A DNA stretch of 52,878 nucleotides from Gemmatimonadota bacterium. GTDB taxonomy: Bacteria; Gemmatimonadota; Gemmatimonadetes; Gemmatimonadales; GWC2-71-9. Location of the stretch: assembly GCA_003222055.1 (NCBI GenBank), contig QHUT01000061.1, positions 1 through 52,878 on the forward strand. Reading direction: 5' to 3'. Below the pieces are notes generated by a model that saw only the letters and a list, made by a program, of their open reading frames with translations, ran no database searches and was not told the origin of the DNA. This document shows, piece after piece, positions 1-52,878 of this stretch; position 1 is the stretch's first letter; each line of letters begins with the position of its first letter. A program made the position numbers and the translations under genes.

Positions 1-42
1 CGCCTCCCGCCGCCCCACATATCCGATGATGCCGCACATCGC

Positions 43-279
43 TCAGCGGTCCTCGGGGCTGGAGGGGGCGGGCGGCCGGCGCAGCAGCACATCGCGCCCT
101 GCGAGGCCGAACCGGTCCAGCTGGGCGAGCTTCAGGAAGAGGCGGGCGGTGAGGTCGTCGGGGCCGAGCACGGCGCCGCAGCGCGCGCACAGGACCCCCG
201 CGGCGGCGCACACGCCAAGCCTGCCCAGATCGGGCGGAGGCGCCTCCGCCGGGGTGGCGCTGCACCGTCGACACAGCAT
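43..279 (-). CDS. Small zinc-ribbon protein, function unknown
   Basis: A predicted 78-residue protein with two Cys-x-x-Cys knuckles (CRRC at residues 3-6 and CARC about 20 residues later), the spacing of a small zinc ribbon. The C-terminal half is a charged, Leu-rich segment ending in a Pro/Ser tail. I start it at the ATG just before the first knuckle. An upstream ATG (297) and a TTG (300) are also open, and none has a clear Shine-Dalgarno sequence. It is transcribed away from the REC/GGDEF gene across about 210 nt. No function can be assigned beyond probable zinc binding, as a nucleic-acid or protein adaptor. The competing plus-strand reading through this region has no domain signature. Confidence 0.5.
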   Translation of the reverse strand: MLCRRCSATPAEAPPPDLGRLGVCAAAGVLCARCGAVLGPDDLTARLFLKLAQLDRFGLAGRDVLLRRPPAPSSPEDR

Positions 280-490
280 CGTGGCGCCATGCACCATCAA
301 GATTGGGGCCGTCGTCCCCGCCCCGCCTCGGTCGTGTCGAGCGGGACAACCGCCGCAGGTGCGTTACAGCTTGTTGTCACATCACCGCGACGGGTCAGCC
401 GGGCGACCGGCGGCGCTCCACCCAACCACGGCCGGGCCAAGGAGTTGCCATCCACTCCCGCGCAGCACAAGTAATGCACGACCTGCGCGC

Positions 491-1414
491 ATGCCGGTCC
501 CCGCGACTCCCACCCCCATGCCGCTCGTCCTGGTCGCCAACGCGCAAGAGTGGGTGAGCCGGTCGCTGGAGAGCGTGCTGCGCCCGGCCGGCTATGCGGT
601 CCTCAAGGCCTACACTTGGGCTGACGCGCTCGAAGGCGCGCGCCGCGGAACGGCGGACGTCATCGTCTTGGACAGCGCGCTCCCCGGGACCGATGTCCTG
701 GCGGTGTGCCGGGCGCTGCGCGTCGATCCGGCCATCACGCCCAGCACGCCCATTCTCCTGACCATGCCCGGGCCGCTCACCCGGGCCCAAGTGCTCGACG
801 CGCTGCGGGCAGGGGCGAGCGGCGTGTGGGGTCAACCGCTTGACACGGAAGAGCTTCTGCTGCGACTCGAGGGCCACGTGCGGGCCAAGCTCGACGCCGA
901 CGGGGCGCGCGACGGCGGGCTGCTCGATCCGCGCACCGGCTTGTACAACGTGCGGGGGCTCGAGCGCCGGGCCCGCGAGCTGGCGGCCCAGGCGGACCGG
1001 CGCGACGCGTCGCTCGCGTGTGTCGTGCTCGCGGCCCACACGGACGGTTCGGCGCTCGTCGAGTCGCTGGCGCGGGCGCTCCGTGGCGCCGCCCGCGTCG
1101 CGGACACGGTCGGCCGGCTGGGCCCCCGCGAGTTCGCCGTGCTCGCCCCCGACACCGACGGCGACGGTGCGGTCAAGTTGTTTCGCCGCCTCTCGGGGGC
1201 GCTCGTCGGATTGGGAGCGAGGGTCCGAGGCAGAGGCCCGATGCCGCCGTTAGGGCTGCGCGGAGGGTACGACGCCCGCTCCGGATTCCGTACCACGGCG
1301 CTCGATCCCGCCGTGCTGTTGGGGCGCGCGCTGCATGCATTGCGCGCGGTGGAAGACGCGGGAAGCGACGAGGGCACCATCAGCCCGTTCGTGGGCCGAC
1401 CCACGCCCCAGTAG
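491..1414 (+). CDS. Response-regulator receiver protein with degenerate GGDEF domain
   Basis: About 307 residues. The N-terminal part has a CheY-like receiver fold: a hydrophobic first strand (PLVLVAN), then VIVLDSALPG, which carries the probable phospho-acceptor Asp. The C-terminal part starts with the GGDEF-family signature DPRTGLYNVRGL, but the active-site turn reads GPREF instead of GGDEF and the domain looks shortened. Diguanylate cyclase activity is therefore unlikely; a nucleotide-sensing or protein-interaction role is inferred. The acidic pocket at the start of the receiver is also weak (VANAQEW in place of VDDxxxx). The start is uncertain: ATG 491 and ATG 518 are both in frame without a good ribosome site. 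The open frame upstream of 491 is compositionally noisy and probably non-coding. Confidence 0.75.
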   Translation: MPVPATPTPMPLVLVANAQEWVSRSLESVLRPAGYAVLKAYTWADALEGARRGTADVIVLDSALPGTDVLAVCRALRVDPAITPSTPILLTMPGPLTRAQVLDALRAGASGVWGQPLDTEELLLRLEGHVRAKLDADGARDGGLLDPRTGLYNVRGLERRARELAAQADRRDASLACVVLAAHTDGSALVESLARALRGAARVADTVGRLGPREFAVLAPDTDGDGAVKLFRRLSGALVGLGARVRGRGPMPPLGLRGGYDARSGFRTTALDPAVLLGRALHALRAVEDAGSDEGTISPFVGRPTPQ

Positions 1415-1466
1415 GTCCCAACCAGCCCGGCGCAAGCCCAATACCGCGGGCGACCACGCCGCAACG

Positions 1467-1490
1467 CCTTGTAACACCCCAATTACAAGG
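1467..1490. promoter_or_regulatory. Perfect inverted repeat, possible operator or hairpin
   Basis: CCTTGTAA and TTACAAGG form a perfect 8-bp dyad around an 8-nt spacer, in the 272-nt gap between the REC/GGDEF gene and the sigma-54 activator gene. There is no T-run, so an operator is as likely as a terminator. The half site TTGTAAC recurs at 9952 and 12811. Confidence 0.5.
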
Positions 1491-1686
1491 CTCGGTCGCC
1501 CCCTAGAACGCGCCGCGCCCGTCGGCCGGCCCACCCGCCCGACGCTGGCCCGACACCGGCCCCTCACGCAATCGCCAAGTACGTGCTATGTTCCTGTTGC
1601 GTCGGTCGGGCATGAGGCTCGCTCGCGTGCGGATTTTCCACCTCAGCGACGTTCCCGGCACGGCACATGGGTTGGGGGAGTTCTCG

Positions 1687-3219
1687 ATGTCGAAGTCATC
1701 CGACAGTTCTTTGACTTTGTCGCGCCCAGGACCGACGGTTCCGGCGCGCAGTGTGTCGCAGCTCGTTCCGGTCGAGCCCGCCACCAAGCCCAGTATCCGC
1801 ATTCTCATCGCCGACGACGAGCGCACGCTGCGGGAAAGCTGCGCCAGCGTGCTCGGCGTCGAAGGCTACAACGTCACCGTCACGGGGCGCGGCGAGGAAG
1901 CGCTGGACCTGTTGCGGCGCCGTCCTTTCGACATCGTGCTGCTCGATCTCTACATGACGCCGGTGAACGGCACGGAGCTCCTCGCCACGGCGCTCGCCGC
2001 TAATCCCGAGACGATCGCGATCGTGATCACCGGCAAGCCGAGCGTCGAGGCGAGTCTCGAGGTGCTGCGCGCGGGCGCGTGGGATTTTCTCCCCAAGCCG
2101 TTCACGGGAAGCCAGCTGCAGATTCTCGTCGGACGCGCGGCGCACGCCGTCGCGGTGGCGCGCGAGTCGCGCGCACTGCACGAGCGGGGTGGCGCGGCCG
2201 AGCCGGGCGACCGCGTCGCGGTGCTGGGCAACGCGCCAAAATACCGCGAGACGATCACCTTGGCGCGCCGCGTCGCCGCCACCGATGCGTCCGTGTTCAT
2301 CACCGGCGAGAGCGGCAGCGGCAAGGAGCTGATCGCGCAGTTCATCCACCACCGCAGTCGCCGCGCCAGCCGCCCCGTGGTCGCCGTGAACTGCGCCGCG
2401 CTGCCCGAGATGCTGCTCGAGTCGGAGATGTTCGGGCACTGCAAGGGCGCGTTCACGGGCGCCGTGCGCGACAAGCCCGGCCTGCTCGAGACCGCCAACG
2501 GCGGCACCATGTTCCTGGACGAGCTGATCGAGATGTCGAAGCCGATCCAGGCGAAGCTGCTGCGCGTGATTCAGGACGGCGTGGTGCGACGGGTGGGCAG
2601 CGAGACCACGGACGCGGTGGTGAACGTGCGGTTCATCGCGGCTACCAATCGCGACCCCGAGGAGGCCGTGGCGACGGGGGCGCTGCGCGAGGATCTGTAC
2701 TACCGCCTCCGGGTCGTGCCGATTCATGTGCCGGCGCTGCGCGAGCGCGTGGACGACATCCAACTCTTGGCGGAGCACTTCCTCGCGACCTACTGGAACC
2801 GCCATCGCGCCGGCGAGGCACCGCCCCAGCTCTCCAAGGCCGCGATCTGGGCGCTGCGGGCCCACTCCTGGCCCGGGAATGTGCGCGAGTTGCAGAACGT
2901 CATCGAGCACGCGGTGGTGCTGCTCCAGCCCGGCGCCGAGGTGCGGCCCGAGGATGTCCCGTTCATCAGCGACCACGGCGCGGACCCCGAGCTGGGGGCG
3001 CTGGACGATGCGGCGGACACGGGCGAGAGCTATTACGAGGCACGCGACCGGCTGCTCGCACGCTTCGACCGCCGCTTCCTGACGCGCGTGGTGATCCGCG
3101 CCGGCGGCAATCTGTCCAAGGCGGCGCGCTTGGCCAAGGTCGACCGCACGACCTTCTATCGACTCATGAGCCGGCACGGGCTGCAGCGCAACCTGCTTCC
3201 CGGCTCGGAGGAGGAGTGA
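1687..3219 (+). CDS. Sigma-54-dependent response regulator, NtrC family
   Basis: A 510-residue enhancer-binding protein. The receiver domain spans roughly residues 37-155, with the acidic pair DD at 43-44, the probable phospho-Asp in VLLDLY (D87) and the KP motif (FLPKPF). The AAA+ domain spans roughly 195-420: Walker A GESGSGKE, the sigma-54-contacting loop GAFTGA, a Walker B-type FLDELIE and the arginine-finger region with [10 protein letters not shown]. The C-terminal Fis-type helix-turn-helix includes [19 protein letters not shown]. It should activate RNA polymerase-sigma54 when phosphorylated. ATG 1687 is preferred because GGGGAG lies 7 nt upstream; an open extension to 1588 lacks this. 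It overlaps the histidine kinase start, so the two form a coupled pair. Sigma-54-like promoters at 9848 and 12932 suggest exopolysaccharide genes as targets (inference). Confidence 0.92.
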
Positions 3220-4370
3220 CAGCGAGTCCCGAGCGCGGCCCCGTCCTCGAGGCGCGGCCGCCTCTGACCCCGCTGGTGCTGGATGCGCCGCTGGCCGGCG
3301 TAGCGTCGGCGATAATCACCGCCGCCACCCGGCGGGTCGCGCGCCGCTGGCGCGACGAGGCCGCCGCGGGAGGCGCGCCCGCTGTCGACGAAGAAGTCGT
3401 CGCGGGTCTGCTCGCGGCGCTCGCCCTCGCGGTCGACCAGGAGCGGCCCGGCTATGTCACCGGGCTCCTGCCGCGGCCCGCTGCCGGACTGGGCTACCGC
3501 CTGGTCGACATGCTGCAAACGGAGCTGGTGCGCGCCTGGGCGGCCGCGGGCCCGCCGGTGTCCCCGGCCGCGATCCTCGGGCCCTTGAACGCGCTCGAGC
3601 AGGTGCGGCAAGCCCTCGACCGCCACGACGTGCGGGAGCTCGAGTCTCACCTCAACGGCGTGCAGGGCCTGGAGCTCCTGGTCGAGGTGATCCACGACCT
3701 GCGCTCCCCGCTCACGTCGATCCTGTTCCTGGCCGAGACCCTGCAGGGGGGCCAGAGCGGCGCGGTGACCCCGGTGCAGCACCGTCAGCTGGGGTTGATC
3801 TACAGCGCGGCGCTGGGGCTCTCGTCCATCGTGAGCGACACGATCGAGCTGGCGCGCGGCGGCGACGAGCTGGCCGAATCGGAAGTGACGCCCTTCTCCC
3901 TCACGGAGCTGTTCGAATCGATCCGGAGTATTGTGCGGCCCCTGGCCGAAGAGAAGGGCTTGGCGCTGCACTTCGGCCTCCCCGCGAACGACCGCCGGCT
4001 GGGCTACCCCGTGGCCCTGTCGCGCGTGCTCCTCAACCTGACGACGAACGCCATCAAGTTCACCGACCAAGGTTTCGTGGAGATCACCTGCGAGGAGCGG
4101 CCCGATGGGCGCGCGCGCTTCTCAGTGCAGGACTCGGGGCCGGGCGTGAACCCCGACGCCCTGGCGACGCTGTTCCAGCCGTTCCGGCGCGCCCGCGACC
4201 ACAACAGCTATTGCTTCTCGGGCACAGGCCTTGGCCTCGCGATCACCCGGAAGCTCGTACGCGCGCTGGGCTCCACGCTCGAGCTCGAGACACGCCCCGG
4301 CTGGGGAACCCGGTTCTTCTTCGAGCTCGACCTGCCACTGCACCCGACGGCGCTCACGCCCTCCTGGTAA
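3216..4370 (+). CDS. Sensor histidine kinase, partner of the NtrC-type regulator
   Basis: A 384-residue kinase starting at a GTG that overlaps the regulator stop codon (GTGA), with GGAGGAG immediately upstream. It has no obvious transmembrane segment or signal peptide, so it is probably cytosolic. Residues 1-150 are an unrecognised Ala/Arg-rich input region. The dimerisation/H box VIHDLRSPLT places the phospho-His near residue 160. The ATPase has the N box (NLTTNAIKFT), G1 (DSGPGV), an F-box-like LFQPF and G2 (GTGLGLAI). It should autophosphorylate and pass phosphate to the upstream-encoded regulator. The ligand is unknown. The gene is convergent with the vWA lipoprotein gene, 24 nt away. Confidence 0.92.
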   Translation: MTASPERGPVLEARPPLTPLVLDAPLAGVASAIITAATRRVARRWRDEAAAGGAPAVDEEVVAGLLAALALAVDQERPGYVTGLLPRPAAGLGYRLVDMLQTELVRAWAAAGPPVSPAAILGPLNALEQVRQALDRHDVRELESHLNGVQGLELLVEVIHDLRSPLTSILFLAETLQGGQSGAVTPVQHRQLGLIYSAALGLSSIVSDTIELARGGDELAESEVTPFSLTELFESIRSIVRPLAEEKGLALHFGLPANDRRLGYPVALSRVLLNLTTNAIKFTDQGFVEITCEERPDGRARFSVQDSGPGVNPDALATLFQPFRRARDHNSYCFSGTGLGLAITRKLVRALGSTLELETRPGWGTRFFFELDLPLHPTALTPSW

Positions 4371-4371
4371 G

Positions 4372-4399
4372 CGTAGGGCGCGTCCCTCCCGCGTCTACG
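4372..4399. terminator. Possible bidirectional terminator hairpin
   Basis: An interrupted dyad, CGTAG-x-CGCG against CGCG-x-CTACG, fills the 24-nt gap between the convergent kinase and vWA genes and overlaps the vWA stop codon. There is no T-tract, so this is tentative. Confidence 0.3.
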
Positions 4400-5420
4400 G
4401 CGCGACGAACGACCACTCTGCGGTCGCTCGCCCGAGCGGACCCTCGATCGTTACCGTCCCCGTCACCACCGCACCCCGCACCGGCGCCGACGCGAGCGCG
4501 AACGTCGCCAGCAGCCGCTCACCGCTGGGCTCGCTGGCCAGGGCGCGGAGCGCCGAGCCGAGCTGCGTGGCATTGGTCACCCCCGCGTAGATGCCGCCGG
4601 TCCGCGTGGCCAGGTTACGCACCACGGCGACGGCCGAGTCCACGCTCTGTGTGCCCTGATCGGAGGCCGGCCCCACGCCCACCGCGAAAATGCGGACGCC
4701 GCTGTTCGCCGCCGCCGCGACCACCGAATCCTGGTACGGCAGCGAATCGGGCGGGTACGGGTACCCGTCGGTGATGATCACGAGGTAGCGCTGCGACTGG
4801 AGGGCGACCGCCGTGTCCGTCCAGTGGATTACCTCGAGCGCCGAGCGGTAGAGCGGTGTGCCGCTGCCCGGTTGCGCCTGGATCATCGCGAGCTGGGCGT
4901 CCAGCTCGGCGGGGTCGGTCGTGTGTGCCTGCACGAGCCGGGTTTTGACAAAGCCGGGACTCTGCAGGGTCCCGCCGAAATCGAGCAGCGCCACCTGGTT
5001 GCGGGGGCGCGCCCCCAAGACGGCCTGCCAGAAGTGCTGCGCCCCGGTGGCACGCACGCGGTTCGGATCGTTCGACGTCATCGAATGCGAATCGTCGATG
5101 TCGATCGAGATGGTAACCGGCATGGTGTCGGCCGGCAGGACGGCGAGCGCGCTCAGGGGCAGCGCGCCCGCGACGGGACTTTCGAGGGCCCCGGTGACGG
5201 TCCACGGCTCCTCGACCAAGGTGCGCCCGGTCGGATCGGTCGGGACCAGCTGAATCGCGAACTCGCCGCGCGACCGGAATGTCGCAGAATCGACCCGTAT
5301 GCCGGCGAACAGGCTCAAGGAGTCGCGCGGGGCGCAGCACTCTCTGATGTGGCAGCTCTGTAACACTACTGGTGTAAGCAGCAAACTGATCCGGGCTGCC
5401 GCAACACGGGCTATCCGCAC
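4395..5420 (-). CDS. vWA-domain lipoprotein
   Basis: A 341-residue secreted protein. I start it at the GTG at 5420 because GGAG lies 6 nt upstream and because this start gives a clean lipoprotein signal: a basic head, a hydrophobic core (ISLLLTPVVL) and Cys at residue 23. A longer ATG form from 5501, overlapping the epimerase stop as ATGA, is possible. The von Willebrand factor A domain starts at about residue 100. It has a MIDAS-type DDSHS motif (residues 109-113), a Thr in the SGTPL loop and LVIITDGYP as the later strand with its metal-site Asp. vWA domains bind proteins in a metal-dependent manner. It is the last gene of the wzc-wza-epimerase operon, so a role at the cell surface during polysaccharide export is plausible but unproven. 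Confidence 0.8.
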   Translation of the reverse strand: MRIARVAAARISLLLTPVVLQSCHIRECCAPRDSLSLFAGIRVDSATFRSRGEFAIQLVPTDPTGRTLVEEPWTVTGALESPVAGALPLSALAVLPADTMPVTISIDIDDSHSMTSNDPNRVRATGAQHFWQAVLGARPRNQVALLDFGGTLQSPGFVKTRLVQAHTTDPAELDAQLAMIQAQPGSGTPLYRSALEVIHWTDTAVALQSQRYLVIITDGYPYPPDSLPYQDSVVAAAANSGVRIFAVGVGPASDQGTQSVDSAVAVVRNLATRTGGIYAGVTNATQLGSALRALASEPSGERLLATFALASAPVRGAVVTGTVTIEGPLGRATAEWSFVAP

Positions 5421-5497
5421 AGAGGCTCCAAGGAAGTGTGAATCGGGCTTATCGAAGCGCAAAAACCGGGCCCTCCCAAAGGGACCACCGCGTCTGC

Positions 5498-6484
5498 TCA
5501 TGCGTGCTTGACTGCCGTCTCCGCCTCTGGACGCCGCGACCCCGCACCGGTGAGCGCGTGGAGGGTCGACGCGAGCCCCTCCCGCAGGCCGGTACGCGGT
5601 CGCCACCCCAGCTCCGCCGCCGCCTTGTCGATCGCCACCGCGCTGCGCCGCACCTCGCCCGCGCGCGCCGGCTGGTAGCGGACCTCCAGCTCGCGTCCTA
5701 AGGCCGCCGCGAGCTCCTCGGCCAGCTCGCGCACGCCGGTTTCGATGCCCGTGCCGATGTTGAAGGCCCGCGAGTCGAGTTCGTCCAGAGGTCTCAGGTG
5801 ACCTTCGCTCGCCAGCAGATTTGCTTCGGCCACGTCCCCGACGTACACGAAATCGCGGGTCTGGAGCCCGTCGCCGAAAATCGTCACGGGCTGGCCCGCG
5901 GCCAGCCGGTGTGCGAACACCGCCACCACGCCGCCCTCGCCGGTACCCTTTTGGCGCGGCCCGTACACGTTGCTGTAGCGCAAGACGACGGAGGCCAAGC
6001 CGTACAGCTGCGCGAACGTCGCCAGATAGTACTCGGATGCGAGCTTCGCGCTCCCATACGGCGAGAGGGGCAGCTTCGCGGCCGCTTCGCCGAGCGGGAG
6101 CCGGCCATCCACGACGTAGATCGCGCCCCCGGAGGACGCGAAGATGACGCGGCGCACACCACCCGCGCGCGCGCCTTCCAGCAGGTTGAGCAGGCCGAGC
6201 AGGTTGACGTCCCCGTCCCGCACCGGGTCTGCTACCGAGATCCGGACATCCACCTGCGCGGCGTGGTGGTTCAGCAGGGTGAACCCGCCGGTCGCCAGCA
6301 GCGCCCGCGCCTGGGGCGAGCGAATGTCCGCGCGTACGAACCGGGCGCCCCGGGGGACGTTCGCGATCGTGCCGGTGGACAAGTCGTCGAGCACGGTCAC
6401 CTCGTCGCCCGCCTCCACGTACGCGGCGGCCACATGCGACCCGATGAAGCCCGCACCCCCAGTGACCAGCACCCGCCTGCCCAC
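5498..6484 (-). CDS. NAD-dependent NDP-sugar epimerase (GalE-like, extended SDR)
   Basis: A 328-residue extended short-chain dehydrogenase/reductase. The NAD-binding motif is TGGAGFIGSH near the N terminus, followed by the acidic strand end VLDDLS. Catalysis uses Ser in FASSGGAIY and the Tyr/Lys pair of YGSAK. Sugar-binding segments include YSNVYGPRQ and RDFVYVGDV. The family interconverts or dehydrates nucleotide sugars such as UDP-glucose/galactose or their uronic acids; the exact substrate cannot be read. The GTG at 6484 is preferred because GGAGG lies 7 nt upstream. An ATG at 6502, directly abutting the wza stop, adds six residues and places that GGAGG inside the gene. It sits in the export operon and presumably supplies a precursor for this polymer. 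Confidence 0.88.
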   Translation of the reverse strand: MGRRVLVTGGAGFIGSHVAAAYVEAGDEVTVLDDLSTGTIANVPRGARFVRADIRSPQARALLATGGFTLLNHHAAQVDVRISVADPVRDGDVNLLGLLNLLEGARAGGVRRVIFASSGGAIYVVDGRLPLGEAAAKLPLSPYGSAKLASEYYLATFAQLYGLASVVLRYSNVYGPRQKGTGEGGVVAVFAHRLAAGQPVTIFGDGLQTRDFVYVGDVAEANLLASEGHLRPLDELDSRAFNIGTGIETGVRELAEELAAALGRELEVRYQPARAGEVRRSAVAIDKAAAELGWRPRTGLREGLASTLHALTGAGSRRPEAETAVKHA

Positions 6485-6502
6485 GGAATGTCCTCCAGTC
6501 AT

Positions 6503-7330
6503 CTAAAAGACCTTCGTGAGCGAGTAGATCGTGAGGGGAATGCCGAGCAGGATGCCCGCCGTTCGCACCAGCTCGTAGGAGGAGGTGCGGCTCTGCGAGG
6601 GCACGATGACCTGGTCCCCCGCGCGGAGGTTCATCTCGTCGAGCGTGCGGCCGTCGGTGATCGCCTGCCGCAGGACATCGCCCTCCCACAGGCGGTCCCC
6701 CGAGCGCTCGATCCGGAGGTCGGGCACCTTCGCGTCCGGCGTCAGCCCGCCCGCCGCCATCAACGCGTCCGAGAGGACCACGTCTGCGGGAACGGCGTAG
6801 TATCCGGGCTTCGCGACGGCGCCTACGACCCCGATGCGGATAAGGGGCCGGGCGTGCAACATCGGCTCCTTCAGGAACTGGCTCAGCTGGCGGGTCAGAT
6901 GGGCTTCGAGCTCCGCGTGGAGCACGCCGGCGAGCGAGATCACGCCCACTAGGGGGAGCGTGATGCTCCGGTCCGGTGCCACGACGAAGCTGTCGGACAG
7001 CTGCTCCTCCACGGAGCGCTCTTCCGTGCGCACCGCGCCGCTGCGGGGAGGCTCGTCGCTTTCGACGCGCAGCAGAACGCGATCGCCCGCGCGGAAGTCC
7101 CCTTGGGTGAGCCGCGTGCGCACTGCGCCGGCCTGGCTGCGGGCCTGAGCCTGGGCACCCGGGGTCGAATCTCGTGCTCCGCTCGCCTGGTCGAGACGCA
7201 GCAGGAGCCGCTCCAGCTCCGCCCGGCTGACCTCCAGGCCGGTCGAGCGATCCACTTGTTGCGCCGCAGCTGACCCCGCGGCTGTAGAGAGCCACACAAG
7301 CGCCGCCACCGCGGCCGCGCGAATCATCAT
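6503..7330 (-). CDS. wza: Polysaccharide export outer-membrane protein, Wza family
   Basis: A 275-residue protein with an N-terminal signal peptide ending near AAAQQ. It has no lipobox Cys, unlike Escherichia coli Wza. The Poly_export domain begins with FRAGDRVLLRVE and continues with DSFVVAPDRSITLPLVG. A SLBB-like segment follows (GAVAKPGYYAVPADVVLSDALMAAG is the recognisable core). The C terminus is hydrophobic (GILLGIPLTIYSLTKVF) and may be the membrane-spanning helix. It should form the outer-membrane exit channel for the polymer and contact the downstream-named Wzc partner. GGGAG lies 5 nt before ATG 7330. It lies 35 nt downstream of wzc in the same operon. The second locus has a paralogue with the same LTKVF-type ending. 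Confidence 0.87.
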   Translation of the reverse strand: MMIRAAAVAALVWLSTAAGSAAAQQVDRSTGLEVSRAELERLLLRLDQASGARDSTPGAQAQARSQAGAVRTRLTQGDFRAGDRVLLRVESDEPPRSGAVRTEERSVEEQLSDSFVVAPDRSITLPLVGVISLAGVLHAELEAHLTRQLSQFLKEPMLHARPLIRIGVVGAVAKPGYYAVPADVVLSDALMAAGGLTPDAKVPDLRIERSGDRLWEGDVLRQAITDGRTLDEMNLRAGDQVIVPSQSRTSSYELVRTAGILLGIPLTIYSLTKVF

Positions 7331-7365
7331 GAGAACTCCCGAACGGAGGTTTGCATGTCGTTGTC

Positions 7366-9783
7366 TCAGTCGGAGGGCTGGAGCACCGGCCGGTCGTCCC
7401 ACGCCGGATGCTCGTCCTCGGCTTCGTACCCCGCCATATAGTACGAGTAGTAGCGGTACTCACCGCCGAGGCGCACATCGTTGAGCACCGCGCCGAGCAC
7501 CCGGATCGGGAGCCGCGCCAGAACGTCGAGCTTGGCTTCCGCCTGCTCACGATCACTGAATCCGGTGCGCAGCACGAGCAGCATCGCGCCGGTCATCGTC
7601 CCCAGCGCGAACGCATCCGCGCCGGCGGCGAGTGGCGGGCTGTCCACGAGGATGACGTCGAAGGCCGGGCGCAAGTCCGCGAGCAGCCGGACCATGGGCG
7701 CGGACGTGAGGCGCTCGGGCCCCTGCTGGCTCCTGGCACCGCATCCGATGAACCACAACGACGGATACGCGGTCGCGCGCACGGCCTCCTCACGACTGGC
7801 CGTGCCGGCGAGCAGCTCGGTCAACCCCGGCTTGCGCGCCGTCTTGAGGACGCGGTGCAGCGCGCCACGCCGCACGTCCCCGTCCACCAGCAGGGTGCGA
7901 TAGCCGCTGTCCGCGAACGCGAGCGCGAGGTTCGACGCGATGAGGGACTTGCCGTCGCTCCGCCCCGGGCTCGATATGGTCACCGCGATGGGACCCGCGC
8001 TGCCGTGCGCGTGGACGACGCGCAGCCGAATGGCGCGCAGCGCCTCGATGACCGGAGCGACCTGGTCGCCCTTGCCGTTGCGCTGGCCCACGTGCGGCAC
8101 GGCCCCGAGGATGGTCAGGCCCATGGCGCGGGTCACCTGGTCCGGGTGGCGCACGCGCGAATCGAGGTGATCCAGCGCCACGACGCCCAGCACGCCGGCG
8201 ACGCCGCTCCCCACAAAGGCCAGGACGATCAGCACGGCCGCGATATTGAACAGCGGCGTGTCGGGGTGCGGCGCCCGGTCGAGGATCCGTACTTCGGGGA
8301 TGCTCGACACGTCGGCCAACTGCGCCTCGGCGTAGCGCTGCTGGATGTTGGCGAACAACTGCGCCGCGATCGTCACGTCGCGATCCAACCGGGCGTCCTC
8401 GATGGCCAGGGGCGGGATCTGCCGCAGGCCGCCCGCGGCGGAATCGATCCGCTGCGTCACGGCCGCTTCGCGGGCCCCGAGCTGCGCGATCAGCGCCCGC
8501 ACCATGGTGGGGATGGTCTGTCGCTCGAGCTGGGTGATCTCCACCGCGAGGCGCTTGACCTGCGGCAGCCCTGCCGTGTAGCGGTACCCCAAGGCCCGCA
8601 ACGTGGCCTGCTTCTCGGTCAACTCCCCGAGCGCCTGGGTGAGGACGGAGGACTGTTGGACCGACGGGATCATCTCCAGGGCGTCGGTGGACGGTCCCGA
8701 ATCGGCCCCCTCGGCAAGGACCCGCGCGAGCGCGGTGCGATCGATCCGCAGCTCCTCACTACTCACCTTCATCTCGAAGAAGTTGGCCGCCGCGGGATCG
8801 CGCCCTTGCGGAGCGGGCACGAGCAGGGGCGCCGGGGTGCCCGTCAACAGCGTCACCGAATGGACGCGGAAGTCCCGCAGCCGCTGCTCCGCCCGGGTCA
8901 GGTTGAGCTGCGCGTTCTGCACCTGGTCGCCCAAGATCTTCACGAGCGCCGAGAGCTTCTCGCGCCGCAGATCCGTTGCCACCAACACGAACCGATCCGC
9001 GATGGCATTGACGACCGCGGTGATGGTGTCCGCGCTGGTGCCGCGCAGCTCGAAGCTGATGAAGTTCCCGACTTTCCCCTCCATCATGTCGGTCTGCACG
9101 CGCAGCTGGTCCGCGAGGCCCGCCGCGACGGAGGGCGGCGTCGCAAGGGCAAACGCGATGGTACGCCCCGGCCTCAGCGCACTCGCCGCGGGCACCCATG
9201 CCAGCCCGAGCGCCGGACCCACCGAATCCCCCACGGCGCCCTGCTGCAGCGTCACACCGTGGCCGTCGAGGAGCAGGAACCGCCCGCCTTGCGCCGTCAC
9301 CACGAGCCGATAGGCCCCGGGCTGCACACGTTCTTTGACCCCCAAGGACTTCACCGCTCCCGTGTCGTCGGGCGAGTCGAGCGCGAGGTAGAGACGCTGG
9401 CGGCGCACGACGTCCTCGAGCACCGCATTCGATTTGAGCAAGTCGACCCATCCCGACGCGCCGACCAGCCCCGCGGTCTGGATCGGGCCCTCGTCGTGCG
9501 CGCGAACGTCCGGCACATCGACCCACACGGTGGCGTGGGTCGTGTAGGGGATCTTGATCACCCGGCTGAGGACCACGCCGCCGGCAGTGCCGAGCACTGT
9601 GACGAGCACCACGACCCACTTGAAGCGCAGGAGCGCCGCGAAGACGCGCCGCCAGTCGACCACCCCCGGGTCCGGCTCCATCTGCGCAGGCCCATGAGCG
9701 GCATCATACGGGCCCAACGGCGCGGTCCGGCGGGGGTGGGAAAGCTGGGGCAAACCTGAGGAGGGGGAATCGAACGTGGCCAT
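7366..9783 (-). CDS. wzc: Polysaccharide co-polymerase and BY-kinase, Wzc family
   Basis: About 805 residues. A Wzz-type domain is bounded by two membrane helices, one near residues 53-75 (FKWVVVLVTVLGTAGGVVLS) and one in the 500s (LFNIAAVLIVLAFVGSG). The long periplasmic region between them contains coiled-coil-like stretches. The C-terminal bacterial tyrosine kinase has Walker A (SSPGRSDGKS), Walker A' (TLLVDGDVRRG) and Walker B (VILVDSPPL). The tail carries a tyrosine cluster (GGEYRYYSYYMAGYE), the usual autophosphorylation site. It sets chain length and couples polymerisation to Wza export. The ATG at 9783 is chosen; a shorter ATG form at 9681 would drop a low-complexity N-terminal tail. 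A sigma-54-like element lies about 65-80 nt upstream. Confidence 0.92.
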   Translation of the reverse strand: MATFDSPSSGLPQLSHPRRTAPLGPYDAAHGPAQMEPDPGVVDWRRVFAALLRFKWVVVLVTVLGTAGGVVLSRVIKIPYTTHATVWVDVPDVRAHDEGPIQTAGLVGASGWVDLLKSNAVLEDVVRRQRLYLALDSPDDTGAVKSLGVKERVQPGAYRLVVTAQGGRFLLLDGHGVTLQQGAVGDSVGPALGLAWVPAASALRPGRTIAFALATPPSVAAGLADQLRVQTDMMEGKVGNFISFELRGTSADTITAVVNAIADRFVLVATDLRREKLSALVKILGDQVQNAQLNLTRAEQRLRDFRVHSVTLLTGTPAPLLVPAPQGRDPAAANFFEMKVSSEELRIDRTALARVLAEGADSGPSTDALEMIPSVQQSSVLTQALGELTEKQATLRALGYRYTAGLPQVKRLAVEITQLERQTIPTMVRALIAQLGAREAAVTQRIDSAAGGLRQIPPLAIEDARLDRDVTIAAQLFANIQQRYAEAQLADVSSIPEVRILDRAPHPDTPLFNIAAVLIVLAFVGSGVAGVLGVVALDHLDSRVRHPDQVTRAMGLTILGAVPHVGQRNGKGDQVAPVIEALRAIRLRVVHAHGSAGPIAVTISSPGRSDGKSLIASNLALAFADSGYRTLLVDGDVRRGALHRVLKTARKPGLTELLAGTASREEAVRATAYPSLWFIGCGARSQQGPERLTSAPMVRLLADLRPAFDVILVDSPPLAAGADAFALGTMTGAMLLVLRTGFSDREQAEAKLDVLARLPIRVLGAVLNDVRLGGEYRYYSYYMAGYEAEDEHPAWDDRPVLQPSD

Positions 9784-9847
9784 TACCGCGAGAGATCTCC
9801 TCGACGTGGACGTGAGAGGCTGACCAATAGCCAAGCCCGGGAACACC

Positions 9848-9862
9848 GCAAGGACGGTACCG
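9848..9862 (-). promoter_or_regulatory. Putative sigma-54 promoter of the wzc-wza operon
   Basis: On the minus strand CGGTACCGTCCTTGC has GG and GC dinucleotides exactly 10 nt apart and a perfect TTGC at -12. It matches the consensus TGGCACG-N4-TTGC at most informative positions. The predicted start of transcription would leave a leader of about 54 nt before the wzc ATG. Confidence 0.5.
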
Positions 9863-9951
9863 TGAGCGGCCGCCCCACGCCCGTCCCAAACCTGCCGGCA
9901 GCGCGGAGATACTCCTGACGGCGGCCGCGGCCGCGGTCGAGCGCGCGCGGC

Positions 9952-9961
9952 TTGTAACGGG
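9952..9961. promoter_or_regulatory. Conserved decamer TTGTAACGGG, copy 1
   Basis: An AT-containing decamer in otherwise very GC-rich intergenic DNA between wzc and wzx. The identical decamer occurs at 12811-12820 in the other divergent region of this locus, and its TTGTAAC core occurs within the dyad at 1467. A shared binding site is inferred. Confidence 0.35.
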
Positions 9962-10114
9962 AATACCACATATTGATACGGACGTTGCAGCAGCGAGCCT
10001 TCGCTCTCCCGGCGTGCTCGCACCTAACCACGTGCCCCGCAACTCGTTTCGCGCGTCCACCCCGCCGCATGGCTTGTGCACTCCCGCGCAGGGTGCTCGA
10101 ACCAAGGCAGAGAC

Positions 10115-11671
10115 ATGAAACGGGGTGAGGGCGGCCTCGCGCAGCGTACCATCACGGGCATGATCTGGACGGCATGGGGCAAGGCCGCCCGTGTGGTCCT
10201 CCAGTTCCTGATCCTGGCCGCGATGGCGCGGTTGCTGTCTCCCACGGAGTTCGGGGTGGTGAGCGCGGCGCTGGTCGTGACCGGGTTCTCGACCATCTTC
10301 TCGCAGGTCGGGTTAGGGCCGGCGCTGGTGCAGCGCGCCGAGCTCGAGCCGCGGCATCTCGACACCGCATTCGGGGGTTCGATCCTGTTTGGCACGCTGC
10401 TCGGCGCCGTCGTGTGGATCGGCGCTCCCGCCGCCGCGCACTTCATGAGAATCGAGGGCGCCCAGCCCGTCCTCCGTGTCCTGGCGTGGATATTCCCGCT
10501 CCAGGGGGTCGGCATCGCGGCCGAATCGCTGATGCGGCGGGAGCTGCGGTTTCGCTGGCTCGCGAACCTCGAGGTCGCAACGTACGGTATCGGGTTTGGC
10601 GTGGTCGGTATCGCGCTCGCGCTCGCCGGCTGGGGCGTCTGGGCCCTCGTGGTCGGGCAGATGACGCAGGTCGTCGTGCGCAGTGCGGTCCTGGTGGTCG
10701 CGCGCCCGCCCAATCTGCGGCGTCCGTTCGAGCCGCGGGCGTTCGGCGAGCTGTTCTATCTCGGCGGCGGCTTCACATTGGCCCGGGCCGCGGACTACGT
10801 CGCGGGCAAGGGAGACAACCTGCTGGTGGGACGCTACCTCGGTCCAGAAGCGCTGGGGTTTTACGGCCGTGCCTACAGCCTCATGTCGGCGCCGGCCTAC
10901 GCCTATGGAGCGGTCCTCGCCGACGTCCTGTTTCCCGCGATGGCCAAAGTCCAGGACAACCCCCGACGCCTGGCCGCCGCCTACCGGCGGGGCGTGGCGT
11001 TCATCGCCCTGCTCACGCTCGCGCCCAGCGCCGCTCTCATCCTGATCGCGCCGGAATTCATCGCGGTCGCACTCGGGTCCCGCTGGGGCGCGGCGGTCCT
11101 GCCGTTTCAAATCCTCTCGATCGGCATGCTGTTCCGCACCAGCTACAAGATGAGCGACGCGCTCGCGCGCGGGACCGGTGCCGTGTATCGCCGCGCCTGG
11201 CGGCAGATCCTGTATGCGGCGCTCGTGCTGGCGGGCGCGTGGATCGGGAAAAACTGGGGCATGGCGGGCGTGGCGTGGGGAGTCCTGGGTGCGCTGACCA
11301 TCAACTTCATCCTGATGGCCGAGTTGAGCCTGGAAGTCGCCGGCTTGACGTGGTTGAACTTCTGGCAGATCCACGTCCCCGCCGTTCGGCTGACGGTCGC
11401 CTCGGTTCCCTTCGTGTGGGGCACGGCCGCGGTGCTGCGCCACTGGAGCGTCCCGCCCCTTGGCGTGCTGAGCGCGGCGACCTGCGCCACCGCGGCGAGC
11501 ATGCTCCTGTTGTGCTGGCGGGCGCCGCAGTTCTTCCTCGGCGCGGATGGCGTCTGGGTGGTCGACGCCCTGCGCACCTACCTCCCCCGCAGGCGGCCCG
11601 CGACCGGTCCGATCACCGCGGCTGCGGGGGGACTCGTGCGCGACAGCGTCACGGCCGAGCCAGCGCCGTGA
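10115..11671 (+). CDS. wzx: Polysaccharide flippase, Wzx/MOP family
   Basis: A 518-residue integral membrane protein with about 12-14 hydrophobic segments. It begins with the typical MOP N terminus (QRTITGMIWTAWGKAARVVL) and the PTEFGVV helix-turn. It should flip undecaprenyl-diphosphate-linked repeat units across the inner membrane. ATG 10115 follows a weak AAGG ribosome site; longer open starts exist but lack support. It is convergent with the HprK-like gene only 10 nt away and separate from the main biosynthetic run that begins at 13015. No unusual features were seen in the frame. Confidence 0.88.
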   Translation: MKRGEGGLAQRTITGMIWTAWGKAARVVLQFLILAAMARLLSPTEFGVVSAALVVTGFSTIFSQVGLGPALVQRAELEPRHLDTAFGGSILFGTLLGAVVWIGAPAAAHFMRIEGAQPVLRVLAWIFPLQGVGIAAESLMRRELRFRWLANLEVATYGIGFGVVGIALALAGWGVWALVVGQMTQVVVRSAVLVVARPPNLRRPFEPRAFGELFYLGGGFTLARAADYVAGKGDNLLVGRYLGPEALGFYGRAYSLMSAPAYAYGAVLADVLFPAMAKVQDNPRRLAAAYRRGVAFIALLTLAPSAALILIAPEFIAVALGSRWGAAVLPFQILSIGMLFRTSYKMSDALARGTGAVYRRAWRQILYAALVLAGAWIGKNWGMAGVAWGVLGALTINFILMAELSLEVAGLTWLNFWQIHVPAVRLTVASVPFVWGTAAVLRHWSVPPLGVLSAATCATAASMLLLCWRAPQFFLGADGVWVVDALRTYLPRRRPATGPITAAAGGLVRDSVTAEPAP

Positions 11672-11680
11672 CCGCCGGGC

Positions 11681-12796
11681 CTACAGCCGGGCGCTGACGA
11701 CCTGGAAGAGTGCGTCCAGCGACACAGGATACGGATGTGACAGGGAAAACGTATCCTTACCGGCCAGAACGCGGGCCAGCCGCTCGCGCTCCAGCGTCTC
11801 GGCGCCTTCGATCAGGTCGTTTGCGGCCGCGGGAAACGCAAATCGGAACTTGAGATAGTAGGACATGAAGTCCAGCCGCTCGTGCTGGAGCGAGAAGACC
11901 ATCCGGCCGGCGACTTCCTGTGGATCCACCGCCTGAACCGCCACGTCGGGCGCATCGTGACTGACGGCGAAGAACACCTTGTCCAGGCTGCCTGACAACG
12001 TCCCGAGTCGCCCACCGCACAGCTCCTCGGGTTGCATATCCACGAAGGCCTGGCGCTTGAGTATCGCCGTCACACGACGCACCAGCCTGGTACTCGGCAC
12101 GCCCCGACCGAGCAGCCGGGCCGACTCGATCGCCCGCAGCCGCAGCCGATCCCCGAGGCTCACGAGGCGCCGGTACTGCGGCACGTATTCGAGGTGCCAA
12201 TTCCACACGCGAACCGGCTCGGGAATGCCGAACATCCTGCGGCCGTCACCGCTCACGTACACCCACTCGTCCCCGATGTACCGCGCGCCCCGGGCCATGA
12301 ATGCCAGCAGGGTTTCGGTTTTCCCGCCTTTGGACCACCCGGTGATCAGCACGCCGGTTCCGTTATAGCTGAAGGCCGAGGCATGGAGGGGGATCGCACC
12401 CCTGGCGAGCGCGGTCAGATTGACGACCGGAATGAGGAGCGGCACGGCGGGCAGCCCGGACTCGCAGACGATCTCGCACGACTTGCCGATCGTGTCGAAC
12501 GGAATCTGCACCCGGGCAGGAGCTTTGTGCCGGCTGCGTAGCACCAAAAAGGCATCGTCGGTGAACCCGGCCTCCTCGACGCCCAGGTAGCGCACCCTCG
12601 AGGCGATCGTCAGGCGATCCACGAACCGGATGACGATGTCGGGCTCGCGGTCGAGCGTGGACGGCAGGGGCCCCAGTTGCCGGGCCACGGCGGCGGCATC
12701 GCTCGCCGAGGCATTGAGGAGCCGCACACCAACCAGACCGTGCAGATCAAAATCGGTCCGCGGCGCGACTGGTCCGTCCGCTGGAGCGCCTTTCAT
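11681..12796 (-). CDS. HPr-kinase-like P-loop protein
   Basis: A 371-residue cytosolic protein. A Walker A-like loop GWSKGGKT occurs at residues 153-160, preceded by the strand GVLIT and followed by ARYIGDEWVYV, the order seen in HprK/P-type serine kinases (P-loop, then an acidic strand). The first 100 residues are not recognised, and the C terminus (about 230-371) has no clear motif. True HPr kinases carry GxSGxGKS, so this is a divergent member. Relatives without a PTS partner are common in exopolysaccharide and peptide-modification loci, and their substrates are unknown. GAGGA lies 8 nt upstream of the ATG, and the decamer TTGTAACGGG lies 15 nt upstream. The gene runs against the biosynthetic arm, suggesting a regulatory role (inference). 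Confidence 0.7.
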   Translation of the reverse strand: MKGAPADGPVAPRTDFDLHGLVGVRLLNASASDAAAVARQLGPLPSTLDREPDIVIRFVDRLTIASRVRYLGVEEAGFTDDAFLVLRSRHKAPARVQIPFDTIGKSCEIVCESGLPAVPLLIPVVNLTALARGAIPLHASAFSYNGTGVLITGWSKGGKTETLLAFMARGARYIGDEWVYVSGDGRRMFGIPEPVRVWNWHLEYVPQYRRLVSLGDRLRLRAIESARLLGRGVPSTRLVRRVTAILKRQAFVDMQPEELCGGRLGTLSGSLDKVFFAVSHDAPDVAVQAVDPQEVAGRMVFSLQHERLDFMSYYLKFRFAFPAAANDLIEGAETLERERLARVLAGKDTFSLSHPYPVSLDALFQVVSARL

Positions 12797-12810
12797 GTCA
12801 GCCGTCCTCT

Positions 12811-12820
12811 TTGTAACGGG
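12811..12820. promoter_or_regulatory. Conserved decamer TTGTAACGGG, copy 2
   Basis: Identical to 9952-9961. It lies only 15 nt upstream of the HprK-like start codon, inside the 218-nt region between the HprK-like and GGDEF-like genes, where a repressor could block expression. Confidence 0.35.
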
Positions 12821-12931
12821 GTTGCATCGCAGATGTATCGTCTCAGCAGCACGGGCCTCGGCTGGGGTCCGCGCGTCTCCCGATCAGAGCGCACCCGCCG
12901 CAGCCACGCGCTGATGGCGCGCATCCCGTTG

Positions 12932-12947
12932 TGGCACCGTTTGTGCC
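12932..12947 (+). promoter_or_regulatory. Strong sigma-54 promoter match, palindromic
   Basis: TGGCACCGTTTGTGCC has the full TGGCAC box, the exact GG-N10-GC spacing and TGC at -12; the one deviation from TTGC is its first T. Transcription would start near 12958, about 57 nt before the ATG at 13015. Because GGCAC and GTGCC are inverted, the minus strand also shows a GG-N10-GC element pointing to the HprK-like gene. Confidence 0.65.
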
Positions 12948-13014
12948 TCGGTTCCGCCGAGAGGCCGCGCCGTCGATGCCTGAGATCAGTGATGGGAGGA
13001 GCAGGGCCTAGCAT

Positions 13015-13734
13015 ATGACCAACTTGCCCCACCTTCCAGCGTGGTTCCCGACTGCCTTCCTGCCGCCTTGGCTCGCGGTGCTCTTGCTCTTGGCCGGGTT
13101 GAGCGCCCTCCTGGTTCTGGTGCGGCGGTGGCGCGTGGGCGCTCGGGGCCGCGCGTTCGACGCCCGCGCGGCACTCTGGCCAGCCGACATCCCCACCTAC
13201 CGCCGCTCGTTCGCCGTGCTCTCCGCCGAGATCGCGCGCGTGCGCCGCAACGGGCGATCGCTCGCCGTCCTCGTCGTGGCGCCGGTGAGCGGGGAGCGTT
13301 CGGGTTCCGCGAGCAGCGCGGGTCTTGGCTGGGGAGAGGGTAATGGTCACGGGAGTACGAGATCCGTCGCCCCAGTCGGACCGCCACTGACGCTGGCATT
13401 TCCTCTGGTTGGTGTCATTGCCCGGGACGCCTTGCGCGAGTGCGACATCGTGACGTACGACCCGATCGCCAACCATTACGTGATCCTGTTACCGGATTCC
13501 GATGAGGAGAAAGCGCGCCGGGCTGCCCGACGCCTTGGGGAGCTGATCTTCAGCAGGACCGCCGTGAGCATCAAGACGGGCGTTGCGAAGTTCCCAGGCG
13601 ATGGCCTGATCCTCCAGACCCTGGTGAACAGGGCAGTTGCCGGGTGCCATCTGGGCGCGGCGGCGGCAGAGGCGCATCCGATCGTGCGGGTCGACGTGAT
13701 ACCGGGCCCGCGGGTTTCCGTCCACGAGGGGTAG
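13015..13734 (+). CDS. Membrane-anchored GGDEF-like protein, catalytically degenerate
   Basis: A 239-residue protein. One N-terminal membrane helix (LPPWLAVLLLLAGLSALLVL, about residues 17-37) is followed by a basic stop-transfer segment. The cytosolic part follows a GGDEF-like layout: YRRSFAVLSAEIARVRR, a strand LAVLVVAP, a poorly conserved glycine-rich loop, then CDIVTYDPIANHYVILLP, where the GGDEF turn should be, and a tail resembling VSIKTGVAKFPGD. The catalytic GGDEF residues are absent, so it probably does not make cyclic-di-GMP. It may sense nucleotide or scaffold the initiating transferase encoded 9 nt downstream. GGAGGAG lies about 14 nt upstream. It is the first gene behind the best sigma-54 promoter in the window. 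Confidence 0.7.
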   Translation: MTNLPHLPAWFPTAFLPPWLAVLLLLAGLSALLVLVRRWRVGARGRAFDARAALWPADIPTYRRSFAVLSAEIARVRRNGRSLAVLVVAPVSGERSGSASSAGLGWGEGNGHGSTRSVAPVGPPLTLAFPLVGVIARDALRECDIVTYDPIANHYVILLPDSDEEKARRAARRLGELIFSRTAVSIKTGVAKFPGDGLILQTLVNRAVAGCHLGAAAAEAHPIVRVDVIPGPRVSVHEG

Positions 13735-13743
13735 CCAAGAGCG

Positions 13744-14466
13744 ATGACGGCAAGACCACAACCCGGTGTCTTCGCGACGCCCAGCTACGCGACGCCGGGT
13801 CGCCTGGTGCTGGAGTTCCCCAAGCCCTGGTACGAGCTGTCGCCTGGGGAGAGCGTCCTGAGCGCCGACGCCTACGAGCGCGCGAAGCGGCTGCTCGACA
13901 TCGCCGTCAGTTTGGCGCTCTTAGCACCGGTCCTGATGATCCTGCTCCTGTGCTACGTCCTCATTCGGCTGGATTCGCCGGGGCCGGCGTTCTTTTCGCA
14001 GAGCCGCACGGGCAAGGGCGGCGCCCGGTTTCGAATGCTAAAGATGCGGACGATGGTGCGGAACGCCGAGGCGCTGAAAAGCCAGTACGCCAGTCTCAAC
14101 GAGCTGAGCCCGCCGGACTTCAAGATCAAGAACGATCCGCGGATTACGCGAGTGGGGCGGATCCTGCGCAAGACGAGCATCGATGAGCTGCCGCAGATCT
14201 TGAACGTGCTCCGGGGCGACATGACCTTGGTCGGCCCGCGTCCGACGTCCTTTCGCGCCGATACCTACGCGCTGTGGCATACCGCCCGGCTGGAGCTCAA
14301 GCCCGGCATCACGGGGATCTGGCAGGTTTCGGGGCGCAATGAGCTGGACTTCGATGAGCGCGTGCGCCTCGACATTGCGTACCTGCGCAATCAGTGCTTC
14401 TTGCTGGACGTCCAGATCCTGCTGCGGACGATCGGCAGCGTGTTCACGGCTCGCGGGGCGAACTGA
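13744..14466 (+). CDS. Undecaprenyl-phosphate sugar-1-phosphate transferase, WbaP/PglC type
   Basis: A 240-residue bacterial sugar transferase (PF02397). A unique N-terminal tail of about 45 residues precedes the basic entry KRLLDIAVSLALLAPVL, the re-entrant membrane helix. The core motifs are SPGPAFFSQSRTGKGG, the KMRTM segment, KTSIDELPQ with the catalytic Asp-Glu, LRGDMTLVGPRP and KPGITGIWQVSGR. It lacks the four extra N-terminal helices of full-length WbaP. It should start repeat-unit assembly by moving a hexose-1-phosphate onto undecaprenyl phosphate at the inner face of the inner membrane. It lies 9 nt after the GGDEF-like gene and 10 nt before the GT2 gene, in one transcription unit. 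Confidence 0.9.
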   Translation: MTARPQPGVFATPSYATPGRLVLEFPKPWYELSPGESVLSADAYERAKRLLDIAVSLALLAPVLMILLLCYVLIRLDSPGPAFFSQSRTGKGGARFRMLKMRTMVRNAEALKSQYASLNELSPPDFKIKNDPRITRVGRILRKTSIDELPQILNVLRGDMTLVGPRPTSFRADTYALWHTARLELKPGITGIWQVSGRNELDFDERVRLDIAYLRNQCFLLDVQILLRTIGSVFTARGAN

Positions 14467-14476
14467 CGGGGCCCGC

Positions 14477-15649
14477 ATGATATGGCTCATCTTCTGGTTG
14501 TCGTTGGCCGCGCTGCTGTACGTCTACGCCGGATACAGCGTGTTGCTGGTCCTGGTCGGGCTCCTCCGGCGGCGTCGCGTGCACCAGCGTCCTGGCACGC
14601 CTCGGACGAGCCTCATCATTGCCGCGCACAATGAAGCGGGTGCGATCGCCCGCCGGCTGGACAACGCCCTGTCGCTGGATTATCCGGCCGACGCGCTAGA
14701 AATCCTGGTCGCGTCCGACGGATCTACCGACGCGACCAACGCTATCGCCTCCCGATACGCGGCCCGTGGCGTCCGGCTGCTGGCGCTGCCGCGCCGTGGG
14801 AAGCTCGGTGTCTTGGACGAGGCCGTGGCCCAGTCCAGCGGCGACATCCTGGTCTTTTCCGACGCCAATACGACCTTCCACGCCCAAGCCCTCCGAATGC
14901 TGGCACGCAACTTTGCCGACCCTGAGGTCGGCGGGGTGTGCGGCAATCAGATCTACGTGCGCGAGGCTGGGTCGGACAGTAGTGCCCACGGCGAGACCTT
15001 GTACTGGTCCTACGACAAGTGGCTGAAGCGTCTCGAGAGCCTGACCGGCAGCATCGTGTCGAGCGACGGGGCAATCTACGCCATCCGGCGCCGACTGTAC
15101 CGTAAGCCGACGCGCGCGTACGTGACGGACGATTTCGCCATTTCCACCGCGGTCGTCGAGCAGGGATTCCGGCTGGTGTTCGAGCCGGACGCTCTCGCCT
15201 ACGAGCCACCGGCCTCGGCGGCCGACCGCGAGTTCAGAAGGAAGGTACGGATCATCAACCGCGGCCTCTGCGGCGTCCTGCTGCGCCGACGGTTGCTCAA
15301 TCCGTTCCGGTACGGTGTCTACTCGTGGATCCTGTTCTCGCACAAGGTGGTGCGCCGCCTTGCGCCCTTTTTCCTGCTGGCCGCGCTGGCGACGAGCCTG
15401 GTGCTGGCCCAGGAGGGGGGCTTCTATGCGGTCGCGGCCGCCGTTCAGGTCGGCCTCTACGCATTGGCGATCCTCGGGTACCTGGTCAAAGACCAACCGG
15501 TGGGACGCTGGCGCATCCTGTACACGCCGTTCTTCTACTGCCTCGCCAATGCCGCAGCGCTGGTGGCGGTCACGCGCCTGCTCTTGGGCAACCGCATCGA
15601 GCAATGGCAGCCCGAGCGACCCGCCCCATCGCTGGGCGTGGAGGGCTGA
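14477..15649 (+). CDS. Membrane glycosyltransferase, family 2
   Basis: A 390-residue GT-A enzyme. An N-terminal membrane helix (IFWLSLAALLYVYAGYSVLL) is followed by the nucleotide-sugar fold SLIIAAHNEAGAI, VASDGSTDATN and the DxD-like VFSDANT. An ED-type acid occurs in VTDDFAIS. Three to four C-terminal membrane helices (from about residue 290) resemble those of processive cellulose- and hyaluronan-synthase relatives, but the QxxRW motif is not evident (here RRKVRIINRG). It should add a sugar to the lipid-linked intermediate or polymerise one. ATG 14477 gives the signal-anchor start. The stop is 5 nt before the polymerase-like gene. Confidence 0.87.
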   Translation: MIWLIFWLSLAALLYVYAGYSVLLVLVGLLRRRRVHQRPGTPRTSLIIAAHNEAGAIARRLDNALSLDYPADALEILVASDGSTDATNAIASRYAARGVRLLALPRRGKLGVLDEAVAQSSGDILVFSDANTTFHAQALRMLARNFADPEVGGVCGNQIYVREAGSDSSAHGETLYWSYDKWLKRLESLTGSIVSSDGAIYAIRRRLYRKPTRAYVTDDFAISTAVVEQGFRLVFEPDALAYEPPASAADREFRRKVRIINRGLCGVLLRRRLLNPFRYGVYSWILFSHKVVRRLAPFFLLAALATSLVLAQEGGFYAVAAAVQVGLYALAILGYLVKDQPVGRWRILYTPFFYCLANAAALVAVTRLLLGNRIEQWQPERPAPSLGVEG

Positions 15650-15654
15650 ACGCG

Positions 15655-17112
15655 GTGATCAAACTGCTTCTGCTCGCCGCGGGGATGGGGGGGATATTCC
15701 TGCTGGTCGGCGCGCTCGTGGTGCCGGAAGCGGGCACGCTGACCTTCCTGTGGGTGCTCTACATGAACGTGGTGGCTATCGCGTCCCAGGTGTACCATAT
15801 CCCAGCGTGGGTCGGGGGTGGGGTGATCGTGCTCATCGCGATTCCCTTCGGCGTGTACGTGTTCCTCCGCGGGCACCGCCTCATCCTCGATAGTCCGTTC
15901 GCTTGGATGCTCGCGTTCCTGGCCGCGTCGCTGCTCTCGACCACCATCGCCCGGGACCGTGGTGTCGCGTTCCAATGGCTCTTCACCTACGTCTCCGAAG
16001 GCTTGCTGCTCTATCTGCTGGTCATCAACACCATCCGAGTGCTGCCGGTCCTGCGGCGTGCCCTCTGGGTGCTGATCAGTGCCGGCAGTGTGCTCGCCTG
16101 TTTGAGTCTCTTTCAGGGAGTCACGGGCTCCGGCAGTCAATTCGGCGGCTTGGCGCAGCGTAACATCGAGGGCTACCCCGCGTCGGGGCAGCTGGCATCC
16201 GGACAGGGCGCCCGCGTCCCGGTCCGCCTCGGAAACCGCGCGGCCGGCCCCATTGGCGATCCCAACCGATATGCCCAAATACTGATCGTGCTGCTGCCCA
16301 TGGCGCTGCTGCGGATGCGCGCCGAGCAGCGTCGTGCGCTCAAGCTCCTGGCCGGGCTGGCCGCCCTGCTCATCCTCGGCGGGATCGCGCTCACGTATTC
16401 TCGGGGTGCGTTGCTCGCCCTCGGATTCCTTGCCCTTGCCATGGCGGCGCTGCGCTACATCCGCTGGCGTGACCTGCTCCTCGCGCCGGTCGTCGCCATC
16501 GCGTTCGCCGTGATCGCCGGTCCACGCCTGCTCCAGCGGATCGACACGGCCTCGGCGGTGCCCGACCTGCTCCAGAACGGCGGCAGCGATCCGAGCGAGG
16601 CGGACGGAGCCATCCGTGGTCGGCTCACGGAAATGCTGGCGGCGTTCGCGGTGTATCGCGACTACCCGATCATCGGCGTCGGGCCTGGCCAGTTCGCTCC
16701 TATCTATTCCGTGGAGTACATGGACGACCGCGACATCGCGTTTCGCGCCCTCGACCGGACCCGTCGCGCACACAATCTCTATCTCGAATTGGCGGCAGAA
16801 ACCGGGACGCTCGGGATCGTCGCGTTCCTGGTGATCGTCGGCGTCGTCTGTCATCGGCTGTGGCGAGCCCGTCGCTTCTGGTTGCGGACGCACCCCCCGT
16901 CGGCGGACCTCGCTACGAGTTTCCTGCTGTGCCTCATGGCGTACCTGACCACGGCGCTGTTCCTTCATCTCTCCTACCAGCGCTACTACTGGCTGCTGCT
17001 CGCGCTCGCCGGCGCGGCGGTGCACATCCTCAGACCCCCGACCGAGCAGCCGGCCACGAGCGGGCGGCTGCTGCCGCGCCGGGAGCGCCAGCGAGCGGCC
17101 CAGGCATGGTAG
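15655..17112 (+). CDS. O-antigen ligase/polymerase-like membrane protein (Wzy/WaaL)
   Basis: A 485-residue multi-pass protein with about 11-12 hydrophobic segments. The large extracytoplasmic loop lies before the last helices and contains DYPIIGVGPGQF and the HNLYLELAAETG motif, both typical of the Wzy_C/O-antigen-ligase superfamily; the conserved His of HN is seen in this family. It should polymerise undecaprenyl-linked repeat units in the periplasm. A GTG start (15655) with GGAG about 11 nt upstream is chosen. It overlaps the next gene by 7 nt. Given Wzx and Wzc nearby, I favour a Wzy role over ligase. Confidence 0.85.
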   Translation: MIKLLLLAAGMGGIFLLVGALVVPEAGTLTFLWVLYMNVVAIASQVYHIPAWVGGGVIVLIAIPFGVYVFLRGHRLILDSPFAWMLAFLAASLLSTTIARDRGVAFQWLFTYVSEGLLLYLLVINTIRVLPVLRRALWVLISAGSVLACLSLFQGVTGSGSQFGGLAQRNIEGYPASGQLASGQGARVPVRLGNRAAGPIGDPNRYAQILIVLLPMALLRMRAEQRRALKLLAGLAALLILGGIALTYSRGALLALGFLALAMAALRYIRWRDLLLAPVVAIAFAVIAGPRLLQRIDTASAVPDLLQNGGSDPSEADGAIRGRLTEMLAAFAVYRDYPIIGVGPGQFAPIYSVEYMDDRDIAFRALDRTRRAHNLYLELAAETGTLGIVAFLVIVGVVCHRLWRARRFWLRTHPPSADLATSFLLCLMAYLTTALFLHLSYQRYYWLLLALAGAAVHILRPPTEQPATSGRLLPRRERQRAAQAW

Positions 17113-17816
17113 CCCTTCAGCCCATGTTCAGCGCCACCCTGATCGGGCTCGACGGCGTCGGGAAGACGACCATCGCGAAGCGGCTCGAGCACGCGCTACC
17201 GATGCCCGTAAAGTACCTCTACATGGGAATGAACTTCGAAGCGGGCAATTGTCTCCTGCCCACGACGCGTTGGTGGAGCGCGCGCCAGCGACGGGAGGCC
17301 GCCGCAGCGGCGCGCCGCACCACACCCGCCCCCGCCCCCGCCCCGGCCCTCGGTCACACGCCGCGCGTCCTGGTCAAGACCGCCAAGAAAACCCTCGGGT
17401 TCATCAACCGGCTGCTCGAGGAATGGTGTCGCGAGCTCGTGGCCCTGCATTACATCCGTCAGGGACACCTCGTGCTGTTCGATCGCCATTTCATCTACGA
17501 CTACTACCATGCCGACATCCTGCCCGGCAGCGGCCACCTCCCCTGGAAGCGCCGTGTCCACGGCTTCATGTTGCGCCACTTGATCCGGGAGCCCGACCTC
17601 GTGATCTGCCTGGATGCGCCCGGCGAAGTGGCGTTCGGACGCAAGCGCGAGTTCTCGGTTCCGTTCCTGGAGTCGCGGCGGCGCGACTACTTGAGTCTCC
17701 GCAACGCGGTCCGGAACTTCGTGATCGTTGACGCCAATCGCGACCTCGAATCCGTCGTGGGCGACGTGCGCCGCGCCATCGTGGAATTTCACGACCGCAG
17801 GAGGACCCATGGCTAA
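17106..17816 (+). CDS. Thymidylate-kinase-like P-loop protein in polysaccharide locus
   Basis: A 236-residue protein. Walker A GLDGVGKTT lies near the N terminus, then an Ala/Pro-rich low-complexity insert (about residues 60-80), the mobile-lid/DR motif FDRHFIYDYY, and the DLVICLDAPGEVAFGRK strand with a LID-like arginine. The fold matches dTMP kinase, but the insert and the locus argue against housekeeping dTMP synthesis. Such proteins recur in exopolysaccharide clusters and may phosphorylate a sugar, lipid or other small molecule (inference). The start overlaps the polymerase stop by 7 nt and the end overlaps the ATP-grasp start by 8 nt, so all three are translationally coupled. Confidence 0.75.
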   Translation: MVALQPMFSATLIGLDGVGKTTIAKRLEHALPMPVKYLYMGMNFEAGNCLLPTTRWWSARQRREAAAAARRTTPAPAPAPALGHTPRVLVKTAKKTLGFINRLLEEWCRELVALHYIRQGHLVLFDRHFIYDYYHADILPGSGHLPWKRRVHGFMLRHLIREPDLVICLDAPGEVAFGRKREFSVPFLESRRRDYLSLRNAVRNFVIVDANRDLESVVGDVRRAIVEFHDRRRTHG

Positions 17817-19050
17817 GGGGAACGGCGCCGCCCCGACCGTCCTGGTCACCGACGCGGGGCGCGGCAGCGCGGTCGCCTTCATCCGGTCGCTGGGGCGCAA
17901 GGGCTATCGCGTCATCGCCGCCGACGCCGATCCGCGGAGCGTCGGCTTCCGATCTCGCTACGCCTCCCGCGCCGTGGTCTACCCGGCCCCCGCCGCGTCC
18001 CCCGACGAGTTTTGTGCCCGGTTGCTCGACATCGCGAAGGCCGAGGCGGTCGATCTGATCATCCCCGTCACCGACCTCGTCCTCCAGCCGCTGGCCCTGG
18101 CCCGGCGCTCCTTTGAGGGCGTTACCCGGCTCGCGGTGCCGCCGGACGACGCGCTGGCGGTCGTGACCGACAAGTCCCAGACGCTCCAACTGGCGCGCCG
18201 GCTCGGCGTACCCGTGCCCGAGACGCGGGTGGTCCACACCGCTCGCGAGGCCGTCACGCAGGCCGAGGCGCTGGGCTGGCCCATCGTCCTCAAGCCGCTC
18301 GCCTCGAAGCGCCGCGTCGCAAGCGGCGCGATCGAGTCGTTCACCGTCAGCTACGCCGGCTCGCCTGCCGAGCTCGCCGCCGCGATGACGAGACTGGAGG
18401 GCCGGTGTCCCGTACTGTTGCAGCAATACCTCCAGGGGACCGGCGTTGGCATCGAGTTGCTGCTGAGCGGCGGACGACCGCTCGCTGCGTTCGCGCACAG
18501 ACGGCTGCGCGAGGTCCCTCTGACGGGCGGCGTCAGCTCCTTCCGTGAGAGCGTCCCGCTCGACGCCGTGCTGTACGATCACGCCCTCCGCCTGCTGGGC
18601 GAGCTCCGCTGGACCGGCCTCGCCATGGTCGAGTTCAAGGTGGGTGCCACGCGCGCGGAATTGATGGAGATCAACGGCCGGGTATGGGGTTCCTTGCCGC
18701 TCGCCGTCGCGAGCGGCGTGGACTTTCCTGCGTTGCTCGCGCAGCTCTACCTCGCCGGCGAAGCGGCCATCGAGCCGCGGCTGGGCGCGGCCTACCGGGT
18801 GGGCGTGCGCTGCCGCGACCTTCAGCGCGACCTCATCTGGATCACCTCGGTGCTGGCGCAACGGCAACCGTACCCATACCTCTCCACGCCGAAGCGCACG
18901 GAGGCGTTGCTGGCGTGCCTCGGGCTCTTCAACCTGCGCTCCAAGCAGGACCTCTTGACGCTGGACGACCCCGTCCCCGGCCTGTGCGAGTTACCCGCCA
19001 TCTTCCGGAAGTTCTGGAACAAGGCGCGTGCTGCCGGCTCGTGGGCGTAG
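17809..19050 (+). CDS. ATP-grasp enzyme (carboxylate-amine ligase superfamily)
   Basis: A 413-residue protein. The N-terminal pre-ATP-grasp Rossmann part reads VLVTDAGRGSAVAFIRSLG. The ATP-grasp domain includes GWPIVLKPLASKR (lysine clamp), the VLLQQYLQG hinge with ELLLSGG, and the metal-binding LMEINGRVWGS (Glu-x-Asn). The family couples ATP hydrolysis to carboxylate-amine or carboxylate-thiol bond formation. In polysaccharide loci such enzymes are thought to add amino acids or other substituents to sugars, but no substrate can be inferred here. AGGAGG lies 3-4 nt before the ATG. The gene follows the kinase-like gene with an 8-nt overlap and precedes the deacetylase by 8 nt. Confidence 0.82.
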   Translation: MAKGNGAAPTVLVTDAGRGSAVAFIRSLGRKGYRVIAADADPRSVGFRSRYASRAVVYPAPAASPDEFCARLLDIAKAEAVDLIIPVTDLVLQPLALARRSFEGVTRLAVPPDDALAVVTDKSQTLQLARRLGVPVPETRVVHTAREAVTQAEALGWPIVLKPLASKRRVASGAIESFTVSYAGSPAELAAAMTRLEGRCPVLLQQYLQGTGVGIELLLSGGRPLAAFAHRRLREVPLTGGVSSFRESVPLDAVLYDHALRLLGELRWTGLAMVEFKVGATRAELMEINGRVWGSLPLAVASGVDFPALLAQLYLAGEAAIEPRLGAAYRVGVRCRDLQRDLIWITSVLAQRQPYPYLSTPKRTEALLACLGLFNLRSKQDLLTLDDPVPGLCELPAIFRKFWNKARAAGSWA

Positions 19051-19058
19051 GAGATGCG

Positions 19059-20039
19059 ATGACTGACGCACCCCCTCGAGCGCCGCGCCCTCGTGCCAAT
19101 GGCCGCAACACGTTGCGGGTATTGACGTATCATCGTGTCGCCAATCCGGAGGACACCCCGACCCTGAACCCCCGGCTCATCAGCGCGACGCCCGCCGTCT
19201 TCGCCAAGCAGATGGAGTACCTCGCCGGGCGCTACTGCGTCGTCTCGCTGCCCCAAGTGCACGAAGCGGTCGTGAGCGGCGCCACGCTCCCGCCGCGGGC
19301 GGTCTTGATCACCTTCGACGACGCCTACGCGGACTTCGGCGACATCGCCTGGCCCATATTGCGACGTCTGCGGCTGCCGGTCACCTTGGCCGTTCCGACA
19401 GCGTTCCCCGACCAGCCGACGCGCACCTTCTGGTGGGACCGACTGTACGGCGCGCTGGTCCGTACGTCCCGCAGCGAGCTGCACCGCCCGCCGTTGGGCC
19501 GCTGGCCGCTGCGCACGATTCGGGAGCGCCGCGCTGCCTTCGAGCGCACGCGCCAATACTGCCGCGCCCTGTCGCACGAGGAGGCGACGGCGGTCATCGA
19601 TGACGTGTGCCGCATGCTGGGCGCCGAGCCAGCCGCTCCCCCCTCCGTGCTCGGCTGGGAACGCCTGCGGGAGCTCGCGCACCAGGGAGTCTCACTCTGC
19701 GCCCACACCCGCACGCATCCCGTGCTCACTCGGCTGCCGCCCGAACAGGGACGCGAGGAGATCACCGGCTCCTTTCGGGACCTCCAACGAGAAATCGGCG
19801 ACATAACCCCCGCGTTCTGCTTTCCGCATGGCGCACACAACGATGTGCTCATCGACATGCTCAAACAGGCGGGGTGTGCGCTGGCATTCACACAACTCGA
19901 CGGACACAACGACCTCGGCGCGACCGATCCGCTTCGCTTGTGCCGCACCAACATCACGCGGCGGACGTCTCCGGCGCTGTTCCGTCTGCGTCTGCTCCGC
20001 TGGGTCACGTACGTCGATCTCTGGCGCCATCGCGCATGA
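19059..20039 (+). CDS. Polysaccharide deacetylase, NodB family (CE4)
   Basis: A 326-residue CE4-type deacetylase. VLTYHRV begins the domain, LITFDDAYAD supplies the catalytic-base Asp and the metal-ligand Asp, and HTRTH supplies the two metal-binding His in the H-x3-H arrangement. FCFPHG is the later conserved loop. It should remove N- or O-acetyl groups from the polymer or a lipid-linked precursor. No signal peptide is seen, so a cytoplasmic substrate such as a lipid-linked intermediate is suggested. AGGAG lies 6 nt before ATG 19059. Confidence 0.88.
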   Translation: MTDAPPRAPRPRANGRNTLRVLTYHRVANPEDTPTLNPRLISATPAVFAKQMEYLAGRYCVVSLPQVHEAVVSGATLPPRAVLITFDDAYADFGDIAWPILRRLRLPVTLAVPTAFPDQPTRTFWWDRLYGALVRTSRSELHRPPLGRWPLRTIRERRAAFERTRQYCRALSHEEATAVIDDVCRMLGAEPAAPPSVLGWERLRELAHQGVSLCAHTRTHPVLTRLPPEQGREEITGSFRDLQREIGDITPAFCFPHGAHNDVLIDMLKQAGCALAFTQLDGHNDLGATDPLRLCRTNITRRTSPALFRLRLLRWVTYVDLWRHRA

Positions 20040-20046
20040 AGGCCTT

Positions 20047-21342
20047 GTGAGCCGCTCCGCTGCCGCAGACTCACCTCTCGTGACCCGGGACCGCACGACC
20101 GTCGCCCAGCGACCCGAGCGCCCACCCCGCGTGGCGTACATCATGTCGCGCTTTCCCAGGCTCACCGAGACATTCATCCTGTACGAGATCCTGTCGCTCG
20201 AAGCGCTGGGCGTCGGCGTCGAGCTTTATCCGCTCCTGAAAGCGCGCCCCCGCGTGGTGCATCCCGAAGCGGCGCGGCTCGCCCGACGCGCGCACTACCA
20301 GCCGTTCCTGTCGCTGCGAATTCTCGCGGCGCACTGGTACTTCATCCGCCGCCGTCCCCTCGCCTACTTCAAGGTCCTCGCAGAGGTCCTCGCCGGCACC
20401 TTCGGCAGCGCCAACTTCCTGGTGGGCGCATTGGGCATCTTCCCCAAGAGCGTACGGTTTGCCCTCGAGATGTCCGAGCAGCGAGTCACGCACGTGCATG
20501 CGCACTTCGCGACGCATCCCGCGGTCGCCGCTCTCATCATCCACCGCCTGACCGGGATCCCCTTCAGCTTCACGGCCCACGGATCGGATCTCCATGTGGA
20601 GAGACGGATGCTGGACAAGAAGGTGGAGGCCGCCACGTTCGCGGTGACCGTGTCTCACTACAACAAGGAAGTGATCATCCTGACCTGCGGTGAACGGGTT
20701 CGCCACAAGGTCCACGTCATCCACTGCGGCGTAGACCCCGACTTCTTTGCCGCGCCGGGGCCCGACAGCGTCGGGACCGGCCCGTTCCAGATCATCTGCG
20801 TCGCGTCCTTCGAAGACGTGAAGGGCCATCGCTACCTCATCGAGGCCTGCCGGCTGCTGCGCGACCGGGGCGTGGACCTGACGTGCCACCTCGTGGGCGA
20901 TGGCCCGCTGAAGAGCACCATTGCCAAGCAGGTCGCGGGCGCGCGTCTGGAAGGCTGCGTTCACCTGTACGGCGCCTGCTCCCGGGACCAGGTCGCCGGT
21001 TTGCTCTCGACCGCAGACGTGATTGTGCTGGCCAGTGTCCCCACGCCGGGGGGGAAGCGGGAGGGCATTCCGGTCGCCCTGATGGAGGGGATGGCCAGTG
21101 GCCTGCCCGTGGTGGCGAGCGGCATCTCCGGGATTCCGGAGCTCGTGGACGATGGCCGCTCGGGTCTGTTGGTACCACCGCGCGACGCTCCAGCCCTGGC
21201 GCATGCCCTGCAGCGGCTCTGCGAGGACCCCACGCTGCGTCACCGCATGGGCCGCAGCGGGCGAGCCAAGATTATGGAGCAGTTCAACTTGCGTCTCAGC
21301 GCACTGGAGCTGACCACGCTGTTTCGCAACGGCGGGTCGTAG
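20047..21342 (+). CDS. Glycosyltransferase family 4
   Basis: A 431-residue GT-B enzyme. The acceptor domain starts with AYIMSRFPRLTETFI, the usual N terminus of this exopolysaccharide subgroup, and includes VHAHFATHPA and FTAHGSDLH. The donor domain has ASFEDVKGHRYLIEA, HLVGDGPL and the E-x7-E motif in KREGIPVALMEGMASG. It should transfer a retaining-linkage sugar from a nucleotide donor onto the lipid-linked glycan. The GTG at 20047 (AAGG upstream) is chosen; a GTG at 20080 is also possible, because the first about 30 residues are outside the family core. It is the last gene of the locus-1 biosynthetic run. Confidence 0.87.
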   Translation: MSRSAAADSPLVTRDRTTVAQRPERPPRVAYIMSRFPRLTETFILYEILSLEALGVGVELYPLLKARPRVVHPEAARLARRAHYQPFLSLRILAAHWYFIRRRPLAYFKVLAEVLAGTFGSANFLVGALGIFPKSVRFALEMSEQRVTHVHAHFATHPAVAALIIHRLTGIPFSFTAHGSDLHVERRMLDKKVEAATFAVTVSHYNKEVIILTCGERVRHKVHVIHCGVDPDFFAAPGPDSVGTGPFQIICVASFEDVKGHRYLIEACRLLRDRGVDLTCHLVGDGPLKSTIAKQVAGARLEGCVHLYGACSRDQVAGLLSTADVIVLASVPTPGGKREGIPVALMEGMASGLPVVASGISGIPELVDDGRSGLLVPPRDAPALAHALQRLCEDPTLRHRMGRSGRAKIMEQFNLRLSALELTTLFRNGGS

Positions 21343-21379
21343 CAGTTCGGCCGCATTGTCGTGCGCGGAGTGCTACGAC
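21336..21379 (+). terminator. Possible terminator hairpin after the GT4 gene
   Basis: GTCGTAGCA and TGCTACGAC form a perfect 9-bp stem around a 26-nt loop, spanning the GT4 stop codon and followed by GTGTTTGTG. It is a plausible intrinsic terminator without a strong U-tract. Confidence 0.4.
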
Positions 21380-21520
21380 GTGTTTGTGCCCACCCAGCCC
21401 AACACGTGCGGTAGCAAGCAGTTACGGTGCTGGCGCTAGCGCACGATTCGTGCAAGCCGTCGAACCATTCGCCGACCCTGCACTGGGGAACGCCCGAATA
21501 CCAGACTCCTAGGAGAGCCC

Positions 21521-23785
21521 ATGCACCTGCGTCGTCGCGCGGTGGTGACTGTGCCGGCGGTGCTCCTCACGGCCTTGCTTATCGCAACCTGCCGTGATCG
21601 TTCGGAACTGACGGGCCCGGCGCTCAGGACGCCGCGGCCGAGCTTCGACGTCGTCCCGCCCCAGGTGTTCGTGGGAGCCGGCGACATCGCTTCGTGTTCC
21701 ACCGTACGAGACGAAGCGACCGCCAAGCTGCTGGACGTCATCCCCGACGGCACCGTCTTCACCCTGGGCAACAACGCCTACGCCTCGGGCGCCAGCACCG
21801 AGTACACCACGTGCTACGACCCGACGTGGGGACGCCACAAGGCCCGCACGCGCCCCGTGCCGGGCAAGCGCGACTATTACACGGCGGACGCGGCGGGCTA
21901 TTTCGGCTACTACGGGGCGGCTGCGGGCGAGGCCGGCAAGGGGTACTACAGCTACGATCTGGGGGACTGGCACATCGTCGCGCTCAACTCCGGCATCGAC
22001 ATGAGTGTCAGCTCCCCGCAGGAGGTGTGGCTGCGAAACGACCTGGCCGCGAATACGCGGGTGTGTACGCTCGCCTACTGGAGCCTGCCGCGCTTCTACT
22101 CGGCCAGCACGTCAGGGCCGCGGGCCGCCGTCAAGCCCCTGTGGGACGACCTGTACGCCGCGGGTGCCGACGTCGTCTTGAACGCCGACCTGCGCGTCTA
22201 CGAGCGCTTCGCCCCCCAGACACCAGACGGAGTGGCAGACCCCGACAATGGGATCCGGGAGTTCATTGTTGGCACCGGCGGCGGCGCCAGTCTCAACCCG
22301 TTCGGCACCGTCATGGCGAACAGCGAAGTGAGAGACAACACCAGCTTTGGCGTGCTGAAGCTCACGCTGAGCACAGGTGGCTACAGCTGGGAGTTCATCC
22401 CCATTGCCGGGCGGACCTTCAGCGACGCCGGCTCGGGTGCCTGTGGCTCCGGCGCGAGCCCCGTCGCAAACCCGGGCGGTCCATACAGCTCGGAGGGCCC
22501 TGTCCAGTTCGACGGCAGCGCCTCACGAGACCCCCAAGGCGACACGCCGCTCTCGTATGCATGGGACTTCGGCGACGGCGGCAGCGGCACCGGAGTCGCG
22601 CCCGCTCATACCTACACCGCCGACGCGACCTACACGGTGACCCTCGTCGTCACTGATTCCAAGGGAAACCCGAGCGACCCGTCGACTACCACGGCGACCA
22701 TCGCGAACATCGCTCCCACCGTCCAGGCCGGTCCGAACGCATCCATCACAACCGGGGAGACGTTCACCCGCGACATTTCATTCACCGACCCGGGCGACAA
22801 CGATGCTCCCTGGTCCTATGACGTCACGTGGGGCGACGGTGCGGAGGACCTCGGCAGCACGAGCAGCCAGACCATCCCGTTCACCATCAGTCACACCTAC
22901 GGCGCGGCCGGCGATTATACCGTGCACGTCACCGTGACGGACAAGGACGCGGGCGCGGGCGTTGGCTCGTTCACGGTGTCCGTGCGCGACCCGAGCGCGG
23001 ACGTCGTCTTCGCGGGAGCAGGAGATATCGCGTGGTGCAGCAACAACAACGACGAGGCGACCGCGAAGTTGCTCGACGGTATCGATGGCGCGGTCTTCAC
23101 GCTCGGCGATAACGCCTATCCCAGCGGCCGCACGCAGGATTACAACAACTGCTACAACCCGACCTGGGGGCGCCATCTGAGCCGCACGCACGCCGCGCTC
23201 GGGAACCACGAATACGACACCAACAACGCCGACCCGTCGTTCGATTACTTCGGGAGTGCCGTGGGTCCGCGCGGGCTGGGCTACTACAGCTTCGACCTGG
23301 GCGCGTGGCACGTGATCGTGCTCAACGACAATATCGCGATGAGCGCCGGCTCGACACAGGACCAGTGGCTGCAAGCCGATCTCGCGGCGAACAGCAAGCT
23401 GTGCACGCTCGCCATCTGGCACGGGCCGCTGTTCTATTCCAGCACCAGTAGCACCACGACATCGACCAGCCACAGGAATCTGTGGAACCGGTTGTATGCC
23501 GCCGGTGCCGACCTCGTGCTCAACGGCCATCGCCATCAATACGAGCGCTTCGCCTTGCAGACCCCAACCGGCGCGCTCGACCGCGCGCGCGGGATTCGGG
23601 AGTTCATCGTCGGCACGGGTGGCCGCAGTATGGACAACCCCACCTACACGCGCGTCAACAGTGAAGTCCGCGCGTCAACCTACGGGGTGATCAAGCTCAC
23701 CCTGCACGCCGATAGCTACAGCTGGGAGTTCGTCCCGATCGCCGGGCAGTCGTTCCGCGACTCCGGATCGGGGTCCTGCCACTGA
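21521..23785 (+). CDS. Secreted protein with two metallophosphoesterase domains flanking two PKD domains
   Basis: A 754-residue exported protein. The signal peptide has the core VPAVLLTALLIATC; Cys24 may be lipidated although Thr at -1 is non-canonical. Domain order: metallophosphoesterase-like (about 50-305), PKD (about 315-397), second PKD-like (about 399-488), metallophosphoesterase (about 496-754). The second catalytic domain is intact: GAGDIAW (D502), LGDNAY (D530, N531), GNHEY (H563), IWHGP (H634) and NGHRH (H670, H672). The first is a paralogue of it in which almost every metal ligand is replaced: LGNNAY, GKRDY, YWSLP and NADLR. The domain should hydrolyse phosphate esters outside the cytoplasm; the substrate is unknown. 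The start is ATG 21521 after CTAGGAGAGCCC. Confidence 0.85.
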   Translation: MHLRRRAVVTVPAVLLTALLIATCRDRSELTGPALRTPRPSFDVVPPQVFVGAGDIASCSTVRDEATAKLLDVIPDGTVFTLGNNAYASGASTEYTTCYDPTWGRHKARTRPVPGKRDYYTADAAGYFGYYGAAAGEAGKGYYSYDLGDWHIVALNSGIDMSVSSPQEVWLRNDLAANTRVCTLAYWSLPRFYSASTSGPRAAVKPLWDDLYAAGADVVLNADLRVYERFAPQTPDGVADPDNGIREFIVGTGGGASLNPFGTVMANSEVRDNTSFGVLKLTLSTGGYSWEFIPIAGRTFSDAGSGACGSGASPVANPGGPYSSEGPVQFDGSASRDPQGDTPLSYAWDFGDGGSGTGVAPAHTYTADATYTVTLVVTDSKGNPSDPSTTTATIANIAPTVQAGPNASITTGETFTRDISFTDPGDNDAPWSYDVTWGDGAEDLGSTSSQTIPFTISHTYGAAGDYTVHVTVTDKDAGAGVGSFTVSVRDPSADVVFAGAGDIAWCSNNNDEATAKLLDGIDGAVFTLGDNAYPSGRTQDYNNCYNPTWGRHLSRTHAALGNHEYDTNNADPSFDYFGSAVGPRGLGYYSFDLGAWHVIVLNDNIAMSAGSTQDQWLQADLAANSKLCTLAIWHGPLFYSSTSSTTTSTSHRNLWNRLYAAGADLVLNGHRHQYERFALQTPTGALDRARGIREFIVGTGGRSMDNPTYTRVNSEVRASTYGVIKLTLHADSYSWEFVPIAGQSFRDSGSGSCH

Positions 23786-23791
23786 TCGAGA

Positions 23792-23826
23792 CGCGGCGCG
23801 CTACGGGCTGCCCGTAGCGCGCCGCG
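23792..23826. terminator. Bidirectional terminator hairpin
   Basis: A perfect 16-bp GC-rich stem, including GGCGCGCTACGGG against CCCGTAGCGCGCC, encloses a CTG loop. It lies in the 49-nt gap between the convergent metallophosphoesterase and lyase-like genes. There is no T-run. Confidence 0.65.
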
Positions 23827-23834
23827 CCTGCCGA

Positions 23835-26237
23835 TTACCTGGGCGGATCAGTCCAATCAGTGAAGCCGACGCCCTTGCCGGGGGTGGTTGCCGCGCCGTC
23901 CCAGAAGTGGGTGCCGTAGTAGTAATCCACCAGCGGCATCTCCCAGGTGTCGTCACCCACGGCGGCGAAGTTGCACTGCGTGTACAGCCACTGGTACGCC
24001 CGGAGCAACGCGCGATCCGACCAGTTCCACACGTCGTAGCCCGCCCGGTGCAGGATCACCGCCTGCGCCAACGCTCCCTGGAGCGCCTCGTACACGTAGT
24101 TCTCCTTCGGCGGCGGCCAGGTGAACCCTCCCGAGCGTCGCTGGTCGTCCGGGAGCACGCCGTCGACCGAATGCCCCTGGATCGTCGCGCCGAGCGGGTT
24201 GATCCCCACGGGGTGCTGCGGATCCGACTGCCACGCCAGGTCGCCGTAGGTGAACCCCGCGTACGAGTTGCGATCCCCCAGCCAGCCTTTGAACACCCGC
24301 GCCGCGCGGGCCAAATCGGCCGTATCGCCCAGATAGCGCGCCACGGCCATGCGGGTCGCGCCCGCATGCATTCCCCAGTTGTTGGGGCGGTCTTCGTTCG
24401 TGGAGATGAGCGTGTTGCCCTGGAGGTTCTCCGTGCGAACCTGCACCAGGAAGGTCCGGAAGCGCAGGTCCAAGTCGGCCGGTAGCCCCACCAGGTCGGC
24501 CGCGATCACGTACGCGATCAGCTCCCGACCCAACGACAGCGTTCGACCTGTCGCTTCGGTACCCATCATGCGGGTGATGGCGTCGAGCACTTCGAGGCGG
24601 TAGGTCGCGTTCCCGGTGCGGGCGTAGACCAGCGCCTTGGCCATGGTGATGACGTTGTCGGGATCGTTCTGATCGGATAGATCCGGGCTCGCGATCGTCT
24701 GCGACGCCCAGCTGTTGAGCGCATTCCAGGCCGGGCCCGACGTCGGGAGGGCGGCGATCTCCGCCGGCGTGATCCAGATACCGACCGGCCCATGTCCCGC
24801 ACCGCCCACATCGACGATGATGCTGGCCGTGCCGCTCTTGCCGTCGCTCGAGGCCGTGATGGTGACCGACCCCGCCGCGACACCCGTCACGAGACCGCTG
24901 GCGGTTACCGTGGCCAGCGAGGGCGCGCTGCTCGACCAGCTCACGACTTTCCCCGGGACCGCATTGCCGGCGGAATCTCTCGGGGTCGCCAGGAGCTGCA
25001 CCGTGGTCCCAACCAGCAGGTAGGCGGAGGCCGGACTCACGGTCACCGCGGCCACGGCCGCCGGGGGCGGCGCGGTGACCGTGACGATGGACGTCCCGCT
25101 CTTGCCTTCACTCGCCGCCGTGATGGTCGCGGATCCAGCCCCGGCACCAGTGACGAGCCCGGTGCCGCTCACCGCCGCCACGCTCGTGTTGGAGCTGCTC
25201 CACGTCACCGTTCGGCCGGTCAACGGAGCGCCGCTCGCGTCCCGCGGCGTGGCGGTCAACTGCACCGTCTGACCGACCTGCACGCCGGCCGAAGGCGGCG
25301 CGACCGTCAGCGACGCCACGGGCACGGGCGCGCTCGTGACGGTGATCGACGACGAGCCGCTCTGCCCTTCGCTGGTGGCCGTGATCGTCGCCGACCCGGC
25401 CGCACCCGCGGTCACCAGGCCGCTGCCGTCGACCGCGGCGACCGTCGCATTGCTGCTCGTCCAGGCGATCGCGCGGCCGCCGAGCAGGTTGCCGCTCGCA
25501 TCCCGCGGCGACGCGGTCAACCGCACGGTCTGACCGGACTGGACACTGGCCGAGCCGGGCGTGACCGTCACCGACGCGACCGGCGCGGCCACGTTCGTGA
25601 CCGTCACGGTCGACGAGCCGCTCTGCCCTTCGCTCGTCGCGGTGATCGTCGCGGATCCCGCCGTCGCACCGGTCACGAGACCCACGCTATTCACCGACGC
25701 CACCGCCGGCGCGCTACTCCCCCAGGTCACCGGGCGTCCCGACAGGACGCTCCCGGCCGAATCCAGGGTCACGGCGGCGAGCTGCGCGGTCGCGCCGACC
25801 AGCATGCTCATCACCGCCGGCGCCACCGCTACCGAGGCCACGGGGACGGGCGTGACGGCAACGACGGCCGTATCGGCCAAGGGGGCGGCGTCGGCTTGCG
25901 CGATGACATCGAGCGTGCCGGGCTGGGACGCCGCCTTGATTCGACCGTAGTGCCGCCCCCCGTTCGTACTGGTCCCAATGATGCTGCCACCCGTCACGCT
26001 CCAGCTCACGCTAATACTGCCGGTGTCACCGGAAGAAGTGAAGGCGACGGCCATCAGCTCAGCCGTGTCGCCGGGGTGAACCGTGAGATTTTGGGGGAAT
26101 ACGACAAGGCGCGTGACAGGATCGCCGCCCGACCCCGTGAGCACCGGCGTTTCGCAAGCCATAGCCGCCAGGGCCGCGAAGACGAGGAGCTGTTTCAGCC
26201 GCGCCAGGCGGGCCGACAGTTTGTACTTGAAGTTCAT
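23835..26237 (-). CDS. BIG2-repeat lipoprotein with C-terminal alginate-lyase-like domain
   Basis: An 800-residue lipoprotein. The signal has the lipobox AMAC after LLVFAALA. After an N-terminal domain of about 100 residues (LVVFPQNLTVHPGDTAELMAV), four to five BIG2 Ig-like domains follow, each with the frame SASVxxGQTVxLTA, then TVTWSSSN, then GSATITATSEG. The last roughly 310 residues begin GIWITPAEIAALP and form a helical domain with NNWGMHAGATRMAVARYLG, as in the alginate-lyase (alpha/alpha-toroid) superfamily. A polysaccharide-lyase or polymer-binding role near the exopolysaccharide locus is inferred; catalytic residues cannot be assigned. GAGGA lies upstream of ATG 26237. It lies 57 nt downstream of the phosphoesterase gene, probably co-transcribed. 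Confidence 0.68.
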   Translation of the reverse strand: MNFKYKLSARLARLKQLLVFAALAAMACETPVLTGSGGDPVTRLVVFPQNLTVHPGDTAELMAVAFTSSGDTGSISVSWSVTGGSIIGTSTNGGRHYGRIKAASQPGTLDVIAQADAAPLADTAVVAVTPVPVASVAVAPAVMSMLVGATAQLAAVTLDSAGSVLSGRPVTWGSSAPAVASVNSVGLVTGATAGSATITATSEGQSGSSTVTVTNVAAPVASVTVTPGSASVQSGQTVRLTASPRDASGNLLGGRAIAWTSSNATVAAVDGSGLVTAGAAGSATITATSEGQSGSSSITVTSAPVPVASLTVAPPSAGVQVGQTVQLTATPRDASGAPLTGRTVTWSSSNTSVAAVSGTGLVTGAGAGSATITAASEGKSGTSIVTVTAPPPAAVAAVTVSPASAYLLVGTTVQLLATPRDSAGNAVPGKVVSWSSSAPSLATVTASGLVTGVAAGSVTITASSDGKSGTASIIVDVGGAGHGPVGIWITPAEIAALPTSGPAWNALNSWASQTIASPDLSDQNDPDNVITMAKALVYARTGNATYRLEVLDAITRMMGTEATGRTLSLGRELIAYVIAADLVGLPADLDLRFRTFLVQVRTENLQGNTLISTNEDRPNNWGMHAGATRMAVARYLGDTADLARAARVFKGWLGDRNSYAGFTYGDLAWQSDPQHPVGINPLGATIQGHSVDGVLPDDQRRSGGFTWPPPKENYVYEALQGALAQAVILHRAGYDVWNWSDRALLRAYQWLYTQCNFAAVGDDTWEMPLVDYYYGTHFWDGAATTPGKGVGFTDWTDPPR

Positions 26238-26294
26238 GGTCCTCGACTCCTCATCGAGCGAGTGACACGGCCCGGAGCCCCGAGTCCGCGAAGG

Positions 26295-29252
26295 TCATGG
26301 CGTGAAGAACTCGGACATGTCGGGAGCGCTGGCCGCCGCGCCCGGATACACCGTCACGCCGAGCCCCTTCAGGATCAGCCGCAGCGTGCTGGGATGCTGA
26401 TACGTGATCGACGACTGGTACCCGCGCTTCGCCTTGGGACTGATGACCGCCCAGAAGACCCGGCCGCCGCCCAGCGCATTGTCGCCGCCCGCCTCATCGA
26501 ACGTGATGATCAACAAGCCGTCCTGCTGGAACACGGGGCTGGCGAGGAGCGGCGCGATGTTCGCGCTGAGCCACCGGTCGGCCGTGCTCAACGAGCAGTC
26601 GTGCGCGTCGTTGCACAGGTTGGGCACGATGTTCGAGAAGCTGGGCAACGTCCCGTTCGCGAGATCCGTGGGGAACTGGGTGAACGGGACGATATTGCAC
26701 GCCTGCGTGGCATTGTTCGCCACGTCCGAGAGCAACGCGAAGACGTTGTGTTTCCGCGCGTAGCCCCCCGTATCACCGCCCAGATAGCAGGCGTTGGGAA
26801 GATTCTCGGCGTACGACTTCCACGTCTTGCCCGCCGCGAGCAGCTCCCGCACGACGTTGTCCACCGTCTGGATGGTCGATGAGCCGTCGTTGTTCGTCAG
26901 GACCTGCCCCGTCGCCAGCTCGAAGTAGTTGCCGATCGACGGATGCGTGTTGGCGTAGTACTGCGTCGACAGCCCGTACTGCTGCGCCAGACCCATCAGG
27001 TACGGCATCGACGAGCTCGTGACGTCGACGGCATCCGTGTTCTCCTCGGTCACGATGAACACGTGCCCGAACTGTGAGGTGCCCGGAGGCGTGACCGTGA
27101 TGGCGGCGGTGCCGCTCTGCCCCTCGCTCGTCGCGGTGATAATCGCCGTGCCCGCGACCTGGCCGGTCACGAGCCCCGTAGCGCTCACCGTCGCGACGCT
27201 CGTATTGCTCGAGGCCCATGTCACCGTGCGCCCCGTCAGCGGACTCCCGGTGGCGTCTTTGGGCGTCGCGGTCAGCTGCAGCGTCGAGCCCACTGGTACG
27301 GTCGCCGAGGTGGGGGTGACGCTCACCGATGCCACCGGCGGGTGCACGACGGTCACGGTCGACGTGCCGTTCTGCCCCTCGCTCGTCGCCGTGATCGTCG
27401 CCGTGCCAGCCACCTTGCCGGTCACGAGCCCGCTCGCGCTCACCGTCGCGACGCTCGTATTGCTCGAGGCCCAGGTCACGGTGCGGCCCGAGAGCGCATT
27501 GCCGCTCGAGTCACGCGCCGTCGCCGTGAGCTGCACGGTCTTCCCCTCATTCACGGAGGGGGTGGCCGGCGTCACCGATACCGACGCCACCGGGACGTGC
27601 ACCACGGTGATGGCCGAAGTCCCGCTCTGCCCCTCGCTCGTCGCCGTGATGGTGGCCGTGCCGGCGACCTTGCCGGTCACCAACCCGCTGGCGCTCACCG
27701 TCGCGACGGTCGTATTGCTCGAGGCCCAGGTCACCGTACGGCCCGAGAGCGCATTGCCGCTCGCGTCACGAGGCGTCGCCGTCAGCTGCGCGGTCTTCCC
27801 CTCGAACACCTGGGCGGTCGCGGGCGTCACCGACACCGACGCCACCGGCACGCCCGCGGCCGTGACCGTGATGGCCGCGATGCCGTTCTGCCCCTCGCTC
27901 GTCGCCGTGATCGTGGCCGTGCCCGCGACCTGGCCGGTCACGAGCCCCGTAGCGCTCACGGTCGCGACGGTCGTATTGCTCGAGGTCCAGGTCACGACGC
28001 GGCCGGGCAGCGGATTGCCGCTCGCGTCCCGCGGCGTGGCCACGAGCTGCACCGTCCCGCCCACCGGCAGCGACGCGGTCGCCGGGGTCACGTCGACCGA
28101 GGCCACGGGCGCCGGGGGCACGCCGCCCCCCAGCGTGAAGTTGCAGACGGTGTGTGTCCCGGCGTCCGAGTACAGCGCCCAATTGGCGAGCGAGGCCACC
28201 GCGTTCTGCTCGGTCCGGAACGCGAGGCCCGTCCCGATCGTCTGCTCCGCGCCGCCGGCCGGCGTCACGTAGGCCGAATAGGTGTGGCTCGGCACGTCGA
28301 CGGCCAGGCGGAAGTGGTAGCTCGTTCCCGCCGTGTACGCGATGGCGCTCGCCGCGTAGGCGCCGCCGTTGCGCGCATCGATGGTCCCGCCCGAATTGAA
28401 GCGCACAATGACGGCCAGGTCCGCGAACGCAGCCGCCGGACCGGCCGACAGGCCGGTGACCGCGTCGAGTGCTGCCCCGTTCGGCGTGGCGTCGAATTCG
28501 ACGGTGAACGACCCCGTCTGCGCCGCCGTCAACGGCGTGTTGACCCACGCGAGAGAGCTGACGACGCACCCCGGCGGCGGGGGCGACGCTTGAACCGTGA
28601 CGACGGCGGCACCGCTCTTCGCCTCGCTGCTCGCCGTAATCGTCGCCGACCCGGCGGCCCGCCCCGTCACGAGCCCGGTCCCGCTCACGCGCGCGATCGT
28701 CGTATCGGTCGACGACCAAGTCACCGCCCGGCCCGAGAGGGCGTTCCCGTTCGCGTCCCTGGGCGTCGCCGTGAGCTGTACCGTCTGCCCGACCGCGACG
28801 CTGGCGGACGGCGGCGACACCGTCACCGCCGCCACCGGCACCTGGCACCCCGACACGGTGACGCTGGCGGTGTCGGACAGGTTGCCGGGATGGCTCGTCG
28901 CGATGACCCGGTACCCGCCGCAATTGGCGTTCCGGTAGTAGCCGTAATGCCGCCCGCCGCTCGAGCCCGTGTCGACGGTGCCGCCGGTCGCGCTCCAGGT
29001 CACGCTGATCGACGCCGTGTCCCCGGCCGCGGTCAGTCCGACCGCGACGAAGTCCTGCGTCTGATTTGGTTGCAGCGTGACGGCGTTGGGAGTGACGACG
29101 AATACGGCGACCGAATTATTGTCGACGCCCGCTACGGTGATGGGGCGTTCGCAGCTGTACACCACCGCGACGCTGAGAACCAGCGCCGCGGTGGCGAGAA
29201 CACGGGCTCTCAGGAGGGACAACCGGCAGGCCAGCTTGTGCATGAACGTCAC
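26295..29252 (-). CDS. BIG2-repeat lipoprotein with C-terminal phosphoesterase (AcpA/PLC-type) domain
   Basis: A 985-residue secreted protein. The GTG at 29252 is chosen because GGAGG lies 6 nt upstream; the ATG three codons later is the alternative. The signal has the core VLATAALVLSVAVVYSC with a probable lipidated Cys. Domains in order: an N-terminal Ig-like unit, one BIG2, a laminin-G-like insert (SGTFTVEF-type, with VRFNSGGTIDARNGG), four tandem BIG2 domains with near-identical sequence, then a phosphoesterase domain of the PF04185 family (HVFIVTEENTDA, then NTHPSIGNYFELATG, then LLIITFDEAGGDN). PF04185 includes phospholipase C and acid phosphatase AcpA. The BIG2 stalk presumably displays the enzyme on the cell surface. 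Confidence 0.82.
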   Translation of the reverse strand: MTFMHKLACRLSLLRARVLATAALVLSVAVVYSCERPITVAGVDNNSVAVFVVTPNAVTLQPNQTQDFVAVGLTAAGDTASISVTWSATGGTVDTGSSGGRHYGYYRNANCGGYRVIATSHPGNLSDTASVTVSGCQVPVAAVTVSPPSASVAVGQTVQLTATPRDANGNALSGRAVTWSSTDTTIARVSGTGLVTGRAAGSATITASSEAKSGAAVVTVQASPPPPGCVVSSLAWVNTPLTAAQTGSFTVEFDATPNGAALDAVTGLSAGPAAAFADLAVIVRFNSGGTIDARNGGAYAASAIAYTAGTSYHFRLAVDVPSHTYSAYVTPAGGAEQTIGTGLAFRTEQNAVASLANWALYSDAGTHTVCNFTLGGGVPPAPVASVDVTPATASLPVGGTVQLVATPRDASGNPLPGRVVTWTSSNTTVATVSATGLVTGQVAGTATITATSEGQNGIAAITVTAAGVPVASVSVTPATAQVFEGKTAQLTATPRDASGNALSGRTVTWASSNTTVATVSASGLVTGKVAGTATITATSEGQSGTSAITVVHVPVASVSVTPATPSVNEGKTVQLTATARDSSGNALSGRTVTWASSNTSVATVSASGLVTGKVAGTATITATSEGQNGTSTVTVVHPPVASVSVTPTSATVPVGSTLQLTATPKDATGSPLTGRTVTWASSNTSVATVSATGLVTGQVAGTAIITATSEGQSGTAAITVTPPGTSQFGHVFIVTEENTDAVDVTSSSMPYLMGLAQQYGLSTQYYANTHPSIGNYFELATGQVLTNNDGSSTIQTVDNVVRELLAAGKTWKSYAENLPNACYLGGDTGGYARKHNVFALLSDVANNATQACNIVPFTQFPTDLANGTLPSFSNIVPNLCNDAHDCSLSTADRWLSANIAPLLASPVFQQDGLLIITFDEAGGDNALGGGRVFWAVISPKAKRGYQSSITYQHPSTLRLILKGLGVTVYPGAAASAPDMSEFFTP
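27085..28110 (-). repeat. Four tandem near-identical BIG2-encoding units of about 250-260 bp
   Basis: Within the phosphoesterase gene, plus-strand blocks near 27103, 27355, 27607 and 27868 each begin with a variant of CCGTTCTGCCCCTCGCTCGT. They share long identical stretches at DNA level, so this is a candidate for unequal recombination that changes stalk length. Confidence 0.7.
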
Positions 29253-29280
29253 GGGATGCCTCCGCAGGATCACAAATGCA

Positions 29281-29322
29281 CGGGCCGCCAACGTCGACCT
29301 GTGTCGATCCGCTGGCGGCCCG
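29281..29322 (-). promoter_or_regulatory. Leader hairpin of the phosphoesterase gene
   Basis: CGGGCCGCCA and TGGCGGCCCG form a perfect 10-bp stem with a nested TCGA...TCGA in the loop. It lies about 30 nt before the GTG start, probably in the 5' leader. The rest of 29253-29529 shows no gene and no convincing promoter. Confidence 0.4.
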
Positions 29323-29529
29323 GCAAGCGTGGCGGAGGGAGTCCGCTATAGCCCCGTGGCTCTGCGTCGCCGTCTTTCGACGGGTTTGCTCTGAGCAGCG
29401 TGCTCTGTAGTTGGCGCCGAGTCGCCCCGGCGTGTCCATTGGCGCGAACCTATCGGGATGGCAGAACCGCAGCGGTGATACACGTCACGCGGCGCGCGTT
29501 AGTGCAACTGTCGCCCGGACAACACACGT

Positions 29530-30783
29530 TCATCCCCCAATTTCCACGCCCACGCCGGCGCGCCGCAGCTTCCCGAGCAGCCACGCCTGCACCCGGGCGG
29601 TGACTTCGACGACGCCGTCTACCTGCGCTTCGCCCAACACCTCCGAGTCGCGGTGCAGCGCGGCCAGCAGCTTGCCGTCTCCGAGTGGAACGCGGATACG
29701 GGCGATGGGACGCAGCGCTTGCGCGGAGGTGCGGAGCACGGAGCGCAGCCCGTCCACGCCCCCCCATCGCGGATTGCGGATTGCGGATTGCGGATTCGAC
29801 GCGGTAAGGACCGCGTGCGGGTAGTGCTCTCGGACCCGGGCAAGAAACACGTCCGGCTCAGGGAGCAGATCCGCTTTGTTGAACACGTAGATCACCCGTT
29901 GCCGGTCTGCTGATTCATTGCCAATCCGCAATCCGAAATCCGCAATCCGCAATTCCCGATCCACCACGTCGACCTGCTCCTCCCATGTCGGGTGGGAAGC
30001 GTCGATCACGTGCAGCAGCAGGTCGGCCTCGCGCGCCTCCTCGAGCGTGGCGCGGAACGAAGCGACCAGATGATGGGGTAGCTTGCGGATGAACCCCACC
30101 GTGTCGGTCAACCGGAAGCGGTAGCCCCCGCCCACATCGACTTCGCGCGTCAGCGTGTCGAGCGTGGCGAACAGCCGGTCCTCGACCAGGATTTCGGCCC
30201 CGGACAGGGCCCGCAAGAGACTCGACTTTCCGGCGTTGGTGTAGCCGACCAGCGCGGCGCTGGGAAGGTCGCGGCGTCCCTGACGCTGGTTGGCGCGATG
30301 GTGGGCGACCTCTTCGAGGCGCCGCTTCAGGTTGGAGATCTTGCGCCGGATGACCCGCCGGTCGGTCTCGAGCTGCGTCTCACCGGGCCCACGCAGTCCG
30401 ATGCCGCCGCGGATGCGCGAGAGATGGGTCCACATCCGCGTGAGCCGCGGGAGCAGGTACTCGAGCTGCGCCAGCTCGACCTGCATCTTGGCCTCGGCCG
30501 AGCGCGCGCGCGTCGCGAAGATGTCGAGGATCACCTCGGTGCGATCCATCACCCGCACCGCGAGCGCTTTCTCCAGGCTCGACCCCTGCACCGGCGAGAG
30601 CGCCTCGTCGAACAACACCAGCGTCGAGCCCGTATCGTGCAGCACGCCCTTGAGCTCCTCGACCTTCCCCTGCCCGAGGTAGAACGCGGGCGTGGGGGCT
30701 TCGACGCGCTGATGGGTCCGCCCCACGACCTCGGCGCCCGCCGTGTCGGCGAGCCGGCCCAGCTCGTCGAGATGGTCGTCCAC
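29530..30783 (-). CDS. hflX: GTPase HflX
   Basis: A 417-residue ribosome-associated GTPase that splits stalled or hibernating ribosomes. The N-terminal HflX domain includes AFYLGQGKVEEL and VLFDEALSPVQ; the linker has GIGLRGPGETQLETDRR. The G domain has G1 GYTNAGKSS, G3 DTVGF and G4 NKAD. Two low-complexity inserts are encoded by heptamer arms: RELRIADFGLRIG just before the strand leading to NKAD, and NPQSAIRNPRW in the G5 loop. Family-typical sequence (IQPPVERAFLVGAPRKGS) continues in frame about 39 codons upstream of GTG 30783, back to 30900, yet contains no ATG, GTG or TTG. The true start is therefore unresolved. Confidence 0.9.
   Translation of the reverse strand: MDDHLDELGRLADTAGAEVVGRTHQRVEAPTPAFYLGQGKVEELKGVLHDTGSTLVLFDEALSPVQGSSLEKALAVRVMDRTEVILDIFATRARSAEAKMQVELAQLEYLLPRLTRMWTHLSRIRGGIGLRGPGETQLETDRRVIRRKISNLKRRLEEVAHHRANQRQGRRDLPSAALVGYTNAGKSSLLRALSGAEILVEDRLFATLDTLTREVDVGGGYRFRLTDTVGFIRKLPHHLVASFRATLEEAREADLLLHVIDASHPTWEEQVDVVDRELRIADFGLRIGNESADRQRVIYVFNKADLLPEPDVFLARVREHYPHAVLTASNPQSAIRNPRWGGVDGLRSVLRTSAQALRPIARIRVPLGDGKLLAALHRDSEVLGEAQVDGVVEVTARVQAWLLGKLRRAGVGVEIGG
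29769..29796 (+). repeat. Heptamer arm GCGGATT x4, left arm in hflX
   Basis: Four perfect consecutive copies of GCGGATT, inverted relative to 29923-29950. It encodes the NPQSAIRNP insert in the G5 loop of HflX. Confidence 0.9.
29923..29950 (-). repeat. Heptamer arm AATCCGC x4, right arm in hflX
   Basis: Four copies of AATCCGC (one with a final A), the reverse complement of the arm at 29769, separated from it by 126 nt of native hflX. It encodes the LRIADFGLRIG insert. Confidence 0.9.
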
Positions 30784-30904
30784 CTGGGCCGCGTCCGGCG
30801 AGCCCTTGCGTGGCGCGCCGACCAGGAACGCGCGCTCGACGGGCGGCTGGATGTCGATTAGTTGTCGGATCTGACCGAGCTCCTCGTCATCGGGCTCCTG
30901 AAAT

Positions 30905-31384
30905 CTATTTCAACAGCTTCATCAGCGGCACGTTCCCCTTGCCGGTCAACGCCACCGTCTTGGTTCCCACGGGCGTGTCCAGGAACACGCGACCCGTCAC
31001 CCCGTATCCCAGGGCCTGCCGGGTGAGCAGGGCCTTCGCTCCCGCCCCCAGTCCCGCCCAGGCGAATCGGACCGGCACCACCACCCGGCTGTGATTGGTG
31101 GGCGAGAGGTCGAGCGGCCGGTCCAGCAGCGCGTCGCCGAAGTGCGTGCCCTCCAGATCGACCCCCACTTCGAGCCGCGTGGAGCGGAGCCGGTAGTCGT
31201 TGGGGTTCCAGACGTCGAACACCAGATCGAACGTGCCACCGGTGAGCCCGATGCCGGTGACGTCGATCTCCTGCAGCGTGAGATCGGGCTCGGTGAATGA
31301 GAGGCGGCCGAGCGTGGCGCAGGAGAGGCACAAGAAAACCCCGAGAAACGGGAAACGGGACACGGGAAACGAGCGCGCCGTCAC
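30905..31384 (-). CDS. LEA2/WHy-domain lipoprotein
   Basis: A 159-residue protein with a short hydrophobic leader (FPFLGVFLCLSCATL) that suggests a lipoprotein signal. A single LEA type 2 (WHy) domain follows, with LQEIDVTGIGLTGGTFDLVFDVWNPN condensed into the family pattern of an NPN-containing strand and ending GKGNVPLMKLLK. WHy domains are small immunoglobulin-like folds linked to desiccation and stress tolerance; the role here is unknown. The GTG at 31384 overlaps the rarA stop (GTGA). The first residues are encoded by a heptamer hairpin, so the N terminus is uncertain; GTG 31363 is the alternative. hflX follows on the same strand. Confidence 0.72.
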   Translation of the reverse strand: MTARSFPVSRFPFLGVFLCLSCATLGRLSFTEPDLTLQEIDVTGIGLTGGTFDLVFDVWNPNDYRLRSTRLEVGVDLEGTHFGDALLDRPLDLSPTNHSRVVVPVRFAWAGLGAGAKALLTRQALGYGVTGRVFLDTPVGTKTVALTGKGNVPLMKLLK

Positions 31385-31412
31385 GTTTCCCGTTTCCCCT
31401 TTCCCGTTTCCC
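31343..31412. repeat. Heptamer hairpin at the rarA/LEA2 junction
   Basis: Four GGGAAAC-type heptamers (31343-31370), a 14-nt spacer, then four TTTCCC-type heptamers (31385-31412) predict a stem of up to 28 bp. The spacer contains the rarA stop and the LEA2 start. The right arm supplies the final RETGKGKRET of RarA. Confidence 0.85.
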
Positions 31413-32769
31413 GCTTCAGATTCTCCCACCACTCCATGCGCTTCTTGATGTCCTTCTCGAACCCGAACTCGGTCGGCTCGTACCATTTCTGCCCCCGCAG
31501 CGCTTCCGGCAGGTACTCCTGCGGCACGTACGCGTCCGCGAAGGCATGGGCGTATTGATACCCCGCCCCATAGCCCAGGTCCTCCATGAGCTTGGTCGGC
31601 GCATTGCGGATGTGCAGCGGCACCGCCTCGGACGGATGTGTGTGGGCCGCCTCCATGGCCTTGTCGAACGCCGCGTATACGCGGTTCGACTTGGGCGCGG
31701 TCGCGAGATACACGACCGCCTGCGCGAGGGCGAGCTCTCCCTCGGGCGAGCCGAGGAAGTGGTACGCCTCCTTGGCCGCGAGCGCGACGGACAGGGCGCG
31801 CGGATCCGCCAGTCCCACGTCTTCGGCGGCCATGCGCACCACCCGGCGCGCGACGTACAGCGGATCCTCACCGCCCGCCAACATCCGGGCCAGCCAGTAG
31901 AGCGAGCCTTCCACGTCGGACCCACGCACGGCCTTATGCAGGGCGGAGATGAGGTTGAAGTGCTGCTCGCCGGATTTGTCGTAGGCGGGCAGCGGGCGCT
32001 CGAGGACGGACTGTACGAGCTCGGGAGAAAGGGGAATGGGGAATGCGGAAAGGGTCGACGCATGCTTGAGCACCGCCTCGAGCGTGTTGAGCGCCCGCCT
32101 CGCGTCCCCTTGCGCATGTCGCACTAACAGGTCCAGGGCCTCCTCGGCGAGCTCGACCTTTCCCCTTTCCCCATTCCCCGTTCCCACCTCGCGCACCGCG
32201 CGTTCGATCACGGCCCGTATGTGGGCATCGGTGAGGGGCTCGAACACGAACACGCGGCAGCGCGACAAGAGCGGCGCCGTCAGCTCGAAGCTGGGGTTCT
32301 CCGTGGTGGCGCCGATCAGCGTGATGATGCCGTTCTCGACCCACGGGAGGAACGCGTCCTGCTGCGCCCGGTTGAAGCGGTGGATCTCGTCGCAGAACAG
32401 GATCGTGCCGCGCCCTTCGTACTTGAGCCGCTCCTCCGCTTGCTTGATGATCTCGCGCACGCGGGCCACACCCTCGGTGACCGCGGAGAAGGGCTCGAAG
32501 TGACGATCGGTGTGGTTCGCGATCAGCCGGGCGAGGGTCGTCTTGCCCGAGCCGGGCGGGCCCCAGAAGATGCACGACCCCACGTCGCCGCGCCGGATCA
32601 GCTCCCCCAGCGCCTTCCCGGGCCCGAGCAGGTGCTCCTGGCCGAGAAACTCCTCGAGGCGCGTCGGCCGCATGCGCGCCGCGAGGGGCTCCGCGGAGCG
32701 GGAGAACAGGGTGGGGTCAGACACGGGAAAGGGGAAACGGGAAATGGGAAACGTATTGCACGAAAACAT
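31381..32769 (-). CDS. rarA: Replication-associated recombination protein A (MgsA/RarA AAA+ ATPase)
   Basis: A 462-residue clamp-loader-like ATPase that acts at stalled replication forks. PLAARMRPTRLEEFLGQEHLL is the family N terminus, followed by Walker A GPPGSGKTT, Walker B ILFCDEIHRF, sensor 1 GATTENPSF and the C-terminal tetramerisation part (AHAFADAYVPQEYLPE). Heptamer arms encode GTGNGERGK and STLSAFPIPLSPE, which bracket the sensor-2 region, plus the final RETGKGKRET tail. The true start is unclear: the ATG at 32769 has a weak GGGG upstream and brings a repeat-coded leader; a GTG at 32724 starts right at SDPTLF but has only pyrimidines upstream. It is divergent from the four-helix-bundle gene. 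Confidence 0.9.
   Translation of the reverse strand: MFSCNTFPISRFPFPVSDPTLFSRSAEPLAARMRPTRLEEFLGQEHLLGPGKALGELIRRGDVGSCIFWGPPGSGKTTLARLIANHTDRHFEPFSAVTEGVARVREIIKQAEERLKYEGRGTILFCDEIHRFNRAQQDAFLPWVENGIITLIGATTENPSFELTAPLLSRCRVFVFEPLTDAHIRAVIERAVREVGTGNGERGKVELAEEALDLLVRHAQGDARRALNTLEAVLKHASTLSAFPIPLSPELVQSVLERPLPAYDKSGEQHFNLISALHKAVRGSDVEGSLYWLARMLAGGEDPLYVARRVVRMAAEDVGLADPRALSVALAAKEAYHFLGSPEGELALAQAVVYLATAPKSNRVYAAFDKAMEAAHTHPSEAVPLHIRNAPTKLMEDLGYGAGYQYAHAFADAYVPQEYLPEALRGQKWYEPTEFGFEKDIKKRMEWWENLKRETGKGKRET
32023..32050 (+). repeat. Heptamer arm (GGGGAAT-like x4), left arm in rarA
   Basis: Four degenerate GGGGAAT-type heptamers, inverted relative to 32158-32185, with 107 nt of native rarA between them. 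Confidence 0.75.
32158..32185 (-). repeat. Heptamer arm (CTTTCCC-like x4), right arm in rarA
   Basis: Four heptamers ending in CCC (two CTTTCCC, then CATTCCC and CGTTCCC), the inverted partner of 32023-32050. Confidence 0.8.
32725..32752 (+). repeat. Heptamer arm (GGGAAAN x4), left of the four-helix gene
   Basis: Four GGGAAA-plus-one heptamers with last bases G, C, T and C. It is the inverted partner of 33192-33219; together they bracket a 439-nt segment holding the four-helix-bundle gene. Confidence 0.9.
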
Positions 32770-32827
32770 ACCCCGTCCGCAACACACGGATGCCGAGGAC
32801 TCTCGGACGCGGCTCTATCGTCAGTCC

Positions 32828-33253
32828 ATGCGACAGCTTGAGTCGTTGGACGCCTGGCGTACAGCGCAAGAACTGGCCGAGGCCGCGTACCGACTCACCA
32901 TGACCTCCCCGCTCGACAGACACTTCGGACTCATCGATCAGATACGACGCGCCGCGGTGTCGGTCCCGGCGAACATGGCGGAAGGATACGCCCTGAGCAC
33001 CACCGCGCAATTCATCCGGTGCTTGAGAATCTCGCTCGGGTCCGCAGCGGAGCTCCGAACTCATCTGGATTTGGTCCGACGCCTCAAGCTGGCCGACGAT
33101 GAGGCCACGACGCAAGCCGTCGACCTCTGCACGAGAGTCGTCTCCATGGTGGTCGGCCTGCTTCGCAAGCTTGGGCAGCGCAGTCGTTCACGTTTCCCGT
33201 TTCCCGTTTCCCGCTTCCCGACTACGAGAGCCGATCCAACAGCGTCTTCGTGA
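32828..33253 (+). CDS. Four-helix-bundle protein (23S rRNA intervening-sequence protein family)
   Basis: A 141-residue protein and the only plus-strand gene in this block. LESLDAWRTAQELAEAAYRL, GLIDQIRRAAVSVPANMAEG, RCLRISLGSAAELRTHLDL and a last helix through VVSMVVGLLRKLG match the S23/IVP four-helix-bundle family, which forms pentameric, often basic barrels. Such proteins were first found inside intervening sequences of 23S rRNA, and relatives (Avd) serve diversity-generating retroelements. Neither an rRNA gene nor a reverse transcriptase is present here. The last about 20 codons are encoded by the right heptamer arm and then overlap the 3' end of the ZIP gene by 32 nt. No ribosome site precedes ATG 32828. 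Confidence 0.85.
   Translation: MRQLESLDAWRTAQELAEAAYRLTMTSPLDRHFGLIDQIRRAAVSVPANMAEGYALSTTAQFIRCLRISLGSAAELRTHLDLVRRLKLADDEATTQAVDLCTRVVSMVVGLLRKLGQRSRSRFPFPVSRFPTTRADPTASS
33192..33219 (-). repeat. Heptamer arm (GTTTCCC x4), right of the four-helix gene
   Basis: Three perfect GTTTCCC units plus GCTTCCC, ending 3 nt before the ZIP stop codon. It is the inverted partner of 32725-32752 and is translated as part of the four-helix protein tail. Confidence 0.9.
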
Positions 33254-33941
33254 CGTAGAACGCCAGGGCGCCGGCAAAGAACGCCGCCGGCAGCTTCCAT
33301 CCCCGCTTCCCCTGAAACTCCGGCACCAGGTTCGACGCCGCGACATAGATCGTGACGCCGGCGGACAGCGCCAGCCCGTGGCGCACCAGGAAGGAAAGCT
33401 GGTCCGTGAACACGACGCCCGCGAGCGTCGCGCCGCCCAGCATCGCCGCAGCGCCGATCGCTTGGCCGCCGGAGCGCCCGCCCGCCAGCATCAGGCTCGA
33501 CACCGTCACGCCCTCCGGGAGCTTATGCAGGAAGATGGCGATGAACACCATCACCCCGAGCGCCGGCCGCACCAGAAAGGCGCTGGCGATGGCGACGCCG
33601 TCGAAAAAGGTGTGCAGCAACAGACCAACCAGCGCCGACGTGCCGGCCACGCGGTTGACGGCGTGGGTCTCCTCGCCGAAGTGGAAGTGGGGCGTGAGCG
33701 TATGCTGCGTGAGGTGCACCGCGAGATACCCCGCGAGCACCAGCCCCGGGGCCGCCCTGCCCGAGCGGGCGAACGCTTCGGGGAGCAGCTCCACCAGAGC
33801 GACCGCCAGCATGAATCCGGCTCCGAACGCCACGAAGTGCTCGATCAGTGCCAGCTCCCGCGCCGCGCGCCGGGTCACCGCGAGGGCGCCGGCGACGTTG
33901 CCCAAGGCCGCCACCAGGGCGTACAGCAGCGCGCTAGACAC
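33222..33941 (-). CDS. ZIP-family metal transporter
   Basis: A 239-residue inner-membrane protein with eight predicted helices. Helix IV has HTFFDGVAIASAF and helix V has HKLPEGVTVSSLM, the paired His/Asp and His/Glu motifs that build the binuclear metal site of ZIP proteins. A His-rich stretch (HLTQHTLTPHFHFGEETH) lies in the loop after helix III. It should import zinc or another divalent metal. The GTG start overlaps the cca stop by 8 nt. Its last 32 nt overlap the convergent four-helix gene. Confidence 0.88.
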   Translation of the reverse strand: MSSALLYALVAALGNVAGALAVTRRAARELALIEHFVAFGAGFMLAVALVELLPEAFARSGRAAPGLVLAGYLAVHLTQHTLTPHFHFGEETHAVNRVAGTSALVGLLLHTFFDGVAIASAFLVRPALGVMVFIAIFLHKLPEGVTVSSLMLAGGRSGGQAIGAAAMLGGATLAGVVFTDQLSFLVRHGLALSAGVTIYVAASNLVPEFQGKRGWKLPAAFFAGALAFYVTKTLLDRLS

Positions 33942-35103
33942 GGGCGAGCAGCTGCTCCCGCGTATTGCGCGTCGGGTCCTCGAGCACGTCGGCGAGCAGT
34001 CGCGCCAGCGTCTCGCCCACCTCGGGGCCGGCCCGCACGCCCGCCGCGATCAAGTCGTCGCCGGTGACGGCGAGGTCCTTCAGGGTCAGGGGATCCTTTG
34101 CGGCGCGGATGGACGACACCACGCCGGGAAGCGGGACGGGGGAGGAGGGAAGAGCGAGTAAATCGTCGGCGTACTCACCGAGCTCCGACAGCCACCGCCG
34201 GACGGCCGGCAGGTGCTTCGGATCCGGATACTTGTCCAGCCATTGTCCGATCACGCGCCCTCGCTCGATGTCCTTGTTGGACGCCTTGAGTCGCGTCAGG
34301 AGCGACGCGGGGTCCCCTGCCAGAAATGACGTGATCAAAACCGGATCCCGTGGCAGGCTGTCGACCGGGCTCTTCCCCCTTCCCTCGTCCCTCTTCCCGC
34401 CGATCTCCGGCAGCCAGATCCGCGCCGCCCCCACGTCGATCCAGAGCGCGAGCAGCTTCGAGACGCGGCCCGCCGTCCGGATCCCCTTGAACCACTCCTC
34501 CCGCACCCGCTCGGCCGACAGCTGCGACAACCCCTGGACGTTTGCCTTCGCCGCCTCGAGCGTGCCGCCGTGGATGCGGAAGTCGAAGCGCGCGCTGAAA
34601 CGCAACGCCCGCAAGATCCGGAGATAGTCCTCCTGGAAGCGCCAGTTCGCGTCCCCCACCGAGCGGATCAGCTTCTTGGCCAGGTCCGCGGCGCCCTTGA
34701 AGGGGTCGCGCCACTCGTGCCGGATCGGATGGTAGGCGATCGCGTTGATCGTGAAATCGCGCCGCGCGAGGTCGTCGGTGAGCGACACGCCGAACTCCAC
34801 CACGGCGTGCCGGCCGTCGGTGCGGATGTCGCGGCGGAACGTGGTGACCTCGTGGGCCCGGTTGTCGCGATCGAGCACCGCCACGGTGCCGTGCTCGATC
34901 CCCACCGGCACCGTGCGCTTGAACAGGCGCCGTACTTCCTCCGGCGGCGCGGCGGTCGTGAGATCGAAGTCGTGGTTCTCGAGTCCCAACAGATTGTCGC
35001 GGATCGCGCCGCCGACGCACCAGGTCTCGTACCCGGCCGTTTCCAGCTTCTGGGCGATCCGCACCACCGTTTCGGGAATGGCGAGCCGGGCGGGAAACCC
35101 CAT
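33934..35103 (-). CDS. cca: CCA tRNA nucleotidyltransferase
   Basis: A 389-residue class II nucleotidyltransferase that adds or repairs the tRNA 3' CCA end. The head has CVGGAIRDNLLG, the catalytic HDFDLTT (Asp-x-Asp), RRDFTINAIAY and FQEDYLRILRALRFSARF. The helical neck and body follow. Two heptamer arms are translated inside the body: GGKRDEGRGKSPVDS and ALPSSPVPLPG. No C-terminal HD domain is evident. ATG 35103 is used. It lies 8 nt downstream of acpS and overlaps the ZIP start. Confidence 0.92.
   Translation of the reverse strand: MGFPARLAIPETVVRIAQKLETAGYETWCVGGAIRDNLLGLENHDFDLTTAAPPEEVRRLFKRTVPVGIEHGTVAVLDRDNRAHEVTTFRRDIRTDGRHAVVEFGVSLTDDLARRDFTINAIAYHPIRHEWRDPFKGAADLAKKLIRSVGDANWRFQEDYLRILRALRFSARFDFRIHGGTLEAAKANVQGLSQLSAERVREEWFKGIRTAGRVSKLLALWIDVGAARIWLPEIGGKRDEGRGKSPVDSLPRDPVLITSFLAGDPASLLTRLKASNKDIERGRVIGQWLDKYPDPKHLPAVRRWLSELGEYADDLLALPSSPVPLPGVVSSIRAAKDPLTLKDLAVTGDDLIAAGVRAGPEVGETLARLLADVLEDPTRNTREQLLARV
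34126..34153 (+). repeat. Heptamer arm (GGGAAGC-like x4), left arm in cca
   Basis: Four heptamers each starting GGGA (endings AGC, CGG, GGA, AGA), inverted relative to 34371-34398 with 217 nt of native cca between. Confidence 0.75.
34371..34398 (-). repeat. Heptamer arm (TCTTCCC-like x4), right arm in cca
   Basis: Four heptamers ending TCCC (TCTTCCC twice, plus CCTTCCC and TCGTCCC). It encodes GGKRDEGRGK in Cca. Confidence 0.75.
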
Positions 35104-35111
35104 GCCGGACG

Positions 35112-35495
35112 CTAGCCCTCGAGAATCACAGTGGCGGCCGCCGCGGCCCCGGTGTGGGTGAGGCTGACGTGCACGTGCCGTACGCCGCGCTCCCGGGCGC
35201 GCTCCGCCGCCCGCCCCGAGAGCCGCAGCTCGGGCGCGCCGCCCCCGCCTTTCACCTTGCCCACCTCCACCTGCAGCAGCGACACGCCCTGGCTCCATCC
35301 CGTCCCCAGCGCCTTGAGGCACGCCTCCTTGGCGGCAAAGCGCGCGGCGAGCGCCTGGACCTTGTCCGCACGACCGGCGCACTCTCCCCGCTCGGCCGGC
35401 GTGAAGACCAGCTCCTCGAAGCGCTGGTCGTGGTCGTCCAGCAACTGGCGCACCCGTGCGGTCTCGACGATGTCCAGCCCGATGCCGAGGATCAC
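35112..35495 (-). CDS. acpS: Holo-[acyl-carrier-protein] synthase
   Basis: A 127-residue phosphopantetheinyl transferase that converts apo-ACP to holo-ACP. MILGIGLDIVE carries the metal-binding Asp, and RFAAKEACLKALG carries the Glu/Lys catalytic pair. VHVSLTHTG is the C-terminal strand of the family. The GTG at 35495 follows GAGGAG at about 9 nt and gives the canonical N terminus. It starts 13 nt after the SDR stop and is followed by cca after 8 nt. Confidence 0.93.
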   Translation of the reverse strand: MILGIGLDIVETARVRQLLDDHDQRFEELVFTPAERGECAGRADKVQALAARFAAKEACLKALGTGWSQGVSLLQVEVGKVKGGGGAPELRLSGRAAERARERGVRHVHVSLTHTGAAAAATVILEG

Positions 35496-35508
35496 CGCGA
35501 CCCACTCC

Positions 35509-36282
35509 TCAGCCGCACAGCACGCTGCCGCCGTTGACATTGAGGATCTCGCCCGTGATGTGGCGCGCCAGATCGGAGCAGAGAAACACGATGGGCCCGG
35601 CGACGTCGTCGGCGCTCGCGACACGGCCCAGCGGGATGGTCTCCTCGATCTCCCGCTTCCCTCTTCCCGCTTCCCTCCCGTACGGCTCCGCCGACATCTC
35701 GGTATCGACCCACCCCGGCGCCACGCAGTTCACGCCGATCTGCCGCGGGGCGAGCTCGACGGCGAGGGACTTGGTGAACGCGATGACGGCGCCTTTGGTC
35801 GCCGCGTAATCGGCGTGGAACGCCTCGCCGCGCTGCCCCGCCGTGGAAGAGACGAGCACCACCTTGCCGCCGTCGGGCAGCAGCGGAATGCCCGCGCGGC
35901 ACACGTACAGCACGGCGTCCAGGTTGGCGTGCATCGTCGCGTCCCACTGCGCGTCGGTCATGCGCTCGAGCGGTACCTCGTCGGGTGGCCAGATGCCGTG
36001 ATTCACGATCAGCAGGTCGAGGCCGCCGAGGGCCTGCACCGCCTCAGCGACCGCCCGCTCTGCCGCGGCCGGATCTCCCAGGTCACCCCCGATCGCTACC
36101 GCCCTGTGCCGCCCTGTGCCGCCCTCGACCGCCCTGACGGTTTCTTCGGCGTCTTCCCTGCGGCTGCGGTAACCGACCGCGACCCGGCATCCGGCGCGCG
36201 ACAGCATCACCGCCGTCGCCCGCCCGATGCCCCGCCCCCCGCCGGTGACGAAGGCACGCTTCCCCGAAAGATCGATCACCAC
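35509..36282 (-). CDS. Short-chain dehydrogenase/reductase, FabG-like
   Basis: A 257-residue classical SDR. It has the cofactor motif VTGGGRGIG, the NHG segment (VNHGIW, where NNAG is usual), the catalytic Ser in VLVSSTAG and the Tyr/Lys pair in YAATKGA, then PGWVDTEM. Reduction of a 3-oxoacyl thioester is possible, but SDR substrates cannot be read from sequence. Repeat-coded segments occur: EGGTGRHRA from a decamer array, and YGREAGRGKREIEE in the substrate-lid loop from a heptamer arm. The start is probably GTG 36282 or 36279 after GGGGAT; upstream codons are repeat-derived. acpS follows directly, suggesting a lipid-metabolism operon. Confidence 0.85.
   Translation of the reverse strand: MVIDLSGKRAFVTGGGRGIGRATAVMLSRAGCRVAVGYRSRREDAEETVRAVEGGTGRHRAVAIGGDLGDPAAAERAVAEAVQALGGLDLLIVNHGIWPPDEVPLERMTDAQWDATMHANLDAVLYVCRAGIPLLPDGGKVVLVSSTAGQRGEAFHADYAATKGAVIAFTKSLAVELAPRQIGVNCVAPGWVDTEMSAEPYGREAGRGKREIEETIPLGRVASADDVAGPIVFLCSDLARHITGEILNVNGGSVLCG
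35648..35675 (-). repeat. Single heptamer arm (GCTTCCC-like x4) in the SDR gene
   Basis: Four heptamers ending CCC, translated as part of YGREAGRGKRE. I found no inverted partner within the gene. Confidence 0.65.
36101..36140 (-). repeat. Four decamers GCCCTGTGCC-like in the SDR gene
   Basis: Two perfect and two diverged copies of a 10-bp unit, again four in number, translated as the VEGGTGRHRA loop. Confidence 0.65.
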
Positions 36283-36293
36283 CCATCCCCATT

Positions 36294-36365
36294 GCGGATT
36301 GGGGATTGCGGATTGCGGATTGGAAGACCGCCCATCGAATCCGCAATCCGCAATCCGCAATCCGC
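36294..36365. repeat. Heptamer hairpin between gmhA and the SDR gene
   Basis: Four GCGGATT units (second one GGGGATT) at 36294-36321, a 16-nt loop, and four perfect AATCCGC units at 36338-36365. It predicts a 28-bp stem with one mismatch, starting 3 nt after the gmhA stop on the minus strand; it could act as a terminator or processing site. Confidence 0.92.
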
Positions 36366-36367
36366 GA

Positions 36368-36943
36368 TCATGTGTTCAGCTGTGCTTCCACAATCGCACA
36401 GATAACGTGCTCGACCGCGAGCTGCAGCTCCTGGATATGCGAGGTCTCATCGGCCGGTATCACGAGGGAGTCGTCGACGAGCCGCCGCACGGCGCCGCCG
36501 CCCTTGCCGAGCAGCGCGACCACGCGGGCGCCCTTGGCGCGCGCCGCCTGGGCCGCGCGCACCACGTTCGCGCTCTCGCCGCTGGTCGAGTGCAGCACGA
36601 GCAGGTCGCCGGGCCGCACCACGGCCTCCACCTGCCGGGCGAACACCGCGTCGAACCCCAGATCGTTGCCGCACGCCGTGAGCAGCGACGTGTCGGTCGT
36701 CAACGCGACAGCCGGGAGAGCCCGGCGGGTGGGCCCGTAGCGGACCACGTACTCGGCGGCCACGTGTTGGGCGTCGGCGGCGCTGCCGCCGTTCCCCGCG
36801 AACCACAGCGTCCCACCGCCGCGCAGGGTGTCGACGTAGAGGGCGGCCAACCGCGCGATGTCGGTGGCATGTTGCTCGGCGACCCGGGACGCGAGCGCCG
36901 CGAGGCCGGCGAGGCCGACCCGCGCCTGCTCGGCGGGGGTCAC
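36368..36943 (-). CDS. gmhA: SIS-domain phosphoheptose isomerase
   Basis: A 191-residue SIS-fold protein. It has the substrate loop GNGGSAADAQHVAAEYV, ALTTDTSLLTACGND, LHSTSGESANV and the C-terminal SHIQELQLAVEHVIC, matching GmhA, which converts sedoheptulose 7-phosphate to heptose 7-phosphate for LPS core or glycan heptose. The GTG start overlaps the GGGPS-family stop (GTGA). DiaA-type paralogues share the fold, but the Glu and His of the active site fit GmhA. Confidence 0.85.
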   Translation of the reverse strand: MTPAEQARVGLAGLAALASRVAEQHATDIARLAALYVDTLRGGGTLWFAGNGGSAADAQHVAAEYVVRYGPTRRALPAVALTTDTSLLTACGNDLGFDAVFARQVEAVVRPGDLLVLHSTSGESANVVRAAQAARAKGARVVALLGKGGGAVRRLVDDSLVIPADETSHIQELQLAVEHVICAIVEAQLNT

Positions 36944-37677
36944 CCGGCGACCGCCCGCACCAGCGCCGGCAGATCGGCGTCCGGCCCCCCCCCGGCGCCG
37001 CGCTCTTCCAGCGCCGTCCCCACCACCACGAAGTCCGCACCGGCGTGCCGCGCCGCGCGCACCTGCGCCGGGCTCCGGATCCCGCCGCCCACGAACAGCG
37101 GGAGGCCGGGAACGCCCTCGCGGCAGGCGCGGATCACTTCGGCCGACACCGGCCGGGGAGCGCCGCTTCCCGCGTCCAGATAGACGGCCTGCATGCCGAT
37201 GAGCCGCGCCGCCGTCGCGTGTGCCCGCGCGAGCTCCGGCTTGTCGGCCGGGAGCGGGCGCGTCTGGCTCACCGCTTCCACGCTCGTCACTCGGCCCCCG
37301 TCGATCAGGATGTACCCGGTCGAGAGCGTCGGCACGGGGTGGCGCGTCAGGAACGGCACGGCCCGCACATGCTCCTCGATGAGGTACTGGGGGTTGCGCC
37401 CGGACACCAGAGAAAGGAAGAGGATGAGATCCACCTCCTTGGTGAGCTGCAGCGCCGAGCCGGGGAACAGCGCGACGGGCAGTCCCACGGCCGCCTGCCG
37501 GATCGCCCGCGCCACCAGCTCCGTGTCCTGGGTGCCGTCGAAGGAGGAGCCCAGGAGGACGCCCGCGGCGCCCGCGGCGCGCGCCGCCCGGGCCACCACC
37601 GCGGCCTCCGCCGGCGCGGTGCGACTCGGGTCCACCAGCACCAGCAGCCCCGGTCCCGCCCCGAGCAGCGCGCTCAC
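36940..37677 (-). CDS. Geranylgeranylglyceryl-phosphate synthase family protein (group II type)
   Basis: A 245-residue TIM-barrel prenyltransferase. LLVLVDPSR carries the metal-binding Asp, LLGSSFDG follows, and ALFPGSALQLT with LFLSLVSGRNP forms the glycerol-1-phosphate side. The later motifs TGYILIDGG, VYLDAGSGA and PLFVGGGIRSP are diagnostic. Known members attach a prenyl chain to glycerol-1-phosphate: GGGPS in archaea, PcrB with heptaprenyl diphosphate in Bacillus. Bacterial group II members in FCB phyla have unresolved products. The GTG overlaps the upstream small gene stop (GTGA). No glycerol-1-phosphate dehydrogenase is in the window. Confidence 0.85.
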   Translation of the reverse strand: MSALLGAGPGLLVLVDPSRTAPAEAAVVARAARAAGAAGVLLGSSFDGTQDTELVARAIRQAAVGLPVALFPGSALQLTKEVDLILFLSLVSGRNPQYLIEEHVRAVPFLTRHPVPTLSTGYILIDGGRVTSVEAVSQTRPLPADKPELARAHATAARLIGMQAVYLDAGSGAPRPVSAEVIRACREGVPGLPLFVGGGIRSPAQVRAARHAGADFVVVGTALEERGAGGGPDADLPALVRAVAG

Positions 37678-37990
37678 GATCCGCCCCCGCCCGCGCCCCC
37701 ATCCCCGGCCCCCACGCGTCCCGCGAGGGCCGCCAGGCCGGCCACGTCGGCCTCGGCCTGCGCCTCGAACGCGTACGTGATGAACGCGTCGGCCGCGAGC
37801 AGATCCAGCGCCAGCTCGCGCCCGCCCGCCGGTCGCCCCGCCACCCGTGCCAGCAGGCGCTCCCCCAGCCGGGCCAGATGGTCCGGGAGCGACAAGGCCG
37901 CGTCGTCCACGGCGGCCGCGAGGGAGGGGCGCAGCACGTCGGGCGGCGCCGGGCGGCGCGTCTCGAGCCACGCGAGCAGCTCGCGCCGGG

Positions 37991-37994
<4 letters not shown>
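37674..37994 (-). CDS. Small conserved-position protein, unknown function
   Basis: A 106-residue protein starting at an ATG that overlaps the alaS stop (ATGA) and ending in a GTGA overlap with the GGGPS-family gene. The N terminus is Leu/Arg-rich (TRRELLAWLETRR), the middle looks helical (ALSLPDHLARLGERLLARV), and the tail is Ala/Gly-rich ending GDGGAGGGGS. There is no Cys, no signal peptide and no membrane segment. I do not recognise a family. Tight coupling on both sides is the main evidence that it is translated. Confidence 0.68.
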
Positions 37995-40627
<2,633 letters not shown>

Positions 40628-40728
40628 GGGGGGAATATAGTGCGCGCCACGGGGCAACTGAAAGGCGAGCGCGGAGTTACCGCTTAGGCCGGGGGGCGAC
40701 CGCCCGCGGGCACCGACGCCCCCCCGTG

Positions 40729-40753
40729 AACCCCGGGGCGTGGCCCCGGGGTT
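40729..40753. repeat. REP-type palindrome, left end
   Basis: AACCCCGGGGC, loop GTG, GCCCCGGGGTT: a perfect 11-bp stem, the inverted copy of 41190-41214. Confidence 0.85.
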
Positions 40754-40765
40754 ATCCTACCCACG

Positions 40766-41167
40766 CTACCGTGGGATACGGTCGGGATGTTGCTGAAACT
40801 GCCCTGCCAAGTAGGACCGCGTCGGGAGGACGTCGCGTCGCGACAGAGAGCCGGCGTAGTAACCGCGACACCATCGCACGCGCTGGGCATCCAAACGCGC
40901 TGAGTTGATGCGCCGCGCCGATTCTGACTTCGCGTCCCGGACAAACGCCGCCAGCGTCGCGTGTGGCGGGTAGCTCACGACGACGTGCACGTGATCGCTC
41001 AACACGGCTTGAGCGTGAACACGGACGAGAGTACGTCGCCCCGCATCGAGCACCGAATCCGTAATTACCGAGACGTCGAGTTTACGGATGGCAGGGACGC
41101 GCCGCCATGTATGCCACGTGACGTGAGCGTACAGTCCGCACGCCTGGTGAGGTCCCCGCTTTCGCAC
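40766..41167 (-). CDS. REP-associated tyrosine transposase (IS200/Y1 family)
   Basis: A 133-residue Y1 transposase. It has the HUH metal-binding motif in SDHVHVVVSYPP and the catalytic Tyr in TRSYLAGQF, with a basic helix between (RDAKSESARRIN). It nicks and rejoins single-stranded DNA at palindromic ends; here the cognate ends are the flanking REP hairpins. The GTG at 41167 is chosen because GGAGGG lies exactly 6 nt upstream; the open frame continues to an ATG inside the right hairpin. It appears intact and is somewhat shorter than typical RAYTs. Confidence 0.85.
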   Translation of the reverse strand: MRKRGPHQACGLYAHVTWHTWRRVPAIRKLDVSVITDSVLDAGRRTLVRVHAQAVLSDHVHVVVSYPPHATLAAFVRDAKSESARRINSARLDAQRVRWCRGYYAGSLSRRDVLPTRSYLAGQFQQHPDRIPR

Positions 41168-41189
41168 GCGACGCCCTCCAGGGTAGGTT

Positions 41190-41214
41190 AACCCCGGGGC
41201 CATGCCCCGGGGTT
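41190..41214. repeat. REP-type palindrome, right end
   Basis: AACCCCGGGGC, loop CAT, GCCCCGGGGTT: a perfect 11-bp stem, the inverted copy of 40729-40753. Confidence 0.85.
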
Positions 41215-41245
41215 CACAAACGTGTGCCGGCCACCGTTGCTCACC

Positions 41246-41875
41246 TTACCCGCACAGCTCCCGCACCAGCTCCTTCACCTGCGGCCCCGAATAGCCCCGA
41301 CGCACCAGAAACGCGAGCAGCCGGCGACGCCGCACCGGCGGCGGCAACCCACCCAGTTGCCGCGCCCGCTTCGTGGCGGCGGCCCGGGCTTCGACCTGGG
41401 GATCGATTCCTTCCTCTGTAAGCGCGCGCCCTACCGCGTCCTCCGCGACGTCGCGCTCCACGCCTTGGGCGAGCAGATCGTTGATGATCCGGGCGGGCCC
41501 CTTGCCGCGCGTCGCGCGTACCGCGGCGTACCGTTCGGCGAAGCGACAATCGTCGAGCAGGCCGCGCGCCGCCAGCCGCTCGAGGGCAGTCGTCACCGCG
41601 GCAGGCGGATGCTGCTTCTTCGTGAGCCGCCGCTCCAGATCGCGGCGGGCGTGGGCGCGGCGCGCCAAAGCCCGCAGCGCCGCGCGCTGCGCCGCCTCCA
41701 CGTCCGCGAGCTCGCGCAGCCGCTCCAGCACCGCCGGCGCCAGCTCCGCGCCGACCCGCAAGCTCAGCCACTCGAGCGCGTCGGCGGGCAGCGACGCGAA
41801 TCGCCCCCGATCCACCTCGACCAGCCGATAGCCCGGCTGACGCGGATCGGGGGCGATGTTGGTGAGAGTCGGCAC
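41246..41875 (-). CDS. recX: Regulatory protein RecX
   Basis: A 209-residue helical protein that limits RecA filament growth. Tandem three-helix repeats are visible: ALRALARRAHARRDLERRL, then LAARGLLDDCRFAERYAAVR with KGPARIINDLLAQGV, then a last repeat through RRLLAFLVRRGYSG. The N-terminal about 50 residues (YRLVEVDRGRFASLPADALE) are the usual divergent lead. It starts with GTG directly after the recA stop (TGAGTG), so it is co-translated with recA. Confidence 0.9.
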   Translation of the reverse strand: MPTLTNIAPDPRQPGYRLVEVDRGRFASLPADALEWLSLRVGAELAPAVLERLRELADVEAAQRAALRALARRAHARRDLERRLTKKQHPPAAVTTALERLAARGLLDDCRFAERYAAVRATRGKGPARIINDLLAQGVERDVAEDAVGRALTEEGIDPQVEARAAATKRARQLGGLPPPVRRRRLLAFLVRRGYSGPQVKELVRELCG

Positions 41876-42955
41876 TCACTCCTCGGGGGCGGAAGCCTCC
41901 TCGTCCGCCGCCACCGCGGCGGGTTTGACACCGAGATGCTCCTTCACCTTCGCTTCGACCTCCGCGGCGAGATCGGCGTGATCCTTGAGATACAGCTTCG
42001 CGTTCTCGCGCCCCTGACCGATGCGCTCCTTGCCGTAGGCGTACCACGCCCCCGACTTCTCGATGATCCCCGCCTCCGCCGCGATGTCCACCAGCAACGA
42101 CTCGTGGCTGATCCCCTCGTCGAACATGATGTCGAACTCGGCCTGACGGAACGGCGGCGCCACCTTGTTCTTCACGACCTTCACCCGCACGTGGTTGCCG
42201 ATGACCACCTCGCGCTCCTTCACGGGCCCGATGCGCCGCATGTCGAGCCGCACCGAGGCGTAGAACTTGAGCGCCCGGCCGCCGGTGGTGGTCTCGGGAT
42301 TGCCGAACATGACCCCGATCTTCTCGCGCAGCTGGTTGATGAACACCACCGCCGTGCGCGACCGGTTGATCGCCCCCGCCAGCTTGCGCAGGGCCTGGCT
42401 CATCAGCCGCGCCTGGAGCCCCGGCAGCGAGTCTCCCATGTCCCCCTCGATCTCCGCCTTCGGGACGAGCGCCGCGACCGAATCCACCACCACCACGTCC
42501 ACCGCCCCCGAGCGCACCAGGATCTCCGTGATCTCGAGCCCCTGCTCGCCCGTATCCGGCTGGGACACGAGCAGGTTGTCGATGTCGACGCCCAGCTTCT
42601 TGGCGTATTCGACGTCGAGCGCGTGCTCGGCATCGATGTACGCGGCGGCCCCACCCTGCCGCTGGGAATGCGCCACGACGTGCAGCGCCAGCGTGGTCTT
42701 GCCGCTCGATTCGGGCCCGAAGATCTCCGTCACCCGGCCCCGCGGAATCCCCCCGATGCCGATCGCCGCGTCGAGGTTGATGGCGCCCGTGGGAATCGCT
42801 TCCACTCGTATCCGGGGCGCGTCCGCTCCCATCCGCATGATGGCGCCCTTGCCGCACGTCTTCTCGATCTGCGTGATCGCCAGGTTGAGAGCCTTCCTCC
42901 GCTCCTCCGTCAGCCTCGGAGCTTCGTTTTCCGCCGCCATGAGTGTCCTCGACAT
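41876..42955 (-). CDS. recA: Recombinase RecA
   Basis: A 359-residue recombinase. It has Walker [20 protein letters not shown], the DNA-binding loop L1 ([20 protein letters not shown]), [20 protein letters not shown] around loop L2 and the C-terminal acidic tail ([12 protein letters not shown]). ATG 42955 has GGAGG 10 nt upstream; ATG 42940 with GAGG 6 nt upstream is equally possible and removes five residues. The mature frame has no inserts, in contrast with the neighbouring repeat-bearing genes. It should mediate strand exchange and LexA cleavage; no LexA box was recognised upstream. Confidence 0.96.
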
Positions 42956-42984
42956 GGGTTGGGAGCCTCCGCGTGAGAGGCCCG

Positions 42985-42990
42985 AATATA
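42985..42990 (-). promoter_or_regulatory. Possible recA -10 element
   Basis: The minus strand reads TATATATTC in an otherwise GC-rich 49-nt gap before recA, with TATATT placed suitably for a start of transcription near 42978. Confidence 0.35.
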
Positions 42991-43004
42991 TACCGAAGCC
43001 CCGG

Positions 43005-43397
43005 CTAGCGCCACCCAGGGCGAAACGCGTCTGCCACGTGCTCCAGCCGGCCGTCCACGATCGCAATGCAGTCGAAGCGGTAGATGTCGGCGGGCTTGCC
43101 GCAGCGGTCCACCCACACGCGCGCCGCCTTCACCAGCTCGCGCCGCTTGGCGCCCGTGACCGCCTCGAGCGGGCTGCCGAACGCCGTCCCGCGGCGGGTT
43201 TTCACCTCCACGAAGCTGACCAGGTTCCCCTGACGCGCGATCAGGTCGATCTCGGTGTGACCCACCCGGAACCGATGCGCCACGATGTGGCACCCGCGCG
43301 ACAGGAGGTAACGGATCGCTTGCTCCTCCCCCGCCAGGCCGCGCCGCTGGCGCTCGTCCTTCCATTCCGATGGATCGCTCCGCAGCCCGCTCTTCAC
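43005..43397 (-). CDS. yraN: YraN family endonuclease-like protein (UPF0102)
   Basis: A 130-residue protein of the restriction-endonuclease-like fold. It has [18 protein letters not shown], the acid-rich strand [10 protein letters not shown], and [10 protein letters not shown], which gives the Asp...Glu-x-Lys catalytic arrangement. The cellular role of YraN is not established; a DNA- or Holliday-junction-related nuclease role is suspected. A position upstream of recA fits that. The GTG at 43397 is used without a clear ribosome site; upstream codons are low-complexity and probably not translated. Confidence 0.88.
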
Positions 43398-43468
43398 GCG
43401 GTGCAAAGTAATAGTTTCGCCCAGCGAGGGCGAACCATTTCGTTGCGAGTGGTGTGAGTTTGTTGCGA

Positions 43469-43582
43469 GAATGGCGGGAGGTTGGGGAGGACGGGGGAGG
43501 TGGGGGAGGTTTGGGGAGGTTGTCACGTCAGCGGGGCAACCTCCCCCAACCTCCGCCAACCTCCCCAACCTCCCCAACCTGC
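43469..43582. repeat. Inverted nonamer arrays (TTGGGGAGG / CCTCCCCAA)
   Basis: About five TTGGGGAGG-like units (43469-43520), a 16-nt spacer and about five AACCTCCCC-like units (43537-43582) form a long imperfect hairpin between yraN and the second wza, followed on the plus strand by CTTTTTAG. It has the same inverted-array design as the heptamer arms but a 9-bp period. Confidence 0.8.
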
Positions 43583-43586
43583 CTTT

Positions 43587-44387
43587 TTAGTGCCCAAACA
43601 CTTTCGTCAGCCCGACGATCCCGCCTGTGATGCTCACGACGACCCACAGAAAGCGCAGGTTGTCCCCCATCCCGGCGCCCTCCTTCGGCACCACCAGTTG
43701 ATCGCCGTCTTGCACGTTCAGGTCGTCGAGCGTGCGCCCCTGCGCAACGGCTTGAGCGAGGTCCTTGCCGTCCAGCAGGCGCTCCCCGCCCCGTTCCAGC
43801 CGCATCTTGCCCGGCTTCGCCGTCGGGAGCGTGCCCCCGGCGGCCATGAGCGCGTCGGCCACGAGGGCATCCGCCGGCACGGCGTAATAACCGGGCCGCA
43901 CCACGCCTCCCTGCACGGACACGCGGACCAGCGCGCGAGCCCGCACGGCGGGGCTCCGCAGGTACTGGGACAGCTCTTGCACGAGGTAGCTCTGCAGCTC
44001 GGAGCGCAGCACGCCCCGGAGCGGGATTTCGCGGTTGACGGGCGAGGGGAGTGCCACGGTGCGGGCCGTCGTGACCGTGAATGTGTCGCTCAAGGCCGGC
44101 TCGCTGTCGACGCGCAGCCACACGCGCTCACCCGGCTGAAAGTCGCCTTCCGCCAGCCGGGCCCGGATCGCGGCCGCACGGACCGGGTCGCCGGCCGCGG
44201 CGACGCGCTGCGCCGAATCAAGCAGGGTGGCGCGGGAGGCCAGTGGGTGGCCCGCCGTCAGTTCCCGCGGCGAAGGGGCCACCGGTGGAGCCTGGTCCTC
44301 CTGCCCCGTGGCGGGCCGCGCCACGGCCAGGCACGACAATCCCAGCAGCACCGCGCCCCGCCGCCACATGTTCGTTCGCTGGCTCAT
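43587..44387 (-). CDS. wza: Polysaccharide export outer-membrane protein, Wza family (second copy)
   Basis: A 266-residue protein with signal peptide core GAVLLGLSCLAVARPATGQ. A linker follows, then the Poly_export domain (FQPGERVWLRVDSE, TFTVTTARTVALPSPV) and a SLBB-like GVVRPGYYAVPADALVADALM. The C terminus is hydrophobic (FLWVVVSITGGIVGLTKVFGH). It parallels the first Wza in length, motif order and ending. It should be the outer-membrane channel for the second polymer. The ATG overlaps the wzc stop (ATGA). It ends 5 nt before the nonamer hairpin. Confidence 0.87.
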   Translation of the reverse strand: MSQRTNMWRRGAVLLGLSCLAVARPATGQEDQAPPVAPSPRELTAGHPLASRATLLDSAQRVAAAGDPVRAAAIRARLAEGDFQPGERVWLRVDSEPALSDTFTVTTARTVALPSPVNREIPLRGVLRSELQSYLVQELSQYLRSPAVRARALVRVSVQGGVVRPGYYAVPADALVADALMAAGGTLPTAKPGKMRLERGGERLLDGKDLAQAVAQGRTLDDLNVQDGDQLVVPKEGAGMGDNLRFLWVVVSITGGIVGLTKVFGH

Positions 44388-46831
44388 GACTGCCCCCACA
44401 GCACGCCTGCCGACCCGCCACGTCGCTGGCTGGCGGCGCCGTTGGCCTCCGCATAGGCCGCCGCGTCGTAGGTGTAGTAGCGATACGCCCCGTAGGGCCG
44501 GACGTCGTTCAACACCGCGCCGAGCACGCGCACCGGCAGCGTGTCGAGCACATCCAGCTTCGCGGCGGCGAGGTCCAAGTCGGACACGCCGGCCCGCAGC
44601 ACGATCAGCACGTTGCCGGTCCGCGTCGCCAGCACATAGGGATCCACGCCGACCGCGAGCGGCGGACTGTCGACGAGCACGACGCCGCACTCCTCGCGCA
44701 CGCGATCGATCAGCTCGGTCATGACGTCCGAGCTCAGCAGCTCCGGCGCGCTGGGGCGGCGCGCCCCGCACCCGATGAACGACAGGCCCGGGTGGCGCGT
44801 GGCCTGGACGACGGTCTCGAACGGAAGGTCGCCCGCGAGGAAGTCCACCAGACCCGGCTCGCGGTGCAGCCCCAGCATCCGATGCTGGCCGCCGCGACGC
44901 ACGTCGCCGTCGATCAGCAGCGTGCGAAAGCCCGCGTCGGCGAAGGCGAGGGCGAGGTTGCACGACAGGAACGACTTCCCCTCGCCCACCCCCGGGCTGG
45001 TCACGGTGACGAGCAGCGGACCCGAGCCCCCGGCGTGGCTCAGCCGCAGCCGCAGGCCGCGCAGCGCCTCGACCACCGGCGCCGCCGCTTCGGCCGTCTT
45101 GCCGTTGCCGAGCTGGCGCCAGTCGAACCGGGGCACGGCCCCCAGAATAGACAGCCGCATCTGGTGCGTCACGTGTTCCGGGTAGCGAACCTTGTGATCG
45201 AGCTCGTCGAGCATCACCACGCCGAACACCGCCAACCCCAGGCTGACCACGAACGACGCGCACACGAGCAGCGGCGTCAAGTCCCGGTCCGGTCGATCGG
45301 GCGCCGTCGCGCGGTCGAGGATACGGACGTCCGGCAGCGTGCTCACGGCCGCCAGCTGCGTCTGGTTATAGCTCTGTTGCACGGTCGTGAACAGCTGTTC
45401 CGCGATCGCGACGTCGCGCTGCAGCCGCGCCTCCTCCAGCGCGAGCGGCGGCAGGTCGTGCAGGTAGCCGAACGCGGCGTCGGCACGGCGGCTGAGCGCC
45501 TCCTCGCGCGCCGCGAGGTCGGCGTCCAGCCCGCGCGCCAGCGTCGGAATAGTGGTCTGCAGCAGGGTTCGCACTTCGCCGCGCACCCGCTGCACCGGAT
45601 CACTCGCGTCGGTATAGCGGTAGCGTAGCGCGCGTAAGGTGGCCTGCCTCTGGGTCACCTCCTGCAGCGCGAGCGACAGCTCGGCGGACTTTTGCACGGC
45701 GCCGATCGCCTGGAGGGCCTCGATCGGCGGCCCCGAGTCGCCCGTCTGCGCCAACGCGCGTTGCAGCGCCTGGCGATCGCGCTGCACCGAGTCGAGCGCC
45801 AGCTTGGTGTCGAACGAGCGCTCGAACACCGGGTCGCCGCCCCCCCGCAGCGTGGCCGAGACGGGCGGCGCGCCCTGCCGCAGGACGCCCGCGCTGCGGA
45901 TGCGGAAGTCGCGCTGGGCCGCTTCGGCGTCCCGCAGGCCGCGCAGCGCGTGCTGGCGCTGCTCGTCCAGAATGCGCCCCAACTCCACCAGCTTGATGCG
46001 CTTCAGGTCGGCGGCGACGACGACCACGCGGTCCGCGATCGCGTTCACCGTGGCCGCCAGCTCCGCGGGCCGGGAGCCAGTGAGCTGGATGCGGAGGAAG
46101 TTGGCGTCGGTCCCCGCCCGCATCAGCGCGGGGTCGACGTCCGTGGTGACGCTCAGCGTCGTCTTGAGCTGCCGTGCCGCGTCGGCCGGCGTGTTCAGCG
46201 CAAAGTCCACGGCGTGTCCCGGCGCCACGAGCCCGCGGGCGGGGCTCCAGCTGAACCCGAGGCCCTGCCCGACGGTCGTGGCCAGGGAGTCGGTCTGGAC
46301 CACCCGGCCTCCGTTCTGCAGGCTGAAGGTCCGTCCCTCCCGGTCGACCGAGTACCGGTAGGCGCCCGGCAGGGGCGTCCCGTCCAGCCGCAGGGTCGCG
46401 AGCACGGACGAATCCACCGGATTGCCTGGGCGCAGGTACAGCCGCCGCTGTCGTACCACCTCCTCCAGCACGGCGTTCGACTCGACGAGGTCGATCCATC
46501 CGGAGGGGTTCAGCAGCTCGTCGGCCTCGGACGCTGTCCGGGGGTCGCGCGCCGCGGCGGCTCGGTCCTTGGTCTCGAACCAGAGCAGCGCCGTGGCCGA
46601 GTAGGGTGGGTGCAGCAGGCGGCTGGCAAACAGGCCCAGGGCGGTCCCCAGGAGAGTGACCCCGATCACCGTCCACTTCCGCCGGCGGACCGCTCCGAAA
46701 TAGTGCTGCCAGTCCGTCTCGCCGGGGGGCCCAGTGCGGGACGCGACGTCCGCAGTCGAGGGCGCCGGGGCCCGCAGCCATGTTCCATCGACCGATGCGA
46801 CCTCCGGCAGGCGCGAACGCTCTCTCGACAT
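44384..46831 (-). CDS. wzc: Polysaccharide co-polymerase and BY-kinase, Wzc family (second copy)
   Basis: About 815 residues. It has a first membrane helix (WTVIGVTLLGTALGLFAS), a periplasmic Wzz domain with coiled-coil-like regions, a second helix (LTPLLVCASFVVSLGLAVF), then the tyrosine kinase with Walker A TSPGVGEGKS, Walker A' TLLIDGDVRRG and Walker B VVLVDSPPL. The tail is Tyr-rich (YGAYRYYTYDAAAYAE). It controls chain length of the second polymer. No ribosome site precedes ATG 46831. A sigma-54-like element ends only 15 nt upstream, which would leave a leader of about 4 nt, so either transcription starts elsewhere or the message is nearly leaderless. Confidence 0.92.
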   Translation of the reverse strand: MSRERSRLPEVASVDGTWLRAPAPSTADVASRTGPPGETDWQHYFGAVRRRKWTVIGVTLLGTALGLFASRLLHPPYSATALLWFETKDRAAAARDPRTASEADELLNPSGWIDLVESNAVLEEVVRQRRLYLRPGNPVDSSVLATLRLDGTPLPGAYRYSVDREGRTFSLQNGGRVVQTDSLATTVGQGLGFSWSPARGLVAPGHAVDFALNTPADAARQLKTTLSVTTDVDPALMRAGTDANFLRIQLTGSRPAELAATVNAIADRVVVVAADLKRIKLVELGRILDEQRQHALRGLRDAEAAQRDFRIRSAGVLRQGAPPVSATLRGGGDPVFERSFDTKLALDSVQRDRQALQRALAQTGDSGPPIEALQAIGAVQKSAELSLALQEVTQRQATLRALRYRYTDASDPVQRVRGEVRTLLQTTIPTLARGLDADLAAREEALSRRADAAFGYLHDLPPLALEEARLQRDVAIAEQLFTTVQQSYNQTQLAAVSTLPDVRILDRATAPDRPDRDLTPLLVCASFVVSLGLAVFGVVMLDELDHKVRYPEHVTHQMRLSILGAVPRFDWRQLGNGKTAEAAAPVVEALRGLRLRLSHAGGSGPLLVTVTSPGVGEGKSFLSCNLALAFADAGFRTLLIDGDVRRGGQHRMLGLHREPGLVDFLAGDLPFETVVQATRHPGLSFIGCGARRPSAPELLSSDVMTELIDRVREECGVVLVDSPPLAVGVDPYVLATRTGNVLIVLRAGVSDLDLAAAKLDVLDTLPVRVLGAVLNDVRPYGAYRYYTYDAAAYAEANGAASQRRGGSAGVLWGQS

Positions 46832-46845
46832 AGCCTGATCAACGC

Positions 46846-46861
46846 TGCAAGGGGGATACCG
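46846..46861 (-). promoter_or_regulatory. Sigma-54-like element upstream of the second wzc
   Basis: The minus strand CGGTATCCCCCTTGCA has GG-N10-GC spacing and TTGCA, and resembles the element before the first wzc (both CGGTA, then CCTTGC). Its closeness to the start codon makes the call uncertain. Confidence 0.35.
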
Positions 46862-47081
46862 CGGCGCGGCGGGATTCGCCCGGGGCCGGGGCACGACGGC
46901 GCGGTGATGCGTGATCGGTCCCGATTAGTGCTGCTCTTCTCCCACATGCGGAAGAACTGCTGTGTGGCGTCCGAGCCTCACACGGGCCAACTGACAAGAG
47001 TCCCGGCCGCTCGTCTCTTGAGTGTGCAGCGCACGCCGCCTCCAGTGTCTGAGCATGCATTGTGCAGAAAGCGCCCCTGTC

Positions 47082-49022
47082 ATGCGCCAAACGCTGATGC
47101 AGCGGCTCTACCCATATAGGCGGTCGATCATCCTCGGGGTGCACCTCGTGCTCATCTCCCTGGGGTATCTCGCCGCGTACGCGGTGCGCTTCGACTTCAC
47201 CATTCCGCCCGCGGAGCTGCGCCGCTGGGCGGTGACGCTTCCCTGGCTGCTCATCCCCCGTCTGCTGTTCTTCCAGCGCTTCTCCGCCTACAGCGGCTGG
47301 TGGCGCTACGTCGGCATGGCGGACCTGGTGAACTTGAGCGCCGCCGTGAGCCTGAGCTCGGTCGTGTTCGTCGCGTGTCTGTTCTTCACAGGTGCGTTGA
47401 AGGGCATGCCGCGGTCCGTGCCGCTGCTCGACTGGGTCATCGCGATTTTCCTGCTGGGCGGCATCCGCTTCGCGTCGCGCTGGGTCCGCGAGACCTCGCA
47501 CCCCAAGCGCCAGCACGCCCGCGAGCGGCGCGCCTTCATTGTCGGGGCGGGCGAGGCGGGCGAGCAGCTGCTGCGCCAGATCCAGCACGATCCCCGGGGG
47601 CTGCTGCACGTCGTCGGGCTCATCGACGACGCCTCCGACCTGCACGGGCGCACGCTGCACGGCGTGCCGGTGGTGGGCGGCACGGACCGGCTCAGCGAGC
47701 TGGTGGCCCGCTTCCAGGTCGAGCTGCTGGCGATCGCCATCCCGTCGGCTTCGGGCGAGGTGATGCGGCGCGTCGTGGCGCGCTGCTCCGAGACGGGCGT
47801 CGAGTGCAAGATCCTGCCGCCGCTGCAGGACCTGCTGGCGAGTGGTCCGTTACAAGTGCGCCATCTGCGCGATGTGCAGATCAACGACCTGCTGGGGCGC
47901 GATGCCGTGAAGCTCGACCTCGGAGCCATGGAGCGCGAGCTCAGCGGCCGCTGCGTCCTGATCACGGGCGCCGGCGGCTCGATCGGCTCCGAGCTGGCCC
48001 GCCAGGTGGCCCGGTTCCGTCCCCGTCGCATCGTGCTGCTCGAGCGGGCGGAGAGCCCGCTGTACTTCATCCATCGCGAGGTGAGCGAGGCCTGCCCGGG
48101 CGCGGAGGTCATCCCGGCGCTCGCCAGCGTCACCAATGCGGATCGGCTGCAGGAAATCTTCGAGTCGTGCCGGCCGGACTACGTCTTCCACGCCGCCGCC
48201 TACAAGCACGTGCCGCTGCTCGAGGCGAACGTGCTCGAAGGCGTGTGGAACAACGTGGTGGGAACGCTGCGCACGGCGCGCTGCGCCGCGCGCAACGGCG
48301 TCGGAAAGTTCGTCTTGATCTCGACCGACAAGGCGGTCAACCCCACGAGCATCCTCGGCGCCACGAAACGGGTGGCGGAGCGCATCGTCCTCGAGCTGCC
48401 CGCGTACCGGGACGCGGGCACCGATTTCCGCGTCGTGCGCTTCGGGAACGTGCTGGGCTCCGACGGCAGCGTCCTGCCGCTGTTCAACAAGCAGCTGGCG
48501 GCGGGGGGACCCCTCACCGTCACGCACCCCGAGGTGAAGCGCTACTTCATGACGATTCCCGAGGCGGTGCAGCTGGTGCTGGCCGCCGCCACGCTCCCCG
48601 AAGCGGTGCGGCGCATCGCCATTCTCGAAATGGGACGGCAGGTCCGCATCCTCGATCTCGCCGAGCAGCTGATCCGGCTCTCCGGATTCGTCCCCTACCA
48701 GGACATTCACATCAAGTTCGTCGGCCTGCGGCCCGGCGAGAAGCTGCGCGAGGAGCTCGTCGCCGCGGGCGAGCGCACCGTGCCGACCTCGGTGGACAAG
48801 ATCCGTCTGATCGAGCGCGACGATGGCGACGGTGCGCTGCTGGGACGCGACCTGCGCCGGCTGCTCGCCGTGGCGGCGTCGTGCGACCATCGGCACGTGG
48901 CGGGGGCGCTCAGCACTCTCGTGCCGGAGTACCAGCCCGAGCACGCGGTCGCGCTGGTCCCGGCGCTCGTGGACGCGGGCGGCAACGGTGGGTCCCGGAC
49001 ACCCCATGAGAGCCTCGCCTGA
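47082..49022 (+). CDS. UDP-GlcNAc 4,6-dehydratase-type protein (PglF/WbpM/CapD family)
   Basis: A 646-residue inner-membrane enzyme. Four N-terminal helices (about residues 15-135) are followed by a first Rossmann-like part (FIVGAGEAGEQLLRQI) and the catalytic SDR domain with ITGAGGSIGSELARQ. In STDKAVNPTSILGATKR the classical Tyr-x3-Lys is modified, as is typical of this family, which uses an altered catalytic triad. It converts UDP-GlcNAc to UDP-2-acetamido-2,6-dideoxy-4-hexulose. The ATG at 47082 is used; 47055 is an alternative. It heads the plus-strand biosynthetic run of locus 2 and overlaps the aminotransferase start by 17 nt. Confidence 0.9.
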   Translation: MRQTLMQRLYPYRRSIILGVHLVLISLGYLAAYAVRFDFTIPPAELRRWAVTLPWLLIPRLLFFQRFSAYSGWWRYVGMADLVNLSAAVSLSSVVFVACLFFTGALKGMPRSVPLLDWVIAIFLLGGIRFASRWVRETSHPKRQHARERRAFIVGAGEAGEQLLRQIQHDPRGLLHVVGLIDDASDLHGRTLHGVPVVGGTDRLSELVARFQVELLAIAIPSASGEVMRRVVARCSETGVECKILPPLQDLLASGPLQVRHLRDVQINDLLGRDAVKLDLGAMERELSGRCVLITGAGGSIGSELARQVARFRPRRIVLLERAESPLYFIHREVSEACPGAEVIPALASVTNADRLQEIFESCRPDYVFHAAAYKHVPLLEANVLEGVWNNVVGTLRTARCAARNGVGKFVLISTDKAVNPTSILGATKRVAERIVLELPAYRDAGTDFRVVRFGNVLGSDGSVLPLFNKQLAAGGPLTVTHPEVKRYFMTIPEAVQLVLAAATLPEAVRRIAILEMGRQVRILDLAEQLIRLSGFVPYQDIHIKFVGLRPGEKLREELVAAGERTVPTSVDKIRLIERDDGDGALLGRDLRRLLAVAASCDHRHVAGALSTLVPEYQPEHAVALVPALVDAGGNGGSRTPHESLA

Positions 49023-50250
49023 GTCCCGCGCCGCAGCCGGGATCGCCGTGACGGCCTCGACCGCCACGCCCGCACCCCTCCTCCCCCGGCGGCGCCGCGC
49101 CACGTTCCTCCCCTTCGCGCCGCCCCTCGTCGGGCAGGAGGAGATCGACGAAGTGGTAGACACGCTCCGCTCCGACTGGATCACGACGGGACCCAAGACC
49201 CGGCGGTTTGAAACCGAGTTCGCCGCGTACCTCGCGGCGCCCGGGGCCCTGGCGCTCAACTCCTGCACCGCCGCGCTGCATACGGCCCTGGTCACGCTCG
49301 GCATCGGTCCCGGTGACGAGGTCGTCACCACGCCGATGACGTTCGCCGCGTCGGTGAACGTCATCGAGCACACCGGCGCGCGACCCGTCCTCGTGGATGT
49401 GGAACCGGACACGCTGAACCTCGACCCGCGGCGGCTCGAATCGGCGGTCACGGCCCGGACCAAGGCCCTCCTCCCGGTGCACTACGCCGGCCACCCCGCC
49501 GACCTGGACGCCATCCGCGAGGTCGCGGCCGCGCACGGACTCGCCGTGATCGAGGACGCCGCTCATGCGCTGCCCGCCCGCTACAAGGGCCGTCTCATCG
49601 GCTCCGGACCGAACCCCGTCGCCTTCAGCTTCTACGCCACCAAGAACCTGACGACCGGCGAGGGCGGCATGCTCACGGCCGAGCCCGCGCTGCTCGACCG
49701 GGCCCGAGTCGTGAGCCTGCACGGCATGAGCCGGGATGCGTGGCGTCGCTACGACCAGGGCGGCAGCTGGCACTACGACATCCTGCTTCCCGGCTTCAAG
49801 TACAACATGACCGACATCCAGGCGGCGCTCGGACTGCGGCAGCTCGAGAAGCTGGCATCGTTCCAGCGCCGCCGGCGCCAGGTCGTGGCGCGTTATGGCG
49901 AGGGCTTCGCCGACCTGGACGCTCTCGAGCTGCCGGTCGAACGCCCCGACGTGGAGCACGCCTGGCACCTGTACGCGCTGCGGCTGCGCCCCGAGACGCT
50001 GCGCATCGACCGCGATCGCTTCATCAATGAGCTCGCGGCGCGCCACATCGGGACGTCGGTCCACTTCATCCCGATCCATCTCCATCCTTATTATCGTGAC
50101 CGCTACGGCTACGCCCCCCAGGACTTCCCCGTCGCGTGGAGCAACTACGGCCGGCTGCTGAGCCTGCCGCTCAATCCGCGGCTCACCGACGACGACGTGA
50201 GCGACGTGATCGCGGCCGTGCGCGACGTGGTGCGGGTGAACCGCCGATGA
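49006..50250 (+). CDS. DegT/DnrJ/EryC1 family sugar aminotransferase
   Basis: A 414-residue PLP enzyme. It has RSDWITTGPKTRRFE, the cofactor-binding NSCTAALHTALV, EDAAHALPARYKG and FYATKNLTTGEGG, which holds the Schiff-base Lys. FKYNMTDIQAALGL and HAWHLYALRL follow. Together with the upstream 4,6-dehydratase it should aminate the 4-keto sugar to a 4-amino-4,6-dideoxy sugar, as PglE and ArnB-like enzymes do. The start is uncertain: ATG 49006 lies inside the dehydratase 3' end and lacks a ribosome site, and a GTG about 15 codons later could serve. It overlaps the formyltransferase start (ATGA). Confidence 0.9.
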   Translation: MRASPESRAAAGIAVTASTATPAPLLPRRRRATFLPFAPPLVGQEEIDEVVDTLRSDWITTGPKTRRFETEFAAYLAAPGALALNSCTAALHTALVTLGIGPGDEVVTTPMTFAASVNVIEHTGARPVLVDVEPDTLNLDPRRLESAVTARTKALLPVHYAGHPADLDAIREVAAAHGLAVIEDAAHALPARYKGRLIGSGPNPVAFSFYATKNLTTGEGGMLTAEPALLDRARVVSLHGMSRDAWRRYDQGGSWHYDILLPGFKYNMTDIQAALGLRQLEKLASFQRRRRQVVARYGEGFADLDALELPVERPDVEHAWHLYALRLRPETLRIDRDRFINELAARHIGTSVHFIPIHLHPYYRDRYGYAPQDFPVAWSNYGRLLSLPLNPRLTDDDVSDVIAAVRDVVRVNRR

Positions 50251-51248
50251 AACCGCTCCGCTTCGCCTGGGTCGGATTCCACGCCGAGGGCGGTCCCGCG
50301 TTCGAGGCCCTCATGCAGGCCGGTGCGCCGATTCACGGAGTGATCACCCTCACCCCCGAGCGGCGCGCGCGCCGCTCGGGCGCGATCGACTACGGCCCGC
50401 TGTGCGCACGGTACGGCGTGCCGCTGCACGAAATCGTCGATATCAACGGCCCGGACGGCCTCGCCGCGCTCGGCGCCATTCGACCCGACGTCGCGTTCGT
50501 GATCGGCTGGAGCCAGATCGTACGCCCGCCGGCCCTCGGGATGGCCCGCATCGGCATGATCGGCGCGCACGCGTCGCACCTGCCGCGCTACCGCGGCAGC
50601 GCACCGGTGAATTGGGCGTTGATCAAGGGCGAGACCGAGACCGGCAACTCGCTCATCTGGCTCGCCGAGGGCGTGGACCGGGGGGCCGTGATCGACCAGG
50701 TGACCTTCAGCATCACGCCGTACGACACCTGCGCGTCGCTCTACGACCAGGTCGCCACCTCCAATCGCGACATGCTGCTCCACCTGCTGCCGCGCTTGCT
50801 CGCCGGCGAGCGGCCGGGCCGGCCCCAGCCCGCGAGCGAGCACCCGGAGCTGCCGCGGCGCCGCCCCGCCGACGGCGTGATCGACTGGTCCCGCCCGAGC
50901 CGCGAGGTCTACGATTTCATTCGCGCACTCACGCGCCCCTACCCGGGAGCGTTCAGCTGGCTCGACGGCACGCGCTGGACCGTGTGGCAGGCCGCGCTGC
51001 TCCTGAGCGGGAACGGCACCACCGCTCCCGTGGAGCCCGGCACGGTGCTCGGGCCGCTCGTCAGCCCCGTCCCGGAGGCATGCGGCCAAATGGTCGCCTG
51101 TGGCGACGAGGCAGACGGCGGCAAGGGCGTCGTTGTGCTGCTCGAGCTGGCGCAGGAGGACGGCACGATCCTGTGGGGCCGGGATTTGAGCGATCGCCTG
51201 TGGACCGGACGGACGTGGACCAGTGTCGATGAACACGCACTCACCTAG
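50247..51248 (+). CDS. Formyltransferase family protein, probable sugar N-formyltransferase
   Basis: A 333-residue protein with the Fmt/ArnA formyltransferase fold. The N-terminal half reads FAWVGFHAEGGPAFEALM, and the signature loop is HASHLPRYRGSAPVNWALIKG. His108 and Asp144 (EGVDRGAVID) of the catalytic Asn-His-Asp triad are present, but the Asn position is Gly106. The C-terminal domain has a DGVIDWSRPSREVYDFIRA segment, as in Fmt and ArnA relatives. In this context it should transfer formyl from N10-formyltetrahydrofolate to a 4-amino sugar. A GxH variant may be a genuine subclass rather than an inactive one. The start overlaps the aminotransferase stop. Confidence 0.82.
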   Translation: MKPLRFAWVGFHAEGGPAFEALMQAGAPIHGVITLTPERRARRSGAIDYGPLCARYGVPLHEIVDINGPDGLAALGAIRPDVAFVIGWSQIVRPPALGMARIGMIGAHASHLPRYRGSAPVNWALIKGETETGNSLIWLAEGVDRGAVIDQVTFSITPYDTCASLYDQVATSNRDMLLHLLPRLLAGERPGRPQPASEHPELPRRRPADGVIDWSRPSREVYDFIRALTRPYPGAFSWLDGTRWTVWQAALLLSGNGTTAPVEPGTVLGPLVSPVPEACGQMVACGDEADGGKGVVVLLELAQEDGTILWGRDLSDRLWTGRTWTSVDEHALT

Positions 51249-51915
51249 CCGCGTCCTGGTGATCGCCGCCCACCCCGACGACGAAGTGTTGGGGTGCGGC
51301 GGCACGGTCGCGCTGCACGCGCGGGCTGGGAGCGAGGTGTACGCGGCAATCGCCTGCGAGGGAGAGTCGCTCCGCTACGGCCCGGGCGGCATCGGCCAAT
51401 CGGAGCACATGCAGCGGGCCGCCGAGACCCTCGGGGTGCGCGGAGCCCGGTTGCTCGGCTTTCCCGATCAGCGGCTCGATACCATCACCCTCACGGATAT
51501 CATCGCGCCGCTGGAGCGGGTCGTCCGCGAGCTGCAACCCGACGTGGTCTATTGCCAGTACGGTGGCGACGTCAATCGCGACCACGAGTTGCTCTTCAAA
51601 GCCGCCCTCGTCGCGACGCGACCGACGGAGTATTGCATCGGGGCCGTGTACGCGTTCGACACCGCGAGCAGCACGGAGTGGGCCTTCCCCCGCAGCTTCG
51701 TGCCGGATACCTGGGTGGACATCAGCGAGACACTCGAAACCAAGATCGCCGCGATGGCGTGCTACGAAAGCGAGCTGCGCGCCTATCCGCACCCGCGATC
51801 GCTCGAGGCATTGCGCAATCGCGCCAAGGCATGGGGGAACCAGAGCTGCATGGAGGCCGCGGAAGTGTTCATGACCGTGCGGCAGATCCACCGCCATGGT
51901 CAAACGCCTGCTTGA
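51229..51915 (+). CDS. PIG-L/LmbE family deacetylase
   Basis: A 228-residue zinc-dependent deacetylase. AAHPDDEVLGCGG supplies the zinc ligands and catalytic Asp near the N terminus, and GGDVNRDHELLFKA supplies the distal His. The family de-N-acetylates GlcNAc-type sugars or phosphoinositide derivatives. It probably removes an acetyl group from the 2-acetamido-4-formamido sugar or a lipid-linked form of it (inference). ATG 51229 lies within the formyltransferase 3' end; a GTG at 51223 adds two residues. It overlaps the transferase that follows by 20 nt. Confidence 0.85.
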   Translation: MNTHSPSRVLVIAAHPDDEVLGCGGTVALHARAGSEVYAAIACEGESLRYGPGGIGQSEHMQRAAETLGVRGARLLGFPDQRLDTITLTDIIAPLERVVRELQPDVVYCQYGGDVNRDHELLFKAALVATRPTEYCIGAVYAFDTASSTEWAFPRSFVPDTWVDISETLETKIAAMACYESELRAYPHPRSLEALRNRAKAWGNQSCMEAAEVFMTVRQIHRHGQTPA

Positions 51916-52585
51916 CGTCGCGCTCGCGGCCGTCGGCCTCGCGCTCGTCGCCCCCGTGCTCGCGATCGCGGCACTGGGCATCCGCCTCTCGAGCCCGGGG
52001 CCCGTGTTCTACCGGGCGCGCCGCGTGGGGCGCGCCGGCACCTGCTTCACCATGTACAAGCTCCGGACGATGCATCAGCGCCAACCCGGGCAGGCCAGCC
52101 GCATCACCGGGCACCACGACCCCCGCGTATTCGCGCTGGGCGGACTGTTGCGTCGGACCAAGATCGACGAGCTGCCGCAGCTTTTCAACGTGCTGCGCGG
52201 CGACATGTCGATCGTGGGCCCCCGCCCCGAGGATCCCGACATCGTCGCGCGGCACTACACGCCGCTCTTGCGCGAGACCCTGGCGGTCCGGCCCGGGCTC
52301 GCGAGTCCGGGGAGTCTGTATCACTACACGCACGGCGACGCGCTGCTCGCGGGCGGCGACCCCGAGACCGCGTACGTCGAGCGCCTGCTGCCGCTCAAAG
52401 TCGCGCTCGACGTCGTGTACGTGCGCCACGCCTCGCTGCCAGTGGACGTGCGGATCATCGGTCGCACGCTGACGACCATCGGGTCCTGCATCGGTGGGCG
52501 GAGACGGTTTCGCGACCCTCCCGAGGCTCCCGCAGCCCGAGCCTTGATGGACCTGGAAAGGACGACATGCGATACGAACGCGTAG
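51896..52585 (+). CDS. Phosphoglycosyl transferase, PglC/WcaJ type
   Basis: A 229-residue monotopic phosphoglycosyl transferase. The re-entrant helix KRLLDVALAAVGLALVAPVL is followed by SPGPVFYRARRVGRAG, TMYKLRTM, TKIDELPQLFNVLRGD (catalytic Asp-Glu) and VGPRPEDPD. The region after RPGLASPGSLYHYTHG differs from WbaP, so the sugar preference differs from the locus-1 transferase. It should load the first sugar-1-phosphate onto undecaprenyl phosphate for the second polymer. It overlaps the deacetylase before it and the PKD lipoprotein after it. Confidence 0.88.
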   Translation: MVKRLLDVALAAVGLALVAPVLAIAALGIRLSSPGPVFYRARRVGRAGTCFTMYKLRTMHQRQPGQASRITGHHDPRVFALGGLLRRTKIDELPQLFNVLRGDMSIVGPRPEDPDIVARHYTPLLRETLAVRPGLASPGSLYHYTHGDALLAGGDPETAYVERLLPLKVALDVVYVRHASLPVDVRIIGRTLTTIGSCIGGRRRFRDPPEAPAARALMDLERTTCDTNA

Positions 52586-52878
52586 CGATGCTGGGTGTCG
52601 TGGCGACACTGGCGGTGTGGGCGGTCACGTGTAAGGCAGGCGATGGGCCGCCACCTCCTCCGGGGGGACCACCGAGCGTCGACGCGGGTGTCGACATGCG
52701 CGCCGAGACTGGGAAGAGCACGTCGTTCAGGGCGCGCGTGACGTTGCCGCAAGGCGCGACCGCCAGCGCGTACCGCTGGACGGTGACGTGGGGCGACGGC
52801 GCTGCCGACAGTGGTACCCTCGGCTCGACGGAGCAGGTCGCCGCCAGCCACACCTACGCCGCCGCGGGGCAGTACACC
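52567..52878 (+). CDS. PKD-domain lipoprotein, 5' part only
   Basis: The first 104 codons of a gene running off the window. A signal with core MLGVVATLAVWAVTC implies a lipoprotein, followed by a Pro-rich linker and a PKD-like domain (WTVTWGDGAADSG, then ASHTYAAAGQYT). It closely resembles the second PKD domain of the tandem metallophosphoesterase protein at 21521. GGAAAGG precedes ATG 52567, which overlaps the transferase 3' end by 19 nt. The C-terminal function is out of view. Confidence 0.7.
   Translation, partial: MRYERVAMLGVVATLAVWAVTCKAGDGPPPPPGGPPSVDAGVDMRAETGKSTSFRARVTLPQGATASAYRWTVTWGDGAADSGTLGSTEQVAASHTYAAAGQYT

Follow-up and report, generated by a model that had tools for sequence, protein, structure and literature searches.

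Genes of the PF05635 four-helix-bundle family were found enclosed by inverted arms of short tandem repeats, and arms around these genes are the rule, not an accident. We propose, at a probability of roughly 0.6, a system of genes and non-autonomous hairpins in which the four-helix protein would read the spacing and the fold of the arms and would promote arm copying via host enzymes. The element under study lies in a window of 52,878 nucleotides (the whole stretch of DNA that was analysed) from a Gemmatimonadota bacterium, for which the initial annotation had described a four-helix-bundle gene between inverted heptamer arms. The features of the window, with the evidence used for each, are:

32828 to 33253, plus strand: PF05635/TIGR02436 four-helix-bundle gene (profile matches, AlphaFold model, structure match)
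32723 to 32753, plus strand: left arm of the gene, G-rich tandem heptamers of the GGGAAAC family (lag scan, flank alignment)
33187 to 33220, plus strand: right arm, the left arm in reverse complement; its translation forms the protein tail (lag scan, translation)
29766 to 29796, plus strand: arm 1 of the hflX pair (GGATTGC), in-frame insertion (lag scan, comparison with congeners and relatives)
29922 to 29955, plus strand: arm 2 of the hflX pair, with native HflX sequence containing the NKxD motif between the arms (lag scan, comparison)
31342 to 31371, plus strand: arm 1 of the short-loop pair (GGGAAAC) (lag scan, congener comparison)
31381 to 31417, plus strand: arm 2 of the short-loop pair (lag scan, congener comparison)
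32024 to 32054, plus strand: arm 1 of the rarA pair (GGGGAAT) (congener comparison, pairing scan)
32157 to 32185, plus strand: arm 2 of the rarA pair (lag scan, congener comparison)
34125 to 34154, plus strand: arm 1 inside the PolyA_pol/tRNA nucleotidyltransferase gene (pairing scan, congener comparison)
34370 to 34400, plus strand: arm 2 inside the same gene (pairing scan, congener comparison)
36291 to 36369, plus strand: gene-less hairpin with GGATTGC arms at 36291-36322 and 36338-36369 (lag scan, congener comparison)
40053 to 40084, minus strand: lone heptamer array inside alaS, no partner found (lag scan, pairing scan)
43476 to 43583, plus strand: gene-less 9-mer hairpin of the GGAGGTTG family, its unit shared with the gene arms at L002 (pairing scan)

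The four-helix gene runs from an ATG at 32828 to a stop at 33253, encodes 141 residues and is located between rarA and the ZIP gene. It had been described as the only plus-strand gene among minus-strand ones, and all neighbors checked (hflX, rarA, ZIP, PolyA_pol, SDR, SIS and alaS) were indeed found on the minus strand. Its 3′ end crosses the right arm and enters the end of the ZIP gene; as had been noted, the arm is read as the protein tail, and translation of the window gene gives RSRFPFPVSRFP. The suggested S23/IVP-family identity was confirmed by profile matches far above the cut-offs (PF05635, 99.6 bits against 33.8; TIGR02436, 98.3 bits against 24), and the fold agrees. The AlphaFold model (pLDDT 92) is a confident four-helix bundle whose top fold match is 2GSC (Xanthomonas XCC0516; TM 0.91 by target length), followed by 2RLD (BT_0352) and then weakly by Avd (4DWL; TM 0.65 by query length). 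A sequence search with the window protein also recovered 2GSC (E 9e-21). XCC0516 is a homopentamer of four-helix bundles according to PMC4990558 and to the title of Lin et al. 2006 as cited in PMC3936711. Near-invariant residues include W10, Q38, R41, S45, N49, E52, G53 and E75, a motif that had been described before as GxxRxxxSxxxNxxE (PMC3936711). The same protein was given by a family-level relative (G017) and by a deposited Gemmatimonadales MAG locus (L201), which places the organism in Gemmatimonadales by kinship. A profile search with the window protein found PF05635 as the sole domain, with no Y1 tyrosine transposase and no transposase domain; judged by these profiles, the protein carries no recognized catalytic domain.

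The arms were examined by aligning the 250 bases upstream of the gene to the reverse-complemented 250 bases downstream. The window gene scored 23.5 compared to a maximum of 12 in 100 shuffles, and of 1500 places drawn at random from about 340 kb of this genome, 7 scored 15 or more. At the strict threshold of the scan, the window contained 13 lag-7 arrays and 8 lag-9 arrays but none at lags 4, 5, 6 and 8. The inverted heptamer arms described in the initial annotation were thus recovered, but not the fixed number of units: arms hold about four to five units, not always four, and the notion that arms always consist of four heptamers was discarded because 8- to 11-nt units and variable counts exist elsewhere. 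The single arrays at 38332 and 40053 had no partner at the pairing threshold. The lag-7 array at 35651-35677 was rejected as an arm, being a conserved coding stretch (GRGKREIE) in the SDR gene, and serves as a warning for automatic arm counts. Elsewhere in the window, a c-di-GMP-I riboswitch (Rfam RF01051, 57.6 bits) was located at 29311-29400 on the minus strand, adjoining a repeat-rich ORF region (24801-29291). Nine copies of a 260-nt direct repeat, 60 to 80% identical to the reference copy, lie at 24801-28840 within large minus-strand ORFs, which probably encode a multidomain surface protein.

Eleven PF05635 genes, each encoding a different protein, were found in this genome. Arms were strong at eight of them and weak at one, and every armed gene had a unit of its own: heptamers (GGGAAAC, GGGGCTC, GGGAAGN, GGGGAGC and GGAATGC), 8-mers (AGACGCCY and CACGACGC) or a 9-mer (GGAGGTTGT). 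Adding 29 genes of relatives brought the total to 40, of which 33 were armed at a score of 15, and another batch of 40 genes of relatives gave 38. A scan of GTDB species genomes provided 80 loci from Bacteroidota, Planctomycetota, Chloroflexota, Pseudomonadota (including Xanthomonas codiaei), Acidobacteriota, Cyanobacteriota, Elusimicrobiota and others, plus two Methanophagales archaeal MAGs. Here, a score of at least 14 was reached by 58 of the 80 loci compared to 1 of 278 control boxes from the same loci, and a score of at least 16 by 47 compared to none. One of the two archaeal loci passed (L256, score 14.5), and the Xanthomonas gene at L279 had (CGGGGAC)n arms. Arm structures are thus present in isolates and in many phyla; genomes carried up to 14 gene copies, and the median distance between the arms around a gene was 449 nt. 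The expectation that every four-helix gene is armed therefore held for most genes, in the order as across phyla, but its strict form fails because some genes (L005 and L011 in this genome) have no detectable arms. At eight loci of order-level relatives (L043, L055, L056, L165, L167, L174, L189 and L192), the four-helix genes had inverted ends of about 50 to 148 nt without a clear short period, possibly representing decayed arms or a different arm type.

Arm units were 7-mers or 8-, 9-, 10- and 11-mers, and repeat spacing and protein clade clearly go together. When 92 proteins were labelled by unit length (7; 8; 9 to 11), the protein tree required 17 changes, compared to a mean of 30.3 after shuffling (0 of 200 shuffles as low), although the strength of this clustering should not be overread, because the alignment is short, much of the branching is poorly resolved and near-identical copies contribute to it. 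One clade of 22 proteins (SH-aLRT 98) had only 8- to 11-mers and no 7-mers. The match between arm family and protein subclade on which the initial annotation had staked its idea was therefore seen for unit length. The median number of units per arm was 5.0 for 7-mers, 4.4 for 8-mers and 4.9 for 9-mers, with counts below three dropped by the detector.

Arm pairs were also found without a gene. In a census of about 395 kb of this genome plus the gene loci, gene-less hairpins with loops of about 10 to 130 nt belonged to the same unit families as the gene arms. The 8-mer CACGACGC forms the arms of the gene at L006 and hairpins at L028:13634, L030:401 and L030:16456; the 8-mer AGACGC forms the arms of the gene at L004 and a hairpin at L031:2114; and the 9-mer GGAGGTTG was found around the gene at L002 and in hairpins at window position 43476 and at L029:6394. 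In every heptamer pair sampled, the G-rich arm came first, and orientation was likewise constant within each of the 8-mer and 9-mer families. This constant polarity opposes independent random insertion of single arms, which would give both orientations. Two further 8-mer hairpins (L025:2624-2735 and L028:8975-9056) belong to a GGACGGGC family for which no four-helix gene with this unit was found in the genome; the partner gene may be lost or may lie in unsequenced parts.

Comparison of congeners at the rarA-ZIP site showed gene and arms in G000, G001, G005 and G006, a shortened gene interrupted by a stop in G002, and no gene in G009 (93% identical flanks), G007, G008 and G003. Strains with an empty locus, which the earlier proposal called for, therefore exist, and hairpin sites can be empty too: the short-loop pair at 31342-31417 is present in G000 and G001 but absent in G009, G005 and G003, G009 lacks the hairpins at 36291 and L020:15631, and the one at L029:12431 is missing from both G009 and G005. 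The arm letters at the rarA-ZIP site vary among congeners (GGGAAAC, GGGACAC and GGGGAAW), and the unit of the PolyA_pol pair differs between them. Site turnover is slower than letter turnover, since many arm sites are common to congeners. No target-site duplication was evident at the empty and filled sites compared, where diverged flanks blur the junctions to the base. No transposition event was seen, many arm sites are old and shared by congeners, and since all 11 genes encode different proteins, the gene shows no trace of having copied itself recently; RAYTs likewise show distinct gene copies without visible recent self-copying (PMC3116915). At a locus of G009 (L155, contig C116) matching L007:1380-1885, a REP-like palindrome (CCCCGGGCTTGCGCCCGGGG) occupies the place of the four-helix unit of our genome, as if this one intergenic spot could take either kind of element.

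Arms inside coding sequence change in pairs. In hflX, both arms occupied the same places in 8 of 8 genus genomes examined, and the heptamers differed (GGATTGC, GGAACGC, GGAATGC, GGGATGC and GGAGTGC). In the arms, 90% of cells pair and 18 cells change on both sides (7 genomes); covariation was 0.269 compared to 0.127 when shuffled (0 of 500) and at most 0.093 when slid (7 to 8 pairs). HflX lacks both stretches in six PF05635-less relatives, which excludes mere native loops, and also in three carriers (G010, G039 and G053); both stretches do occur, with another heptamer, in G019, a carrier from a sister genus. The congener, covariation and relative data thus indicate that both stretches were inserted in frame on either side of native DNA and evolve together as a single unit. 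A similar pattern of arm pairs with paired change was seen in rarA, where both arms co-vary across the genus and are absent in G003, and in PolyA_pol. Arm pairs that frame native coding DNA, as in hflX, do not fit a plain cut-and-paste transposon. Complementarity kept through two-sided change is also what would be expected if the protein bound mRNA hairpins of paired arms, its own and those of others, and controlled their stability or RNase III cutting, with the arms spreading by selection and chance and not through the protein. This RNA regulon is the main rival, and rRNA intervening sequences (IVS) with the same protein family are indeed cut out by RNase III at a 28-bp stem (PMC4990558). However, inverted-repeat correction on DNA would yield the same paired change, arm sites come and go among close congeners in unrelated genes and coding loops, and the fast change of the arm units is left unexplained. 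We therefore regard a regulon as unlikely, at about one chance in five.

Arms and gene were next compared across genomes. The excess of a heptamer pattern correlated with PF05635 copy number (Spearman 0.37, p 0.003; 61 genomes), the generic G-rich pattern being a weak probe because units vary between genomes. No paired arrays of 7- to 10-mers were seen in 667 kb from seven relatives without PF05635 (stated completeness of the assemblies on which absence calls rest, 95 to 100%), compared to 54 in 733 kb of seven carriers with similar G+C content; samples were contig starts for most genomes, and some of the sequence from our own genome was chosen on gene-bearing contigs. Within a single genus (g39), the gene-less G087 and G193 had no pairs in 188 kb, compared to 13 pairs in about 153 kb of the carriers G189, G121 and G274 (10, 3 and 2 genes). 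Arm density among carriers was uneven (0 to 14 per 100 kb, in small samples). Paired arms in genomes lacking the gene, the finding that would have spoken against the initial idea, were thus not encountered in the sampled sequence. As a correlation, arms depend on gene presence; the correlation could also come from shared dependence on a third factor.

Slippage and fold-back copying are able to create tandem arrays and perfect inverted repeats. Hence, the host could make the arms by slippage and strand switching at G-rich repeats and the four-helix gene could be a tolerated passenger, and the heptameric quadruplex repeats of Xanthomonas and Nostoc have been described without a link to a gene (PMC4692102). 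This would not account for the difference between genomes with and without the gene, which holds even inside a single genus of similar G+C, for a unit length that follows the protein clade or for arms found around this single gene family across many phyla, which makes the passenger reading improbable. A retroelement, in which the protein would act like Avd together with a reverse transcriptase in trans and arm RNA would be turned into DNA, is far less probable still. The fold is common to both proteins, and PF05635 was the commonest Pfam family near diversity-generating retroelements (DGRs) in one survey (PMC10053308). However, no RVT_1 match was found in this genome or in nine congeners, and RVT_1 enzymes in 5 of 61 relatives were all outside the genus. 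The link to DGRs is thereby largely rejected as a mechanism for RVT_1 enzymes in the genus, within assembly completeness, and an unrecognized polymerase would be needed. Simple repeats in a G+C-rich draft assembly might suggest that the arms reflect chance, low complexity of the DNA or an assembly artefact, but this is next to impossible given the shuffles and random boxes, the same structures in isolates and in many phyla and the different units at one orthologous site among congeners.

In the favored gene and hairpin system, the gene with its two arms would be the autonomous unit, and gene-less pairs of the same unit families would stand to it as non-autonomous relatives, in the way that REPINs stand to RAYTs. 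The four-helix protein may recognize arms by repeat spacing and folded form and not by fixed letters; this is likelier because letters change fast while spacing, polarity and pairing persist, and recognition of one specific heptamer is unlikely, as congeners carry different units at one and the same site. The protein would then promote copying of arms to new places or from arm to arm. Since it has no recognized catalytic domain and no RVT_1 enzyme is at hand, host replication and repair enzymes are invoked, for example, in fold-back template switching stabilized by the protein. More tentatively, we guess that one arm unit may be bound per protein subunit, because the 2GSC homolog is a five-membered ring and arms have a median of about five units at any unit length. 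Such an arrangement would resemble that of TRAP.

By descent, the closest known system is the rRNA IVS. The IVS of Coxiella comprises 428 nt, close to our 449-nt median between arms; it has a terminal stem of 28 bp, and three to four heptamers in tandem precede the ORF (PMC4990558). IVS with an S23p ORF (Coxiella, Leptospira) share the protein family and an ORF within terminal inverted repeats, and the window element likewise has its S23p ORF between complementary ends. Unlike IVS, which lie inside rRNA genes and are removed by RNase III, it lies between protein-coding genes; an Rfam scan found no rRNA in the window, so the element is not in a 23S rRNA gene. The present system also differs by up to 14 copies per genome and by gene-less pairs, some inside coding sequence. 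The rRNA IVS elements are probably one case of the gene and hairpin system. REPIN-RAYT systems have a distinct gene copy per family, flanked by repeats that it is thought to mobilize, and several families per genome (PMC3116915). They resemble the present system in inverted doublets that occur as gene-less hairpins and in a gene flanked by its own repeat, but the protein described here is a four-helix bundle without a Y1 domain, and its arms are tandem arrays of 7- to 11-mers with fast-changing letters, some in frame inside genes. The window also contains a Y1_Tnp ORF (IS200-like, RAYT-like; 40766-41203, minus strand) within 37-nt inverted REP-like palindromes (GTGAACCCCGGGGCGTGGCCCCGGGGTT); this region (40726-41217) appears from its domain and repeats to be a classical RAYT/REP unit unrelated to the four-helix system. 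Heptameric G-quadruplex repeats of Xanthomonas and Nostoc (GGGNATC; cyanobacterial STRR) prefer four units, form 70 to 75 closely spaced, convergent inverted pairs in each Xanthomonas genome and have been described as simple repeats generally apart from mobile elements (PMC4692102). The present arms share with them G-rich heptamers, about four units and close inverted pairs, a likeness at the level of sequence, and these repeats look like gene-less arms of this system. Avd shares the fold but needs a reverse transcriptase and template and variable repeats.

A wider and more tentative reading, which we hold at somewhat below even odds, is a separate class of mobile DNA whose sole encoded protein, a ring-forming four-helix bundle lacking any recognized catalytic domain, would measure units of 7 to 11 nt, one per subunit, and host replication enzymes would write arm pairs around any DNA, including native gene segments and the protein's own gene. 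It would extend across bacteria and at least one archaeal MAG, with rRNA IVS, the Xanthomonas and cyanobacterial heptamer quadruplex repeats and perhaps Avd as offshoots. No paper joining PF05635 to heptamer repeats was found in the open-access literature, most subscription journals and preprints being outside reach. PF05635 is a common family that lacks a known function, and the arms would give it a testable substrate. Conversely, heptameric repeats have been catalogued in numerous genomes with no agent to account for them, and PF05635 is a candidate maker. The link between PF05635 and arms provides a possible source for 23S rRNA intervening sequences and suggests a second, unrelated REPIN-like route to a gene and its satellites that operates without a known transposase or reverse transcriptase.
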